A stretch of DNA of 64,000 nucleotides from Methylobacterium sp. CB376 (GTDB lineage: Bacteria > Pseudomonadota > Alphaproteobacteria > Rhizobiales > Beijerinckiaceae): assembly GCF_029714205.1 (NCBI RefSeq), contig NZ_CP121648.1, positions 4,105,001 to 4,169,000 of the forward strand. The letters run 5' to 3'. Position numbers and translations under genes: made by a program. Positions 1 through 64,000 of this stretch are shown in pieces. The notes beneath the pieces were generated by a model. It worked only from the letters and a program-made list of their open reading frames with translations. It made no database searches and was not told the origin of the DNA. Every line of letters starts with the position of its first letter. Within the stretch, counting starts at the first letter, position 1.

Positions 1-437
1 GGCTGGCCGTACCCGCCCTGCTGGGGCGGATAGCCCCCGCCCGGGCCGTAGCCGGGCGGCTGCTGGCCGTAGCCCGGCTGGTTGCCCCAGGCACCGCCGG
101 GGCGCGGCGGCTCCTGGCGGGGATCCTGGCGGGGATCTTGGCGGGGATCTTGGCGCGAGCCGCCGCCGAAGATGCTGGAGAAGAAGCCGCCGCCCGCGCC
201 CTGACCGGCCCCCTGACCGCGCTGCGCCTCGGCGCGCGCCTGCTCGAGCTGCTGGTTGAGGCTCTTGATCGCCTCCTGCTGCACGTAGATCAGCTGCGCC
301 ATGGCGTAGGGCGCGTAGGGCTGGGTCCGGATCTTCTCGGCGATGAACCGCTCCGCGTCGGCATCGCGGGGCTGCTGCGCGGCCTGCTCGAGACGCTGGA
401 AAATGCCGTTGATGACGTCGCGTTCTTCGCTGTTCAT
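1..437 (-). CDS. DUF2076 domain protein (3' end outside window)
   Basis: The minus strand reads from an ATG at 437 to the window edge without a stop, so the C-terminus is missing. The product starts MNSEERDVINGIFQRLEQAA, the typical opening of DUF2076 proteins, and continues with a helical stretch predicted to hold QLIYVQQEAIKSLNQQLEQA. After about residue 85 it becomes low-complexity: a RQDP unit repeated three times (12-bp DNA repeats near 116-153), then a Gly/Pro/Gln/Tyr-rich tail. A GGAG lies about 11 bases before the ATG. The family's function is unknown; some members are annotated as periplasmic ligand-binding sensors, but I see no signal peptide here. No operon partner is visible. Confidence 0.8.
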   Translation of the reverse strand, partial: MNSEERDVINGIFQRLEQAAQQPRDADAERFIAEKIRTQPYAPYAMAQLIYVQQEAIKSLNQQLEQARAEAQRGQGAGQGAGGGFFSSIFGGGSRQDPRQDPRQDPRQEPPRPGGAWGNQPGYGQQPPGYGPGGGYPPQQGGYGQ

Positions 438-757
438 GGAGTCGTACTCCTATCGGCACCAGGCAGCGAGACCGCCCGGCGGCCTCCAGATGGGAGGGGC
501 GTTGCTGTTTGTCACGGGGCACGAGAGCCGAAATCGACCGAGTCCCGGCCCCGATGAGATTACGATTTGGTCACCTGCTCTCATCCCGCCGCTCCGCTCG
601 ACCGCGGCCGCACTGACCTGACAGTTCGCGAGATTTGAAATGGTTCCGCCTCGGCAGCGTCGCCGCGCCGGCACGCGGCGCCTATCTGGGCCCTGTTTCG
701 CCTGTTAAGGACGGCGCGCGCGGCACGCGTGACGGGCCTGCCGCCGGGAGGATGATG
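438..757. other. Intergenic region upstream of glcB
   Basis: 320 bases between the divergently transcribed DUF2076 gene and glcB. It must hold both promoters. I found no convincing -35/-10 pair, RNA gene or repeat. The GGGAGG at 746-751 is the ribosome-binding site that favours the glcB start at 758. Confidence 0.5.
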
Positions 758-2956
758 ATGGATCGAGAAAAGGTCAGCGGGTTGCAGGTGGCGCGGGTGC
801 TCCACGACTTCGTGGTCCGCGAGGCATTGCCGGGCACGGGCGTGTCGCCCGAGGTGTTCTGGGGCGGGCTCGCCGCCGTCCTGCGCGACCTGACGCCGAG
901 AAACCGCGCCCTGCTCGCCAAGCGCGACGCGCTGCAGGACCGGATCGACGCGTGGCACCGCGAGCGCGCGGGCAGGCCCGTCGACGAGGCCGCCTACGAG
1001 AGCTTCCTGCGCGAGATCGGCTATCTCCTGCCCGATCCGGGCCCGGTGCGCGCCCGCACCGAGAACGTGGACGACGAGATCGCCAGCATCGCGGGCCCCC
1101 AGCTGGTGGTTCCGGTCTCGAATGCCCGCTACGCCCTCAACGCCGCCAATGCCCGCTGGGGCTCGCTCTACGACGCGTTCTACGGCACCGACGCGATCTC
1201 GGACGAGGGCGGCGCGGTCCGCGGCCCGGGCTACAACCGCACCCGCGGCGCCCGCGTCGTCACCCGCGCCCGTGCCTTCCTGGACCGCACCGTGCCGCTC
1301 GCGGGCGGGCGCCACGCCGACGTCGTGACCTACGCCATCGAGGGCGGCGCCCTCGTCGGCAACATGAACACCGGCGACACCATCCCGCTGGCGCGGCCCG
1401 AGGCCTTCGTCGGCTATCGCGGCCGGGCGAGCATGCCCTCGGCGCTGCTCCTGCGCCACAACGGCCTGCACATCGAGATCGTCCTCGACCGCACCCACCG
1501 GATCGGCCGCTTCGACGCCTCGGGCGTGGCCGACATCCTGATCGAATCCGCGATCTCGACCATCATGGACCTGGAGGATTCCGTCGCGGCGGTCGACGCG
1601 GACGACAAGGTCGTCGTCTACCGCAACTGGCTCGGCCTGATGAACGGCAGCCTCTCGGCGACGTTCCAGAAGGACGGCCGCGTGCTGGAGCGCCGCCTCA
1701 ACCCCGACCGGCACTACACCGCCCCGACCGGCGGCGAGGTGACGGTGCCCGGCCGCAGCCTGATGCTGGTGCGCAATGTCGGCCACCACATGTTCACGGA
1801 CGCGGTGCGCGATGCGGAGGGCAACGAGGTGCCGGAAGGCATCCTCGACGCCGCCGTCACGGCGATGATCGCGATCCACGACCTGCGCAACGAATCCGGC
1901 CTGCGCAACAGCCGCAAGGGCTCGGTCTACATCGTCAAGCCGAAGATGCACGGGCCCGAGGAGGTCGCCTTCGCGGTCGAGCTGTTCGGCCGGGTCGAGG
2001 CGATGCTGGGCCTGGAGCGCAACACGCTCAAGATGGGCATCATGGACGAGGAGCGCCGCACCACGGTCAACCTCGCCGCCTGCATCAAGGCCGCCGACGA
2101 GCGGGTCGTGTTCATCAATACCGGCTTCCTCGACCGCACCGGCGACGAGATCCACACCGCGATGGAGGCGGGACCGGTCATCCGCAAGAACGACATGAAG
2201 GCGACGCCCTGGATCAAGGGCTACGAGGAGAACAACGTCGATGTCGGGCTGGCCTGCGGGCTGCTCGGCCGGGCGCAGATCGGCAAGGGCATGTGGGCGG
2301 CGCCCGACGCCATGGCCGACATGCTGATGCAGAAGGGGGCCCACCCGAAGGCCGGCGCCAGCACGGCCTGGGTCCCGTCGCCGACCGCCGCGACGCTCCA
2401 CGCCCTGCACTACCACGAGACCGACGTGCGCGCCCGCCAGGAGGAGCTCGCGCGCCGGCCCCGCTCGGCCCTGCACGAGATCCTGCAGATCCCGCTCGCC
2501 CGCTCCAACTTCGCCCCCGACGACGTCCAGCAGGAGATCGACAACAACGCCCAGAGCATCCTCGGCTACGTGGTGCGCTGGATCGATCAGGGCGTCGGCT
2601 GCTCCAAGGTCCCGGACATCCACGATGTCGGGCTGATGGAGGACCGCGCCACCCTGCGCATCTCCTCCCAGCACATCGCCAACTGGCTGCACCACGGCGT
2701 GGTCAGCGAGGAGCAGGTGATGGAGACGCTCCGGCGGATGGCCAAGGTCGTGGATCGCCAGAATGCCGGCGACCCGCTCTACACGCCGATGGCGCCGGGC
2801 TTCGACGGGCCGGCCTTCCGGGCCGCCTGCGACCTCGTCTTCAAGGGCCGCGTGCAGCCGAACGGCTACACCGAGTGGGTGCTGCATGCCCGCCGCCGCG
2901 AGGCGAAGGCGGCCGGAGCCCCGACCGAGAAGGCCCGCGAGGGCGCCACGGCGTGA
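758..2956 (+). CDS. glcB: malate synthase G
   Basis: Condenses glyoxylate with acetyl-CoA to malate in the glyoxylate pathway (cytosolic). The 732-residue product matches the length of monomeric malate synthase G (E. coli 723) rather than the shorter A form. Visible landmarks are the [13 protein letters not shown] segment (metal/substrate acid residues), the [19 protein letters not shown] block near the C-terminus that carries the catalytic Asp, and [13 protein letters not shown] at the end. Three ATGs lie in a row (752, 755, 758); the last has the best spacing (6-7 bases) from GGGAGG. The frame stays open upstream to 635 but that part is not conserved. Monocistronic. Confidence 0.96.
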
Positions 2957-3000
2957 CGTCGCGGGCCGGCTCCCCCGGGAGCCGGCCCCGTCGGCAGGCG

Positions 3001-3690
3001 TCAGGCCGCCGGCCCGCCGCCCTCCAGGCTCGCCCCGAGCCAGGGCTGGCTGTTGACCATCCCGACCCGCCAGCCGGCCCCGTCCGGGCCCTCGTAATGG
3101 TCGAGCCGGGTGAGCGAGCAATTCTCCACCGCGAAGGCCAGCCCGCCCTGGGGCGGCAGGGCGAGGGCGAGGGCGATCGCGGCCCGGATCGTGCCGCCAT
3201 GCGCCACCGCGACGATGTCGCGGCCGCGGTGCTCCGCCGTCAGCTCCGCGATCGCGGCGTGGACTCTCCCGCACAATTCCGAAAAGCTCTCGCCGTTGGG
3301 CGGGCGCTCGTCGGCGGGGGCGAACCAGTAGCTGTCCGCCAGGGGCTGCCGCTCGGCGAAGAAGCGGGCGCGCTCCCGGCCCTGCCAGTCGCCGAGATCC
3401 TGCTCCGCCAGCGCGGGCAGCACCGTCAGGGCGGGCGCGATCCCGTCGACCGTGAAGTCGCGCGCCTGCCACAGGGCCTCGGCGGTCTGGCGCGTGCGGC
3501 CGAGATGGCTCGACACCCAGGCCGCGCCGAGCGGCAGCACCGGGGCGAGGCCCGCGAAGACGTGGGCATCCCCGCAATCGCAGGCGATGTCGGAGCCGCC
3601 GTAGATGCGGCCGTTGTCGCCGCGCACGGGCGCGTGGCGCACCCACCACCAGCGGGTGCGGACGAAGGAGGGGGGAGGGGCCTTGCTCAT
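3001..3690 (-). CDS. histidine phosphatase family protein
   Basis: 229 residues of the phosphoglycerate-mutase-like phosphatase fold. The N-terminal catalytic motif reads WVRHAPVRGDNGRIYGG (RH with the phospho-accepting His) and the second His motif is VAHGGTIRAAI; both catalytic histidines are present. The RHAPV form resembles alpha-ribazole phosphatase/CobC-like members, but no cobalamin genes adjoin, so the substrate is open. The ATG at 3690 (MSKAPPPS) is chosen because homologues begin just before the RH motif; an upstream ATG at 3750 would add 20 unlikely residues. It converges on glcB and is divergent from the thioesterase gene. Confidence 0.85.
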   Translation of the reverse strand: MSKAPPPSFVRTRWWWVRHAPVRGDNGRIYGGSDIACDCGDAHVFAGLAPVLPLGAAWVSSHLGRTRQTAEALWQARDFTVDGIAPALTVLPALAEQDLGDWQGRERARFFAERQPLADSYWFAPADERPPNGESFSELCGRVHAAIAELTAEHRGRDIVAVAHGGTIRAAIALALALPPQGGLAFAVENCSLTRLDHYEGPDGAGWRVGMVNSQPWLGASLEGGGPAA

Positions 3691-3779
3691 CACCCCGCTA
3701 TAGCCCGAATTGCCGGGAAGCCCGAATTGCCAGGACGGCGAACGCACCATACCGTCCTTTCGAAATGCGGAGCGGGCGG

Positions 3780-4214
3780 ATGGCGGACGGGGCGGCGGAT
3801 CTGATCTTCGGGGCGGACATCCCCTTCGCGCGGCTCTGCGGCGTGGAGGCGTTGCGCTTCGCGGAGGGGCGGACGCATCTGCGCCTCGCCCTCGGGCCCG
3901 CGCACGCCAACAATCTCGGCATCGCGCACGGGGGCGTCCTGTGCACGCTCCTCGACATTGCCATGGGGACGGCGGCGCGGCTCAATGTGGGGCGGCCGGT
4001 GGTGACGCTCGACATGCAGACGCGCTTCCTGTCGCCGGGACGGGGCGTGCTCCTGGCGGAGGGGCGCGTGGTGCGGGCCGGGCAGTCGATCCTGTTCTGC
4101 GACGCCGAGGTGCGCGCCGAGGGCGGCGCCCTCGTCGCCACGGCGAGCGGCGTGTTCAAGCCGACCGGCCTCGCCGAGCCGACCTCGCGGCCGGCCGGCG
4201 CGGCGAGCCCGTGA
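3780..4214 (+). CDS. PaaI-family acyl-CoA thioesterase (hotdog fold)
   Basis: 144 residues with the hallmark of PaaI-type hotdog thioesterases, NLGIAHGGVLCTLLDIAMG, in which HGG and the following acidic residue line the active site, followed by TLDMQTRFLSPGRG. It should hydrolyse small or aryl acyl-CoA thioesters in the cytosol; the exact substrate cannot be read. The start at 3780 has GGAG seven bases upstream; an ATG at 3765 in the same frame is an alternative. It converges on mtaB. Confidence 0.85.
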   Translation: MADGAADLIFGADIPFARLCGVEALRFAEGRTHLRLALGPAHANNLGIAHGGVLCTLLDIAMGTAARLNVGRPVVTLDMQTRFLSPGRGVLLAEGRVVRAGQSILFCDAEVRAEGGALVATASGVFKPTGLAEPTSRPAGAASP

Positions 4215-4218
4215 GGGA

Positions 4219-4263
4219 GCCGCGCCTCACGCGGCCAGGACGCCGCGCCTCACGCGGCCAGGA
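4219..4263. repeat. 22-bp direct repeat duplicating the mtaB stop region
   Basis: Two exact 22-bp copies, 4219-4240 and 4242-4263, with a 23-bp period. The copy at 4242-4263 contains the stop codon of mtaB (TCA at 4250-4252 on the plus strand), so the duplication repeats the last codons and stop of that gene just downstream of it. It looks like a small tandem duplication at the 3' end of mtaB. Coding is not disturbed. Confidence 0.9.
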
Positions 4264-5521
4264 GTGTGCGCCCGTCGTGACCGGTGATGGCGAGGCGGCG
4301 CAGCGTGCCGGGCGCGACGCCCTCCGGCAGCCGCACCGGCAGGAACCCTTCCGTGCGGCCGGTGCCGCCGCGCTCGGCCAGCACCTCGCGCCGCTGCCCG
4401 ACCTCCGCGGCGAGGCGGCGGGCGAGGGCGGCGGCGCCCGCCTCGCGCAGCCGCGCCGCCCGGGCGCGCGCGACCTCGCCCGGGACCTGCGGCATCCGCG
4501 CGGCCGGCGTCTCCGGGCGTGGCGAGTACGGGAAGACGTGGAGCTGCGTCAGCCCGCATTCCTCCACCAGGGCGAGCGAGCGGGCGAACTGCGCCTCGGT
4601 CTCCGTCGGGAAGCCCGCGATCAGGTCGGCGCCGAGCACGATCTCCGGCCGCAGGCGCCGGACCGTCTCGCAGAAGGCGACGGCGTCGGCGCGGGTGTGC
4701 CGGCGCCTCATGCGCTTGAGGACGAGGTCGTCCCCCGCCTGCAGCGACAGGTGCAGCTGCGGCATCAGCCGCGGCTCGGTCGCCAGCGCGTCGAGGAGGT
4801 CGGCATCCGCCTCGACCGAATCGATCGAGGACAGGCGCAGCCGGGCGAGGTCGGGCAGCGCCCGCAGCAGCGCCTTGACGAGACCCCCGAGGCCCGTCCC
4901 CGCGCCGAGATCCCGGCCGTAGGCCGTAAGGTCGATTCCGGTCAGCACGATCTCGCGGACCCCGTCCTCGACGAGATCCCGCGCCTGGGCGATCGCCGCC
5001 GCGACCGGCAGCGAGCGCGAGGGGCCGCGCCCGAACGGGATCACGCAGAAGGTGCAGCGGTGGTCGCAGCCGTTCTGCACCGGCAGGAAGGCCCGGGTGC
5101 GGCCCGGCATGCGGGGCGCGGGGGCGGGCGAGGCGTGCCGCACCGCCATGACGGCGCCGACGCCAGCGGGATCCGGCGCCGCCCGGCTCTCGCCCGACCA
5201 AGTTCCGCCCGACCAAGCCCCGTCCGACCACGTCGCCGGCGCGAGCTTTGCGTGGTTGCCGACGAGGCCGGAGACCTCCGGCATCGCCCGGTAGGCCCGC
5301 GCCTCGACCTCGGCGCCGCAGCCGGTGACGACGATCCGAAGCCCGGGCCGCTCGCGCGCCGCCTGCCGGATCGCCTTGCGCGCCTGGCGGGTCGCCTCCG
5401 CGGTGACCGCGCAGGTATTCACGACCAGGAGGTCGCCGCCCGCCGGCCCGGCCGCCCTCCTGACCGCCTCGCCCTCGACGGCGTTGAGGCGGCAGCCGAA
5501 GCTCAGCACCTCCACGGGCAT
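4250..5521 (-). CDS. mtaB: tRNA t6A37 methylthiotransferase MtaB
   Basis: 423 residues. A radical-SAM enzyme that adds a methylthio group to threonylcarbamoyl-adenosine 37 of tRNAs. It shows the N-terminal methylthiotransferase domain with three cysteines (FGCRLNAVEG, VVNTCAVT, VTGCGAE), then the radical SAM cluster CDHRCTFCVIPFGRG near residue 150, and LTGIDLTAYGRD typical of MtaB. The C-terminus has a TRAM-like segment. The start ATG shares one base with the dapF stop (TGATG), so the two are translationally coupled. The last codons lie in a duplicated 22-bp repeat. Confidence 0.95.
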   Translation of the reverse strand: MPVEVLSFGCRLNAVEGEAVRRAAGPAGGDLLVVNTCAVTAEATRQARKAIRQAARERPGLRIVVTGCGAEVEARAYRAMPEVSGLVGNHAKLAPATWSDGAWSGGTWSGESRAAPDPAGVGAVMAVRHASPAPAPRMPGRTRAFLPVQNGCDHRCTFCVIPFGRGPSRSLPVAAAIAQARDLVEDGVREIVLTGIDLTAYGRDLGAGTGLGGLVKALLRALPDLARLRLSSIDSVEADADLLDALATEPRLMPQLHLSLQAGDDLVLKRMRRRHTRADAVAFCETVRRLRPEIVLGADLIAGFPTETEAQFARSLALVEECGLTQLHVFPYSPRPETPAARMPQVPGEVARARAARLREAGAAALARRLAAEVGQRREVLAERGGTGRTEGFLPVRLPEGVAPGTLRRLAITGHDGRTLLAA

Positions 5522-6402
5522 CAGGCCGCGCCCGCGAACAGGGCAGGGGGGAAGCGGCCCTCCCATTCGAGCTCCGTCGGCCCGGTCATCCGCACGTGGT
5601 CGTCCTCGCCCCAGGCGATCACGAGGTCGCCGCCCGGCAGGGTCACGGTGGCGCGCCGGCCGGTCAGCCGCAGCCGCGCCGCCGCCACCAGGGCGGCGCA
5701 GGCCGCCGAGCCGCAGGCCCGGGTGAGGCCGGCGCCGCGCTCCCACACGCGCAGCCGGATGCGGTCCGCCGCGACCACCTGGGCGAGCGAGATGTTGGCC
5801 CGCTCCGGGAAGAGCGGATGCGCTTCGAGGAGCGGCCCGATCCGGCCGAGATCGTAGGTCTCGGGATCGCGGTCGACGAAGAACACCGCGTGCGGGTTGC
5901 CCATGCTGACCACGCCCGGCGAGTGCAGGATCGGCGCATCGATCGGTCCGATCTGCAATTCGATCCGCCGCGTGTCCGGGAAGGGCTCCGAGAGCGGGAT
6001 CTCGTCCCAGCGCAGGTGCGGGGGGCCCATGTCGACGGTGAAATCCGTGTCGGAGACGCGGGTGACGGCGAGCAGCCCCGCCGCGCTCTCCAGGGTGAGC
6101 TGCTCGCCCGCGCGCCCCATGACCGGATCGGCGCGCATCGCCCAGGCGACGCAGCGGGTGCCGTTGCCGCAGGCGCCGGATTCCGAGCCGTCCCGGTTGT
6201 AGATCCGCAGGCGGGCGTCGGTGCCGGGCGTGACCGGATCGTGAAGCACCATGAGCTGGTCGAAGCGGGAGCGGGGATCGGCCGCGATGGCCCGCGCCTC
6301 CTCGGGCCGCACCACGTGGCTGCTGGCGCGCAGGTCCAGCACCACGATCTCGTTGCCGAGACCGTTCATCTTCAGGAAGCGGTGATCCGCGAGGGGGGAC
6401 AT
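5521..6402 (-). CDS. dapF: diaminopimelate epimerase
   Basis: 293 residues. It interconverts LL- and meso-diaminopimelate for lysine and peptidoglycan synthesis. Both catalytic cysteines are visible: [11 protein letters not shown] (about residue 78) and [11 protein letters not shown] (about residue 227), and the N-terminal [15 protein letters not shown] is characteristic. First gene of a two-gene minus-strand operon with mtaB, an arrangement common in Rhizobiales. The ATG at 6402 opens the frame; a shorter start at KMNGLG is possible. Confidence 0.97.
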
Positions 6403-6566
6403 GGGTGTGGCGGCTCGTCTTCAGGTCGCCCGTATATGGCCCGAAACGCCGCCGCGCGCGAGCGCCGCTCTCGCCGGGGCAGGCGAACCGGATTACGGTC
6501 TCGCCCGTTCGGATGGTGGCGCACGGCGCCGGCCCGACCCCCGATCCCGACCGGAGCGCTTCGCCC

Positions 6567-7292
6567 GTGATTGTGTCCCGTCTCCCGCTCGCCGCGCTCG
6601 GATTGGCCCTCGCCCTCGCCGCCGGATCGGGCGCCCCGCGGGCCCAGCAACCGCCCGCGCAGGCCAACCCGCTCCCGACCACCACCGATCCGGGGCCGGG
6701 GCCCCGCTCCGGCGAGGCGCCGGCCCCGCCGCTGCCCGAGAAGGCGGTGCCGCCGGGCCCCGCGCCGGCCGGCCCGCGCCAGACCCTGGTGCCGAATCCC
6801 GGGGATCCCTCGGACGTGGACGAGGTGATGCTGCCGGCCAAGCCCGCCGCGATCCTCGCCGGCAACGCCAAGTGGGACGCGGCGGTGCCGACCCTGCGCG
6901 ACGCCTTCGCGCGGCTGGAGGGCGACCTCGCCAAGGCGGGCGTGCGGGCGGTGGGCCGGCCGGTCGCGGTCTTCACCCGCACGGACGACGACGGGTTCCA
7001 GTTCGAGGCGATGCTGCCGATCGAGCAGGTGCCGGACCCGAGGCCCGCCGGCCTGCCGGCCGATCTCCGCTTCGGCAGCACGCCGAGCGGCAAGGCCCTG
7101 CGCTTCGTGCACAAGGGCGCCTACGACGAGATCGACCAGACCTACGAGACGGTGACGGCCTATCTCGACGCCAAGGGCATCATCGTCCAGGACGCCTTCG
7201 TGGAGGAGTACCTGACCGACCTGAGGAGCGCGAGCGACACCGGGCTCGAGGTGAACATCTACGCGCTGCCGAAGGAGGGTGGGCCGCGGTGA
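6567..7292 (+). CDS. exported GyrI-like (effector-binding) domain protein
   Basis: 241 residues from a GTG at 6567, with GGAG 11 bases upstream. VSRLPLAALGLALALAAGSGAPRAQ is a clear signal peptide, followed by a Pro-rich linker to about residue 80. The C-terminal 150 residues (VGRPVAVFTRTDDDGFQFEA, then FGSTPSGKALRFVHKGAYDEIDQTYETV) match the GyrI-like small-molecule-binding fold. Here it stands alone and exported, so a periplasmic ligand-binding or lipid-related role is more likely than transcription control. The frame stays open to 6405 but no better start exists. The stop codon is followed directly by a palindromic repeat. Confidence 0.75.
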   Translation: MIVSRLPLAALGLALALAAGSGAPRAQQPPAQANPLPTTTDPGPGPRSGEAPAPPLPEKAVPPGPAPAGPRQTLVPNPGDPSDVDEVMLPAKPAAILAGNAKWDAAVPTLRDAFARLEGDLAKAGVRAVGRPVAVFTRTDDDGFQFEAMLPIEQVPDPRPAGLPADLRFGSTPSGKALRFVHKGAYDEIDQTYETVTAYLDAKGIIVQDAFVEEYLTDLRSASDTGLEVNIYALPKEGGPR

Positions 7293-7345
7293 TACGACGT
7301 CCGACTGATCCGGGATCCGCTGCGGTCAACCGGAGCCCGGATCAG
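7290..7345 (+). repeat. Palindromic repeat, copy R1
   Basis: Begins at the TGA stop of the GyrI-like gene as TGATACGACGTCCG (compare R3's TGATACG head), then a second head CTGATCCGGG (7305-7314) paired with CCCGGATCAG (7336-7345), a perfect 10-bp stem. The linker and tail modules seen in other copies are missing or decayed here. It sits between convergent genes and may act as a bidirectional transcription end. Confidence 0.7.
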
Positions 7346-7386
7346 ACCATCCGGCGGCCGGCCTGACCCGGCGCCGGCCCGCCCGC

Positions 7387-7977
7387 CTACTTCGCCGCGG
7401 CCCGCACCTTCTCCAGGAAGCTCTCGTAATTCTCCGCCGTCAGGATGCCGACGAGCTTGTCGCGGATGCGGCCGTCCGGGCCGATGATGAAGGTCTCGGG
7501 CACCCCGTAGACCCCGAAATCGATGCCGACGCGCCCACTCTCGTCCATGCCCACGGCCCGGAACGGGTTGCCGTGGCGGCCGAGGAAGCGCCGCCCGTTC
7601 TCGGGCGCGTCCTTGTAGTCGATGCCGACGAGGTTCACCCCGTCGCGCGACAGGCGCATCAGCATCGGGTGCTCGATCTGGCAGGGCGCGCACCAGGACG
7701 CCCAGACGTTGAGCACCGTCACCTTGCCGGCGAAATCGGCGCTGGCGAGGCCCGGCACCGGCCCGTCCTGCCCCGCGAGGCCGGGCAGCCCGGGCAGCGC
7801 GAAGGCGGGGGCCGGGCGGCCGATCAGGGCCGAGGGCACCGCCGAGGGGTCGTAGCCCCGCGTGAGCAGGCGCCCGAGGAAGATCCCGGCCAGCGCGAGG
7901 AAGACCACGAGCGGCAGCAGGAAGAGGATCCGGCCGCGCCGGGCGGACGCCGCCTCGGCCTCGTCGGCGGCGCTCAC
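7387..7977 (-). CDS. ccmG: thiol:disulfide interchange protein CcmG/DsbE
   Basis: 196 residues from a GTG at 7977. One N-terminal membrane helix (residues about 16-37) anchors a periplasmic thioredoxin domain with the redox motif WASWCAPC near residues 93-98 and a cis-Pro region GVYGVPETFIIG. It reduces apocytochrome c cysteines (or CcmH) during cytochrome c maturation. GGGAGG sits five to six bases before the GTG. The GTG overlaps the ccmD stop (GTGA), so ccmC-ccmD-ccmG form an operon. Confidence 0.94.
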   Translation of the reverse strand: MSAADEAEAASARRGRILFLLPLVVFLALAGIFLGRLLTRGYDPSAVPSALIGRPAPAFALPGLPGLAGQDGPVPGLASADFAGKVTVLNVWASWCAPCQIEHPMLMRLSRDGVNLVGIDYKDAPENGRRFLGRHGNPFRAVGMDESGRVGIDFGVYGVPETFIIGPDGRIRDKLVGILTAENYESFLEKVRAAAK

Positions 7978-8120
7978 GCGTCCCTCCCGTCCTGGAGCCG
8001 CGCCAGGGCGCGGCGCTGGGCGCGGAAATCGAGCACGGCGTGCAGGATCAGCGCCGCGACCACCAGGGCCGTGAAGGCGTAGGAGGCGAGGATGAAGGTG
8101 GCGTGCGGTCCGAGATCCAC
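7974..8120 (-). CDS. ccmD: heme exporter protein CcmD
   Basis: A 48-residue product from GTG at 8120: VDLGPHATFILASYAFTALV, one membrane helix, then a basic tail (HAVLDFRAQRRALARLQDG). Size, single helix and position between ccmC and ccmG identify CcmD, which helps release holo-CcmE from the CcmABC complex at the inner membrane. Its stop overlaps the ccmG start by four bases. Confidence 0.88.
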   Translation of the reverse strand: MDLGPHATFILASYAFTALVVAALILHAVLDFRAQRRALARLQDGRDA

Positions 8121-8135
8121 GGCGGGTCCGATCGG

Positions 8136-8900
8136 TCAGGCGATTTGGGGCGTCGGCACGGCGTCGAGCCGCTCCGCTTCGAGGATCGCCAGCGTCCGCA
8201 CCCGGCGGCGCAGGATCTCGGTGCGCATCGTCGCGAGGTGCAGCGTGATCCCGAGCACCGAGAAGGCCGCGATCATCACCAGCAGCGGGTAGAGCATGGT
8301 CGGGTGGATGGTCGGCCCACCCATCCGCAGGATCGAGGCCGGCTGGTGCAGCGTCGACCACCAGTTCACCGAGAACTTGATGATCGGCAGGTTGACGGCG
8401 CCGACCAGGGTGAGGATCGCCACCGCCCGGGCGGCCCGGCCCGGATCCTCGATGGTGCGCCACAGCGCGAGCAGCCCGCAATAGATCAGCAGCAGCACCA
8501 GCATCGAGGTCAGGCGCGCGTCCCAGACCCAGTAGGTGCCCCACATCGGCTTGCCCCAGAGCGAGCCGGTGACGAGGCAGATCAGCGTGAAGGCGGCGCC
8601 GATCGGGGCGGCGGCGCGCTGCGCCACGTCGGCCAGCGGGTGGCGCCAGACCAGCGTGCCGAGCGCCGAGACCGTCATCGCCCCGTAGAAGAACACGCCG
8701 AGCCACGCGGCCGGCACGTGCAGGAACATGATCCGCACCGTCTCGCCCTGCTGGTAATCGGCGGGCGCGACGAAGAACGACAGGTAGAGGCCCGCGGCCA
8801 GCAGCACGGCGCTGAGGCCGCCGAGCCAGGGCAGGGCGGCGCCCGACCAGCGCATGAAGTGGCTCGGCTGCGCGAGCCGGGTGAGGAGGCCTTGTGCCAT
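8136..8900 (-). CDS. ccmC: heme exporter protein CcmC
   Basis: 254 residues with six membrane spans. The Trp-rich WWD heme-handling loop is clear (PMWGTYWVWDARLTS), with flanking His residues (FLHVPAAWLGV and GGPTIHPTMLYPLL). It presents heme to CcmE in the periplasm during cytochrome c assembly. First gene of the ccmC-ccmD-ccmG operon; c-type cytochromes needing this system include PufC encoded in this window. Confidence 0.96.
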   Translation of the reverse strand: MAQGLLTRLAQPSHFMRWSGAALPWLGGLSAVLLAAGLYLSFFVAPADYQQGETVRIMFLHVPAAWLGVFFYGAMTVSALGTLVWRHPLADVAQRAAAPIGAAFTLICLVTGSLWGKPMWGTYWVWDARLTSMLVLLLIYCGLLALWRTIEDPGRAARAVAILTLVGAVNLPIIKFSVNWWSTLHQPASILRMGGPTIHPTMLYPLLVMIAAFSVLGITLHLATMRTEILRRRVRTLAILEAERLDAVPTPQIA

Positions 8901-9015
8901 GGGGCGGGATCTAGCCCGGGGCCGCGGCCGCCCGCAATGCGGATGATCGGCGCATCACGGAACGCGCGCGGGAGAACCCCGTTGGGGTGCGGTTTCTCGG
9001 TCAAGGTTCCGCGAC

Positions 9016-9189
9016 ATGCTGAAATGGGCCCTCATCTTCTTCGTGGTCTCGCTGGTAGCGGGCGCGCTCGGATTCACCAACGTGGCGGCGGGCGCCCGCG
9101 GGATCGCCCGCCTGCTGTTCGGCCTCTTCCTCGTCGTCGCCGTGGTGATCGTGGTGGTCGCCTTCGCGCTCGGGCAGGCGGTGTTCTGA
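9016..9189 (+). CDS. DUF1328 small membrane protein
   Basis: 57 residues, [20 protein letters not shown], with two hydrophobic helices and the conserved [20 protein letters not shown] segment of DUF1328. These small membrane proteins are common and of unknown function. ATG at 9016, TGA at 9187-9189. It lies on the opposite strand between ccmC and ccmB, splitting the ccm genes. Confidence 0.88.
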
Positions 9190-9231
9190 GCCTCGCGGCC
9201 GAGCCGGGGGCGCCGCGCGCGGCGGCGCGGG

Positions 9232-9900
9232 TCACTCGCTGGCGCGCAGCGCCGCGGCGGCCCCGAGCGTGCCGACGACGCCCGCCACCAGGCTGAGCGC
9301 GCCCAGGATCATGAGCGGCGTCGCGAAGGGCACGGTGCCGCCCGTGGCGGCCTCCGCCGCCGAGACCCCGAAGATCAGGGTCGGGATCATCAGGGGCAGC
9401 ACCACCACGGCGAGGATCAGCCCGCCGCGGCGGATCGAGGCGGTGAGCGCGGCGCCCACCGCCCCGATGAAGGTGAGGGCGGGCGAGCCCACGAGGAGCG
9501 TCAGGCTCGTCGCCGCCATGGCGGTCGGCGTGAGCGCCACCAGGAGCCCGAAGAGCGGCGCCGCGAGGGCGAGCGGCAGGCCGGTCGTCAGCCAATGGGC
9601 CAGGGCCTTGGCCAGCACCACGAGTTCGAGCGGCACCGGCGCCCCCGTGAGGAGGTCGAGGGAGCCGTCCTCCTCGTCGGCCTGGAACAGCCGGTCGAGG
9701 CCGATCAGGGTCGCCAGCACGGCCGAGAGCCACAGGATGGCCGGGCCGATCCGGGACAGGAGGTTGAGGTCGGGTCCGAGCGCGAAGGGCACCAGCACCA
9801 CGATCATCAGGAAGAAGACGAGCGACAGGGCGCCCGAGCCGCCGATGCGGCCGGCGAGCCGCAGGTCGCGCAGGAGCACCGCGAGGAAGGAGCGGGTCAT
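9232..9900 (-). CDS. ccmB: heme exporter protein CcmB
   Basis: 222 residues, six membrane helices, beginning MTRSFLAVLLRDLRLAGRIG. The QADEEDGSLDLLTGAPVPLELVVLAK stretch is characteristic of CcmB. It forms the membrane part of the CcmAB transporter that energises release of holo-CcmE. Its ATG overlaps the ccmA stop (ATGA). Confidence 0.95.
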   Translation of the reverse strand: MTRSFLAVLLRDLRLAGRIGGSGALSLVFFLMIVVLVPFALGPDLNLLSRIGPAILWLSAVLATLIGLDRLFQADEEDGSLDLLTGAPVPLELVVLAKALAHWLTTGLPLALAAPLFGLLVALTPTAMAATSLTLLVGSPALTFIGAVGAALTASIRRGGLILAVVVLPLMIPTLIFGVSAAEAATGGTVPFATPLMILGALSLVAGVVGTLGAAAALRASE

Positions 9901-10535
9901 CGGGCGGCCTCGGCGAGGGGGTCGAGGCGCGCCGGGCGATGGGCCTCGATGGCGATCTCGCGGGCGCCCTCGAGCCCGAGCGCCTGGTGGGTCGCCGCGA
10001 TCACGAGGCCGCCCTCGCGCAGGTGGGCGCGCATCAGCGCGGCGAGGATGCCCTGCGAGGCGACGTCGAGGGCGGCGGTCGGCTCGTCGAGGAGCCAGAG
10101 CGGGCGGCGGCAGACGAGGAGCCGCGCGAGCGCGACCCGCCGCCGCTGCCCGGCCGACAGGTAGGCGACCGGCAGGCCCGCCGCGTGGGCGAGCCCCATC
10201 CGGCCGAGCGCCTCGCGGGGCGACAGCGCCGCCTCGCCGAGGAGGTCGCGGGCGAAGGCGAGGTTCTCCTCGGCGGTGAGCGCGCTCTTGAGCCCGTCCC
10301 GGTGGCCGACCCCGTGCAGGCATTCGGGGATCGTGCGCTCGCCGACATCCTCCGCGCGCAGCCGCCCGGCCTCCGGCGCGAGACGCCCGGAGACGAGGGC
10401 GAGCAGGGTGGACTTGCCCGCGCCGTTGCGGCCCGTCACGACCAGCGCCTCGCCGGGGCCGAGGGCGAAGGAGAGGCCGGAGAAGATGCGCCGCCCCGAG
10501 CGGCGGCAGGCGAGCCCCTCGGCGATCAGCCGCAC
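9897..10535 (-). CDS. ccmA: heme exporter ATP-binding protein CcmA
   Basis: 212 residues from a GTG. ABC ATPase with Walker A GRNGAGKST, signature LSAGQRRRVALARL, Walker B LWLLDEPTAALD and switch His (ATHQALG). It couples ATP hydrolysis to CcmE release with CcmB, whose start overlaps the end of this gene. No start upstream of the GTG at 10535 fits better. Confidence 0.95.
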   Translation of the reverse strand: MRLIAEGLACRRSGRRIFSGLSFALGPGEALVVTGRNGAGKSTLLALVSGRLAPEAGRLRAEDVGERTIPECLHGVGHRDGLKSALTAEENLAFARDLLGEAALSPREALGRMGLAHAAGLPVAYLSAGQRRRVALARLLVCRRPLWLLDEPTAALDVASQGILAALMRAHLREGGLVIAATHQALGLEGAREIAIEAHRPARLDPLAEAAR

Positions 10536-10932
10536 GGGGCCGCCCCGGCCGCGCCCGCGACGCCGCGTCCCGGCCCGCCAGGGAAGGGCGCGCGCCGCCC
10601 CCCGGGCGCGTCCCGGTGCCGCCTCGCCTGCGCGTCTCGTCTCGCCACCTCACACCCCCGTAGCGGCCACATTCGAAGTGTTCTATACGCATCCCTGGCT
10701 GCGCCGCGCGACCTTGAAGGCGTCCAAACCGTCTCTCGCGCAATCCCAGTCCGGGCACCCCCGGGGCGGCGCGCGCACCGTGGCCCTCCCGGCCCTGCCC
10801 GGGATGCCGCACGGGAAGCGGAGTCGTGCCCGCACAGGGGACCGGCGCCGCTCGCGCATCCGGCCGAACACATGACGTCTGGCGCAGGTCATCCCTGCGC
10901 CGTGTTCGACAACCCCTCGCGAGGACCACGCC
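10536..10932. other. Divergent ccmA / acnA intergenic region
   Basis: 397 bases carrying the promoters of ccmAB (leftward) and acnA (rightward). The stretch around 10665-10695 is the least GC-rich and is a plausible promoter zone, but I cannot assign boxes. No repeat, tRNA or convincing small gene was seen. The acnA ribosome-binding site is GAGGA at 10921-10925. Confidence 0.5.
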
Positions 10933-13635
<2,703 letters not shown>

Positions 13636-13671
13636 CCGAACGGGCCGGGCGCCCGCCCGGCCCCTCCCGAG

Positions 13672-13701
13672 GGCCCTTCCGCGCCGCGGAGGGGCCTTTT
13701 T
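13672..13701 (+). terminator. Rho-independent terminator after acnA
   Basis: An 11-bp stem (13672-13682 with 13686-13696, one G-U pair) with a 3-base loop, followed directly by five T at 13697-13701. It ends the acnA transcript before the small downstream gene. Confidence 0.85.
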
Positions 13702-13731
13702 GCTGGGCGCCGCGCCCCCCGGAGACAGCGC

Positions 13732-14037
13732 ATGACCGCGGATGACAAGATCAACGGCCTCACCGTCCTGTCGGCGAGCCACGGCGAGATGATCGCCCGC
13801 CTGTCGGAGGCCCAGGCCGACGTGGCGGCCAAGCAGGTGGCGCTGCAGATGGCGATCGGCTTCCTCGCCCGGATCCTGCGCGGGATCGATTCCGACCATT
13901 ACCGCCACGAACTCGGCGGCTACCTCGCGATGCTGGAGGACGCGCTCACCCGCGACGACCCGGATTCGGACCTCGCCAAGCGGGTGCTCGCCACCGTGCG
14001 GGCGACCCTGGAGACCGGCGACGCCGAGGAGGAGTGA
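13732..14037 (+). CDS. small hypothetical protein downstream of acnA
   Basis: 101 residues (MTADDKINGLTVLSASHGEM), soluble, mostly helical, acidic C-terminus (GDAEEE). I do not recognise a family. Coding is supported by strong codon bias, GGAGACAGCGC before the ATG and a position behind the acnA terminator. The TGA stop is inside the left arm of palindromic repeat R2. Confidence 0.65.
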   Translation: MTADDKINGLTVLSASHGEMIARLSEAQADVAAKQVALQMAIGFLARILRGIDSDHYRHELGGYLAMLEDALTRDDPDSDLAKRVLATVRATLETGDAEEE

Positions 14038-14100
14038 TCCGGGATCCGCTCGATCGAAGCGGATCCCGGATCACGAGCCTGCGCGGCGCCTGAGGGACGC
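14034..14100 (+). repeat. Palindromic repeat, copy R2
   Basis: A perfect 17-bp stem: left arm GTGATCCGGGATCCGCT (14034-14050), 7-base loop, right arm 14058-14074. The left arm contains the TGA stop of the preceding gene (14035-14037). It is followed by the family linker (CCTGCGCGGCGCCTGAG, 14079-14095), ending near the 3' end of the convergent DUF3108 gene. Confidence 0.85.
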
Positions 14101-14111
14101 CGACAGCCGCA

Positions 14112-14975
14112 TTACTGCGCCACCGCGGCGGCCTGCGTGGCCTGCGCCTCGGCGCCGGACTGGGTCCAGCGCGTCGCCTCGATGATGTTGGTGCCGAGCA
14201 TCGTGCGCACCGAGATGCGCAGGGGCAGCAGCACCCGCGCGCCCTCGACCGGGGCGAGCCACACCGACATGTCGGTGTTCTCCTCCATGAACTTCACGCC
14301 CGGCTTGTCGGGCCGGTGGCCCGTGATCGGCCGGTAGCGGGCGTTGCAGACCAGGACCGGCCCCGCATAGCCCGGCTTCTCCACCCGGCGGGTCTCGCCG
14401 TAGCTCAGGATCACGTCGAACCGGCTCGCCCCGTCGAAGACCGGGATCACCCGGTTGCAATTCTGCGGGTCGGTGAGGTCGCCCCGTCCCTGGGCGGGCA
14501 TCAGCAGCGCGCTCACCGGATCGACCACGGCCCGCTTGCTCGCCGCGTCGACCGGCACCCGCTCGGGATCGACCAGGAGCGGCGGCACGATCTCGGAGGC
14601 GACCACGTTGCCCCGCGCCAGCGCCATCCGGACGGTGATCGAGGTGCTCGACGAGTGCGAGGACACCGCGAAGGTGCCGGGGATCGGGCGCCCGGACCCC
14701 GCGACCCCCGAGGCCCGGCCCGAGCCGTAGCCGCCGGTGATCGCGCCGACGAGGCCCGTGAGCTTGGCCGTCACGTCCATCCGGTAGCGCTGGCCCTCGA
14801 TCGCTCCCGTCATCTGCGCGGTCCCGATCGGCACGCCGGCCAGCATGATGCCGTAATCCACCGTCACCGCGGTCGCGGCCGCCCGTGCGCGGGCCGCCGC
14901 GGCAGGGTCCGCCGGCCCCATCCCGAGCAGCAGGCCCGGGGCGAGGAGGGCCGGGAGGAAGGGCTTGGCACGCAT
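14112..14975 (-). CDS. DUF3108 domain-containing exported protein
   Basis: 287 residues with an N-terminal signal peptide (MRAKPFLPALLAPGLLLGMG). The body (VTVDYGIMLAGVPIGTAQMTG ... FDVILSYGETRRV ... MSVWLAPVEGARVLLPLRIS) matches DUF3108, a predicted periplasmic beta-rich family of unknown function that resembles lipoprotein-localisation folds. Monocistronic, divergent from rpmB. Confidence 0.8.
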   Translation of the reverse strand: MRAKPFLPALLAPGLLLGMGPADPAAAARARAAATAVTVDYGIMLAGVPIGTAQMTGAIEGQRYRMDVTAKLTGLVGAITGGYGSGRASGVAGSGRPIPGTFAVSSHSSSTSITVRMALARGNVVASEIVPPLLVDPERVPVDAASKRAVVDPVSALLMPAQGRGDLTDPQNCNRVIPVFDGASRFDVILSYGETRRVEKPGYAGPVLVCNARYRPITGHRPDKPGVKFMEENTDMSVWLAPVEGARVLLPLRISVRTMLGTNIIEATRWTQSGAEAQATQAAAVAQ

Positions 14976-15104
14976 GGCACAGACCGTGGTGAGGGGACGC
15001 GGGACGAGCCCGCCATCCGCAGGAATCGCGCGGCATCGTGACGAGTTTAAGGTTAACGCTTCGTCTCGGCGCCCGCGGGCGCGCGGACGTGACGCCGCTC
15101 ACGC

Positions 15105-15134
15105 TTGACGAAACCGCCCTCTCTCCCCTATAGG
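15105..15134 (+). promoter_or_regulatory. sigma70-type promoter of rpmB
   Basis: TTGACG (15105-15110) and TATAGG (15129-15134) with an 18-base spacer (17 if CTATAG is taken). This leaves a 5' leader of about 105 bases before rpmB. It lies 130 bases upstream of the DUF3108 start on the other strand. Confidence 0.6.
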
Positions 15135-15246
15135 CGCGAGCCTTCCTGGCTTTCGCGCGGTCCGGTCGCCGCCGCGGTCGCTGTTCCAGCGCCCGGCGTG
15201 AGCGTCAAGCGGCCCGTGGCCTATCGGATTGTGAAGGACTGATACC

Positions 15247-15537
15247 ATGTCGCGTCGCTGCGAACTCACCGGCAAGGCCGTGCTCACCGGCCACTTGGTG
15301 AGCCACTCGAACCGCAAGACCAAGCGCCGGTTCCTGCCGAACCTGTGCAACGTCACCCTGCTCTCCGACACGCTCGGCCGCTCCGTGCGCCTGCGCATCT
15401 CGGCCAACGCCCTGCGCTCGGTCGAGCACCGGGGCGGGCTCGACGCCTTCCTGGTCAAGGCCGGCGAGCAGGACCTGTCGCAGAACGCGCGCCTGCTGAA
15501 GCGCGAGATCGAGAAGAAGCTCGCCGCCGCGGCCTGA
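15247..15537 (+). CDS. rpmB: 50S ribosomal protein L28
   Basis: 96 residues, [20 protein letters not shown] ... [18 protein letters not shown], the standard L28 of alphaproteobacteria. Structural component of the large subunit. It is preceded by a sigma70-like promoter and followed by a very strong GC hairpin (15540-15580, loop CGTT) that has no T-run but may stabilise or end the message. Confidence 0.97.
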
Positions 15538-15596
15538 GCGGCCCCCGCCGGGCGCGGCGTTCCGCGCCGCCGGCGGGGCCCCCGGGCACCCGATCG

Positions 15597-15628
15597 AGAG
15601 CCGCCGCCCGACCCGGGCCGGCGGCTCT
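15597..15628 (+). terminator. Possible terminator hairpin after rpmB
   Basis: A perfect 10-bp stem AGAGCCGCCG (15597-15606) and CGGCGGCTCT (15619-15628) with a 12-base loop. There is only a weak T-tract (TCTTCG), so termination is uncertain. It is the second of two hairpins between rpmB and the FIST gene. Confidence 0.4.
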
Positions 15629-15794
15629 TCGCGTCCGGGGCGTCTTCGCGCCCGGGGCGGGATCGCGGCTGTGACGCCGTGTCGGGGCGGCCGCCCTTGC
15701 CGCGCTGCGCGTTCTGCCGCAGCGTGCCGCCCAACAGCCCGGCCGTGCCGGGATCCATCGGCCCGCTCGCGGCCGGGGTTGAGGGAGGCGTCCC

Positions 15795-16952
15795 GTGACG
15801 AAGGGTGGGCGCGCGCATCTGTGCGGCGTGCAGACCGCGTGGTCGGAGCTGGACCGGGCCGAGGAGGCCGTGGCGGCCATCGCCGACGCGATCGACGCGC
15901 GGCGGGTCGGCCAGCTCCTCGTCTTCTTCTCGCCCGCCTACGGGGCCGACGCGGTCGCGGCGGCGCTGGCGCGCCGCTTCCCGGGCATTCCGGTGGCGGG
16001 CTGCACCTCCTCGGGGGAGATCAGCCCGGCGGGCGGCCTCGATCGCGGCCTCGTCGCGGTCGCCTTCCCGCGCGAGGGCTTCCGGGTCGTCTCGACCGTG
16101 CTCGCCGACGTGGAGCAGCTCGACGTCGAGGCGGCGGTGGCCCGCGTGCGCAGCCTGCGCCTGCGCCTCGGCACCGAGGGGGCGGAGTACGGCCAGCGCT
16201 TCGCGATCTCGCTCATCGACAGCCTGACGCTGGCCGAGGAGCGGGTGACCTCGGCGGTCGCCTTCGGCCTCGACGCGATCCCCCTGGTGGGCGGCTCGGC
16301 GGGCGACGCGCTCACCTTCGCCCACACGGCGCTGATCCACGACGGGGTGGTCCATCACGGCGCGGCGATCCTGCTCATCGTGGCGACCGACCACCCGATC
16401 CAGGTGTTCAAGACCGACAACCTGGAGCCGCGGGCGGTGAAGTTCGTGGTCACCCAGACCGACGCCGAGCATCGCACGGTGCGCGAGCTCAACGCCGAGC
16501 CGGCCGCGGCCGAGTACGCGCGGGCGCTCGGCCTGCAGCCCGAGATGCTGACCCCGACGGTGTTCGCGGCCAATCCGCTCGCCGTGCGGGTCGGGGGCGA
16601 CTACTTCTGCCGCTCGATCCACCGCCTCAACCCGGACGGCTCGCTGAGCTTCCTGTGCGCGGTCGACGAGGGGGTCGTGCTGACGCTGGCCGGCCGCAAG
16701 GATCTCGTGGCGACGACCCGGGACGAGCTCGCCCGGCTCGACGCGTCGCTCGGCGGCCTCGACCTCGTCATCGGCTTCGACTGCGTGCTGCGCCGGCTCG
16801 ACGCCGAGTCGCACCAGGTCCGCCACCGCCTGTCCGATCTCTATCGCCGCTACAACGTGATCGGGTTCGAGACCTTCGGCGAGCAGTACCGGGCGATCCA
16901 CCTCAACCACACCTTCACGGGAATCGCGATCGGGGCGGGGTCGCGGGCGTGA
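15795..16952 (+). CDS. FIST-domain signal protein (NosP-like?)
   Basis: 385 residues from GTG at 15795, with GGGAGG upstream. The N-terminal half is a FIST_N domain (VGQLLVFFSPAYGADAVAAAL, VAGCTSSGEI, PLVGGSAGD) and the C-terminal half FIST_C (ANPLAVRVGGDYFCRSIHRL ... YNVIGFETFGEQYRAIHLNHT). FIST proteins are soluble sensory modules; some (NosP) bind heme and nitric oxide and pair with histidine kinases. No kinase or cyclic-di-GMP enzyme is adjacent here, so the output is unknown. Monocistronic. Confidence 0.88.
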   Translation: MTKGGRAHLCGVQTAWSELDRAEEAVAAIADAIDARRVGQLLVFFSPAYGADAVAAALARRFPGIPVAGCTSSGEISPAGGLDRGLVAVAFPREGFRVVSTVLADVEQLDVEAAVARVRSLRLRLGTEGAEYGQRFAISLIDSLTLAEERVTSAVAFGLDAIPLVGGSAGDALTFAHTALIHDGVVHHGAAILLIVATDHPIQVFKTDNLEPRAVKFVVTQTDAEHRTVRELNAEPAAAEYARALGLQPEMLTPTVFAANPLAVRVGGDYFCRSIHRLNPDGSLSFLCAVDEGVVLTLAGRKDLVATTRDELARLDASLGGLDLVIGFDCVLRRLDAESHQVRHRLSDLYRRYNVIGFETFGEQYRAIHLNHTFTGIAIGAGSRA

Positions 16953-17064
16953 GGGCGCGCCGCATCCCGGCGCGCGGGTGATCCGCGCGGCCGCGCCGGC
17001 AGCGCCCTCCTCGCCGCGCGCCATCCCGGCGGCCCGGGACGCCGACGCATCGGGCCGTCGCCGA

Positions 17065-17143
17065 TGGCGGACCCGGGCTTCGCTCAGGCGCCGCGCGGGC
17101 TTGTGATACGTTTTCCGGAAGTGATCTTCCGGAAAACGTATCA
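17065..17143 (-). repeat. Palindromic repeat, copy R3
   Basis: Minus-strand orientation. A perfect 18-bp head: TGATACGTTTTCCGGAAG (17104-17121) with its complement at 17126-17143, loop of 4. It is followed (17074-17102) by the linker, reading AAGCCCGCGCGGCGCCTGAG on the minus strand. The outermost TGA of the head is the stop codon of the peroxidase-like gene (17141-17143). The head sequence differs from the TGATCCGGG heads, yet the linker is the same. Confidence 0.85.
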
Positions 17144-17791
17144 GACCTTCGGCAAGGCGCGCGCGTCGCCGTGGTAGGAGCGGTTCGGCCGCATGTCGAC
17201 CGCCGAGGCCATGCGGTTCGTCATGTTGAAGAAGCTCGCCACCGCCGCGATGTCCCAGATGTCCTTGTCGGTGAAGCCGGCATCGCGCAGCGCCTCGCGG
17301 TCCTCCTCCTCCACCGTCCAGGGCGCCTCGGTGAGCGCCACCGCGAAGTCGAGCATCGCCCGGTGGCGCGGCGAGAGCGACGCGGCCCGGTAGTTCATCA
17401 CCAGCATCTCGCCGAGGACCGGGTCGCCCGAGAGCACGCGCACCGCCGCCCCGTGCGCGGTCAGGCAGTAGTAGCAGCGATTGGCGCTCGACACCGCCAC
17501 AGCGATCATCTCGCGCTCCAGCTTCGACAGGCCCGACGGCGCCAGCATCAGGTCGCTGTAGAAGGACACGAAGGCGTCGAGCTTGGCCGCGTCGTGCGCG
17601 TAGGCGAGCAGCACGTTCGGCACGAAGCCGATCTTCTCCCGGCACTTGTCGAAATAGGCGGCGAGGTCGGGGGGCAGCTCGGCCGCCGGCTCCAGGTCGA
17701 GGGCCATCACGGCGCCCTCGGTCTCCTGGAGGCGCGGGTGCTCGCCGACCTCCTCCTTGGCCACCTTCCTCTTCGGCTTCGCCCCGGCCAT
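17141..17791 (-). CDS. peroxidase-related enzyme, AhpD/carboxymuconolactone decarboxylase family
   Basis: 216 residues, all helical. The AhpD-type redox motif is visible as SSANRCYYCLTAHGAAVRVL (CxxC followed by His). Length and the FVPNVLLAYAHDAAKLDAFVSFYSDLM region match the uncharacterised peroxidase-related family (TIGR01926-like). Probably involved in organic peroxide defence, but no partner reductase is adjacent. Its stop codon is in the head of repeat R3. Confidence 0.87.
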   Translation of the reverse strand: MAGAKPKRKVAKEEVGEHPRLQETEGAVMALDLEPAAELPPDLAAYFDKCREKIGFVPNVLLAYAHDAAKLDAFVSFYSDLMLAPSGLSKLEREMIAVAVSSANRCYYCLTAHGAAVRVLSGDPVLGEMLVMNYRAASLSPRHRAMLDFAVALTEAPWTVEEEDREALRDAGFTDKDIWDIAAVASFFNMTNRMASAVDMRPNRSYHGDARALPKV

Positions 17792-17921
17792 CGCGTCGTC
17801 TCCCTGTCGTCGCGACTGAGCTATAGATCGGGAAACGCACGCGGACGAGACGCCAGGGTTGCGGGCCGCCGAGGTCTATGTCACCCGTCGCCCGCTGACA
17901 CCTCGGCGGGAGGGACGAGCC

Positions 17922-20900
17922 GTGGACCTGTCGACCGCGACGCCCGAAGCGCGGGCGAGCCGCACCGACCTCATCGCCGCCGCCGTCGCGGCGGCGGAGG
18001 CCCGCCGGGAGCCCGGCGACTTCGTCCGCGACCTGTTCGGCCGAGTCCCGCCCGAGGATCTCAACGCCTACGCGCCCGAGACCCTGGCCGACCTCGCCCT
18101 CGCGGCCCGCCAGCACCTCGCCGCGGCGCGGCCCGACGAGAGCGGCGCGGATCTGCGCCTCAACGACGTGGTGGTGGAGCGCGACGGCGGGCGGCGCGAC
18201 GTCACCGTCCTGGAGGCCATCAATCCGAACCGGCCCTTCCTGCTCGATTCGACCCTGGCCGAGCTGGTGGCGCGGGGCTACGAGCCGCGCCTCGTCGCCC
18301 ACCCGATCCTGGCGGTGGAGCGCGGCCCCGACGGCGCCCTGCTGCGCCTCGTGGGCGAGACCACCGCGGGAGCCGGCGACGCGCTGAGCCGCGAGAGCTT
18401 CATCCACATCCATCTCGACCGGATCGACGACGAGGGCGAGCGGGCGGGCCTCCTCGACGGCCTCGCCCAGGTCTACGCCGACGTGGCGGTCTCCACGCAG
18501 GACCACCGGGCGATGCTGGCCCGGCTCGACGCGGTCGCCGCCGCCTACGAATCCGCGCCGCCGCCGGTGGCGGCCGAGGAGGTCGCGGAGGCCCGCGCCT
18601 TCCTCGACTACATCCGGGCCGACCAGTTCACCTTCCTGGGGATGCGCGAGTACCGGCTCGGCGAGGGCGCCGAGTACCGGGGTGTGCGCGAGAGCGGCCT
18701 CGGCCTCCTGCGCGACGGCTCCGTCGAGGTGCTGCGCCGCGGCCGCACCATGGTGGCGATGACACCCGAGATCCGCGCCTTCCTGGAGCGGCCCGAGGCG
18801 CTGATCATCACCAAGGCAAGCCTGATCTCGCGGGTCCATCGCCGCACCCACCTCGACATGGTCGGGATCAAGCTCTTCTCGGGCGACGGGCGCGTCGCGG
18901 GCGAGCTGCGCATCGTCGGGCTCTTCGCGAGCACCACCTACACGAGCCGGGCCGAGGAGGTGCCGTACCTGCGCCGCAAGGTCGCGACCGTCGTGGCCGA
19001 GGCCGGGCTCGACCCGACCAGCCATGCCGGCCGCTCGCTCCTGCACGTGCTGGAGACCTATCCGCGCGACGACCTCTTCCAGATCGACACCGATCTCCTG
19101 CGCCGCTTCGCCCTCGCCATCGTGCTCCTGGCCGAGCGCCCGCGGGTGCGGGTGCTGGCGCGGGCGGACAAGTTCGGCCGCTTCGTCTCGCTCCTCGTCT
19201 TCGTGCCGAAGGACCGCACCGACGCGGCCCTGCAGAAGCGAATCGCCGCCCACCTCGCCATGCGCCTCGGCGGGCACATCTCGGCGATCTACCCGGATTA
19301 TCCGGAGGGGCCGCTCGCCCGCTTCCACATCGTGATCGGCCGCCGCGAGGAGGTTCCGCCGGCGATCGATCCGGCCGAGCTCGAGGCCGAGGTGACGGCC
19401 CTCTCGCGCACCTGGGCCGACGGCCTGCGCGACGCCCTCGCCGAGGCCATGGACGGCGGCCGCGCCCGGGCGCTCGGAGCCTACTACGCCGAGGCGTTCC
19501 CGGCGGGCTACCGGGAGACCTACGACAGCGCTCAGGCCCTGTCCGACATCGCGATCCTGGAGCGGATCACGGCGGAGCGCCCGCGCGCCGTCGACCTCCA
19601 CCGCCACCCGGGCGACCCCGAGACGCGGATCGGCCTCAAGGTATTCTCGAAAGGCAGCGCGCTGCCCCTCTCGGATCGGGTGCCGGTGCTGGAGAATTTC
19701 GGGTTCCGGGTCATCGACGAGCGCACCTTCCTGATCGGCCGGCCCGGCGCGCCGGAGACGGACGGGATCTGGCTGCACGACATGCTGCTCGAGCGCGCGG
19801 GCGGCGGGGCGATCGATCTCGCCCGGCTCGACCGCCCCGTCGAGGCGGCCCTGCTCGCCATCGCGCGCGGCCTCGCCGAGACCGACGCCTACAACCGGCT
19901 GATCCTGGAGGCCGGCCTCGGCTGGCGCGACGCGGCCCTGCTGCGCGCCCTCGGGCGCTACCTCCGGCAGTTGCGGATCCGCTACGGCCAGGGCTACCTC
20001 GCCGCCACGCTGAGCCGCCACCCCGCCCTGGCCGCCGGGATCGTCGCCCTGTTCTACGCGCGCTTCGATCCCCGCGCCGAGGGCGGTGCCGAGAGCCGCG
20101 CTGCCCGCGAGGCGGCCCTGCGCGCCGAGATCGAGGCCGGCCTGTCCGCGGTGACGAGCCTCGACGAGGACCGCATCCTGCGCCGCTTCGTGAACCTCGT
20201 GGAGGCGGCCCAGCGCACCAACTTCTTCCAGGTCGCCCCCCACGGCCTGCCGCCCGACACCATCGCGTTCAAGTTCCGCTGCGCCAAGGTCGACGGGATG
20301 CCGCTGCCGCGGCCGCTCTTCGAGATCTTCGTCTATTCCCCGCGCGTCGAGGGCGTGCACCTGCGCTTCGCCTACATCGCCCGCGGCGGCCTGCGCTGGT
20401 CGGACCGGCCGGAGGATTTCCGCACCGAGATCCTCGGCCTCGTGAAGGCCCAGCAGGTCAAGAACGCCGTGATCGTGCCGGTGGGCGCCAAGGGCGGCTT
20501 CTTCCCCAAGCGCCTGCCGCCCGCCTCCGACCGCCAGGCCTGGATGGCCGAGGGCACCGAGAGCTACCGGATCTTCATCCGCACCCTGCTCTCGCTCACC
20601 GACAACATCGTGGACGGGGCGATCGTCCCGCCCGCCGACACGGTGCGCCACGACGGGGACGACGCCTACCTGGTGGTCGCGGCCGACAAGGGCACCGCCA
20701 CCTTCTCGGACATCGCCAACGCGATCTCGATCGAGCGCGGGCACTGGCTCGGCGACGCCTTCGCGTCGGGCGGCAGCCAGGGCTACGACCACAAGGCGAT
20801 GGGCATCACCGCCCGGGGCGCCTGGGAGGCGGTCAAGCGCCACTTCCGCGAGATCGACGTCGACGTGCAGAGCCAGCCGGTGACGGTGGTCGGCGTCGGC

Positions 20901-22769
20901 GACATGTCGGGCGACGTGTTCGGCAACGGCATGCTGCTCTCGCGCTGCCTCAAGCTCGTGGCCGCCTTCGACCACCGGGACATTTTCCTCGATCCGGACC
21001 CGGACCCGGCCACCTCCTACGCCGAGCGCCGCCGCCTGTTCGAGCTGCCGCGCTCGTCCTGGGCCGATTACGACCGGGACAAGATCTCGGCCGGCGGCGG
21101 GGTCTTCCCGCGCTCGGCCAAGACGGTGCCGCTCTCGCCGGTGATCCGCGCCCGCCTCGGCTTCGACCGGGCCGAGGCGACCCCCGCCGAGGTGATGCAG
21201 GCGATCCTGAAGGCGCCCGTCGACCTGCTCTGGTTCGGGGGCATCGGCACCTACATCCGCGCCTCGGGCGAGAGCGACGACGAGGCGGGCGACCGCGCCA
21301 ACGACGCCCTGCGCATCACCGGCGCGGAGGTGCGCGCCCGGGTGATCGGGGAGGGGGCCAATCTCGGCGTGACCCAGCGCGGGCGCATCGAGGCGGCGCG
21401 GCGGGGCATCCGCCTCAACACCGACGCGATCGACAACTCGGCCGGCGTCAACACCTCGGACGTCGAGGTGAACATCAAGATCGCGCTCACCACGCCCGAG
21501 CGCGACGGGCGGCTCGGCCCGGAGGCGCGCAACGCCCTGCTCGCCGGCATGACCGGCCAGGTCGCCGACCTCGTCCTGCGCAACAACCAGATCCAGACCC
21601 TCGCCCTGTCCCTCGCCCAGCGCCAGGGCGCGGCCGAGTCCGGCTTCGCGACGCGGCTGATGCAGGCCCTGGAGGCGGAGGGCCGCCTCGACCGCTCCGT
21701 CGAGTTCCTGCCCTCGGACGCGGCCCTCGCGGAGCGCGCCCAGGCCGACGAGGGCCTGACGCGGCCCGAACTCGCCGTGCTCCTCGCCTACGCCAAGCTG
21801 TCGCTCAAGGACGCGCTCCTCGACAGCGCCGTGCCGGACGATCCCTATCTGTCGCGCGAGCTCGATCGCTACTTCCCGCCGGTGCTGCTCGCCCGCTACC
21901 CGGACGCGGTGGCGAGCCACCGCCTGCGCCGCGAGATCATCGCGACGGGCCTCGCCAACGCGATCATCAACCGCGGCGGCCCGACCCTGGTGAGCCGCCT
22001 CTCCGACGAGACCGGCGCCGAGGCGCCGACCGTGGCGGCGGCCTACGCGGTCACCCGCGACGCGTTCGGGCTCCTCGACCTCAACCGGGCCGTGGACGGG
22101 CTCGACGGCGCCGTCTCGGGCGCCCAGCAGCTCGCCCTCTACGCGGAGCTCCAGGACCTCCTGCGCCAGCGCATGGTCTGGTTCATCCGCCACGAGAGCC
22201 TCGGGGAAGGGGGCATCGACGCCGTGGTGGCGCGCTACCGGGACGGGATCGCGGCCGTGGCCTCCTCGCTGTCCTCGGTGCTGCCGGCCGGCGCGCGCGA
22301 GGCCCTCGCCAAGCGCGGCCGGAGCCTCGCCGACCAGGGCGTGCCGGAGCCCCTCGCCGGGCAGCTCGCGGCCCTCGCCGAGCTCGGCGCCGCCCCCGAC
22401 ATCGTGCGGGTCGCCGAGGCGACCGGGCGCCCGCCGGTCGCCATCGCGGCGACCCACTTCGCCATCGAGGAGCTGTTCCGCCTCGGCCCGCTCACCCGGG
22501 CGGCCCGCGCCGTGCCGGTCTCCGACACCTTCGACCGCATCGCCCTGGAACGGGCGGTCGCCGGCATCGCCGCCGCGCACCGGGCGCTGACGGCCGAGGC
22601 GGCCGCGACGGGGGCCCAGGGCCAGGCGGCGGTGGAGAGCTGGAGCGCCGCCCGCGGCGCCTCGCTCGCCCGCATCCGCACCGCCGTCTCGGCGATCGCG
22701 GCCTCAGGCCTCACCGTGTCGAAGGTCTCGGTGGCGGCGAGCCTGCTGGCGGACCTGTCCAGGCCGTGA
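17922..22769 (+). CDS. gdhB: NAD-specific glutamate dehydrogenase (180-kDa class)
   Basis: 1,615 residues from GTG at 17922 with GGGAGGGA seven bases upstream; an open frame extends to 17859 without a convincing start. It oxidatively deaminates glutamate to 2-oxoglutarate. The large N-terminal region carries ACT-like regulatory segments; the catalytic core (from about residue 780) shows FAYIARGGLRWSDRPEDFRT, VPVGAKGGFFPK and VVGVGDMSGDVFGNGM, the dinucleotide-binding part, then GEGANLGVTQ. The length is typical of the very large alphaproteobacterial enzyme. Its stop overlaps the bluB start (GTGA), so the two genes are co-transcribed. Confidence 0.96.
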   Translation: MDLSTATPEARASRTDLIAAAVAAAEARREPGDFVRDLFGRVPPEDLNAYAPETLADLALAARQHLAAARPDESGADLRLNDVVVERDGGRRDVTVLEAINPNRPFLLDSTLAELVARGYEPRLVAHPILAVERGPDGALLRLVGETTAGAGDALSRESFIHIHLDRIDDEGERAGLLDGLAQVYADVAVSTQDHRAMLARLDAVAAAYESAPPPVAAEEVAEARAFLDYIRADQFTFLGMREYRLGEGAEYRGVRESGLGLLRDGSVEVLRRGRTMVAMTPEIRAFLERPEALIITKASLISRVHRRTHLDMVGIKLFSGDGRVAGELRIVGLFASTTYTSRAEEVPYLRRKVATVVAEAGLDPTSHAGRSLLHVLETYPRDDLFQIDTDLLRRFALAIVLLAERPRVRVLARADKFGRFVSLLVFVPKDRTDAALQKRIAAHLAMRLGGHISAIYPDYPEGPLARFHIVIGRREEVPPAIDPAELEAEVTALSRTWADGLRDALAEAMDGGRARALGAYYAEAFPAGYRETYDSAQALSDIAILERITAERPRAVDLHRHPGDPETRIGLKVFSKGSALPLSDRVPVLENFGFRVIDERTFLIGRPGAPETDGIWLHDMLLERAGGGAIDLARLDRPVEAALLAIARGLAETDAYNRLILEAGLGWRDAALLRALGRYLRQLRIRYGQGYLAATLSRHPALAAGIVALFYARFDPRAEGGAESRAAREAALRAEIEAGLSAVTSLDEDRILRRFVNLVEAAQRTNFFQVAPHGLPPDTIAFKFRCAKVDGMPLPRPLFEIFVYSPRVEGVHLRFAYIARGGLRWSDRPEDFRTEILGLVKAQQVKNAVIVPVGAKGGFFPKRLPPASDRQAWMAEGTESYRIFIRTLLSLTDNIVDGAIVPPADTVRHDGDDAYLVVAADKGTATFSDIANAISIERGHWLGDAFASGGSQGYDHKAMGITARGAWEAVKRHFREIDVDVQSQPVTVVGVGDMSGDVFGNGMLLSRCLKLVAAFDHRDIFLDPDPDPATSYAERRRLFELPRSSWADYDRDKISAGGGVFPRSAKTVPLSPVIRARLGFDRAEATPAEVMQAILKAPVDLLWFGGIGTYIRASGESDDEAGDRANDALRITGAEVRARVIGEGANLGVTQRGRIEAARRGIRLNTDAIDNSAGVNTSDVEVNIKIALTTPERDGRLGPEARNALLAGMTGQVADLVLRNNQIQTLALSLAQRQGAAESGFATRLMQALEAEGRLDRSVEFLPSDAALAERAQADEGLTRPELAVLLAYAKLSLKDALLDSAVPDDPYLSRELDRYFPPVLLARYPDAVASHRLRREIIATGLANAIINRGGPTLVSRLSDETGAEAPTVAAAYAVTRDAFGLLDLNRAVDGLDGAVSGAQQLALYAELQDLLRQRMVWFIRHESLGEGGIDAVVARYRDGIAAVASSLSSVLPAGAREALAKRGRSLADQGVPEPLAGQLAALAELGAAPDIVRVAEATGRPPVAIAATHFAIEELFRLGPLTRAARAVPVSDTFDRIALERAVAGIAAAHRALTAEAAATGAQGQAAVESWSAARGASLARIRTAVSAIAASGLTVSKVSVAASLLADLSRP

Positions 22770-23407
22770 CGGAGGCTCCCGCCTTCGACGCCGCCTTCCG
22801 CGAGCGTCTCGCGGACCTCGTCGCGTGGCGGCGCGACGTGCGCCGCTTCCGGCCCGACCCGGTGCCGGAGGAGGACCTGCGCGCCTGCCTCGCCCTCGCC
22901 TGCCTGAGCCCCTCGGTCGGCAACAGCCAGCCCTGGCGCTTCGTGCGGGTCGGCGACCCGGACCGGCGTCGCGCCGTGACGGAGAATTTCGCCCGCTGCA
23001 ACGACGAGGCGGCGCGGGCCTACCCGGACGCGCGCGCCGCCGCCTACCGGCGCCTGAAGCTGGAGGGGCTGCGCGAGGCGCCCGTCCACCTCGCGGTGTT
23101 CTGCGACGAGGCGACGGAGAGCGGCCACGGGCTCGGCCGCGCCACCATGCCGGAGATGCTGCGCTACTCGGTCGTGCTGGCGATCCACACCTTCTGGCTC
23201 GCCACCCGCTCGCGGGGCCTCGGGGTCGGCTGGGTCTCGATCCTCGACCCGGCGCCGCTGACGGCGCTCCTCGGCGTGCCGGAGGCGTGGCGCCTCGTCG
23301 CCTACCTGTGCGTCGGCTACCCCCAGGAGGAGCACGCCGATCCGGAACTCGTGCGCCACGCCTGGCAGCCGCGCCTGCGGGCCGAGGACCTCGTCGTCGA
23401 GCGCTGA
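22766..23407 (+). CDS. bluB: 5,6-dimethylbenzimidazole synthase BluB
   Basis: 213 residues, nitroreductase fold. BluB splits reduced FMN with oxygen to make the lower ligand of vitamin B12. Family features are RRDVRRFRPDPVPEEDL, LSPSVGNSQPWRFVRV, GLGRATMPEMLRYSVVLAIHTFWLATRSRGLGVGWVSIL and the C-terminal AYLCVGYPQEE. A plain nitroreductase is the alternative, but PSVGNSQPWR together with MLRYSVVLAIHT favours BluB. The GTG start overlaps the gdhB stop, an odd partner since no cobalamin gene is near. Confidence 0.9.
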   Translation: MTEAPAFDAAFRERLADLVAWRRDVRRFRPDPVPEEDLRACLALACLSPSVGNSQPWRFVRVGDPDRRRAVTENFARCNDEAARAYPDARAAAYRRLKLEGLREAPVHLAVFCDEATESGHGLGRATMPEMLRYSVVLAIHTFWLATRSRGLGVGWVSILDPAPLTALLGVPEAWRLVAYLCVGYPQEEHADPELVRHAWQPRLRAEDLVVER

Positions 23408-23771
23408 CCGCCCCGGCGCCGGCAAAAAGGAAGACCGCACTCCGGGGAGGCGGCCTTCAAGGAAGGGTCTCGAAACCTCTGGAGGAGGCCCGGATCCTTC
23501 GCCGCCCGCGCAGCCGGGGCTGGCCGGGTGCCGGAGGGGCCGGACCGAGAGGTCGTGCCGTGAATACAGCGGCTTCGCGGCCGGGCGAAGGCACCATTTC
23601 GGCGGAATGATGACGCGTGGCCGGTCCGGGCGCGGCGGGGCGGCCGCCGGCCGAGACCTGTGCGAAGCCGGCAACGCGATGCGCCGCGTCGCCCTTGCGG
23701 GGCCGGGAGCGGCATCCCATCATGCCCGGCAGGGACGTGCGCAGACGTCCGGCGAGACCAGCGGAGGAACG
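23408..23771. other. Intergenic region bluB / DUF2794 gene
   Basis: 364 bases. It contains a minus-strand terminator-like hairpin (23424-23458) close to bluB. I looked for a cobalamin riboswitch because bluB is adjacent and did not find the conserved B12 box. No tRNA. The ribosome-binding site GGAGG (23763-23767) precedes the DUF2794 gene. Confidence 0.5.
23424..23458 (-). terminator. Minus-strand terminator-like hairpin
   Basis: Nine-base arms 23430-23438 and 23450-23458 (one mismatch). Read on the minus strand, the stem is followed by CTTTTTG (23424-23429). There is no minus-strand protein gene upstream of it in this gap, so it either ends an unannotated RNA or serves bluB poorly from the plus side, where no T-run exists. 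Confidence 0.45.
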
Positions 23772-24146
23772 ATGACGGAAGGAGAGACCCCGGACAGTCG
23801 TCTACCGGGGGCTGAGGCGCGGGTGATCCCGTTTCCCCGCGCTGCCCCCCCGCCGGTCTCGTTCCATCGCAGCGAGCTGCGCGAGATCCTCAACCTCTAC
23901 GGGCGCATGGTCGCGGCCGGAGAGTGGCGCGACTACACGATGGATTTCACCCGCGAGAAGGCGGTGTTCTCGATCCATCGCCGCACCTCGGAGCGCCCGC
24001 TCTACCGCATCGAGAAGGATCCCCGGCTCGCCCGCCGCCAGGGCGCCTACGCGGTGGTGGCCGAGACCGGCCGCATCCTGAAGCGGGGCCACGATCTCGC
24101 GCAGGTGCTGCGCGTGCTGGAGAAACCCCTGCGCGTCGTGTCCTAG
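23772..24146 (+). CDS. DUF2794 domain-containing protein
   Basis: 124 residues. The conserved segment FHRSELREILNLYGRMVAAG, EWRDYTMDFTREKAVFSIHRR, RPLYRIEKDPRLARRQGAYAV and GRILKRGHDLAQVLRVLEK matches DUF2794, a small alphaproteobacterial family of unknown function. ATG at 23772 with GGAGG. Monocistronic, 83 bases before flgB. Confidence 0.87.
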   Translation: MTEGETPDSRLPGAEARVIPFPRAAPPPVSFHRSELREILNLYGRMVAAGEWRDYTMDFTREKAVFSIHRRTSERPLYRIEKDPRLARRQGAYAVVAETGRILKRGHDLAQVLRVLEKPLRVVS

Positions 24147-24229
24147 GACCCTGACGCCAGCTTGCGCCAGCCTCAGGCAAGGTTGCGACCCTAGACCTCG
24201 GGATACGGAATGGTTCCGAGGATCCGACA

Positions 24230-24613
24230 TTGAGCGGCATCTACCTCTTCGGCCTCGCGTCCCGGCGGGCGCAGTACCTCTCGGTGCGGCAGGCGACGGT
24301 CGCGGGCAACATCGCGAATGCCGACACGCCCGGCTACAAGGCGCGCGACGTCGTGCCCTTCGCCGAGGTGCTCTCCCGCGCGGGGCTGGACCTCGCGGCG
24401 ACGTCCCAGGGCCATCTCAGGGCCGGCACGACCACTCCCACCGCGAAGGTGAAGCCGAGCGAGAGCTGGGACGCGATCCAGGGCGGCCACTCGGTCAGCC
24501 TGGAGCAGGAGATGCTGAAGTCCAACGACATCGCGCGCGACTTCAACCTCAACACGGCGGTGGTGAAGGCCTTCCACCGGATGATGCTGTCGGGCGTGAG
24601 GAGCGGCTCGTGA
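24230..24613 (+). CDS. flgB: flagellar basal-body rod protein FlgB
   Basis: 127 residues from a TTG start (LSGIYLFGLASRRAQYLSVRQ); no ATG or GTG is available in frame. The rod-family motif VAGNIANADTPGYKARD is clear. Forms the proximal rod in the periplasm. First gene of the flg cluster; its stop overlaps the flgC start (GTGA). Confidence 0.95.
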   Translation: MSGIYLFGLASRRAQYLSVRQATVAGNIANADTPGYKARDVVPFAEVLSRAGLDLAATSQGHLRAGTTTPTAKVKPSESWDAIQGGHSVSLEQEMLKSNDIARDFNLNTAVVKAFHRMMLSGVRSGS

Positions 24614-25026
24614 TCGACCCTCTGACCGCCTCGGCGCGCCTCGCCAGCGCCGGGATGGAGGTGCAGTCGCTGCGGCTGCGCGTCGTGGCCGAGAACATCG
24701 CCAACGCCCAGTCGACGGGCGTGGACCCGGGCTCGGACCCCTACCAGCGCAAGACGATCACCTTCCGCAGCGAACTCGACCGGGCGGCGGGGGCCGCCAC
24801 CGTGGGCGTGCGGGAGATCGGCGTCGACCGGGCGCCCTTCCGCGTCGAGCACGAGCCCGGCAACCCGGCGGCCGATGAGAACGGCGACGTCAAGTATCCC
24901 AACGTCAATGTCCTCATCGAGATGACGGACATGCGCGAAGCCAACCGCTCCTACGAGGCGAACCTGCAGATGATCAAGCAGGCCCGGGCCCTCGTGGCGA
25001 GCGTCATCGATCTCCTGAAGAGCTGA
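24610..25026 (+). CDS. flgC: flagellar basal-body rod protein FlgC
   Basis: 138 residues from GTG. The N-terminal [13 protein letters not shown] and the C-terminal [28 protein letters not shown] are the paired rod-protein signatures. Proximal rod subunit; translationally coupled to flgB, with fliE 11 bases downstream. Confidence 0.96.
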
Positions 25027-25037
25027 GGCGTGGCGCC

Positions 25038-25376
25038 ATGATCGAGGCCGTCGCATCCCTGAACGCGCTGATCGACCGGACGGGACCGGTCTCCGGCCCC
25101 TCCTCGGCCGGGCTCCTTCAGGGCGTTCTCAGCCCCGCCCCGACCGCGATCCCGACGGGTCCGGCCTTCGGCGACGTCATGGCCCAGATCGCCTCCGGCA
25201 TGCGCGACACCCTGCGCGCCGGCGAGGCGACCGCCATCGCCGGGCTCCAGGGCAAGGCTTCCGCCCAGCAGGTGGTGGAGGCAGTGCTCTCCGCCGAGCA
25301 GAGCCTGCAGACCACCATCGCCATCCGCGACAAGGTCGTGGCCGCCTATCTCGAAATCAGCCGCATGGCGATCTGA
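25038..25376 (+). CDS. fliE: flagellar hook-basal body complex protein FliE
   Basis: 112 residues. The C-terminal half ([34 protein letters not shown]) matches FliE, which links the MS ring to the rod. It lies between flgC and flgG, as in other Rhizobiales clusters. Confidence 0.95.
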
Positions 25377-25390
25377 GGATCCACCCCGAC

Positions 25391-26179
25391 ATGAGAGCGC
25401 TCGCCATCGCCGCCACGGGCATGAATGCCCAGCAGCTCAACCTCGAAGTCATCGCCAACAACGTCGCCAACCTGAACACGACCGGCTTCAAGGGCGCCCG
25501 GGCGGAGTTCACGGACCTGCTCTACCAAGCCGAGCGGCAGCAGGGCGTGCCGAACCAGACCGGACAGGAGGCGGTGCCCGAGGGGGCGCTCCTCGGCCTC
25601 GGCGTGCGGGCGGCCGCGATCCGCAACCTGCACCGCCAGGGTCCGCTCGCCCAGACCTCGAACAACCTCGACCTCGCCATCAACGGCCGCGGCTACTTCC
25701 AGGTCACGAACCCGAACGGCGAGGTGAACTACACCCGCGCCGGCTCCTTCAACAAGAGTTCGACCGGCCAGCTCGTCACCCTCGAAGGCTACGTGGTGGA
25801 GCCGGCAATCCTGTTCCCGGCCAACACCGTCGACGTCGTGATCAACCAGTCGGGGCAGGTCTACGCCAAAGTCGACGGGCAGGCGACGCCGCAGCTCCTC
25901 GGCCAGCTCTCGATCGCCAACTTCGCCAACGAATCGGGCCTGGAGCCCCTCGGCAACGGCCTCTACCGCGAGACCGCCGCCTCGGGCGCCCCCGTCACCG
26001 GCGTCGCGGGGGATACCGGCTTCGGCAAGGTCCAGCAGGGCTACCTGGAGAGTTCGAACGTCGATCCGGTCAAGGAGATCACCAGCCTGATCACGGCCCA
26101 GCGCGCCTTCGAGATGAACTCGAAGGTGATCCAGGCCGCCGACGAGATGGCCGGCACGGTGTCGAAGGGCATCCGGTAA
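25391..26179 (+). CDS. flgG: flagellar basal-body rod protein FlgG
   Basis: 262 residues. N-terminal [20 protein letters not shown], then [20 protein letters not shown], and a C-terminal [32 protein letters not shown]. Distal rod subunit. Length equals the family norm. Followed after 72 bases by flgA. Confidence 0.97.
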
Positions 26180-26251
26180 CCCGGCGCGCCGCGGCGGCGC
26201 CCGCGAGCGGCGCGGCCCCGGCGCGCCCGCGAAGGCGAGGATGCGATCACG

Positions 26252-26782
26252 ATGGTCATGAGCAGTCGAACCCGGCGGGCGCTCGCGCTCGCCCTCCTGG
26301 CCGGCGCCTGCGGCGCCGGCATCGGCCCCTGCGCGGCCGCTCCCGCCGCCGGCCCCGCCGCCGCGCAGGCGCCGCCCGAGCGCGCGCCCGACCTCGTCCT
26401 CCCGGTCCCGGCCGTGACGATCTACCCGGGCGACATGATCAAGGAGACGATGCTGCGCGAGCAGTCCTTCCCGCCGACCTTCCGCGCCCGCGCCGCCGTG
26501 ATCGACGCGCCCCTCGCCATCGTCGGCCGGGTGGCGCGGCGCACGCTCCTGCCCGGGGAGCCGGTGCCGGTCAACGCGGTGGACGATCCGCGCCTGGTCA
26601 GCCGCGGCACGCCCACCACGATGATCTTCGAGGAGAACGGCCTCATCATCACCACGCTCGGCACGCCGCTGCAGAATGGCGGCCTCGGCGAGGTCATCCG
26701 GGTGCGCAACACCGATACGGGCCGGATCGTCGTCGGCGTCGTCCAGGGCGACGGCCGCATCCGCATCGGGGACATGCGCTGA
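26252..26782 (+). CDS. flgA: flagellar P-ring assembly chaperone FlgA
   Basis: 176 residues with a signal peptide ending near the Ala-rich stretch at residues 30-45. The SAF-type core (VTIYPGDMIKETMLRE, VGRVARRTLLPGEPVPVNAV, VIRVRNTDTGRIVVGVV) identifies FlgA, the periplasmic chaperone for FlgI. ATG codons at 26252 and 26258 are both usable. The stop shares one base with the flgI start. Confidence 0.93.
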   Translation: MVMSSRTRRALALALLAGACGAGIGPCAAAPAAGPAAAQAPPERAPDLVLPVPAVTIYPGDMIKETMLREQSFPPTFRARAAVIDAPLAIVGRVARRTLLPGEPVPVNAVDDPRLVSRGTPTTMIFEENGLIITTLGTPLQNGGLGEVIRVRNTDTGRIVVGVVQGDGRIRIGDMR

Positions 26783-27894
26783 TGGACCGGATCCTCGCGC
26801 TGCTGCTCGCCCTGCTGGTCGCGCCCCTCGCCGCGCTCCCGGCCCTCGCCGGCACCCGGATCAAGGACATCGCCGCGCTCCAGGGCGTGCGCGACAACCA
26901 GCTCGTCGGCTACGGGCTCGTCACGGGCCTCCAGGGCACCGGCGACACCCTGCGCAACGCGCAGTTCACCGAGCAGTCGCTGCAATCGATGCTCGACCGG
27001 ATGGGCGTCAACGTGCGCGACTCGCGCCTGCGCACCCGCAACGTCGCGGCCGTGATGGTGACGGCCGACCTGCCGCCCTACGCGACCGTGGGCTCGCGCA
27101 TCGACGTCACCGTGACCTCGCTCGGCGACGCGACCTCGCTCAAGGGCGGCACGCTCCTGATGACGCCGCTCTCGGGCGGCGACGGGCAGGTCTACGCCGC
27201 CGCCCAGGGGCCGATGGCGGTCTCCGGCTTCTCGGTGGGTGGCCAGGCCGAGACGGTCACGCAGGGCGTGCCGACCGCCGGGCGCATTCCGAACGGCGCC
27301 CTGATCGAGCGGCAGGTGCCGGGCTCGCTGCAGGACCTGCCGCAGCTCGTCCTCGAACTCAAGAACCCCGACTTCAAGACCGCGACCCTGATCGTCGACG
27401 CGGTCAACGCCTACGCGCTGCAGCGCTTCGGCCGGCGCGTGGCGATCCCGCGCGACCAGCGCTCGGTGGTGCTGCACAAGCCGCCCGCGATCGCGCAGAC
27501 CCGCTTCATCGCGGAGGTCGGCGACCTGACCATCCAGCCCGACACCCCGGCGCGGGTGGTGGTGGATCAGCGCACCGGCACGGTGGTGATCGGCCGCAAC
27601 GTCCAGATCTCCACGGTGGCGGTCACGCACGGCAACCTGACGGTCCGGGTCACCGAGACGCCCGAGGTCTCCCAGCCCAATCCCTCCTCCCGCAACGGCC
27701 AGACCGTGGTGGTGCCGCGCACCGAGGTCTCGGCCCAGGAGCAGCAGGGCCGCCTCGCCGTCCTGGGCGGCTCCGACCTCCAGACCCTCGTCAAGGGCCT
27801 CAACCAGGTCGGCCTGAAGCCGAGCGACATCATCGCGATCCTCCAGGCCGTGAAGACGGCCGGCGCCCTCCAGGCGGAGCTCGTGGTGCAATGA
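26782..27894 (+). CDS. flgI: flagellar P-ring protein FlgI
   Basis: 370 residues with an N-terminal signal peptide. RIKDIAALQGVRDNQLVGYG and LVTGLQGTGDTLRNAQFTEQ are diagnostic; the C-terminus (LGGSDLQTLVKGLNQVGLKPSDIIAILQAVK) is complete. Builds the periplasmic P ring around the rod. Overlaps flgA by one base and the motE-like gene by four. Confidence 0.97.
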   Translation: MDRILALLLALLVAPLAALPALAGTRIKDIAALQGVRDNQLVGYGLVTGLQGTGDTLRNAQFTEQSLQSMLDRMGVNVRDSRLRTRNVAAVMVTADLPPYATVGSRIDVTVTSLGDATSLKGGTLLMTPLSGGDGQVYAAAQGPMAVSGFSVGGQAETVTQGVPTAGRIPNGALIERQVPGSLQDLPQLVLELKNPDFKTATLIVDAVNAYALQRFGRRVAIPRDQRSVVLHKPPAIAQTRFIAEVGDLTIQPDTPARVVVDQRTGTVVIGRNVQISTVAVTHGNLTVRVTETPEVSQPNPSSRNGQTVVVPRTEVSAQEQQGRLAVLGGSDLQTLVKGLNQVGLKPSDIIAILQAVKTAGALQAELVVQ

Positions 27895-28424
27895 GGCGGC
27901 GTCCCCTCCCGGCGGGCTTCCTCCCGCCGCTCGCGGGCCTGCTGTGGCTCGCGGGGCTCGCGGGCCTGCTGTGGCTCGCGGGGCTCGCGGGCCCTGCCCG
28001 CGCCGCCGAGGAGGCGCCGCCCTCGCGGGCCGCGGCCTATTGCAACGGCATCGTGGACGCGGCCGCGGATGCGCGCGTGGCGTGGCAGAAGGAGACGCTG
28101 ACCGCCCTCGAGAAGCAGGTCGAGGAGCGCATCAGGCAGCTCGAGGCCAAGCGCGCCGAGTACGAGGAGTGGCTGCGGCGGCGCAACGAGTTCCTGGCCA
28201 AGGCCGACGAGACCGTGGTGGCGATCTACATGAAGATGCGCCCCGACGCGGCGGCCCTCCAGCTCGCCAACATGCCGGACGAGGCGGCGGCGGCCCTCCT
28301 CACCAAGCTCAATGCGCGCACGGCGAGCAGCATCCTGAGCGAGATGGAGGCGTCGCGCGCCGCGCAGCTCGCCCGGATCATGACCGACGCCAGCAAGAAA
28401 CCGAAGGACGGCGAGAAATCCTGA
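27891..28424 (+). CDS. motE: MotE-like flagellar chaperone
   Basis: 177 residues. A hydrophobic leader (residues about 8-38), then a Cys-containing segment (AAAYCNGIVDAAADARVAWQ), a coiled coil (EKQVEERIRQLEAKRAEYEEWLRRRN) and a C-terminal MgtE-N-like region (MRPDAAALQLANMPDEAAAALLTKLNARTASSILSEM). This architecture and the slot between flgI and flgH match MotE, the chaperone for periplasmic MotC in rhizobia. It overlaps both neighbours (ATGA with flgI, TGATG with flgH). The leader contains an internal 27-bp tandem duplication. Confidence 0.82.
   Translation: MRRRPLPAGFLPPLAGLLWLAGLAGLLWLAGLAGPARAAEEAPPSRAAAYCNGIVDAAADARVAWQKETLTALEKQVEERIRQLEAKRAEYEEWLRRRNEFLAKADETVVAIYMKMRPDAAALQLANMPDEAAAALLTKLNARTASSILSEMEASRAAQLARIMTDASKKPKDGEKS
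27931..27993 (+). repeat. 27-bp tandem duplication inside the motE-like leader
   Basis: Units 27931-27957 and 27958-27984 are identical, with a partial third copy to 27993. Each unit adds nine residues (LLWLAGLAG register), lengthening the hydrophobic leader in frame. Confidence 0.9.
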
Positions 28425-29122
28425 TGAAGCGCCTGCTGACCTGCGCGGCCGTGGCGGGGCTCGGCGCCTGCGCCCAGCCCCTCGACCCGATCGGACGCCC
28501 GCCGCTGCTGACGCCGATCGGCACGGGCCTCGCCGCCCCGCGCGAGCCGCTGCCGGCCTCCTTCGCGGCCACGCCCCGGCGCAGCTACAGCTCGACCTGG
28601 GCACCCGGCGCCGCCGACCTGTTCCAGGACCCGCGCGCCCGCAACATCGGCGACGTGATCACGGTGAGCATCTCGATCAACGACAAGGCGCAGTTCGACA
28701 ACGCCACCGATCGCTCGCGCAGCCAGAAATCGTCGCTCGGCTTCGATTTCAGCTACGGCGTCTCGGGCGTGAAGGACTCGGCCACCGCCGATGCGGGCAT
28801 CCGCTCGGGCACCGAGACCAAGGGCAACGGCACCATCGACCGCAAGGAGAACCTGAGCCTGTCGGTCGCGGCCGTGGTCACCGACACGCTGCCGAACGGC
28901 AACCTCCTGATCAGCGGCTCGCAGGAGGTGCGCGTCAACAGCGAGGTGCGCGTGCTCACCGTGGCGGGCATCGTCCGGCCGCGCGACATCACCCGCAAGA
29001 ACACGATCGACTACGACAAGATCGCGGAGGCGCGGATCTCCTACGGCGGGCGCGGCCGCATCACCGACGTGCAGGACCCGACCATCGGGCAGCGCGTCTT
29101 CGAGACCGTCACGCCGTTCTGA
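28424..29122 (+). CDS. flgH: flagellar L-ring protein FlgH
   Basis: 232 residues. Lipoprotein signal with lipobox (AVAGLGAC, Cys at residue 16), then LFQDPRARNIGDVITVSISI, NGNLLISGSQEVRVNSEVR and VAGIVRPRDITRKNTI, all FlgH hallmarks. Forms the outer-membrane ring of the flagellum. The stop codon is the first TGA of repeat R4. Confidence 0.97.
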   Translation: MKRLLTCAAVAGLGACAQPLDPIGRPPLLTPIGTGLAAPREPLPASFAATPRRSYSSTWAPGAADLFQDPRARNIGDVITVSISINDKAQFDNATDRSRSQKSSLGFDFSYGVSGVKDSATADAGIRSGTETKGNGTIDRKENLSLSVAAVVTDTLPNGNLLISGSQEVRVNSEVRVLTVAGIVRPRDITRKNTIDYDKIAEARISYGGRGRITDVQDPTIGQRVFETVTPF

Positions 29123-29221
29123 TCCGCTGTCCGGACGATCACGTCCGGACAGCGTCTGACAAGCCCGCGCGGCGCGTGAGCGAAGCCGACATCCGTATTG
29201 CGAAGCAATCCGTCGGATGTC
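29120..29221 (+). repeat. Palindromic repeat, copy R4 (head, linker and tail)
   Basis: Starts with TGATCC, whose TGA is the flgH stop. Head: perfect 12-bp stem CGCTGTCCGGAC (29125-29136) with its complement at 29143-29154. Linker: AAGCCCGCGCGGCGCGTGAG (29161-29180). Tail: outer stem GACATCCG (29188-29195) with CGGATGTC (29214-29221), enclosing an inner hairpin ATTGC-GAA-GCAAT (29197-29209). The most complete copy in the window. Confidence 0.88.
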
Positions 29222-29223
29222 GT

Positions 29224-29309
29224 ATGACACGCCCGCGCGGCGCTTGAGCGACGCCGACATCCGCGTTGCCGAAATGGGAGATGGCGAAGCCATCAACCGG
29301 ATGTCGGAT
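29224..29309 (+). repeat. Palindromic repeat, copy R5 (linker and tail, no head)
   Basis: Directly follows R4. Linker GCCCGCGCGGCGCTTGAG (29231-29248), tail outer stem GACATCCG (29256-29263) with CGGATGTC (29298-29305), inner hairpin GATGGC-GAA-GCCATC (29280-29294). The inner arm sequence differs from R4 but pairing and the GAA loop are kept. Confidence 0.85.
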
Positions 29310-29376
29310 GACGGCGCCGGTTCTGCGGTGTTCGGGGCATACCCATTCCGCTCGATCCCTTTCGCATGGCGGATTG

Positions 29377-29444
29377 GGGCGTCGCTCACGCGCCGCGCGG
29401 GCGCGCGATCCGGGATCCGCTGCGATCAACCGGATCCCGGATCA
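29377..29444 (-). repeat. Palindromic repeat, copy R6 (head and linker)
   Basis: Minus-strand orientation. Head: perfect 13-bp stem GATCCGGGATCCG (29407-29419) with 29431-29443, loop of 11. Linker at 29377-29404 (reads GCGCCCGCGCGGCGCGTGAG on the minus strand). The rimM stop codon (TCA at 29442-29444) is the outer TGA of the head. Confidence 0.85.
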
Positions 29445-30071
29445 GCCCTCGCCCTCCGGCGGCGGGCCGGGCGGGGCGAAGAGATCCTCGGGCGGCGCGA
29501 TCGTCACGCGGCCGGCCGCGATCTCGACCTTCGGCACGAAGAGGCGGGTGAAGGGCAGGAGGGCCGGGCGTCCGCCGCCCTCGGGCTCGATCTCCAGGAG
29601 GTCGCCGCCGCCGTAATTCGGCACCGCCCGGATCGTGCCGAGCCGCGTGCCCGCCGCATCCACCGCGGCGAGACCGACGAGGTCGGCGGTGAAGAACTCG
29701 TCCTCGTCCTCGGGCGCGCCGAGGCGGTCCCGGGGCACCGAGAGGGTGAGGCGGTTGAGGCCCTCGGCCGCGCTGCGGCCCGCGACGCCGGCCACCCGCG
29801 CCACCAGGATGTCGGGCGTTCCCGCGGCGGGGCGCAGCGCCGTCAACTCCACCACGCGGCCGTCGGAGGCGAGGAGCGGCCCGTAGCCGCCGATCGCCAT
29901 CGGCTCGGCGGTATAGGATTTCAGCCGCACCTCGCCCTGGAGGCCGTGCGCGCGGCCGAACTCGCCGAGCACGACGAGTCTCGCGTCCGGCCCCGGCGGG
30001 GCCGCGCCGGCCGCGCCCCGTCCCGCGCCGGCGCGACCGGATGGGGCGGGGCGCTGGGGCCGGCGCGCCAT
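29442..30071 (-). CDS. rimM: ribosome maturation factor RimM
   Basis: 209 residues. The RimM N-domain starts at [20 protein letters not shown], and the PRC-barrel C-domain includes [32 protein letters not shown] and [14 protein letters not shown]. An Ala/Gly/Pro-rich extension of about 30 residues precedes the core. It assists 30S head assembly and binds S19. Seven bases after rpsP in a minus-strand operon (ffh-rpsP-rimM); trmD and rplS, which often follow, are absent. Confidence 0.96.
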
Positions 30072-30078
30072 GGAGGCG

Positions 30079-30438
30079 TTACGCCGCGGCGTCGTCGCCG
30101 GCGCCGGCCTTCTCGGCGCGGGCGGCGGCGCGCTCCTTGGCCTTCTGGCCCGGCTCGGCCTTCTTCGGGTTGTTGCGGGCCGGGCGCTTGGCGAGGCCGG
30201 CGGCGTCGAGGAAGCGCAGGACGCGGTCGGTCGGCTGCGCGCCCTTGGCCAGCCACGCCTGGATCTTCTCGGATTCGAGCGACACGCGGGCCGGGTCGTC
30301 CTTCGGCTTCATCGGGTCGTACACGCCGACCTTCTCGATGAAGCGGCCGTCGCGCGGCGAGCGCGAATCGGCGACGACGATGCGGTAATAGGGGCGCTTC
30401 TTGGCGCCGCCGCGGGTCAGGCGGATCTTCAGGGACAT
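30079..30438 (-). CDS. rpsP: 30S ribosomal protein S16
   Basis: 119 residues: [20 protein letters not shown] ... [22 protein letters not shown], then a Lys/Ala-rich tail ([20 protein letters not shown]) usual in Rhizobiales. Structural component of the small subunit. Between ffh and rimM. Confidence 0.98.
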
Positions 30439-30566
30439 TGTCTCACCTCTTCACTCAGTCGCTTGTCACCACGTGCGCGGGAGACGCGCGATCGCGCTCC
30501 CGCCTTCCGGAGGGGCCGCCGGGCGGCACGCCTCCCCATCGATCTTCCCGCTGTCGAGAACGTCGA

Positions 30567-30656
30567 TTCCCAAGCCGGGCCGGTCGGCCCGATCACTTCC
30601 CAAGCCGGGCCGATCGGCCCGGTCACTTCCCAAGCCGGGCCGGTCGGCCCGCTCAC
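30567..30656 (-). repeat. Three tandem 30-bp units after the ffh tail
   Basis: Units 30567-30596, 30597-30626 and 30627-30656, differing by a few bases. Each holds a short palindrome GGGCCG-NT-CGGCCC and, on the minus strand, a GTGA. The TGA of the ffh tail (30653-30655) belongs to the first unit met by the ribosome, so the array extends from the stop codon into the ffh-rpsP spacer. Confidence 0.9.
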
Positions 30657-30859
30657 TTCTTCTTGCCGAAGGGCAGGCCCCCGAGGCCCGGCAACCCCGG
30701 CATCTTGTTCCCGCCGAGGCCCGGCAGGCCCGGCGCCTTCCCGGGCGCGCCCCCGAGCCCGGGCGGCATCGGCGGCAGCTTGCCGCCGAACTGCTTCTCC
30801 AGGGCGGCGATCTGCTCGGGCGTGGGCTCCGGCATGCCGCCGCCCATCATCCGGCCCAA
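30653..30859 (-). CDS. ffh: C-terminal tail of Ffh, out of frame with the main gene
   Basis: This frame encodes GRMMGGGMPEPTPEQIAALE followed by a Gly/Met/Pro-rich end finishing GLPFGKKK, exactly the kind of C-terminus seen on alphaproteobacterial Ffh proteins. It continues the ffh gene after a one-base shift in the C-run at 30860-30864 (five C where six would restore the frame). I read it as part of ffh, not a separate gene; an independent TTG start at 30859 is formally possible. Confidence 0.7.
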   Translation of the reverse strand: MGRMMGGGMPEPTPEQIAALEKQFGGKLPPMPPGLGGAPGKAPGLPGLGGNKMPGLPGLGGLPFGKKK

Positions 30860-32232
30860 CCCCCGAGGCCGCCGCCGGGGCCGCCCCCGCCGAGCCCGAA
30901 CATCGAGCCCAGCGCCTGGCCGATCCCGCGCTTGCCCGACCCCATCGCCTTCATCATGTCGGCCATGGTCCGGTGCATCTTCAGCAGCTTGTTGATCTCC
31001 GCGACGTCGACGCCCGCGCCCTTGGCGACGCGCTTCTTGCGCGAGGCCTTGAGGATGTCGGGGTTGCGCCGCTCCTCGGGCGTCATCGACGAGATGATGG
31101 CGCGCTGGCGCCGGAACATCTTCTCGTCGAGATTGGCGCCCTCGACCTGCTTCTTGATCTGGCCCATGCCCGGCAGCATGCCCATCAGGCCGCCGATGCC
31201 GCCCATCTTCTCCATCTGGCCGAGCTGCATCGCGAGGTCGTCGAGGTCGAACTTGCCCTTGCGCATCTTCTCGGCGACGCGCAGGGCCTGTTCCTGGTCG
31301 ATGGTCTCCGCCGCCTTCTCGACGAGCGAGACGATGTCGCCCATGCCGAGGATGCGGTTGGCGACGCGGGCGGGATGGAATTCCTCGAGCGCGTCGACCT
31401 TCTCGCCGGTGCCGACGAGCTTGATCGGCTTGCCGGTGACGGCGCGCATGGAGAGGGCCGCGCCGCCGCGCGCGTCGCCGTCCATGCGGGTGAGCACGAT
31501 GCCGGTGACGCCGAGGCGCTGGTCGAAGGCGCGGGCGGTGTTGACCGCGTCCTGACCGGTGAGCGCGTCGGCGACGAGCAGCACCTCGTGCGGGCGGGCC
31601 GCCGCCTTCACCTCGGCGGCCTCCTGCATCAGCGCCTCGTCGAGGGTGATGCGGCCGGCCGTGTCGAGCATCACCACGTCGAAGCCGCCGAGCCGGGCGG
31701 CCTCCATGGCGCGCTTGGCGATCTGCACCGCCGATTGGCCGGCCACGATCGGCAGGGTCTCGACGCCGACCTGCTTGCCCAGCACCGCCAGCTGCTCCAT
31801 GGCGGCCGGGCGGCGCGTGTCGAGGGAGGCCATCAGCACCCGGCGCTTCTCGCGGCCGTTCAGGCGCCTGGCGATCTTCGCCGTGGTGGTGGTCTTGCCC
31901 GAGCCCTGCAGGCCGACCATCAGGATCGCCACGGGGGAGGGGGCGTTGAGGTCGATGATCTCGGCCTCGGCGCCCAGCATCGCCACGAGCTGGTCGTTGA
32001 CGATCTTCACGACCATCTGGCCGGGCGTGACCGATTTCAGCACGGTGGCGCCGACCGCCTGCTCGCGCACCTTCTCGGTGAAGTCGCGCACCACTTCGAG
32101 GGCGACGTCGGCCTCCAGGAGGGCGCGGCGCACCTCCCGCAGGGCGGCGGTGACGTCCGCCTCGGTCAGCGCGCCGCGGCGGGTGAGCCCCGACAGGATG
32201 CCGGAGAGGCGATCGGAGAGGCCTTCGAACAT
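30847..32232 (-). CDS. ffh: signal recognition particle protein Ffh (3' end frameshifted)
   Basis: 461 residues as it stands. GTPase of the signal recognition particle, targeting membrane proteins co-translationally. NG domain: VGLQGSGKTTTTAKIA (G1), LDTAGRITLDEALM (G3), TRMDGDARGGAALS (G4) and GTGEKVDALEEFHP (G5). The Met-rich M domain follows (MLPGMGQIKKQVEGANLDEK, MTPEERRNPDILKASRKKRVAKGAGV). The frame ends LGGWAG and stops, while the expected tail continues in the -1 frame at 30653-30859; full length would be about 526 residues. The core is intact, so the protein could still work. Confidence 0.93.
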   Translation of the reverse strand: MFEGLSDRLSGILSGLTRRGALTEADVTAALREVRRALLEADVALEVVRDFTEKVREQAVGATVLKSVTPGQMVVKIVNDQLVAMLGAEAEIIDLNAPSPVAILMVGLQGSGKTTTTAKIARRLNGREKRRVLMASLDTRRPAAMEQLAVLGKQVGVETLPIVAGQSAVQIAKRAMEAARLGGFDVVMLDTAGRITLDEALMQEAAEVKAAARPHEVLLVADALTGQDAVNTARAFDQRLGVTGIVLTRMDGDARGGAALSMRAVTGKPIKLVGTGEKVDALEEFHPARVANRILGMGDIVSLVEKAAETIDQEQALRVAEKMRKGKFDLDDLAMQLGQMEKMGGIGGLMGMLPGMGQIKKQVEGANLDEKMFRRQRAIISSMTPEERRNPDILKASRKKRVAKGAGVDVAEINKLLKMHRTMADMMKAMGSGKRGIGQALGSMFGLGGGGPGGGLGGWAG

Positions 32233-32245
32233 CGGATCCTCGCGC

Positions 32246-32467
32246 CTACTCGTCGTTGCCCGCGCTGGCCGCCCGGCGCACCTGCAGGGCGCCCTCGAAG
32301 TGCCGGATCGCGGCCTCGAACTTGTCGCGGCAATCGGGATTGCAGAAGCCCACCACGGCGCCGTTGTAGAGCGTCAGCGAATCGGCGGCGATCGGCCGGC
32401 CCGACCAGGGGCAGGCCGTGTTCACCGCGTCCTCGATGCGCAGTCGCGCGGGGCTGGTCTCAGTCAT
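32246..32467 (-). CDS. small CPWSG / FCNPDCRDKF metal-binding-type protein
   Basis: 73 residues: MTETSPARLRIEDAVNTACP, then WSGRPIAADSLTLYNGAVVG and FCNPDCRDKFEAAI. The Cys pair CPW...FCNPxC resembles TRASH/YHS-like zinc sites; homologues are often mis-annotated as glutathione S-transferase. Function unknown. It lies 13 bases upstream of ffh on the same strand and may share its transcript. Confidence 0.7.
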   Translation of the reverse strand: MTETSPARLRIEDAVNTACPWSGRPIAADSLTLYNGAVVGFCNPDCRDKFEAAIRHFEGALQVRRAASAGNDE

Positions 32468-32632
32468 CCGTGATCCCGGCTCGCGGCGCCGCTCCGCCCA
32501 ACGCCGGACGCGCCCGAGGGCGCGTCGCGCTGTCGGGCGTTGGCCTCCGGCCTCGGGGGACCGGTCGGCGGGTCGGGTCGGGACGAAACGTCGCCTGGAA
32601 GCCGGAGCCCCTAGAGGGTGTCGAGGCGAATG

Positions 32633-33544
32633 TCAACGCAGGGCGGAGGCGCGCTCCCGCGCGGCCGCGAGGTGCCCCTCCAGGAAGGCCCCCGCCTCCG
32701 CCAGGGAGCGCCGGGCCTCGGGCAGGAACGAGGAGGCGAATTGCCAGGCATGGGGCACGACCGGCCAGACCGTGAGCGCCACCGTCACGCCCGCCTCCCG
32801 CGCCCGGGCGGCGAAGCGCACGGAATCGTCCCGCAGGATCTCGCGCTCGCCGACGTGGAGCAGGATCGGGGGCAGGCCGCGCAGGTCGCCGTGGAGGGGC
32901 GACACCAGGGGATCGGCCGGGTCGTGGCCGCCCAGATAGGCCCGCTGCAGCAGCGGGAAGCTCTCGACCGAGAGCATCGCCTCGCGCCCGGCATTCTCGG
33001 TCAGCGAGGGGCTGCCGCCGAGGAGGTCGGTGGCGGGCGAGAAGGCCGCCGCCGCCGCCGGGAGCCGCCCGCCCGCGTCCCGGAGGCGCAGCAGCAGGGC
33101 GAGGGCGAGGTTGCCGCCCGCCGATTCGCCCGCGAGCACGGCCGGCCCTTCGGCCGCGAAATCCGCCCAGGCCGCCGCCGCGTCGTCGAGGGCCGCCGGG
33201 AAGGGATCCTCGGGGGCGAGGCGGTAGTTCGGGGTAAAGATCCGGAAGCCCTGCCGCGCGAGCCCGCCGATCAGGGGCCGGTGGGTGCGCGCCGAGCAGG
33301 CGACGAAGCCGCCCCCGTGCAGGTAGAGGAGGCGCGGCGCGGCCGCCGCGAGACCCTGGCGCTCCGCCCATTCCCCCGCGATCCCGCCGACCTCGCCGGG
33401 CCGGAAGGCGATGCCGGGCGGGTCCGGGAAGGCGGCGGAATCGAAGACGCGCCGGACCTGTCGGACGTCGGTGACGCCGGACAGGCGCCGCTTGACCTGC
33501 CGCCGGACGATCCAGGCGAGGAAATGGGCGCGCAACGAGGCCAT
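32633..33544 (-). CDS. alpha/beta hydrolase (hormone-sensitive lipase-like)
   Basis: 303 residues. The oxyanion motif LYLHGGGFVACS, nucleophile elbow LAGESAGGNLALALLL (Ser) and the late HAWQFASSFLPEA (His) define the HSL/acetyl-esterase family. Cytosolic esterase of unknown substrate. ATG at 33544 with GGAGGG about ten bases upstream. Sixteen bases after the SDR gene, so probably one operon with it. Confidence 0.88.
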   Translation of the reverse strand: MASLRAHFLAWIVRRQVKRRLSGVTDVRQVRRVFDSAAFPDPPGIAFRPGEVGGIAGEWAERQGLAAAAPRLLYLHGGGFVACSARTHRPLIGGLARQGFRIFTPNYRLAPEDPFPAALDDAAAAWADFAAEGPAVLAGESAGGNLALALLLRLRDAGGRLPAAAAAFSPATDLLGGSPSLTENAGREAMLSVESFPLLQRAYLGGHDPADPLVSPLHGDLRGLPPILLHVGEREILRDDSVRFAARAREAGVTVALTVWPVVPHAWQFASSFLPEARRSLAEAGAFLEGHLAAARERASALR

Positions 33545-33559
33545 GCCGCGAGAACCCTC

Positions 33560-34381
33560 CTACTCGCCGAGCGCCCGGCGGATCACCGCCCAGTAGCGCA
33601 CCGGCATCAGGCGCTGCAGGAGGACGACCTGCCGCGCGTCGGCGCCGACGATGAGGCGGGGCATGCGCCGCGCGATCCCGGCGAGGATCCGGTCCGCCGC
33701 CGCCGCGGGGGCGAGGCGCAGGTGGCGCTCGAAGGCGGCGCGGCCGCGCGCGGCCTCGGCCGGGTCGACCCCGGCCCCGGTGCGGGCATTGCGGGCGATG
33801 GCGGTGGCGACGCCGCCCGGATGCACCACCATGACGTGGAGCCCCGTCCCCTCGTATTCGTGGCGCAGGGCCTCCGAGAAGCCGCGCAGCGCGAACTTGC
33901 TCGCCGCGTAGGCGGTCTGGCCCGCCGGCGCGATGATCCCGTAGAGGCTCGACAGGTTGACGATCATCGCCTCCGGCCGCCGGCGCAGGGCCGGCAGGAA
34001 GGCGTGGGTCATCCGCACCGCGGCGCGGAAGTTGATGTCCATCAGCCACTCGAACTCGTCGAGGGCGAGGTCCTCGAAGCGGCCGGCGAGCGCCACCCCG
34101 GCATTGTTGACGAGGAGGTCGAGGTCGCCGTGGCGCTCCTGCACGGCCTCCGGCAGGGCCGCGATGCAGGCCGCCTCGCGCAGGTCGAGGGGGTGGGTGC
34201 TGAGCGCGGGCGCGCGCCCGTCCAGGGCGGCCGCGACCCGGGCGAGACCCTCGGCATCCCTGTCGACCAGGGCGAGGCGGGCGCCGCGCGCGGCCAGGGC
34301 CTCGGCCAGGGCCGCCCCGATCCCGCTCGCCGCGCCGGTGATCAGCGCCGTCCTGCCCCGCAGCCCGAATGGTCCCGCCAC
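33560..34381 (-). CDS. SDR family NAD(P)-dependent oxidoreductase
   Basis: 273 residues from GTG. Rossmann motif TALITGAASGIGAALAEAL, NNAG (LLVNNAGVALAG), catalytic Ser in IVNLSSLYGI and YxxxK in TAYAASKFALRGF are all present. The C-terminal region (IARRMPRLIVGADARQVVLL) is typical of SDRs linked to lipid or ester metabolism, fitting the hydrolase downstream. Substrate unknown. Confidence 0.9.
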   Translation of the reverse strand: MAGPFGLRGRTALITGAASGIGAALAEALAARGARLALVDRDAEGLARVAAALDGRAPALSTHPLDLREAACIAALPEAVQERHGDLDLLVNNAGVALAGRFEDLALDEFEWLMDINFRAAVRMTHAFLPALRRRPEAMIVNLSSLYGIIAPAGQTAYAASKFALRGFSEALRHEYEGTGLHVMVVHPGGVATAIARNARTGAGVDPAEAARGRAAFERHLRLAPAAAADRILAGIARRMPRLIVGADARQVVLLQRLMPVRYWAVIRRALGE

Positions 34382-34396
34382 CGACCGGCCCCCTCG

Positions 34397-34480
34397 CCCC
34401 GCAGGGCTTCCTCAGCCCCGCAGGGCTCCCTCAGCCCCGCAGGGCCTCTTGGCCCCGCAGGGCCTCTTGGCCCCGCAGGG
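34397..34480. repeat. Five short repeats with CCCCGCAGGG core
   Basis: CCCCGCAGGG occurs at 34397, 34416, 34435, 34453 and 34471, with spacings of 19, 19, 18 and 18 bases. The array fills the region just upstream of the SDR start and downstream of minE, so it lies in the SDR promoter or leader. The change from 19 to 18 bases coincides with a different intervening sequence (CTTCCTCAG type versus CCTCTTGG type). Confidence 0.88.
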
Positions 34481-34553
34481 CCTCCCCGCGTCATCGCGCG
34501 AAGGAGGCCCGGGTTGCAAGCGCGAGGGGCCCGGTCTCCGGGGCGCGGGCCGG

Positions 34554-34838
34554 TCAGGCCCGCTTGCGGGCGGGCTCGCGGGTCTCGGGGACGGGCCGGG
34601 CCGGCAACTCGACGTCGATCTCCAGGAGCGAGACCCCCTCGCCGCGGTCCATCGACACCTTGACCTTCTCGCTGTCGATGGTGACGTGCTTGGCGATGAC
34701 GGCGAGGATCTCCTCGCGCAGCACCGCCGCGAGGTCGCTCCGGCCGGAGGCGGCGCGCTCGTGGGCGAGCAGGATCTGCAGGCGCTCGCGCGCGATCGGG
34801 GCGCTGGCGCGGCGAGTGAAGAACGGCAGGAGTGTCAT
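34554..34838 (-). CDS. minE: cell division topological specificity factor MinE
   Basis: 94 residues: [40 protein letters not shown] and [16 protein letters not shown], matching MinE (membrane-targeting N-terminus, MinD-activating helix, dimerisation domain). It stimulates MinD ATPase to drive pole-to-pole oscillation. Start overlaps the minD stop (ATGA). Confidence 0.95.
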
Positions 34839-35650
34839 GCGGCCCTCCGCGACAGGAGACGGTTGAGGAAAGACTTGCGCTCGCTGGGGATCGTCATCGC
34901 GACGGTCTCGCCGCAGAGCCGGCGCGCCGCGTCCAGGTAGGCGCGGGCGGGCGCGCTCGCCGGGTTGTTGAGCGTCACCGGGTTGCCGACGTTGGAGGCC
35001 TTGAGCACCTCCTCGCTCTCCGGCACCACCGCGAGCAGCGGGATCGACAGGATCTCCAGCACGTCCTCGATCTTGAGCATCTCGCCCTTGTCCGCCCGCG
35101 AGGGGGCGTAGCGGGTCAGGATCAGGTGCTTGTCGATCGACTCGCCGGCCTCGGCCCGCACCGTCTTGGAATCGAGCAGCCCGATGATCCGGTCCGAGTC
35201 GCGGACCGAGGACACTTCCGGGTTGGTGACCACCACGGCCACGTCGGCGTGGCGCATCGCCAGGGTCGCGCCGCGCTCGATCCCGGCCGGGCTGTCGCAG
35301 ACGATCCAGTCGAAGCGCTCCCGCAGGGCCTCGATCACGCGGGCGACGCCCTCCTCGGTGAGCGCGTCCTTGTCGCGGGTCTGGGAGGCGGGGAGGAGGG
35401 AGAGCGTGTCGAGGCGCTTGTCGCGGATCAGGGCCTGGGCGAGCTTGGCGTCGCCCTGGACGACGTTGATGAGGTCGTAGACGACGCGGCGCTCGGCGCC
35501 CATCACCAGGTCGAGGTTGCGCAGGCCGACGTCGAAATCCACCAAGCAGACATTCGCGCCTCCCTTGGCGAGGGCGGCGCCCAGGGCGGCGGTCGTGGTG
35601 GTCTTGCCGACCCCGCCCTTGCCCGATGTGACCACCACGACCTTTGGCAT
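34835..35650 (-). CDS. minD: septum site-determining ATPase MinD
   Basis: 271 residues. Deviant Walker [37 protein letters not shown] and [18 protein letters not shown] are diagnostic; the C-terminal amphipathic membrane-targeting helix is [13 protein letters not shown]. Recruits MinC to the membrane away from midcell. Middle gene of minC-minD-minE. Confidence 0.97.
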
Positions 35651-35732
35651 GCTGCACCTCGTTGTTCGTTGGGCGGTCCCGGCCGCCTGCCGTTCGGGGG
35701 TCGCCCGGGCGCCCGAGGGCGCGGGGCGGACG

Positions 35733-36449
35733 TCAATCGAGCACTTTCATCCGCATCGCGTCGCCGTCGAGCCAGACATGCACCGCCCGTCCGAGCAGGG
35801 ACGGCTCGATGTCGTCGGCGACGCGGTAGAGGCCGTCGATCGCCAGCAGTTCCGGCGCGAACCGGCTGCTGACGATCCGGGCATTGGCGTTGCCGGCCGC
35901 CCCCGCGATCGCCCGCCCGCGCAGGGCCCCGTAGACGTGGATCGACCCGCCCGCGATCACCTCGGCACCCGAGGCGACCGACCCCATCACGGTCACGTCC
36001 CCCTCCGGGAACAGGACCTGCTGGCCCGAGCGCACGGGTGCGTCGAGCACCAGCGAGCCGACGGTGGTCGGCCGCTCCGGCAGGGCGATCGGCGCCGGCG
36101 CCGGTTCCGGCTCGCCCGGCACCGGGATCTCGCCGCCGGCCCGGCCGCCGGTCAGCCGCGGCGGCAGGCCGCTCGTGAAACCCGCCGCGCCCGCCCCTTC
36201 GAGCCCCATGATCGGGATCCCGCGGGCGGTCAGATCCCCCACGAGGACCGTCAGCGCCTCGGCCGAGGGCTTCAGCGCGGTCACGTCGAGGATCACGGCG
36301 CGGCCGGCGAAGAAGGCCGGCGAGCGCTGCATCAGGGCGTCGAGGTCTGAGAGCCAGGCCTCGACGGGCGCCTCGGGGGCGAGGACCACGGCCAGGAAGG
36401 AGCGGCCGCGGAAGCGGATCGGCGGGCGGGCGGGGGTTGAGTGGGTCAC
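35733..36449 (-). CDS. minC: septum site-determining protein MinC
   Basis: 238 residues. N-terminal FtsZ-inhibiting domain (IRFRGRSFLAVVLAPEAPVE), Pro-rich linker, and C-terminal beta-helix (DVTVMGSVASGAEVIAGGSI, HVYGALRGRAIAGAAGNANA). Inhibits FtsZ polymerisation together with MinD. First gene of the min operon; two CtrA-like boxes lie upstream (36491-36536). Confidence 0.95.
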   Translation of the reverse strand: MTHSTPARPPIRFRGRSFLAVVLAPEAPVEAWLSDLDALMQRSPAFFAGRAVILDVTALKPSAEALTVLVGDLTARGIPIMGLEGAGAAGFTSGLPPRLTGGRAGGEIPVPGEPEPAPAPIALPERPTTVGSLVLDAPVRSGQQVLFPEGDVTVMGSVASGAEVIAGGSIHVYGALRGRAIAGAAGNANARIVSSRFAPELLAIDGLYRVADDIEPSLLGRAVHVWLDGDAMRMKVLD

Positions 36450-36490
36450 GGGTTGATGATTCGTTACCGTTCTATTTCGCGCCCGGATGG

Positions 36491-36536
36491 TTAGCGAGTG
36501 GTTAACACCAGAGCGCGAAGTTTACATTTCCCTAAC
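36491..36536 (-). promoter_or_regulatory. Two CtrA-like boxes upstream of minC
   Basis: Box 1 (36491-36506) is TTAG-N7-TTAAC, one mismatch from the CtrA consensus TTAA-N7-TTAA. Box 2 (36521-36536) is TTTA-N7-CTAAC, two mismatches. They lie 42-87 bases before the minC ATG in the only clearly AT-richer stretch of this neighbourhood. Binding is inferred from sequence only. Confidence 0.5.
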
Positions 36537-36557
36537 GTCATACGCGAGTCTCCCCCG

Positions 36558-38426
36558 TCAGCGGCCGGCGGCGCGCCGCTCCCCGGCCCAGCGGCGGCGG
36601 GCCGTCCAGGCGTAGCGGGCGTCGCCGTCGAGGAGGTGGAGGTGATCCGCGAGGCGGTTGCGTTCGAGCCAGGCGAGGGCCGCCTCGAGCTCGGCCGCCG
36701 TCATGGCGGTGCGGGCCTTGTTCCCGAACAGCCGCTTCAGCACGGCGTTGTAGCGGTGGGCGAGGCGGCCGGTGCGCGGCAAACGCAGCTCGGCCTCGTC
36801 CTCCACCGCCTGCGCGGTGACCAGGGCGGCGACCCGCCGGCGCAGCTGCCGCTCGGCGGCGGAAGGCGGCAGCGGCGGGTCGGCCGGCATCTCCGGCCGC
36901 ACCAGGGCGAGCGCCGGCCCCGGCCGCAGCATGGCGTAGCGCAGCCCGAGGGCGTTGCTCTCCAGGGGCACGATGCCCTCCTCGCCGCGGGGCGGGAGCG
37001 GATCGCGCGGCGCGGCCGAGATGCTCCGCGTCCGGCGCGCGGCGGCCCCCTGCTCGGCCTCGATCCGCGCCCGGAAGCGGGCGAAGAGCGGGTCGTCCGG
37101 GTGGAAGACGACGGCGTGCTGCTCCCCGTAGGGCCCGGCCTGGGGGTCGACCCGCGTCGCCCGGGCGATCATCTGCTCGAGCCAGGGGCGGCTGCGGATG
37201 TGGGTGAGCGCCGCCACCACGGCCACCTCGGGCGCGTCGAGCCCCTCGTAGGCCATGGCCACGGTGACGAGCGCGGCCGGCTCGGGCGCGAGCCGGAAGC
37301 TGGCGAGCGCCGCGTGGGCCTCGGGCTCGGAGGAGACGGCGATGCGCGCGTCGCGGGCGGCTTGGCCGGCGGGCATCCAGCCGCGCAGCATGGCGAGGTA
37401 GCTCTGCGCGCTCGCCTGGTCGGGCGCCACCACCAGGAGCTTGCCGAGCCCGCGCGCCGCCTCGCCCGGTCCGAGGCCGCGGGCCGCCCGCCGCGCCGCC
37501 CGCAGGCGCCGCGTCGCCAGGAAGGCCTCGTGCAGCAGCGCGCGGGCGAAGCCGGTGCGCAGGGCCGTGAACAGGGCCGGCCGGGTCGTCGCGCGCGGCG
37601 CCGAACCCGACAGGCGGTGCGGGCCGACCCGGGCCTGCCCGTCCGCCCGGCCGCCCTCGAGCCAGCTCGCCTCGCCGTCGAGGGCCCCGAACTGAACCGG
37701 CAGCACCGCCCGCTCGGCGAGCGCCTGCGCCCGCGAGTAGCCGATCACCGCCCAGCCCGGCGCCGCCGTGTCCGGCACCGGCGCGCGGCCGGCCTCGCCG
37801 TCCCGGTAGGGGAGCCACAGGATGCGCCTCCCATCCGCCCGCTCCAGGGTGCCCGACAGGAGGAGGCGCAGCCGCGCGTGCTGGAACAGCGGCAGCAGCG
37901 CCCGGCTCCAGGCCGCCGCCTCGCCCTCCGGCACCTCCCCACCCAGGGCGGGGAGGTGGTGCACCTCGTCGATCACCAGCAGGGTGTCGCTCCGCCGCAT
38001 CTCGGCGAGGTGCAGGGAAGGGGCGGCGGCGACCGCCTGGTAGGTGGTGACGTAGCCGGAAAGGCCCCTGGCGGGATCGGGGGTGTTGTCGGCGGCGCGC
38101 ACCGAGAGGGCGTGGCCGAGGGCCGCCCGCCAGGCCGGATCCGCGAAGGCCTCCTCGGCCTGCAGGCGCAGGGAGTCGCGCGGCACCACCCAGACCACCC
38201 GCCGCACGGTGCCGGCCGCGATCAGGCGGGCGGCCGCGATGACGGGCAGGAGCGACTTGCCCCCGCCCGGCGTGACGGCCGCGAGGATGTCGGTGACCTC
38301 CGCCGCCGCGCCGCCGGCGATGGCGGCGACCAGTTCGGCGAGGGCGCGCTGGTGGCTGCGCAGGGGGCGGGGGGCGGCGCTCACGGGGCGAGGATGCGAC
38401 TCATTCCGGCCAGCATGGCCGAACAT
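36558..38426 (-). CDS. DEAD/DEAH-box (SF2) helicase-like ATPase
   Basis: 622 residues. Motif I AAVTPGGGKSLLPVIAAARL, Ia VVWVVPRDSLRLQAEEAF, motif II LLVIDEVHHLP (DEVH), motif III LLSGTL, and motif VI LEQMIARATRVDPQAGPYG are in order, as in ResIII-type helicases. The C-terminal 200 residues are not recognised. No methylase, nuclease or defence partner is adjacent, so the nucleic-acid substrate is unknown. The start at 38426 is tentative; a GTG about 14 codons in could serve. Confidence 0.82.
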   Translation of the reverse strand: MFGHAGRNESHPRPVSAAPRPLRSHQRALAELVAAIAGGAAAEVTDILAAVTPGGGKSLLPVIAAARLIAAGTVRRVVWVVPRDSLRLQAEEAFADPAWRAALGHALSVRAADNTPDPARGLSGYVTTYQAVAAAPSLHLAEMRRSDTLLVIDEVHHLPALGGEVPEGEAAAWSRALLPLFQHARLRLLLSGTLERADGRRILWLPYRDGEAGRAPVPDTAAPGWAVIGYSRAQALAERAVLPVQFGALDGEASWLEGGRADGQARVGPHRLSGSAPRATTRPALFTALRTGFARALLHEAFLATRRLRAARRAARGLGPGEAARGLGKLLVVAPDQASAQSYLAMLRGWMPAGQAARDARIAVSSEPEAHAALASFRLAPEPAALVTVAMAYEGLDAPEVAVVAALTHIRSRPWLEQMIARATRVDPQAGPYGEQHAVVFHPDDPLFARFRARIEAEQGAAARRTRSISAAPRDPLPPRGEEGIVPLESNALGLRYAMLRPGPALALVRPEMPADPPLPPSAAERQLRRRVAALVTAQAVEDEAELRLPRTGRLAHRYNAVLKRLFGNKARTAMTAAELEAALAWLERNRLADHLHLLDGDARYAWTARRRWAGERRAAGR

Positions 38427-38823
38427 CGCGCATTTGTGAATCCTTACGCTGTGTCAGGTTCAGTCGCAGCCCCTCCGTCATCCGGTACTGTCCGGTTCCG
38501 AGCTCGCAAGAACTGCGAGACGGCGGCGCTCGGGCGGGACTGGAGCGCAGGTTTTCGTCGAGACATTCTGGCGAAGAGGGCGAGTTCAGTCCGGCGGGGC
38601 GGCAGCGATCGGGCGGCGCGCGCGGCGGTCTCGTCCTCGATCCCGGAGCGCTCGTCTCTCGTCCGCCGTGCCGGCCCGGCGCGGTGTTGTGGCGGGATCA
38701 TGCCTCGCAGGCGGGCGGACGGGCAGGCGGGCCGCCCGCGCCGCGGGGAAGACTGCGGCGGAGCGGGGCCGCGTCGTCGGCCGACCCGTCCCGGCCCTGC
38801 TTCGCGGGCCGTCCCGCCGGCGC
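38427..38823. other. Intergenic region helicase / allophanate hydrolase
   Basis: 397 bases. I see no convincing protein gene, RNA or repeat. The first 40 bases (38430-38470) are relatively AT-rich and may hold the helicase promoter. Minus-strand frames reading through from atzF lack homology that I recognise. Confidence 0.5.
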
Positions 38824-40623
38824 TCAGCCGGCCCGGGCGGCCATGTAGGCGCGCCAGCCGCCGTGATGCGTCACCTCCTCGGCCCCGGCCACCGCGTGCG
38901 CCTCGCACAGGAAGCCCGGGACGGCGCTGCCGTCGTCGAGGGTGATGCGACCGAGCCCGAGGGGGGCGGGGATCGCGGCCGCGAAGCGCCCGAAGGCGGC
39001 GGGGTCGAGGGTCCAGACCTCGACCGCGAGCCCGGGGCCGGCATGGCCCGGAACCCGCACGAGCCCGGGCTTCGGCGGCTGCGTGCCCGGCAGGGCGTAG
39101 AGCCTGTAGTCGGGCGCCGTGCGGGCCTCCCGCAGCAGCCGGCCGCCGAGGGCGGTGAGTTCGCGGTTGAGGGGCATGCCCGACAGGTGCGCCCCCACCA
39201 CCACGATCGCCAGCCGCTCCTCGGGCTCCGCCCCGACGCGGCTCTCCTCCGGCAGCGGCGCGTCGCGCCGCGCGCCGAGCCCGCACGACGCCGCGCGGTG
39301 GAGCGCGTCGGCGAGGGGCAGGAGGGCGTCGTCCTGGAAGGCCCGGGCGACCAGGGTGACGCCGGCGGGCAGCCCGTCCGCGCGGAACCCCGCCGGCACC
39401 GCGACCGCCGCGCAGTCGAGCAGGTTGGCGAAGTTGGTGTAGCGCCCGAGCCGGCTGTTGAGGGCGATCGGGTCGGCCCGCATCGCCTCGACCGTGTAGG
39501 TGGTGGGCGCCGTGGGGAGGAGCAGCGCGTCGACCCGCTCCCAGGTCGCCTCCGTGCGCCGCCGCAGCGCCTCCAGCCGGTACTGGCCCCGGAAGGCATC
39601 CGCGGCCGAGAAGGCGCGGGCGGACTCGACGATGCGGCGCACCGCGGGGTCGAGCGCGTCCGGGTTCGCCGCCGCGAAGGACTCGATCGCCGCGAGCCGC
39701 TCGGCCACCCAGGGGCCCTCGTAGAGCAGCTCCGCCGCCTCGCGGAACGGCCCGTAATCGAAGGGCACCAGGGGGCAGCCGAGCGCCTCGGCGCGGGACG
39801 CGGCCTCGTCGTAGAGGCGCGCGGTCTCGGCATCGCCGTAGAACTCGCGCTCCGCCCCGGCCAGCACCCCGAGCCGGGGCCGGGCCGGCAGCGGGCGCGG
39901 AGCGCCGCGCCGCGAGTAGGGGTCGTCCGGGTCGAAGCCCTCGGCGATCCGGCGCACCGCCGCCGCGTCGCCCACCGTGAGGGCGAAGATCGAGACGCAG
40001 TCGAGGCTGCGGCAGGCCGGGACGAGGCCGCGCGCGCTGAGGAGGCCCTTGGTCGGCTTGATGCCCACGAGGTTGTTGAACGCCGCCGGCACCCGGCCGG
40101 AGCCGGCCGTGTCGGTGCCGAGGGCGAAGGCGCAGAGGCCCGACGCGACCGCGACTGCGGAGCCGGAGCTGGAGCCGCCCGAAATGTAGGCGTCGTCGAA
40201 GACGCTGCGCGGCGCCCCGTAGGGCGAGCGCGTCCCGTTGAGGCCGGTCGCGAACTGGTCGAGGTTGACCTTGCCCACCACGAGGGCGCCCGCCGCCCGC
40301 AGGCGCGCCACCACGGCGGCGTCGGCCGGCGCGGTGGTGGCGAAGGCCGGGCAGGCGGCGGTGGTCGGCAGCCCCGCCACGTCGATGTTGTCCTTCACCG
40401 CGAAGGGCACGCCCCAGAGGGGCAGGCTGCCGGGCTCCGGCGCCCGCTCCATCAGCTCCCTCGCCGCGTCCCGCAGGGCGCCCGCGCGGGCGGGCGTGAT
40501 GAAGATGGCCGGGTCCGCCCCGGCGATGCGCGCGCTGAGCGTCTCGGCGAGGTCGAGGGGCGTGAAGGCCCCGGACGCGTAGAGCGCCCGCAGGGCCGTG
40601 AGATCGAACACCGCCGGCAACAT
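38824..40623 (-). CDS. atzF: allophanate hydrolase
   Basis: 599 residues. The amidase-signature domain is clear: VPFAVKDNIDVAGLPTTAAC (catalytic Lys), YISGGSSSGSAVAVASGLCA (Ser-cisSer), ALGTDTAGSGRVPAAFNNLV (nucleophile Ser). The C-terminal domain (LSGMPLNRELTALGGRLLRE, YRLYALPGTQPPKPGLVRVP, GFLCEAHAVAGAEEVTHHGG) separates AtzF/DUR2 from other amidases. It splits allophanate into CO2 and ammonia. Urea carboxylase, its usual partner, is not adjacent. The start MLPAVFDLTALR at 40623 is chosen over an open-frame extension. Confidence 0.92.
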   Translation of the reverse strand: MLPAVFDLTALRALYASGAFTPLDLAETLSARIAGADPAIFITPARAGALRDAARELMERAPEPGSLPLWGVPFAVKDNIDVAGLPTTAACPAFATTAPADAAVVARLRAAGALVVGKVNLDQFATGLNGTRSPYGAPRSVFDDAYISGGSSSGSAVAVASGLCAFALGTDTAGSGRVPAAFNNLVGIKPTKGLLSARGLVPACRSLDCVSIFALTVGDAAAVRRIAEGFDPDDPYSRRGAPRPLPARPRLGVLAGAEREFYGDAETARLYDEAASRAEALGCPLVPFDYGPFREAAELLYEGPWVAERLAAIESFAAANPDALDPAVRRIVESARAFSAADAFRGQYRLEALRRRTEATWERVDALLLPTAPTTYTVEAMRADPIALNSRLGRYTNFANLLDCAAVAVPAGFRADGLPAGVTLVARAFQDDALLPLADALHRAASCGLGARRDAPLPEESRVGAEPEERLAIVVVGAHLSGMPLNRELTALGGRLLREARTAPDYRLYALPGTQPPKPGLVRVPGHAGPGLAVEVWTLDPAAFGRFAAAIPAPLGLGRITLDDGSAVPGFLCEAHAVAGAEEVTHHGGWRAYMAARAG

Positions 40624-40710
40624 GACGCCAGAAGACCCTCCGCGCGGCGCAGCCTGGCGCCACCGCACCCGCGCAGGCAAGAGCCGGACCGTCCGGCCCG
40701 CGCGCCGCCC

Positions 40711-41604
40711 TCAGCCGAGGGCGCGCGGCATGCGGAAGGGCAGCATCAGCCGCACCAGCGGGTGGCGGAAGCGGTCGAGGCAGAGCGCCTCGTGCACCGG
40801 CTCGACCGCCTCGCCGCAGATCCGCGCCGCGAGCTGCGAGCGGGAGTAGAAGGGCGCGTCCTCGAAGCGGCGCAGCACCCTGGCCTGCCCGTCGTCGCTG
40901 CGCGTCGCCCGCTTCAGGCGCCAGAGGGTCGGCGGCAGCGCGGCCGGGATCGGCGGCTCGATCGGGCGCGGCGTCCCGTCCGGGTCGAAGCGCAGCGAGA
41001 GGTCCTGCCGGGTGCCGTCCCGCCGCAGCACGTCGTACAGGATCGCGGCGCCGTGGCGGAGGGTCGCGCGCGACCACGTCCAGCTCCGGAACGAGGCTTC
41101 GAGGGGGGTGTCGCCGTCATTCGTGTCGAAGTAGGCGTGGCCGCGCCAGCGCAGGGCGGGCCGGTCGAGGTCCACCTCGATCCGCGAGGCGGGGGCGATC
41201 GGCCACCAGCGGTGGCGCCCCTCCGCGTCGAGGGTGAAGGGGCCGGGCGTGATCCCGCGCGGGTAGACCCGGATCGTGCCCGAGAGGCGCGAGGGCAGGG
41301 GGGCCGTCACCTCGCTGACCCGGATCGTCAGGGCGCTGCCGTCCCAGGCGAGGGAACTCGGGCCGATGCTGAGCGAGGCGGCGTCCCGCGCCACGCTGCG
41401 GCGGCGGCGCTCGGTCATGGCCCAGCGGGCCGGCGCCCCGTACAGCACGACGTTGACCGCGCTGTGGTCGAGCGGGTCCTGGCGCCCGCTCCAGGCGTAG
41501 TAGGGCGAGAACACGCTGCCCAGGAAGGCGATGACGGTGAGGCCGTGGCGGCCGTCGTCGCTGACGCCGTCCACGTACCACCACGCGTAGCCGCCGGGCG
41601 GCAC
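40711..41604 (-). CDS. crtC: carotenoid 1,2-hydratase CrtC
   Basis: 297 residues from GTG at 41604, two bases after the crtD stop. It hydrates neurosporene or lycopene ends in spheroidene/spirilloxanthin synthesis. Recognised by GYAWWYVDGVSDDGRHGLTV, IAFLGSVFSPYYAWSGRQDP, SAVNVVLYG and the C-terminal LCLDRFRHPLVRLMLPFRMP. Homologues carry a few more N-terminal residues (GPRFDLS), which are in frame here but inside crtD without a normal start codon, so the start is uncertain. Second gene of crtD-crtC. Confidence 0.93.
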   Translation of the reverse strand: MPPGGYAWWYVDGVSDDGRHGLTVIAFLGSVFSPYYAWSGRQDPLDHSAVNVVLYGAPARWAMTERRRRSVARDAASLSIGPSSLAWDGSALTIRVSEVTAPLPSRLSGTIRVYPRGITPGPFTLDAEGRHRWWPIAPASRIEVDLDRPALRWRGHAYFDTNDGDTPLEASFRSWTWSRATLRHGAAILYDVLRRDGTRQDLSLRFDPDGTPRPIEPPIPAALPPTLWRLKRATRSDDGQARVLRRFEDAPFYSRSQLAARICGEAVEPVHEALCLDRFRHPLVRLMLPFRMPRALG

Positions 41605-41606
41605 GC

Positions 41607-43106
41607 TCAGGTCGAAGCGAGGTCCCGCAGCACCTGCCGCGCCGCGAGCCGGCCCGACTGGGCTGCCATCGGCACGCCCGGCCCCGGATGCGCGCTCCCC
41701 CCCGCCAGGTAGAGGCCCGGCAGCCGCGTGCGCGCCCCCGGCCGGCGGAAGGACGCCGTCCAGCCGTGCGAGGCCCGGCCGTACAGCGCCCCCCCGGTCC
41801 CCGGGAAGAGCGTCGCGAAATCCGGCGGCGCCGTCACCGTCTCGGCCTCCGGCGCGAGCGTCAGGCCGCAGGCGGACAGCCGCCGGCTCATCGTGGCGTG
41901 GCATCGGGCGATCTCCTGCGGGGAAAAGGGTTCGTCGCGGGCGGGCGCGTTGACGAGGGCGAGCAGGGCTTCCGGCGCGTGGTCCGGGCCCCGGCCCGTC
42001 TCCGGCACGCCGTCGTCGCCGCGGTCCTGGGCGCAGACGTAGACGGTCGGGTCCTCCGGCAGGCGCCGCCGCCGGGTCAGGTCCACGAACTCGCTCTGGT
42101 AGTCGCGCGAGAAGAACACGTTGTGGCGCACCAGGGGGAAGCCGTCCGGGCGGCCGGCCACCGCGAAGGTGACCGCCGAGAGCGAGCGCGCCTCGCGCGG
42201 GACCGGGTCGACCGCCCGCGCCGCCTCCGGCCCGAACAGGCCCGCGGCGAGGGCCGCCACGTCCGCGTTGGCGACGACGCGGGTCGCCGGGAGGCGCTCG
42301 CCGCTCGCCAGGGCGACCCCGGCGACGCGCCCGCCCGCCGTGACGATCCCGGTCGCCTCGGCCCCGTAGCGCAGGGCGGCGCCCTTCTCGGCGGCGAGCT
42401 CCGCCACGGCGGCAGCGAGGCGCGACAGCCCGCCGGCGATCGTCCAGACCCCCTCCTGCTCCACGTGCGCGACCAGCATCAGGGTCGCGGGCGCCTCGAA
42501 GGGCGAGGAGCCGCAATAGGTCGCGTAGCGCCCGAACAGCTGGCGCAGGCGCGGGTCGCGGAAATGCGCGCAGAGCGCGGTCCAGAGCGTCGCGAAGGGC
42601 TGGATGCGCCAGAGGTCGCCGAGGCCCCGGGGCCCGACCCGCAGGGCGAGTTCCAGCGGGTTCGGGCGGGGCTCGCGGATGAAGGGGGTCTCGAGGGTGC
42701 GGTAGATCTCGGCCGCGCGGGCGCGGAAGCGGCGGAACCCCTCCGCCTCCCGGGGGCCGGCGAAATCCGCGATCGCCGCCTCCGAGCGGGCCGGGTCGGC
42801 GAAGAGGTCGAGGCGCTCCCCCGCGCTCCAGGCGTGCCGCGCCAGGATGCCGGCCGGCGTCAGCGAGACCCGGGCGGCGAGGTCGGCGCCCGCCTCGGAG
42901 AAGATCTCCTCGAACACCCAGCGCATGGTGAAGACCGTGGGGCCGGCCTCGACCCGGCGCGGGCCGGCCGCCACCGCGCGCATCTTGCCGCCCGGCGCGG
43001 CCGCCTTCTCCACCACGGTGACGTTCAGGCCCGCGGCCGAAAGGCCGAGGGCCGCCACCAGCCCGCCGATTCCCGCCCCGATCACCACCACCCGTTCGTC
43101 CGTCAC
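41607..43106 (-). CDS. crtD: methoxyneurosporene/hydroxyneurosporene dehydrogenase CrtD
   Basis: 499 residues from GTG at 43106 (GGGAG eight bases upstream); the frame is open to a TTG at 43136. FAD-binding VVVIGAGIGGLVAALGLSAA at the N-terminus and the C-terminal GLYLAGGSAHPGPGVPMAAQ identify a CrtI/CrtD-type desaturase; RRVEAGPTVFTMRWVFEEIF and the neighbouring crtC favour CrtD. It introduces the 3,4 double bond in hydroxylated or methoxylated carotenoids. Promoter and PpsR-like palindromes lie upstream. Confidence 0.93.
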   Translation of the reverse strand: MTDERVVVIGAGIGGLVAALGLSAAGLNVTVVEKAAAPGGKMRAVAAGPRRVEAGPTVFTMRWVFEEIFSEAGADLAARVSLTPAGILARHAWSAGERLDLFADPARSEAAIADFAGPREAEGFRRFRARAAEIYRTLETPFIREPRPNPLELALRVGPRGLGDLWRIQPFATLWTALCAHFRDPRLRQLFGRYATYCGSSPFEAPATLMLVAHVEQEGVWTIAGGLSRLAAAVAELAAEKGAALRYGAEATGIVTAGGRVAGVALASGERLPATRVVANADVAALAAGLFGPEAARAVDPVPREARSLSAVTFAVAGRPDGFPLVRHNVFFSRDYQSEFVDLTRRRRLPEDPTVYVCAQDRGDDGVPETGRGPDHAPEALLALVNAPARDEPFSPQEIARCHATMSRRLSACGLTLAPEAETVTAPPDFATLFPGTGGALYGRASHGWTASFRRPGARTRLPGLYLAGGSAHPGPGVPMAAQSGRLAARQVLRDLAST

Positions 43107-43130
43107 GCCGTTGATCTCCCGGCCCAAGAG

Positions 43131-43174
43131 TGTCAATCATAGTGGACAGTTTCTGGCGTTCAAACAAAATGACA
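43131..43174 (-). promoter_or_regulatory. crtD promoter with two PpsR/CrtJ-type palindromes
   Basis: Site 1 (43131-43148) is TGT-N12-ACA, a perfect match to the PpsR/CrtJ consensus. Site 2 (43157-43174) reads CGT-N12-ACA. The gap is exactly 8 bases, the spacing known for cooperative CrtJ binding. On the minus strand TTGAAC (43163-43158) and TATGAT (43141-43136) with a 16-base spacer form a good sigma70 promoter, and each box lies inside one palindrome. It can control crtD leftward and probably crtE rightward. Confidence 0.75.
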
Positions 43175-43206
43175 CCGGCAGAATGATACCGGCAGAATGA
43201 CCCCGG
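43168..43206 (+). repeat. Three 14-bp repeats in the crtE leader
   Basis: AATGACACCGGCAG (43168-43181), AATGATACCGGCAG (43182-43195) and a partial AATGACCCCGG (43196-43206). The first copy overlaps the second PpsR-like palindrome. The array ends 16 bases before the crtE start. Confidence 0.85.
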
Positions 43207-43222
43207 ACGGAGGGAGAGGCGC

Positions 43223-44095
43223 ATGGACGACGGTGGGCGCATCGAGCGGGCCCTTGACGTGGCCGTGTCCCACGCGGAGGCGCCGGGGGCGCCGCCGCTC
43301 CTGGCGGAGGCGATCCGCTACGCGGTCTTCCCGGGCGGGCACCGGATCCGGCCGCGCCTGTGCCTCGCGGTGGCGCGGGCCTGCGGCGACGACGACCCGG
43401 CGGCGTCCGACGCGGCCGCGGCCGCGATCGAACTCCTGCACTGCGCCTCGCTCGTGCACGACGACCTGCCCTGCTTCGACGACGCGCCGATGCGCCGGCA
43501 GAAGCCCTCCGTGCACGTCGCCTTCGGCGAGCCGATCGCGCTGCTCGCCGGCGACGCGCTGATCGTGCTCGCCTTCGAGACGCTGGCGCGCGGCGCCGCG
43601 CGGGTGCCCGAGCGGCTCGGCACCCTGGTCGGGCTGGTCGCGCGCGCGGTGGGCTCGCCCGCCGGCATCGTGGCCGGGCAGGCCTGGGAATCGGAGCCGA
43701 GCGTCGGCCTCTCGGCCTACCAGCAGGCCAAGACGGGCGCGCTCTTCGCGGCCGCGACCGTGACCGGGGCGGCGGCGGCCGGGGCCGAGGCGATGCCCTG
43801 GCGGCTGCTCGGAGAGTATCTGGGCGAGGCCTACCAGGTGGCGGACGACCTGCGCGACGTGGCCTGCCGCCAGGAGGAGGTGGGCAAGCCGGTCGGGCGC
43901 GACGCCACCCTCGGGCGGCCCAACGCCGCGGCGCTCCTCGGCCTCGACGGGGCCCTGCGGCGCCTCGCGGACCTCGCCCAGGAGGCGGTGGCGGTGATCC
44001 CGGACTGCCCCGGCGCCGAGAGCCTCCGGCGCGAGATCCAGGCCCAGACGCGGCTCTTCCTGCCGGCGCGGGTGGCCCAGAGCCTGGTCGCGTAG
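43223..44095 (+). CDS. crtE: geranylgeranyl diphosphate synthase CrtE
   Basis: 290 residues. Short-chain prenyl synthase with the first Asp-rich motif DDLPCFDD (about residues 80-87), FPGGHRIRPRLCLAVARACG, GQAWE and the second motif QVADDLRD (about residue 208). Supplies GGPP for carotenoids and for the bacteriochlorophyll tail. ATG at 43223 preceded by GGAGGGAGAGG. Confidence 0.96.
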   Translation: MDDGGRIERALDVAVSHAEAPGAPPLLAEAIRYAVFPGGHRIRPRLCLAVARACGDDDPAASDAAAAAIELLHCASLVHDDLPCFDDAPMRRQKPSVHVAFGEPIALLAGDALIVLAFETLARGAARVPERLGTLVGLVARAVGSPAGIVAGQAWESEPSVGLSAYQQAKTGALFAAATVTGAAAAGAEAMPWRLLGEYLGEAYQVADDLRDVACRQEEVGKPVGRDATLGRPNAAALLGLDGALRRLADLAQEAVAVIPDCPGAESLRREIQAQTRLFLPARVAQSLVA

Positions 44096-44111
44096 GCGAG
44101 CGCCTCCCGCG

Positions 44112-44138
44112 CTCTCCGGGCCCGACGGGCCCGGAGAG
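44112..44138 (+). other. Strong hairpin between crtE and crtF
   Basis: Perfect 12-bp stem CTCTCCGGGCCC (44112-44123) with GGGCCCGGAGAG (44127-44138), loop of 3. No T-run, so it is more likely an RNA-stability or processing element than a terminator inside crtEF. A relative with the same GGGCCCGGAGAGGGGA right arm is at 63575-63590. Confidence 0.7.
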
Positions 44139-44214
44139 GGGAGTGCCCGGCGGGAGGGGCAAGGCCTCCGCCGGACCCGCACGCCCCGCCATTCCCTCGC
44201 CCGGAGCATCGCCC

Positions 44215-45391
44215 ATGCACGGCACCGGCCCGCACGCGCTGACGGCCCGACCGGCCGCCCCGCCCCCGCCCCTGGCGCGAGCGCTGGCTCGCGCTCCGCC
44301 ACCGGCTGATCGCCAGCCCGCGCTTCCAGCGCTTCGCCGCCGCCTTCCCGCCGACGCGCCCGGTCGCGCGCCGCAACGCGCGGGCCCTGTTCGACCTCTG
44401 CGCCGGCTTCGTCTACGCGCAGGTGCTGGCGGCCTGCGTCGCGCTCGACCTCTTTCGCCTGCTCGCGGACGGCCCCCTGGCGCCCGACTGCATCGCCCGC
44501 CGCCTCGACCTGCCGCCGGAGCGGGCGCTGTGCCTCCTGCGCGCCGCCGCCTCCCTCGACCTCCTGACCGCCCTGCCGGACGGCCGCTTCGCCCTGGCGG
44601 ATCTCGGCGCGGCCCTCCTCGGCAATCCCTCGGTGGGCGCGATGATCGCCCACCACGCCCTGCTCTACGACGACCTGCGCGACCCCGTGGCGCTCCTGCG
44701 CGGGCGGGCGGGGCCGAGCCGGCTCGCGGGCTACTGGGCCTATGCGGGATCCGCGGCGCCCGCCGCCCTCGGCGAGGCCGCCGTCGCGCCCTACGGCGCC
44801 CTGATGGGGGCCTCCCAGGCCCTCGTCGCGGGCGACATCCTCGACGCCTACCCGCTCGCCCGGCACCGCCGGCTCCTCGACGTCGGCGGCGGGGAGGGCG
44901 CCTTCGCGGTGGCGGCCGCGCGGCGCGCGCCCCACCTCGCCGTCACCCTGTTCGACCTGCCCCCGGTGGCGGCCCGCGCCGCGCGGCGCTTCGCCGAGGA
45001 GGGGCTGGGCGGGCGCGCCACCGCCCTCGGCGGCAGCTTCCACGACGGGCTGCCGCCCGGCGCCGACCTGATCTCCCTGGTGCGCGTGGTGCACGACCAC
45101 GACGATGCGCCCGCCGCCGCCCTGCTGCGGGCCGCCCACGACGCCCTGCCGCCCGGCGGAACCCTGCTCCTCGCCGAGCCGATGGCCGGGACGCGGGGCG
45201 CCGAGCCGGTCGGCGACGCCTATTTCGGCTTCTACCTCCTCGCCATGGGCAGCGGGCGCCCGCGCCGCGCGGAGGAACTCGCCGCGATGCTGCGGCAGGC
45301 CGGCTTCGGCGACATCCGCGAGCGCGCCACCCGCCGCCCGCTCCTGGTCCGACTCCTCGTCGCGCGCCGCGGATCCGTGTCAAAAGTGTAA
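44215..45391 (+). CDS. crtF: demethylspheroidene O-methyltransferase CrtF (5' frameshift)
   Basis: SAM-dependent methyltransferase adding the 1-methoxy group of spheroidene-type carotenoids. From 44273 the frame reads WRERWLALRHRLIASPRFQR, then ARALFDLCAGFVYAQVLAAC, the dimerisation domain, LLDVGGGEGAFAVAAARRAP (SAM site) and LVRVVHDHDDAPA. That frame has no start after a stop at 44240. The ATG at 44215 (GGAG eight bases upstream; MHGTGPHALTARP) is in another frame; removing one C from the C-runs at 44258-44272 joins them into 391 residues, the normal CrtF length. As written, only a GTG at 44423 gives an intact shorter protein. Confidence 0.88.
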
Positions 45392-45430
45392 ACTCAACTT
45401 GACGCCACACCGTGGCAATCTAAACTGACA
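45387..45430 (+). promoter_or_regulatory. bchC promoter with two PpsR/CrtJ-type palindromes
   Basis: Site 1 (45387-45404) is TGT-N12-ACG and site 2 (45413-45430) TGG-N12-ACA, separated by exactly 8 bases. TTGACG (45399-45404) and TAAACT (45421-45426) with a 16-base spacer form a sigma70-like promoter; the -35 lies in site 1 and the -10 in site 2. This is the architecture described for the Rhodobacter bchC promoter. Site 1 overlaps the crtF stop codon. Predicted to repress bchCXYZ-puf in oxygen or light. Confidence 0.78.
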
Positions 45431-45484
45431 TGAGCCGCACGAAGCGGCACCGCTGCCGACGCAGCGCTGGGAGGGGCGGATCGC

Positions 45485-46423
45485 ATGCACGCGCTGGCCG
45501 TGATCCTCGACGGGCCCGAACGCCTCGGCCTCGACCGGCTCGCCCTCGACTCGCCCGGCCCGGCCGACGCCGTGGTCGAAGTGGCGTGGAGCGGCATCAG
45601 CACCGGCACCGAGCGCCTGCTCTGGTCGGGCCGGATGCCGGACTTCCCCGGCATGGGCTATCCCCTGGTCCCCGGCTACGAGTCGGTCGGGCGCGTGGTC
45701 GAGGCCGGCCCCGAATCCGGCCGCCGCCCCGGCGAGACCGTCTTCGTGCCCGGCGCCCGCTGCTTCGGCCCGGTGCGCGGCCTGTTCGGCGGCGCGGCCT
45801 CGCACCTCGTGGTCGAGGGCGCGCGCCTGTTGCCCATCGACGCGGCGCTCGGCGAGCGCGGCATCCTGCTGGCCCTCGCCGCGACCGCCTACCACGCCCT
45901 GGCGGGGGCGGAGCGCGGCGAGCGCCACCTCGTCGTCGGGCACGGCGTGCTCGGGCGCCTCCTGGCGCGCCTCGCCCGGCTCAGCGGTCAGGACCCGGTG
46001 GTCTGGGAGCGCGATCCGGCCCGCCGCGGCGGCGAGCACGGCTACCCGGTGCTCGACCCGGCCGCCGACGAGACCGGGCGCTACGCCCGCATCACCGACG
46101 CGAGCGGCGATGCCGGCCTCCTCGACGGGCTGATCGCCCGCCTCGCGCCCGGGGGCGAGGTGGTGCTGGCGGGCTTCTACGAGGCGCCGCTCTCCTTCGC
46201 CTTCCCGCCGGCCTTCCTGCGCGAGGCGCGCCTCCGGGTCTCGGCGCAGTGGCGGCCCGGCGACCTCGACGCGGTCGCGGGCCTCGTGCGCGCGGGCGCG
46301 CTCGGCCTCGACGGCCTGATCAGCCACCGCCGGCCCGCCGCGCAGGCCGCGAGCGCCTACCGCACGGCCCTCACCGATCCCGCCTGCCTCAAGATGGTCC
46401 TCGACTGGAGAGCCCGCTCATGA
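45485..46423 (+). CDS. bchC: bacteriochlorophyllide a dehydrogenase BchC
   Basis: 312 residues, MDR-type dehydrogenase without obvious zinc ligands. VAWSGISTGTERLLWSGRMP, FPGMGYPLVPGYESVGRVVE and the C-terminal DPACLKMVLDW are BchC features. Oxidises the 3-hydroxyethyl group to acetyl in bacteriochlorophyllide a synthesis. Its stop overlaps the bchX start (ATGA). Confidence 0.96.
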   Translation: MHALAVILDGPERLGLDRLALDSPGPADAVVEVAWSGISTGTERLLWSGRMPDFPGMGYPLVPGYESVGRVVEAGPESGRRPGETVFVPGARCFGPVRGLFGGAASHLVVEGARLLPIDAALGERGILLALAATAYHALAGAERGERHLVVGHGVLGRLLARLARLSGQDPVVWERDPARRGGEHGYPVLDPAADETGRYARITDASGDAGLLDGLIARLAPGGEVVLAGFYEAPLSFAFPPAFLREARLRVSAQWRPGDLDAVAGLVRAGALGLDGLISHRRPAAQAASAYRTALTDPACLKMVLDWRARS

Positions 46424-47424
46424 CTGCCGCCCCGCACGCAGCCGCTCTCCGCCACCCCGATCCCCGCCCGGCGGGCCCCTCGGTCGCGCCGCCCGATCCG
46501 CGGGAGGGCGCGGCCCGGCGCGAGACCCAGGTGATCGCGATCTACGGCAAGGGGGGCATCGGCAAGAGCTTCACCCTCGCCAACCTGTCCTACATGCTCG
46601 CCCAGCAGGGGCGGCGGGTGCTGCTGATCGGGTGCGATCCGAAGAGCGACACCACCTCGCTGCTGTTCGGCGGCCGGGCCTGCCCGACCATCATCGAGAC
46701 CTCGACCCGCCGCAAGCTCGCGGGCGAGGCGGTGGCGATCGGCGACGTCTGCTTCAAGCGCGACGGCGTCTTCGCCATGGAACTCGGCGGACCGGAGGTG
46801 GGCCGCGGCTGCGGCGGGCGCGGCATCATCCACGGCTTCGAACTGCTGGAGAAGCTCGGCTTCCACGAATGGGGCTTCGACTACGTCCTGCTCGACTTCC
46901 TCGGCGACGTGGTCTGCGGCGGCTTCGGCCTGCCGATCGCCCGCGACATGTGCCAGAAGGTCATCGTCGTCGGCTCGAACGACCTGCAATCGCTCTACGT
47001 CGCCAACAACGTCTGCTCGGCGGTGGAGTATTTCCGCAAGCTCGGCGGCAATGTCGGGGTGGGCGGCCTCGTCATCAACAAGGACGACGGCACCGGGGAG
47101 GCGCAGGCCTTCGCGGCGAGCGCCGGCATCCCGGTGCTCGCCTCGATCCCGGCCGACGACGACATCCGCCGCAAGAGCGCCAATTACGAGATCATCGGCC
47201 GGCCCGACGGCCGCTGGGGACCGCTCTTCGCCGAACTCGCCGCCAACGTGGCGGCGGCCGCGCCCCACCAGCCGCTTCCCCTGAGCCAGGACGCGCTGCT
47301 CGGCCTGTTCAAGGGCGAGGCGGTCGGCCGCGGCGTGGTCCTGGACCCGGCGAGCGACGAGGACATGCGCGGCCGGCCGGTCCAGCCGCGGGCCTCCCTC
47401 GAAGTCGTCTACGACGCGGTGTGA
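46420..47424 (+). CDS. bchX: chlorophyllide a reductase iron protein BchX
   Basis: 334 residues, nitrogenase Fe-protein-like. P-loop AIYGKGGIGKSFTLANLSYM near residue 43 and the two cluster ligands in RGCGGRGIIHGF and FLGDVVCGGFGLPIARDMC. Transfers electrons with ATP to BchYZ, reducing ring B of chlorophyllide a. An N-terminal Pro/Ala-rich extension of about 38 residues precedes the core. Coupled to bchC; two bases before bchY. Confidence 0.97.
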   Translation: MTAAPHAAALRHPDPRPAGPSVAPPDPREGAARRETQVIAIYGKGGIGKSFTLANLSYMLAQQGRRVLLIGCDPKSDTTSLLFGGRACPTIIETSTRRKLAGEAVAIGDVCFKRDGVFAMELGGPEVGRGCGGRGIIHGFELLEKLGFHEWGFDYVLLDFLGDVVCGGFGLPIARDMCQKVIVVGSNDLQSLYVANNVCSAVEYFRKLGGNVGVGGLVINKDDGTGEAQAFAASAGIPVLASIPADDDIRRKSANYEIIGRPDGRWGPLFAELAANVAAAAPHQPLPLSQDALLGLFKGEAVGRGVVLDPASDEDMRGRPVQPRASLEVVYDAV

Positions 47425-47426
47425 GC

Positions 47427-48977
47427 ATGGGCGCCTCTCTCGACATCGGGGCGCTGCGCGCCCGCGGCGAGGCCCGGCAGGGGCCGGAGCCGGCTGCTCC
47501 CGGGCCGGACCCGATTCCGGCGCCGGACGGGCCCGGCTGCCACGCCGGACGGGCGCAGCTGCGCGCCGCCGCCGAGGCGGCGGGCATGGGCGAGACCCTG
47601 CAGGCGCTCCGGCGCGACTACCCGGCGGGCCCCCACGACCAGCCCCAGAGCATGTGCCCGGCCTTCGGCGCCCTGCGGGTGGGGCTGCGCATGCGCCGCA
47701 CGGCCACGATCCTGTCGGGCTCGGCCTGCTGCGTCTACGGGCTCACCTTCACGTCGCACTTCTACGGGGCGCGCCGCACGGTCGGCTACGTGCCCTTCAA
47801 CTCGGAGACCCTGGTCACCGGCAAGCTGTTCGAGGACATCCGCGACGCCGTCCGGGCGGTGGCCGACCCGGCCCAGTGCGACGCCGTGGTGGTGATCAAT
47901 CTCTGCGTGCCGACCGCCTCCGGCGTGCCCCTTCGGCTGCTGCCGCGGGAGATCGACGGGGTGCGCATCATCGGCATCGACGTGCCGGGCTTCGGGGTGC
48001 CGACCCATGCCGAGGCCAAGGACGTGCTCGCCGGCGCGATGCTGCGGGTCGCGCGGGCCGAGGCCGAGCGGGGACCGGTCGCGGCGCCGCGCCAGGGCCG
48101 CGACGGTCGCCCGACCGTGACGCTGCTCGGCGAGATGTTCCCGGCCGACCCGGTGCAGATCGGCGCCCTGCTCGAGCCGCTCGGGCTCAGCCCCGGCCCG
48201 GTCGTGCCGACGCGGGAGTGGCGGGAGCTCTACGCGGCCCTCGACTGCGCCGCCGTCGCGGCGATCCATCCCTTCTACACCGCGGCGATCCGCGAGTTCG
48301 AGGCGGCCGGGCGGACGGTCCTCGGCTCGGCGCCGGTGGGCCACGAGGGCACCGCCGCCTGGCTCGACGCGGTCGGCGAGGCCTGCGGGGTCGCCCGCCT
48401 CACCGTCGAGGCGGCCAAGAACCGGATCCTGCCGGCGATCCGCGGGGCGCTCGCCGCCAACCCGATCCGCGGGCGGATCACGCTGTCGGGCTACGAGGGG
48501 TCCGAACTCATCGTGGCCCGGCTCCTCGTCGAGAGCGGGGCCGAACTGCCCTATGTCGGCACCGCCTGCCCGCGCACCCGCTTCGCGGAGGACGACCGGG
48601 CGTGGCTGGAGGCGCGCGGCACCCGGGTGCAGTTCCGCGCCTCCCTGGAGCAGGATCTCGCCGCCCTTGAGGAGTTCCGGCCCGACCTCGCGGTCGGCAC
48701 CACGCCGGTCGTGCAGAGGGCCAAGGAGCGGGCGATCCCCGCCCTCTACTTCACCAACCTGATCTCGGCGCGCCCGCTGATGGGCATTGCCGGGGCGGGC
48801 TCGCTCGCCCAGGTCGTGAACGGGGCGCTCGCCCAGCGGGAGCGGTTCTCCGCCATGCGCGCCTTCTTCGAAGGCGTCGGCGAGGGCCACGCGGCCGGGA
48901 TCTGGGAGGACGTGCCGCAGCGCCGCGCGCCCCCGAAGCGCGCCCCCGCCCCGGCGCCGATCGGGGAGGGCGCCTGA
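47427..48977 (+). CDS. bchY: chlorophyllide a reductase subunit BchY
   Basis: 516 residues. Nitrogenase MoFe-like subunit with the FeS-ligand region [40 protein letters not shown] and [18 protein letters not shown], then [20 protein letters not shown]. Pairs with BchZ to form the catalytic heterotetramer. Its stop shares a base with the bchZ start. Confidence 0.97.
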
Positions 48978-50440
48978 TGCTCGTCCTCGATCACGACCGC
49001 GCCGGCGGCTACTGGGGCGCCGTCTACGTCTTCACCGCGGTGAAGGGCCTGCAGGTCGTCATCGACGGCCCGGTCGGCTGCGAGAACCTGCCGGTGACCT
49101 CGGTGCTGCACTACACCGACGCATTGCCCCCGCACGAATTGCCGATCGTGGTGACCGGCCTCGCCGAGGAGGAACTCGGCCGCCACGGCACCGAGGGCGC
49201 GATGAAGCGCGCCCACGCCACCCTCGACCCGAGCCAGCCGAGCGTCGTGGTCACCGGCTCGATCGCCGAGATGATCGGCGGCGGCGTCACCCCCGAGGGG
49301 ACCAACCTCCAGCGCTTCCTGCCCCGCACCATCGACGAGGATCAGTGGCAGGCGGCCGACCGCGCCCTGTCCTGGCTCTGGGCCGAGTACGGGCTGAAGA
49401 AGGCGGCCCGGAAGGGCGCGATCCCGCCCCGCCCGGCCCGCACCCCGGCGGTGAGGCCGCGGGTCAACATCATCGGGCCGGCCTACGGCAGCTTCAACAC
49501 GCCCTCCGACCTCGCCGAGATCCGGCGGCTCGTCGAGGGGATCGGCGCCGAGGTGAACCTCGTCTTCCCGCTCGGCTGCCACCTCGCGGACATCCCCCGC
49601 CTCGTCGAGGCGGACGCCAACATCTGCCTCTACCGCGAATTCGGCCGGCTCCTGTGCGAGTCCCTCGACCGGCCCTACCTTCAGGCGCCGTTCGGCATCC
49701 ACAGCACCACCAAGTTCCTGCGCGCCCTCGGCGAGATCCTCGACCTCGATCCCGAACCCTTCATCGTGCGCGAGAAGCACACCACGCTGAAGCCCCTCTG
49801 GGACCTCTGGCGCTCGGTCACGCAGGACTTCTTCGGCTCGGCGAGCTTCGGGGTGGTCGCGACCGAGACCTACGCGCGGGGCCTGCGCCACTTCCTGGAG
49901 GAGGAGATGGGACTGCCCTGCCGCTTCGCCTTCGCGCGCACGGCCGGGGTCAAGCCCGACAACGCCGCCGTCCGGGCGGCGATCCGGGAGACGCCGCCGC
50001 TGGTGCTGTTCGGCTCCTACAATGAGCGGATGTACCTCGCCGAGAGCGGGGGCCGGGCGGTCTACATCCCGGCCTCGTTCCCGGGGGCGGTGGTGCGGCG
50101 CCACACCGGCACGCCCTTCATGGGCTATGCGGGCGCGACCTACCTCGTGCAGGAAGTCTGCAACGCGCTCTTCGACGCGCTCTTCCACATCCTGCCGCTC
50201 GCCCGCGACCTCGACGCCGTCGAGGCGACGCCGGCCCGCGCGCACCGCGAACTGCCCTGGGACGAGGAGGCGCGGGCGCGCCTCGACGCCTCGGTGGCGG
50301 CGAGCCCCGTCCTGGTGCGGATCTCCTACGCCAAGCGCCTGCGCGACGCCGCCGAGCGCGAGGCGCAGCGGGTCGGCGCCGAGCGGGTCACGGAACTCTG
50401 CGTCGAGCGCGCCCGCAGCGCCCTCGCCGCGGCCGCCTGA
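48977..50440 (+). CDS. bchZ: chlorophyllide a reductase subunit BchZ
   Basis: 487 residues beginning [20 protein letters not shown], with the FeS ligand in [38 protein letters not shown], and a C-terminal light-independent-reductase segment ([20 protein letters not shown], then [20 protein letters not shown]). Completes the BchXYZ complex. Followed by 214 bases of leader before pufQ. Confidence 0.97.
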
Positions 50441-50519
50441 TCCCCCCGGCGGCGGGTGACGGGCGGCCCCGGCCGCCCGCCGCGGGCCGCGCCGCCCGCG
50501 GTCGAGCACGACGGAATGC

Positions 50520-50548
50520 GCGCGCCGCGCGGTCATCGCGCGGCGCGC
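50520..50548 (+). other. Perfect 12-bp GC hairpin between bchZ and pufQ
   Basis: Arm GCGCGCCGCGCG (50520-50531), loop GTCAT, arm 50537-50548. A very stable RNA structure in the bchZ-pufQ spacer, without a T-run. It may mark an RNA-processing site or attenuate read-through from bchCXYZ into puf. Confidence 0.75.
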
Positions 50549-50553
50549 CCCAG

Positions 50554-50638
50554 GGATTTGGCAGGCGCGGAGCGCGTCACGGACACGGCACGCGCGCGGA
50601 GCGCGCCACGGATTCGGCACGCGCGCGGAGCGCGCCAG
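50554..50638 (+). repeat. Three tandem 27-29-bp units in the pufQ leader
   Basis: Units 50554-50580 (27 bp), 50581-50609 (29 bp) and 50610-50638 (29 bp). Units two and three differ by only a few bases and each contains CGCGCGGAGCGCGCC, a short palindrome. The array ends at the AGGGAGGAG ribosome-binding site of the pufQ-like gene. Confidence 0.85.
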
Positions 50639-50654
50639 GGAGGAGATCAGACGC

Positions 50655-50870
50655 ATGACCCGTCCGTTCACCACGGCCTCGCGCTCCCGGTCGGAACAGG
50701 CCCAGTTCCGCCTGATCCTGGCGGCGACCTACCCGGTCTTCCTGGCGGCGGCCGTCGTCCAGCGCGTGCTCCCGGGCCGCGGCGTCACGCCCCCGGGGCT
50801 GCGGCGCTCCGTGTTCGGCGAGGCGCGGGCGATGGCGCTCTCGGCCATCCCCTTCGCCTTCATGGGCTGA
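50655..50870 (+). CDS. pufQ: PufQ-like small membrane protein
   Basis: 71 residues with one hydrophobic helix ([20 protein letters not shown]) followed by a basic/Pro linker and a C-terminal [20 protein letters not shown]. Position directly before pufB, length and the layout (membrane helix, then AR-containing amphipathic end) fit PufQ, a factor for bacteriochlorophyll handling. Residue identity to Rhodobacter PufQ is weak from memory, so the name is tentative. GGGAGGAG precedes the ATG. Confidence 0.6.
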
Positions 50871-51040
50871 ACCCGGGCGGCCCCCGGCCCCCCGGTTTGC
50901 CGGCCACCGGCCCGCAGGGCCGACCGGAGAGTTTCCGTCGCCGTCCCGGCGACGGAGAGACCGCCCGTTCCCGCCGCGCGGGGGGGGGCGACCACCCCCG
51001 CGCGGCAGCCCCGCGCGGACCCGCATCCGGAGGTTCGGCA

Positions 51041-51271
51041 ATGGCCAATGGAATGGACAAACCAAGTACCCTCTCGGGACTGACCGAGGAGGAGGCGAAG
51101 GAATTCCACGGAATCTTCGTCACCAGCTTCATCATCTTCACGGCGATCGCGGTGGTCGCCCACTTCCTCGTCTGGCTGTGGCGGCCCTGGCTGCCGGGAC
51201 CGAACGGCTACTCGTCGCTGACGGACGGCGTGACCTACGCCGCCCACGGCCTCCTGCCCTTCATCGGCTGA
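51041..51271 (+). CDS. pufB: light-harvesting 1 beta subunit
   Basis: 76 residues: [40 protein letters not shown] and [13 protein letters not shown]. Single membrane helix with the bacteriochlorophyll-ligating His near residue 40 and the WLWRPW segment of LH1 beta chains. GGAGG lies seven bases before the ATG. The C-terminal extension after PWLPG (about 22 residues) is longer than in Rhodobacter. Confidence 0.94.
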
Positions 51272-51287
51272 GGACGGAGCTCTCGCC

Positions 51288-51467
51288 ATGCACAAGATCT
51301 GGCTTCTGTTCGATCCGCGCCGCACCCTGGTGGCGCTGGCCGTCTTCCTGTTCACGCTCGCGATCCTGATCCACTTCATCCTGCTCAGCACCAACCGGTT
51401 CAACTGGCTGGAGGGGCCCGCGGTGAAGAGGGCCGAGATCCCGCACAGCCTCGTGCTGCCGACCTGA
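51288..51467 (+). CDS. pufA: light-harvesting 1 alpha subunit
   Basis: 59 residues: [40 protein letters not shown]. The classic LH1 alpha pattern of KIW/LFDPRR, the ligand His29 and the STNRFNWL end. Sixteen bases after pufB. Too short to stand out by length alone but unmistakable. Confidence 0.95.
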
Positions 51468-51477
51468 CGGCCCGAAA

Positions 51478-51499
51478 GGGGCGCCGCTCTCGGCGCTCC
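51478..51499 (+). other. Intercistronic hairpin between pufA and pufL
   Basis: GGGGCGCCG (51478-51486), loop CTCT, CGGCGCTCC (51491-51499), one G-U pair. It starts ten bases after the pufA stop. In Rhodobacter a hairpin in this spot protects pufBA mRNA from 3' decay, giving excess LH1 over reaction centres; the same role is inferred here. Confidence 0.65.
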
Positions 51500-51578
51500 A
51501 CACCGCGGACGGCGGCCCGGACCGACACCGGGGCACCGCCCGCGGGCGACTGCGCTCCATCGCGGGGAGGCGGCCACC

Positions 51579-52403
51579 ATGGCCATGCTGAATTTCGAGC
51601 GGAAATACCGGGTCCGCGGCGGCACGCTGCTCGGCGGCGACCTGTTCGACTTCTGGGTCGGGCCCTTCTACGTCGGGTTCTTCGGGGTCACGACGATCTT
51701 CTTCAGCCTGCTCGGCACCGGGCTGATCCTCTGGGGCGCGGCGCTCGGCCCGACCTGGAACGTCTGGCAGATCAGCATCGCGCCGCCCGACCTCAAGTAC
51801 GGGCTGGCCCTCGCCCCGCTGCGCGAGGGCGGGCTGTGGCAGCTCATCACCGTCTGCGCCATCGGGGCCTTCTGCTCCTGGGCGCTGCGCGAGGTCGAGA
51901 TCTGCCGCAAGCTCGGCATCGGCTACCACGTTCCCTTCGCCTTCTCGGTGGCGATCCTCGCCTACGTCACCCTCGTGGTGATCCGCCCCTTCCTGATGGG
52001 CGCCTGGGGGCACGGCTTCCCGTACGGGATCCTGAGCCATCTCGACTGGGTGTCGAACGTCGGCTACCAGTACCTGCACTTCCATTACAATCCGGCCCAT
52101 ATGCTCGGCGTGACGTTCTTCTTCACGACGACCTTCGCGCTGGCGCTTCACGGCTCGATGATCCTGTCCGCGACCAATCCCGGCAAGGGCGAGGTGGTGA
52201 AGACGCCGGAGCACGAGGACACCTACTTCCGTGACACGATCGGCTACTCGATCGGCACGATCGGCATCCACCGGCTCGGCCTGTTCCTCGCCCTCTCGGC
52301 GGGTTTCTGGAGCGCCGTCTGCATCGTCATCAGCGGCCCGTTCTGGACCCGCGGCTGGCCCGAATGGTGGGGCTGGTGGCTGAACCTGCCGGTCTGGCGC
52401 TGA
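51579..52403 (+). CDS. pufL: photosynthetic reaction centre L subunit
   Basis: 274 residues, five membrane helices. [20 protein letters not shown], then the pigment ligands in [20 protein letters not shown] and [16 protein letters not shown], and iron ligands in [12 protein letters not shown] and [13 protein letters not shown]. Binds the special pair, accessory pigments and quinone together with PufM. GGGGAGG precedes the ATG. Confidence 0.98.
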
Positions 52404-52445
52404 ACCGCTCCCCGCACCGTCACCCTGAAGAAGGCATCCGCCGCC

Positions 52446-53426
52446 ATGGGGTATTACCAGAACATCTACACGCAGGTGCAGGTGCATCCCCTGCGCCCTG
52501 AGCCCGGGGTCAGCATCCCGCACATCGAGAAGCGGGTCGGCACCGGCCACTTCAACTATCTCGCGGGCCTCGTCGGCAACGCGCAGGTCGGCCCGATCTA
52601 CCTCGGCACGACCGGCACGCTGTCCCTGGTGAGCGGGTTCATCGCCTTCGAGATCATCGGCCTCAACATGTGGGCCTCGGTGAACTGGGACCCGATCCAG
52701 TTCCTGCGCCAGCTGCCCTGGCTCGCCCTGGAGCCGCCGCGCCCGCAATACGGGCTGATGATCCTGCCGCCGATGGCGGAGGGCGGCTGGTGGCTGCTCG
52801 CCGGCTTCTTCCTGACCGTCTCGATCCTGCTCTGGTGGTTCCGGATGTACCGGCGCGCCAAGGCGCTCGGGCTCGGCTACCACGTGCCCTGGGCCTTCGC
52901 CTCGGCGATCTGGCTCTACCTCGTGCTCGGCTTCATCCGGCCGATCCTGATGGGGTCCTGGAGCGAGGCGGTGCCGTTCGGCATCTTCCCGCACCTCGAC
53001 TGGACCGCCGCCTTCTCGCTGCGCTACGGCAACCTGTTCTACAACCCCTTCCACATGCTCTCGATCGTCTTCCTGTACGGGTCGACGCTGCTCTTCGCCA
53101 TGCACGGGGCCACCATCCTGGCCACCAGCCGCTATGGCTCCGAGCGCGAGATCGAGCAGATCGTGGACCGGGGCACCGCCACCGAGCGCGCCGCCCTGTT
53201 CTGGCGCTGGACCATGGGCTTCAACGCCACGATGGAATCCGTCCATCGCTGGGCGTGGTGGTTCGCGGTCCTGACCACGCTCACCGGCGGCATCGGCATC
53301 CTGCTCACCGGCACCGTCGTCGACAATTGGTACCTCTGGGCCGTCAAGCACGGCGTCGCCCCGAGCTATCCGGCGGTCTACGGGCCGGTGGTCGATCCCC
53401 TGAGCCTGACGGGAGGCGCGCGATGA
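52446..53426 (+). CDS. pufM: photosynthetic reaction centre M subunit
   Basis: 326 residues beginning [20 protein letters not shown]. The ligand His residues appear in [40 protein letters not shown] and [20 protein letters not shown], with the last helix in [20 protein letters not shown]. The 3' end overlaps the pufC start (ATGA). Confidence 0.98.
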
Positions 53427-54466
53427 GATTGGCCCTTCAACTCCTCGGCGTCGTCGTCGCGGTGCTGCTGACGGGCGCGATGCTCGGCACGGCGGGCTGG
53501 ACCCATCCCCCCGTGCGCTCCGAGCAGGTCGGCTACCGCGGCACCGGCATGGTGCAGGTGACGAACCCCCGCACCCAGGCCGCGCTCCTCGCCGCCAACA
53601 CGGTCCCGACCCCGCAGGACCCGGCGCCTCCCGGCGGCGAGCCCGCGACCCAGACCTACCAGAACGTCCAGGTCCTCACCGACCTCACGACCGACCAGTT
53701 CAACCGCGTGATGGTCTCGATCACCGAGTGGGTCTCGCCCGAGCAGGGCTGCGCCTATTGCCACAACGTCGAGAACATGGCCGATGACAGCGTCTACGCC
53801 AAGACGGTGGCGCGCGCGATGCTGCGCATGACCCGCCACGTCAACGCCGATTGGAAGAACCACGTCGGCACCACCGGCGTGACCTGCTACACCTGCCACC
53901 GCGGCAACCCGGTGCCGGCGAATGTCTGGCACAACAACCCGGGCCCGGCCCATGCCCTGGGCTTTGCGGCCCGCGACAACGGCCAGAACCACCCGAGCCT
54001 CGCGGCGGGCCTCGCCTCGCTGCCCTACGACCCGTTCAAGGACCTGCTCGGCGACAAGGGCATCGACAACGGCGCGATCCGGGTCGCCGCGACCACGGCC
54101 CTGCCGGTGAGCCCCGGCAAGCCGATCATGACCACCGAGAAGACCTACTCGCTGATGATCCACATGTCGGAGGGGCTCGGGGTCAACTGCACCTACTGCC
54201 ACAACAGCCGCGCCTTCTCGAACTGGGGCGAGAGCACGCCCAAGCGCGTGACGGCCTGGCACGGCATCCGGATGGTGCGCGACATCAACGGCTCCTACAT
54301 CGAGCCGCTCGCTCCGGCCCTGCCGCAGGTGCGCCTCGGCCCGGAGGGCGACCCGCCCAAGGCCAATTGCACCACCTGCCACCAGGGCCTCGCCAAGCCC
54401 CTCAACGGCGCCAGCATGCTCAAGGACTATCCGGAACTCGCCGGAGGACCCCTGCCGCGGCCCTGA
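53423..54466 (+). CDS. pufC: tetraheme cytochrome c subunit of the reaction centre
   Basis: 347 residues with an N-terminal hydrophobic anchor ([20 protein letters not shown]) and no lipobox Cys. Four CxxCH sites: CAYCH (Cys110), CYTCH (155), CTYCH (256) and CTTCH (316), the full set for four hemes, with the usual Met-ligand helices ([29 protein letters not shown]). Re-reduces the photo-oxidised special pair from the periplasm. Coupled to pufM; followed by a terminator. Confidence 0.97.
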
Positions 54467-54490
54467 CCGAGAGTTGCGGCTCGTCGGGAC

Positions 54491-54526
54491 GGTCCCTGCC
54501 GAAGCGGCAGGGGCCGTGCTGTTTCG
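54491..54526 (+). terminator. Terminator of the puf operon
   Basis: GGTCCCTGCC (54491-54500) with GGCAGGGGCC (54506-54515), one G-U pair, loop GAAGC, followed by GTGCTGTTTC. The T-run is short but the stem is strong and lies 25 bases after the pufC stop. Confidence 0.65.
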
Positions 54527-54614
54527 GTCACGGTGAGATCACGGCGCAATTCGTAAATTGTTAGACTGGTATTTACGCCTCGCGCGACAGTGTACGGGCC
54601 TCCGGAAGGGCCCC

Positions 54615-56669
54615 ATGCCGATTCTGCACCACACCCGATCGCTCGCGGCGCGCATCGTCCTCGCGGCCCTGGCGCCGTGTCTCGTCCTCGCCGGCGCCGT
54701 GCTGCTGGCGGGGAGCGAGCGGGCGCGGCAGTGGGACGAGATGGGCCGGGTCGAGCGGCACGTCGACCTCGCGGCGGCGCTGAGCCGCTTCGTCCACGAG
54801 ACGCAGATCGAGCGCGGCGCGTCGAACCTGTTCCTCGGCGCGAAGGGCGGCCAGTTCCGGGCCGAGGTGGCGGCCCAGCGCGAGCGGACGGACGCCGCCC
54901 TCGCCGCCCTGACGGAGATCCTCCCCGCCGAGGCGGCGGATCCCGGCGAGGGGCTCGCGCGCCGCGCCGCGGCGCTGCGCCGGGCGCCCGCGCTGCTGCG
55001 CGGCCACCGGTCCGCGGTCGACGCGCTGGCGGCGACGGCCAAGCAGAACCTCGCCCTCTACACGGGCCTGATCGACGAGGCGCTCGGCATGGTCGGGGAG
55101 CTGTCGCGCCGCGCCGCGCACCCGGCGATCGCGGCGCGGCTCCTCGCCTACGCGGCGCTGCTGGCGCTCAAGGAGGAGGCGGGGCGCGAGCGGGCCACCG
55201 CGGCGGCGATCTTCGCGGCGGGCAGCGCCGACCTCGCGGCGTTCGAGCGCCTCGCGGGGCTGGCGGCCAGCCAGGCCGCGCGGGAGGGCGCCTTCCGCCT
55301 CTGGGCGGAGCCGGACGCCGCGGAGGCGGTCGCGGCGGTCGAGGCCCAGGAGGCGTCCCGGGAGGTGGCGCGGCTGCGCCGCCTCGTCCTCGACGCGCCG
55401 CCGGGCTCCCCGCTCGCCTTCCGCGACGCGCCCGCGTGGTTCGGGCTGGCGACGCGCCGGATCGAGGGCCTGAAGGGGGTCGAGGACCGGCTGACGGCGG
55501 AGATGCGCGAGGCTGCGCGGGCGGTGCGGGCCGAGGCGGGCCGCGCGCTCGCGGCCTGGACCGGCGCGGGGCTCGGCGCGGTCGGCCTCTCGGTCCTGCT
55601 GGCGGCGGCGATCGCGCGCGCCATCGCCCGGCCGCTCGTCCTGGTGTCGCGGACCATCGCGGCGATCGGTCGGGGCGAGGAGGCTCCGGCCCTGCCGCCG
55701 GGCGGCCCGCGCGAGGTCCGCGCGCTCGCCGAGGCGGCCGAACGCCTCCGCGAGGGCGTGAGCGAGCGGCGCCGGATCCGCGCCGCGCAGGAGGAGGAGG
55801 GCCGCCGGCGGGCGCTCGCCCAGCGCGCCGCCATGCAGGCGGTGGCGGAGCGCTTCGAGGCCCGGGTCGGGCGCATCATCGCGGCGGTCGCCGACGCGGC
55901 GCGGGAGCTGCAGCGCGCGGCGGAGGGACTCGCCTGGAATGCGGCCGCGACGGCCGAGCGCTCCGCGACCGTGTCGGGCGCCGCCGGGGGCGCCGCCGCG
56001 CACGTCGCGGCGGTCACCGCCGCCGCCGAAGCCCTCGCCGCCTCGGTCGGCGAGATCGGCCGCGAGGTGCGGGATTCCGCCGACCTCGCCCGGAGCGCGG
56101 TCGAGGAGGCGGCCCGCACCCGGGCGGTGGTAGGGGATCTCAGCGCCGCCGCGGGCCAGATCGGGGACGTGGCGGGGCTGATCGCGGCGATCGCGGCCCG
56201 GACCAACCTGCTGGCGCTGAACGCCGCCATCGAGGCGGCGCGGGCGGGCGAGGCCGGGCGCGGCTTCGCGGTCGTCGCCGCCGAGGTCAAGCACCTCGCC
56301 GCGCAGACCGCGCGCGCGACGGACGAGATCACCGGGCAGATCGGCCGGATCCAGGGCTCGACCGGGGCGGCGGTGGCGGCGATCGGCCGGATCTCCGGGG
56401 TGATCGGCCGGATCAGCCTCGGGTCCGAGGCGATCGCCGCGGAGGTGGCCGGGCAGGGCGAGGCGGCGCGCGAGATCGGCCACAACGTCGCGCGGGCCGC
56501 CCTCGGGACGGGCGCGGTCACCCGCACCATCGCGGGCGTCGCCGGGGCCGCGGAGGAGACCGGTGCCGCCTCGGCCCGCCTGCTCGCCTCCGCCACCGAC
56601 CTGGCGAGCCAGGCCGAGACCCTGGGCGGGGAGGTCGCGCGCTTCCTCGATTCCGTGCGGGCGGCCTGA
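54615..56669 (+). CDS. methyl-accepting chemotaxis protein with Nit-type sensor domain
   Basis: 684 residues. TM1 at about 11-33, a large periplasmic helical domain (about 35-310) with [20 protein letters not shown], a nitrate/nitrite-sensing (NIT)-like signature, TM2 at about 313-338, a HAMP region to about 390, and the signalling tip [20 protein letters not shown] ... [20 protein letters not shown] near 521-570. Relays to CheA/CheW; none is nearby. ATG at 54615 has GGAAGG upstream. It sits just behind the puf terminator; its stop is in repeat R7. Confidence 0.88.
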
Positions 56670-56794
56670 TCCGGGATCGGCTTGATCGAAGCGGATCCCG
56701 GATCGCGAGCCTGCGCGGCGCCTGAGCGCGGCGCCTGAGCGAAGCCGACATCCGCATGGCCGAAATCGGAGATGGCGAAGCCATCAACCGGATG
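56667..56794 (+). repeat. Palindromic repeat, copy R7 (head, doubled linker, tail)
   Basis: Head 56668-56682 with 56690-56704 (15 bp, one mismatch); its TGA is the chemoreceptor stop. The linker GCGCGGCGCCTGAGC appears at 56713-56727 and part of it again at 56729-56740. Tail GACATCCG (56747-56754), inner hairpin GATGGC-GAA-GCCATC (56771-56785) and CCGGATG to 56794. The repeat ends five bases before the ATG of the higA-like frame. Confidence 0.85.
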
Positions 56795-56798
56795 GCGC

Positions 56799-57114
56799 AT
56801 GCAGACCACCCATCCATCCGGGCGAAATCCTGGCCGACGCGCTGGACGAGATCGGCGTGACGCCGACCGAGCTGGCACGGCAGATCAAGGTGCCGCACAA
56901 CCGCATCGGCCAGATCATCAACGGCAAGCGCGCCATCACGGGCGACACCGCGTTGCGCCTGGGCCACTGGTTCAGGACGAGCGCCGCGTTCTGGATCAAC
57001 CTGCAGGCCGCCTACGATCTGCGCGTGGCCGAGCAGGAGGCCGGGGCCGAGATCGGCGCGCTGCCCGTCCGCCCGGAAGCCGAGCCGCAACCGGCGCAGC
57101 CGCGCATGCCGTAG
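56799..57114 (+). CDS. higA: HigA-type antitoxin (XRE/HTH), 5' frameshift, no toxin
   Basis: The frame ending at 57114 encodes IHPGEILADALDEIGVTPTE, LARQIKVPHNRIGQIINGKR and AITGDTALRLGHWFRTSAAF, the full HigA/VapI antitoxin core (IHPGEIL, HTH, FWINLQ). It has no start codon before a GTG at 56857, which would remove helix 1. The ATG at 56799 (MQTT) is in another frame; dropping one C from the run at 56809-56811 joins them. Repeat R7 abuts the 5' end, where a higB toxin gene would be expected, and none is present. Probably an orphan or decaying antitoxin. Confidence 0.7.
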
Positions 57115-57237
57115 CGCGGCCGGGGCTGATGACCCGCGGACGCGCCCGCGTTCGCGCGCGGCGGGTCACCATTTCCGCCAAGCCGCGGCCGTGCTAGGCC
57201 TCCCCGCAAAGCCGGTCGGACGGCGCATGCGGGGGGT

Positions 57238-58344
57238 ATGCGGGCCCGGTCGGACGAGACCCTCCGCATCGTCCAGGCGCCCGCCGTGTCACGCTTCCGC
57301 CCGCGCCGTCTCCTCGGCACTCTCGGCACGCTCCTGGTGCTCGCCGCCGCCGCGGGAGCGGCCCTGTGGCTGCTTCCCGAGCGCCTGCGCGCGGCCGCCC
57401 CCGTCGGCAAGCCCCCGCCGCCCCGGGTCACCCGTGCGGTGATCGAGGAGGGGCGCAGCATCGTGAAGCTGAGCGCGGTCGAGCGCCGCCAGATCGGCGT
57501 CGAGACGGTGACGCTGCGCCTCGCCGAGCACCGCCAGGAGCGGCAGGCCTACGGCACGGTGGTCGACCTCGCCCGCGTCACCGACCTCACGAATGCCTAC
57601 GCGGCCGCCCGGGCGCAGCTCCTCACCGCGCAGGCGAAGCTCGAAGTCTCGCGCAGCGCCTACCAGCGCGCGAAGGCGCTCGGCCCCTACGCCACCGCGG
57701 TCCAGCTCGAGACCGCCGAGGGCAGCTTCCGCATGGACGAGGCCTCCCTCGCCGCCGCCGAATCGCAGCTGCGCACCCTCGCCGCCACCGCCCAGCAGGA
57801 ATGGGGCGCGGTGATCGGCCGGGCGATCGTCGAGCGGTCGCGCCTCGTGACGCAGCTGATCGAGCGCGAGCGCTTCCTGGTCCAGGTGACGCTGCCGCCG
57901 GGCGAGAGCGTCGGCGCCCCGCCCGCCACCGCCTACGCGGAGGTGCCGCCCCAGAGCGCCCGCGTGCCCCTCGCCTACGTCTCGCCCGCGACCCGCACCG
58001 ACCAGCGCATCCAGGGCCTGAGCTACTTCTACACGGTCGCGGGCGACGGCGGCTTCCTGCCCGGGATGAGCTGCCTCGTCTTCGTGCCCTCGACCCGCGC
58101 GGTGGCGGGCATCGCCGTGCCGGAGGACGCGATCGTGCACTGGCAGGGCGGGGCGTGGTTCTATCGCGGGGTCGGCCCCGACGCCTTCGCCCGCCACCCC
58201 CTCGGCACGGACGCGCCGATGTCGGCCGACACCTTCGTGGTGGCGGGCCTGCCGGAGGAGACCGAGATCGTGCTGCGCGGCGCCCAGGCGCTCCTCTCGG
58301 AGGAGATGAAGAGCCAGATCCGCGTCTCGGGCGACGACGACTGA
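57238..58344 (+). CDS. RND efflux periplasmic adaptor subunit
   Basis: 368 residues. N-terminal membrane anchor (LLGTLGTLLVLAAAAGAALW), a beta domain (VKLSAVERRQIGVETVTLRL), a short coiled hairpin (AYAAARAQLLTAQAKLEVSR ... DEASLAAAESQLRTL), then a membrane-proximal barrel (VPEDAIVHWQGGAWFYRGVG). This fits the membrane-fusion protein of heavy-metal-type (HME) RND pumps. ATG at 57238. Two genes make the unit; no outer-membrane channel gene is adjacent. Confidence 0.85.
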   Translation: MRARSDETLRIVQAPAVSRFRPRRLLGTLGTLLVLAAAAGAALWLLPERLRAAAPVGKPPPPRVTRAVIEEGRSIVKLSAVERRQIGVETVTLRLAEHRQERQAYGTVVDLARVTDLTNAYAAARAQLLTAQAKLEVSRSAYQRAKALGPYATAVQLETAEGSFRMDEASLAAAESQLRTLAATAQQEWGAVIGRAIVERSRLVTQLIERERFLVQVTLPPGESVGAPPATAYAEVPPQSARVPLAYVSPATRTDQRIQGLSYFYTVAGDGGFLPGMSCLVFVPSTRAVAGIAVPEDAIVHWQGGAWFYRGVGPDAFARHPLGTDAPMSADTFVVAGLPEETEIVLRGAQALLSEEMKSQIRVSGDDD

Positions 58345-58345
58345 G

Positions 58346-61300
58346 ATGGCCGCGCCGTCCTCCGGCCCGCAGGCCCTCCTGGTCGGCGCCGCGATCCGCT
58401 TCCGCGGCGTGGTGCTGGCCCTCGCCCTCGCGCTCCTCGCCTACGGGACGATCGCCCTCGGGGAAGCGCGCTACGACGTGTTTCCGGAATTCGCACCCCC
58501 CTCCGTGGTGGTGCAGACCGAGGCGCCGGGCCTGAGCGCCGAGCAGGTCGAGCAGCTGGTCACCCTGCCGGTCGAGGTCGTCGTCAACGGCCTGCCGGGG
58601 ATCGAGAGCCTGCGCTCCGCCTCGATCCAGGGCCTCTCGGTCATCACGGTGGTGTTCCGGGCCGGGAGCGACGTCTTCCGCAACCGGCAGCTCGTCACCG
58701 AGCGCCTCGCCGCCGCCGCCTCCAAGCTGCCCCAGGGGGTGGGCCCGCCGACCATGACGGCGCTGACCTCGTCGAGCAGCACCGTGCTCCTCGCCGGGAT
58801 CACCTCGGCGACGCGCACGGCCCTCGACCTGCGCACGGTGGCGGACTGGACCGTGCGGCTGCGGCTCCTCGCCGTACCGGGCATCGCGCAGGTCTCCCTC
58901 TACGGCGGCGACGTGCGCTCGCTGCAGGTCCAGGTCCGGCCCAAGGACCTGATCCGCTTCAATATCGGCCTCAACGACGTGCTCGCCGCCGCCCGCCGGG
59001 CCACCGGCGTGCGCGGGGCCGGCTTCGTCGACACGCCCAACCAGCGCATCACCCTGCAGACCGAGGGGCAATCCCTCACGCCCGAGCAGGTCGCCCGCAC
59101 GGTGCTGGTCAACGAGGGCGGCGCGAGCGTGGTCCTCGGCGACGTCGCGACCGTGGTGGAGGCCCCCGAGCCGCCGATCAGCGCCGCCCTGGTCGACGGC
59201 GAGCCGGGCGTCCTGTTCATGATCGGCGCGCAGTACGGCGCCAACACGCTCGAGGTCACCCGCCGGGTCGAGGCGGCCCTGGCCGAATTGCGCCCGGGCC
59301 TGGAGCAGCAGGGCATCCGCCTCCACGCCGACCTCTTCCGGCCCGCCAACTTCATCGCGGTGGCGAACGGCAACGTCATCCAGGCGCTGGCCCTCGGCGG
59401 CGCCCTCGTGGTGGTGGTGCTGTACTTCTTCCTCAACGACTGGCGCACCTCGCTCATCTCCTGCGTGGCGATCCCGCTCTCGCTACTCGCCGCGGCCCTG
59501 GCGCTGCAGGCCTTCGGGGAGACCCTCAACACCATGACGCTCGGCGGCCTCGCCATCGCGATCGGCGAGGTGGTGGACGACGCGGTGATCGGGGTCGAGA
59601 ACGTGGTGCGGCGGCTGCGGCAGAACCGGCGCCTCGGCCTGCGCCGGCCCGAGGCGCGGGTCGTGCTCGACGCCATCCTGGAGGTGCGCACCTCCGTCGC
59701 CTACGCGACCTTCGCGGTGCTGCTCGTCTTCGTGCCGGTGCTGACCCTGACCGGGGTCGCGGGCCGGCTGTTCGGGCCGCTGGCGCTGGCCTACATCCTG
59801 GCGGTGCTCGCCTCCCTGGCGGTGGCGCTGACGCTCACTCCGGCGCTCGCCACGATGCTGCTCACCGGCCGCGAGAGCGCCCCCGCGCACGACCCGCCGG
59901 TGATGCGCTGGTGCCGGCGCGGCTACGAGCGGGTGCTGCGCGGGGTCGAGCGGGCGCCGCTCCTCGTCGGCGGGCTCACGGTCATCGCCACGCTGAGCGG
60001 GGCGGCCCTGCTCCCGACCTTCGGCAGCACCTTCCTGCCGGACCTCAAGGAGGGGCACTTCATCCTGCACATGGCGGCCGCGCCCGGCACCTCCCTGCAG
60101 GAATCGGTGCGGATGGGGCGCCACCTCACGGCGGCCCTGCGGGAGATCCCGGGCGTGCGGACGGTGGCCCAGCAGGTCGGCCGCGCCGAGGCCGGGCAGG
60201 ACACGGCCGGCCCGCACTACAGCGAGGTGCATATCGACCTCGATCCGACCCTGGACGGCGAGGGCCAGGAGGCCGTCGAGGCGCGGATCCGGGCCCTGAT
60301 GACCAGCTTCTCGGGGGCGGCCTTCTCGCTGAAGACCTTCCTGACCGAGCGGATCGAGGAGACGGTGTCGGGCTTCACGGCGCCGGTGGTGATCAACCTG
60401 TTCGGCCCGGACCTCGCGCGGCTGGAGATCGCGGCCCGCGACGTCGCCCGCGAGATCGGCGAGGTGAGGGGCGCGGCCGACATCCAGCAGGCGGCCCCGC
60501 CCGGCCTGCCGCAGGTCAACGTCTCGCTGCGCCCGGCCGACCTGCGCCACTGGGGCCTCGACGCGGTCGAGGTGCTCGAACTCGTGCGCACCGCCTATCA
60601 GGGCGACACGGTCGGGCAGAGCTACGAGGGCAACGCGATCTTCAACGTGATCGTGATCCTCGACGCCGCCGTGCGCGGGCGGCTCGCCGCCCTCGGCGAG
60701 CTGCCGCTGCGCACCCGCGGCGGCAGCTACGTGACGCTGCGCCAGGTCGCGGACATCTACGAGACGCCGGGGCGCTTCCAGGTGCTGCACCAGGGGGCGC
60801 TCAGGGTGCAGACCGTGACGGCGAACGTGGTCGGGCGCGACGTCGCCTCCTTCGTCGAGGCGGCCCGGCGCAAGGTCGCCCGCGAGGTCGAGCTGCCGCC
60901 CGGCACCTACGCGGCCTTCGCGGGCAGCGCCGAGGAGCAGGCGCGCTCGCGGCGGGACCTCCTGGTCTCCTCGGCCTTCGCCGGTCTCGGCATCCTGCTG
61001 CTGCTCGGCGTGGTGACCGGGCATTGGCGCAACCTCGCGCTCGTCGTGGCCAACCTGCCCTTCGCGGTGGTCGGCGGCGTGCTCGCGGTGTTCCTGACCG
61101 GCCGGGTGCTGTCGCTCGGCTCGATGGTGGGCTTCGTGACCCTGTTCGGGATCTCCCTGCGCAACACCATCATAATGATCTCCCACTACGACCACCTGGT
61201 GGGCGTCGAGGGCCGGACCTGGAGCGTCGCGACGGCGATCGAGGGTGCCGGGGACCGGCTGGTGCCGATCCTGGCGACCTCGCTGGTCACCGGCCTCGGG

Positions 61301-61510
61301 CTGATGCCGCTGGCGCTCGGGGCCGGCGAGCCCGGCCGCGAGATCGAGGGGCCGATGGCGATCGTGATCCTGGGCGGCCTCGTGACCTCGACGGCGCTGA
61401 ACCTCCTGGTCCTGCCGATGCTGGCGGTGCGGGTGGGCCGCTTCGTCGGGCCGGGCGCGGGATCGGACCCGCTGCGCGGGGCGCCGCACGCCTCCGAGGA
61501 GACGGCCTGA
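58346..61510 (+). CDS. RND efflux permease, heavy-metal (CusA/CzcA-like) family
   Basis: 1,054 residues, 12 predicted membrane helices in two halves. The TM4 signature GLAIAIGEVVDDAVIGVENV (Asp pair in the proton path) is typical of HME-RND pumps; VFPEFAPPSVVVQTEAPGLS, LPQGVGPPTMTALTS and SFKDLKEGHFILH-like segments (FLPDLKEGHFILHMAAAPGT) agree. It uses the proton gradient to expel cations or organic compounds; I cannot assign the metal. One base after the adaptor stop. Confidence 0.92.
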   Translation: MAAPSSGPQALLVGAAIRFRGVVLALALALLAYGTIALGEARYDVFPEFAPPSVVVQTEAPGLSAEQVEQLVTLPVEVVVNGLPGIESLRSASIQGLSVITVVFRAGSDVFRNRQLVTERLAAAASKLPQGVGPPTMTALTSSSSTVLLAGITSATRTALDLRTVADWTVRLRLLAVPGIAQVSLYGGDVRSLQVQVRPKDLIRFNIGLNDVLAAARRATGVRGAGFVDTPNQRITLQTEGQSLTPEQVARTVLVNEGGASVVLGDVATVVEAPEPPISAALVDGEPGVLFMIGAQYGANTLEVTRRVEAALAELRPGLEQQGIRLHADLFRPANFIAVANGNVIQALALGGALVVVVLYFFLNDWRTSLISCVAIPLSLLAAALALQAFGETLNTMTLGGLAIAIGEVVDDAVIGVENVVRRLRQNRRLGLRRPEARVVLDAILEVRTSVAYATFAVLLVFVPVLTLTGVAGRLFGPLALAYILAVLASLAVALTLTPALATMLLTGRESAPAHDPPVMRWCRRGYERVLRGVERAPLLVGGLTVIATLSGAALLPTFGSTFLPDLKEGHFILHMAAAPGTSLQESVRMGRHLTAALREIPGVRTVAQQVGRAEAGQDTAGPHYSEVHIDLDPTLDGEGQEAVEARIRALMTSFSGAAFSLKTFLTERIEETVSGFTAPVVINLFGPDLARLEIAARDVAREIGEVRGAADIQQAAPPGLPQVNVSLRPADLRHWGLDAVEVLELVRTAYQGDTVGQSYEGNAIFNVIVILDAAVRGRLAALGELPLRTRGGSYVTLRQVADIYETPGRFQVLHQGALRVQTVTANVVGRDVASFVEAARRKVAREVELPPGTYAAFAGSAEEQARSRRDLLVSSAFAGLGILLLLGVVTGHWRNLALVVANLPFAVVGGVLAVFLTGRVLSLGSMVGFVTLFGISLRNTIIMISHYDHLVGVEGRTWSVATAIEGAGDRLVPILATSLVTGLGLMPLALGAGEPGREIEGPMAIVILGGLVTSTALNLLVLPMLAVRVGRFVGPGAGSDPLRGAPHASEETA

Positions 61511-61513
61511 TCG

Positions 61514-61798
61514 TCAGGCGCCCGCGTCGCCGCCCGGCTCCCGGAGCCGCCAGCGCAGGTCGAGCGCGTGGGCGATGCCCGCCCCCGCGAGCGCCAGGGC
61601 GATCCAGGTCCAGGCGGCGCCGACGAGCGCCGCCCGCAGGGCGAGCATCAGGCAGGCGCCCGAGGCGAGGTTGACGAGGAGACCGGGCAGGCCCGGCCGC
61701 CCGGCCCGCCGCCGCCACGCCGTCAGCGCCACCGCCTCGAGCGCGACGAGCGCCAGCACCAGGTCGACGATGCGGCCGCTCCCGAACAGGTCCGACAC
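61514..61798 (-). CDS. small hypothetical membrane protein next to tspO
   Basis: 94 residues from GTG at 61798 (GGGGGAG upstream). VSDLFGSGRIVDLVLALVAL begins it; three hydrophobic helices (DLVLALVALEAVALTAW, GLLVNLASGACLMLALRAAL, WTWIALALAGAGIAHALDL). No family recognised with certainty. It lies 20 bases after tspO in the bchP-tspO transcript, suggesting a link to pigment membranes, by position only. Confidence 0.72.
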   Translation of the reverse strand: MSDLFGSGRIVDLVLALVALEAVALTAWRRRAGRPGLPGLLVNLASGACLMLALRAALVGAAWTWIALALAGAGIAHALDLRWRLREPGGDAGA

Positions 61799-61818
61799 GC
61801 GCGCTCCCCCACTCCGCC

Positions 61819-62307
61819 TCAGAACGGCCCGTTGAAGCGCACGATCGACCAGTTGAGGCAGGCCGCGACCCCGACCCAGAGCAGGTAGGGCAGCAGGAGC
61901 AGCACCCCGGTGCCGGAATGCCGGCCGACGACCAGCATCAGCACCGCGATGGAGAGCCAGAGCGCCGCCACCTCGGCGAGCGCCCAGTCGGGCCGGCGCA
62001 GGCGGAAGAACAGCCCGCTCCAGGCGACGTGGAGGGCACCGTTCACCGCGAAGGCGACGAGGAGCCAAGTCCGCGCGGGGCCCGCCGGGGCGGCGTTCCA
62101 GGCCAGGACCCCGGCCGCGGCCGCGAGGCCGATGATCACGGTCCAGATCGGCCCGAAGGCCCAGTCGGGCGGCTTCCAGGCCGGCACGCGCAGGGCCGCG
62201 TACCAGGGATCGATGACCGTGAGCCACGCGCCCGCCGCGGCGAGCGCGATGCCCGCGAGGGCCGCCACGATCACCGGCGCCGCGGACCCGCCGAGCAGGC
62301 CGCTCAC
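61819..62307 (-). CDS. tspO: TspO/MBR family tryptophan-rich sensory protein
   Basis: 162 residues from a GTG that overlaps the bchP stop (GTGA). Five membrane helices with the Trp-rich TspO pattern: WYAALRVPAWKPPDWAFGPI, WTVIIGLAAAAGVLAWNAAP and VAWSGLFFRLRRPDWALAEV, ending LLPYLLWVGVAACLNWSIVR. TspO proteins bind porphyrins and in Rhodobacter modulate photosynthesis gene expression in response to oxygen. Confidence 0.92.
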   Translation of the reverse strand: MSGLLGGSAAPVIVAALAGIALAAAGAWLTVIDPWYAALRVPAWKPPDWAFGPIWTVIIGLAAAAGVLAWNAAPAGPARTWLLVAFAVNGALHVAWSGLFFRLRRPDWALAEVAALWLSIAVLMLVVGRHSGTGVLLLLPYLLWVGVAACLNWSIVRFNGPF

Positions 62308-63510
62308 GGGGAGACCCAGCCGAACAGGTGCGCGAGGTCCTTGAAGAAGATCCGCGCGTGGGCGGCGGGCCGCGCCCGCACCAGCTCCTTGTTCATGTAG
62401 GAATCCCAGGTGAGCGACTGCACGTCCGGGTCGCGGCAGATGCTGACGAAGCGCTCCCGGAGCGCGTCGTTGCGGTACCAGACAGTCTGCATCAGGCGCA
62501 GGATCCAGAATACGCGGCCATGCGCCTTGAGGAAGCGGCGGCGGGCCTGGGCCAGGGCGCGGGCATCGCCGGTGGCGAGGCACTCGTGCACCGCCTCCGC
62601 GGCGAGCCTGCCGCCGAGCATCGCGTAGTAGATGCCCTCGCCCGAGGCCGGCGCGACGAGGCCGGCGGCGTCGCCGGTGAGCAGCACGTCGCGCCCGTTG
62701 TCGAAGCGGGGCAGGGGCTTGAGGGGCAGGGGGCGCCCTCGCGGCGCAGCGTCTCGCCCGCGTCGAGCCCGGTCGCCTCGCGCAGGCGCCCGACCGCCTG
62801 GCGCAGCGAGAAGCCCTTGCGGGCGCTGCCGGTGCCGATGCTGAGCGTGTCGCCGTGCGGGAAGATCCAGGCGTAGAAGTCGGGCGAGAGGGCGCCCTGG
62901 TAGTAGACGTCGCAGCGCGCCGCCTCGAAGGCGCCGGAGGCCGGCGTGCGGACGACCTCGTGATAGGCGAAGACCTGCCGCATCCTGGCGTGGCCCGGGA
63001 TCTCCTGGCGCCCGACCGCCGAGGCGGCCCCGTCCGCCCCGATCACCAGCCGGGTGCGCACCGCCTCCGCCTCGCCGTCGCGGCGACGCAGGTGCACGGT
63101 GACGAGCCCGTCCCCCTCCCGGGTGAGGCGCAGGAAGGTGCCGGTGCGGCGCTCGGCCCCGGCCAACGCCGCGCGGTTGCGCAGCCACTCGTCGAAGGGG
63201 GCGCGGTCGACCATGCCGACGAAGCCCTCGCCGACCGGCATGTCGACGGCCCGGTTGGCGGGCGAGACCATGCGGGCCGAGCGGATCCTCGCCACGAGCA
63301 GGTCGTCCGGGATGGCGAAGTCGCGGATCAGGCGCGGCGGGATCGCCCCGCCGCAGGGCTTGATGCGCCCCGCCTTGTCGAGGAGCAGGACCCGGCGGCC
63401 GAGCCGGGCGAGATCGGTCGCGGCGGTCGCCCCCGCCGGCCCGCCCCCACCACCACCGCGTCGAGGACCGCGTTGCTCACGGGGGTGCTCATCATGGCCG
63501 TGCTCGTCAT
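62304..63510 (-). pseudogene. bchP: geranylgeranyl reductase BchP with two frameshifts
   Basis: Reduces the geranylgeranyl tail of bacteriochlorophyll to phytyl. Three frame segments make one protein: MSTPVSNAVLDAVVVGAG (start 63510, GGAGG upstream), then after a missing C at about 63438-63442 the FAD region, KAGRIKPCGGAIPPRLI and ARIRSARMVSPANRAVDMP up to GLDAGETLRREGAP, then after a missing C in the G-run at 62729-62733 PLPLKPLPRFDNGRDVLLTG, DAAGLVAPASGEGIYYAMLG and LVRARPAAHARIFFKDLAHL. With both bases restored the gene encodes about 402 residues, the family length. As written it cannot make a full enzyme. Confidence 0.85.
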
Positions 63511-63563
63511 GGCCGTGCCTCCCTGGTTGCCGTTCTTCGTCGACGGGCCCTCGTCACCTCCTG

Positions 63564-63591
63564 CGGGCCCGTTTGGGCCCGGAGAGGGGAG
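63564..63591. other. Hairpin between bch2/pucC-like gene and bchP
   Basis: CGGGCCC (63564-63570), loop GTTT, GGGCCCG (63575-63581), followed by GAGAGGGGAG. The right side GGGCCCGGAGAGGGGA is shared with the crtE-crtF hairpin at 44127-44142. No T-run on either strand. Confidence 0.6.
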
Positions 63592-63600
63592 GTCGGATTC

Positions 63601-64000
63601 TCAGCCGTGCGACGCCGCGAGGCCCGACAGGTCCGGCCGGGGCGCCTGCGCGGGTGCCCCGATCCGCCACGCGAGCCCCGCCGCGACCACGAACAGGGCC
63701 GCCTCGGCCGCGAAGACCGTCGCGTAGGCGGGCACGACCGCGCCGAGGGCGAGGCGGGCGACGTCGACGCTCGCGGCCCCGAGGAAGCCCCCGAGCCCGA
63801 ACGCCACGCCCTGCGCGGCGCCCCAGACGCCCATGCGGGTGCCGTGGCGGCTCTCGCCGCCCGCGCCCGCGAGGCCCATCATCAACCCGATCGCCGAGAC
63901 CGCGAAGACGCCGTTGAAGAAGCCGAGCAGCGCCACGCAGGTCCGCAGCAGCCCGCCCGGGCCGCCGAGAAGCGGCGCGTCGGGGCCGGCGCCGCAGGCC
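63601..64000 (-). CDS. BCH/PucC family pigment MFS transporter (5' end outside window)
   Basis: The frame is open to the window edge and encodes the last 132 residues of a 12-helix MFS protein. LLGFFNGVFAVSAIGLMMGL, GAGGESRHGTRMGVWGAAQG and VAFGLGGFLGAASVDVARLA match the C-terminal half of the Bch2/LhaA/PucC family, presumed bacteriochlorophyll carriers or light-harvesting assembly factors. The order bch2-bchP-tspO is known from other alphaproteobacterial clusters (with bchG usually upstream). Confidence 0.87.
   Translation of the reverse strand, partial: ACGAGPDAPLLGGPGGLLRTCVALLGFFNGVFAVSAIGLMMGLAGAGGESRHGTRMGVWGAAQGVAFGLGGFLGAASVDVARLALGAVVPAYATVFAAEAALFVVAAGLAWRIGAPAQAPRPDLSGLAASHG

Follow-up and report, generated by a model that had tools for sequence, protein, structure and literature searches.

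A palindromic repeat that abuts the stop codons of several genes in Methylobacterium sp. CB376 is probably a non-autonomous, MITE-like transposable element of Methylobacterium, inserted at TGA with a 3-bp duplication, and the excess of its copies at stop codons looks more like target choice than like selection. Because the TGA of a stop codon appears to be duplicated on insertion, the element would be able to spread in a crowded genome and leave the genes unbroken. In a dense genome, safe sites are a necessity for mobile elements: Tn7 uses a single site at glmS, and introns sit behind terminators. If our reading is true, the use of stop codons offers thousands of harmless targets at which both the protein and its stop are left intact, and the same hairpin is appended to many mRNAs, making 3′-end regulation by one repeat family testable. 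Stop targeting would also explain why palindromes of this kind are found directly at stops (distance zero), where they are easily taken for terminators.

Six elements lie in the window, by which we mean the whole 64,000-nucleotide stretch of DNA that was analyzed. Its genes were predicted with a codon-usage gene caller and six of them were checked against Pfam, which recognized the GyrI-like, CMD family, FlgH, RimM and chemoreceptor products and gave no match for the product of the 13732 gene. The elements and the triplets that flank them are as follows.

7290..7344, minus strand: element 1, a class A head hairpin (7306-7344) with a short tail-end remnant, TACGACGTCCGAC, at 7293-7305
7290-7292: stop of the GyrI-like gene, adjoining the tail-end side of element 1, whose head begins 16 nt further
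14035..14037, plus strand: stop TGA of the 13732 gene, which is the left triplet of element 2
14038..14110 (end approximate), plus strand: element 2, with class A head, core and truncated tail
17076..17140, minus strand: element 3, with class C head (CGTTTTCCGGAAG/CTTCCGGAAAACG) and core; tail lost or unrecognizable, right end uncalled
17141..17143, minus strand: stop of the CMD-family (peroxidase-like) gene, which is the left triplet of element 3
29120..29122, plus strand: left target triplet TGA of element 4, the native flgH stop, at the same codon in 28 other-species loci
29123..29308, plus strand: element 4, with class B head (CGCTGTCCGGACG atca CGTCCGGACAGCG), core, tail module 1, core and tail module 2
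29309..29311, plus strand: right copy of the target triplet, TGA, of element 4, followed by CGGCGCC
29340..29441, minus strand: element 5, with class A head adjoining rimM, degenerate tail and right triplet TGC
29442..29444, minus strand: stop (TGA) of rimM, which is the left triplet of element 5
56667..56669, plus strand: stop TGA of the chemoreceptor gene, which is the left triplet of element 6
56670..56799, plus strand: element 6, with class A head, core and tail hairpin; right triplet TGC at 56800-56802, read as a decayed TGA

An earlier reading of these letters by themselves (the sequence-only reading) had counted seven copies. Repeats are present at all the places it named, but they form six elements, since the repeat at 29224-29309 belongs to the 29120-29311 element as its second tail module. 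It had also equated the first TGA of the head with the stop codon of the adjacent gene in six copies; the flanking TGA is indeed a stop in all six, but it stands directly before the head in only five, the exception being the copy at 7290. That same copy, with its gene at the tail-end side, contradicts the statement that the head always faces the gene that it ends, as does a minority of elements lying tail-first on a stop in the genome sample described below (L064, L066, L073 and L095).

Reading outward from the stop, an element consists of the TGA triplet, a head hairpin, a short link (e.g., CGAGC or CAAGC), the core (GCGCGGCGCYTGAGCGAAGCC), a tail hairpin (GACATCCG...CGGATGTC or a relative of it), usually GGA or GTA, and the far triplet, with the unit of core and tail occurring one to three times. 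The 54 elements with a called right end measure 89-256 bp from head to tail end (median 118 bp), and, judged from length alone, no coding capacity is ascribed to them. The left and right end profiles have TMCGNNNTCCG in common and thus represent inverted-repeat ends, although some right ends in the profile are mis-called. The head stem varies among classes and species, while its pairing is retained via compensatory changes. In an alignment of 11 head types, which we picked from loci of this genome (G000) and of G108, G241 and G227 (G numbers denote genomes of the genus, G194 being the conspecific Methylobacterium sp. WSM2598), 97.3% of cells are paired, compared with no more than 48% in slid versions of the alignment, and 12 of 17 pairs show changes on both sides. 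By eye, most heads of class A, of G108 and of G241 allow the triplet to base-pair with a TCA in the 3′ arm. The transcript of one element copy folds at -80.1 kcal/mol (z -4.2), and Rfam at its gathering threshold gave no match at the elements. This genome and WSM2598 share the flgH insertion and its flanks, and the first tail module differs between them (29123-29308 vs. L112), as if tail modules had been exchanged between copies within one site.

A search with one head half-site, allowing at most one mismatch, returned 198+192 matches in this genome (a perfect palindrome being counted on both strands) and none with the reversed pattern that served as a control. A 14-base form occurs 138+135 times here and 130+137 times in WSM2598, whereas each of the remaining 109 Methylobacterium genomes examined has 0-5 matches per strand. 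At the same tolerance of one mismatch, the core has 383 matches in this genome, 117 in G108 and 77 in G241; it is present in 60 of 111 Methylobacterium genomes, with 0 control matches in the genomes listed. An order-wide draw of 297 genomes, six of them from the genus, contained the core in seven, three within the genus and four outside it with one single-mismatch match each. A consensus-like element compared with plasmid records gave one 46-base match. The matches listed suggested strand polarity along the chromosome, but they lack a perfect arm on the minus strand (14058-14073), and GC skew in the sampled stretches has no clear switch with which polarity could be compared; the idea was dropped.

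Other repeats are present as well. A second palindrome family, CTAGAGCAGCACCCGATCACGTTGCAATCGGGTGCTGCTCTAG (L046:5112-5156, L063, L042, L043), often starts with TAG, which coincides with a called stop in 3 of 13 strand-wise matches. A further palindrome, CTAAGCGGAATTGC...GCAATTCCGCTTAG, starts on a TAA stop at L033:16106-16138 and has a TGA version at L057:12915. Within the window, Rfam matched the ffh sRNA family RF01793 on the minus strand at 32503-32554 (47 bits, cut-off 35), and there are short tandem repeats at 30562-30659 (a 30-nt unit with CCCAAGCCGGGCCGGTCGGCCCG) and at 34387-34486 (GCCCCGCAGGGC units, with a 15-nt difference between strains).

The triplet before the head was tabulated in an unbiased sample of this genome, consisting of the window and 80 stretches at even spacing (1.659 Mb in total, 25 kb of it N), and in a second set of 63 WSM2598 elements away from the sites of the first, which together comprise 123 elements with head and core. 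In the 60 elements of the sample the triplet is TGA in 51, TCA in six, and TAA, TCG and CCA in one each; the pooled elements have TGA in 104, TCA in 11 and other triplets in eight. TGA, TCA or TAA account for 116 of the 123 left triplets, which fits a TNA target.

Most of these TGAs are stop codons. The sequence-only reading had named an excess at stops as support for its proposal, and the sample shows one: 34 of the 51 TGA-flanked elements in the 1.66 Mb stand on a coding stop by an in-frame coding score (32 on a called stop), and the other 17, about one third, lie away from any recognizable stop. In the pooled set, 67 of 104 TGA elements exactly end a coding frame, against a null of 13.5% (p about 6e-33) that adds to the share of stop TGAs among all TGAs that are stop or intergenic (1,074 of 9,112, or 11.8%) the 1.7% of intergenic TGAs passing the coding score. 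Removal of composites, in which a second head lies just upstream (5 of 123), leaves 67 of 100. The position is also exact: 34 elements lie at a stop and four at 1-100 nt downstream, where the available TGAs number 1,074 and 688, respectively (odds ratio 5.4, p=1.6e-4), and 13 of the 51 lie farther than 100 nt from a stop or elsewhere. A repeat placed at random 3′ of genes and merely carrying TGA as a fixed base, which had been named as the explanation that would undo the proposal, does not fit this contrast between distance zero and the next 100 nt. In G108, a left end was located in 22 of 30 fetched loci (30 of 117 matches), with TGA in all 22 and a coding end in 14; in G241, 27 of 30 fetched loci (30 of 77 matches) gave a left end, with TGA in all 27 and a coding end in 17. 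These two stop counts stand without a computed null, and the search expression missed some ends, as the 11 omitted loci by eye include a TCG left end, a TGA left end and headless copies. The coincidence with stop codons exceeds chance in this genome and is seen again in two further species. In G241, a C directly precedes the TGA in 26 of the 27 elements (by eye), compared with 546 of 977 TGA stops of this genome, so the recognition site may be wider, for example CTGA.

If the triplet is a target duplication, it should recur at the far end. Right ends were called by pairing in 54 of the 60 sample elements (the other six were omitted) and in 56 of the 63 in the WSM2598 set; among the 54, some calls seem doubtful (e.g., GTG, GCC, ATG) and were retained. 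Left and right triplets are identical in 31 of 54 elements of the sample (26 TGA, 5 TCA), against 23.8 by shuffling (p=4e-5). Five of six elements with TCA on the left have TCA on the right, the sixth having TGA, while none of the 46 with TGA on the left has TCA on the right (p=2e-6). Only 26 of these 46 carry TGA on the right, and we read the remaining right triplets (CGA, TGC, TAA and others) as decay or mis-called ends. The association is weaker in the WSM2598 set alone (TCA on both sides in 3/5 vs. TGA/TCA in 4/47, p=0.014); with both sets pooled the figures are 8/11 and 4/93 (p=2.8e-7), and with composites left out there are eight TCA/TCA, three TCA/TGA and four TGA/TCA elements. A search for class B heads preceded by TCA returned 22 matches. 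Single tailed elements among them, recognized by eye, have TCA on both sides at L194, L195, L201, L207 and L210 and a right TCG at L206; two of these copies, L201 and L207, also belong to the sample, as L095 and L064, respectively. We excluded the composites L191, L202 and L211, and the remaining matches are reverse strands of internal joints or ends.

The same history can be read from relatives without the element. The flgH-rimM stretch was matched in 109 other-species genomes, and the best 28 of the 109 loci, all of them at flgH, were fetched. None of the 28 differs in the position of the flgH stop, which is TGA in 26 and TAG in two; by eye, it is followed by CGGC in 17, the bases with which the sequence after the second TGA of the element begins in this genome. 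Most relatives thus read TTC-TGA-CGGC where this genome reads TTC-TGA-(element)-TGA-CGGC, and this element-free site indicates that the stop is native and that the element was inserted there with a 3-bp target duplication. In G227, one of the 28, an element with a different head occupies the same flgH codon, again with TGA on both sides, and is followed by a same-strand gene that by resemblance we take to be fliL. When 14 further genes were compared with three relatives, 11 were matched; by gapless projection, eight of the 11 end at the same codon in at least one relative (TGA in seven, TAA in one), and for the other three the relatives' stops are 1-3 codons away. The genes that end at the same codon in relatives without the element include sodB, atpF and gatB. 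At atpF, a hairpin and T-run resembling the relatives' atpF terminator, recognized by eye, sits beyond the element. Of the two origins that the sequence-only reading had offered, insertion with a TGA target preference is supported by the triplet agreement beyond chance, by the empty flgH sites and by the concordant results in G108 and G241.

In the ~165 kb aligned between this genome and WSM2598, in which several larger differences are present, no polymorphic insertion was identified, so none was caught in the act. A segment of ~1.3 kb at L054:17363-18675 is present in this genome and missing from WSM2598, and is probably an insertion sequence. At 29122-29444, where many of the 28 relatives have a gene starting ATGGC directly after flgH (presumably fliL, from its position), this genome has the convergent rimM; the flgH junction has thus been rearranged, with two elements at the seam. 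In the relatives at L132 and L135, flgH ends in TAG and is followed by different sequence resembling a hairpin (TAGAGCGC.. and TAGCGCGC..), as though this flgH site had also been used by a family anchored on TAG.

Taken together, the native stop, the duplicated triplet and the conserved ends are best read as the insertion of a mobile element. Both ends are hairpins built on related terminal repeats (T-M-C-G-N-N-N-T-C-C-G...), and a transposase acting in trans would insert the element at TGA and duplicate three bases. The head side would join the 3′ side of the TGA, with the tail-first arrangement (TCA as seen from the element) in the minority. Stop TGAs hold ~5 times the share of elements expected from even use of stop and intergenic TGAs. 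Such an insertion would keep the reading frame and stop intact and put a stable hairpin on the mRNA directly after the stop. We advance more tentatively, as a serious possibility that falls somewhat short of an even chance, that the element targets the TGA stop as such, in an orientation-specific and stop-duplicating manner, served by an unrecognized trans-acting enzyme that would recognize TGA (CTGA in one species). An autonomous partner was sought as inverted end-motif pairs 0.6-4 kb apart with equal TNA triplets, giving 0 candidates in 2.56 Mb of partly masked genomes, and a stricter scan likewise gave no end-motif pairs.

A less probable explanation, which we nevertheless take seriously, is that insertion occurs at any TGA (or TNA) and that only copies at stops survive, a hairpin behind a stop being harmless or useful, for example in mRNA 3′ protection or ribosome release. 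All 60 sample elements lie outside called genes, with no head inside one or overlapping one by >10 nt, and the conserved pairing of the hairpin would be expected if it were useful. The next gene is convergent at 14 of 29 at-stop copies vs. 285 of 972 (p=0.04), and where it lies on the same strand, the gap, reduced by a nominal 120 bp, is longer than 100 nt in 12 of 15 cases, compared with a plain gap of >100 nt at 272 of 687 other stops. At-stop elements therefore avoid tight operons, and selection does act. Intergenic TGAs a few nucleotides downstream of a stop should, however, be equally harmless, yet they hold four elements against 34. Divergence is also alike in the two groups of copies: class A copies differ by 6.27 edits at stops and 6.38 elsewhere over ~63 nt (n=55 and 32; p=0.67), and in the young G241 family, in which 26 of 29 copies differ by 0-5 edits over 103 nt and the rest by 8-17, the stop fraction is similar to that of older families. 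Since nearby TGAs are little used, divergence is equal and the young family is similarly distributed, the excess at stops looks like the outcome of target choice rather than of slow selection.

It is unlikely that the element is instead of the REP/BIME type, with a RAYT-like HUH transposase as its mobilizing enzyme and TGA serving, like GTAG in classical REPs, as a left tag within the recognized hairpin. Like such repeats it is short, palindromic, intergenic and present in high copy number, and GTAG REPs are reported to often supply the TAG stop of flanking ORFs (PMC3733652). The class A heads are also strongly biased toward one strand of the triplet, with 87 TGA and three TCA against 17 and eight for the B and C heads combined; a plain TNA duplication predicts equal frequencies, so the class A ratio goes against it. 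One possible cause of the bias is that the triplet base-pairs with a TCA in the 3′ arm, which is also what a tag within a hairpin would be expected to do. Against a REP-type origin, the outer triplets are direct (TGA...TGA) rather than inverted, and an element with TCA at one end tends to carry it at the far end too. The Y1_Tnp domain (PF01797) is absent from this genome and also from G194, G108, G241, G213, G201 and G158; it was found in 15 of 111 genomes of the genus, including the well-stocked carrier G252 (51 core matches) and others in which copies are few, and in 5 of 14 controls. The weakest alternative, also raised by the sequence-only reading, is a cassette that brings both stop codon and terminator to its neighbors, and we give it very little credence: stop and hairpin are adjacent and the one transcript folded is very stable, but the stop-codon half is already contradicted by the native stops at the same codon in relatives (flgH, sodB, atpF, gatB and others), no U-tract follows the head (mean 0.65 and at most 2 T in 12 nt, 60 elements), the apparent native atpF terminator is kept downstream of the element, and the G227 element sits between flgH and the next gene on the same strand.

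Contact between a repeat and stop codons is not in itself a novelty, since the termini of GTAG REPs are reported to often supply TAG stops. The GTAG- and CGTC-tagged REPs resemble our MITE-like element in being short palindromes with many copies, often near gene 3′ ends; the element differs in that its tag is TGA and is directly repeated on both sides, and in being a composite of 89-256 bp with core and tail in a genome without a RAYT-type gene (PMC3733652). The IS1031 group of the IS5 family shares with the element a 5′-TNA-3′ target and a 3-bp direct repeat, and ISLrh, in particular, is reported at TGA; the one terminal repeat printed there and compared by us (17 bp, starting GAACCTGTC) is unlike TMCGNNNTCCG (PMC12016507). 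Our search of the open-licence literature found no report of a stop-codon-targeting element in Methylobacterium. Bradyrhizobium belongs to the same order as Methylobacterium. Its Br-REP1 and Br-REP2 are palindromes in 3′ UTRs, at about 200 and at least 50 intergenic sites, with a different sequence, and the section on them does not report anchoring at stop codons (PMC5082802); a TGA at one end of Br-REP2 would seem to point the wrong way for a stop at that end (PMC5082802).

What sets the element apart from MITEs is that it uses stop codons exactly and has an orientation preference. Target duplication, on the other hand, is a class feature of MITEs. Bacterial MITEs are also, like the element, short and non-coding, with inverted-repeat ends, and form RNA hairpins near genes (PMC3733652). 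The same genus harbors MiniMdi3, a MITE of M. extorquens related to ISMdi3, which differs from the element in its length of about 400 bp; 4 and 8 MITEs are tabulated for two genomes (PMC2680597). We file the present element among the MITE-like elements, as a new variant within them.
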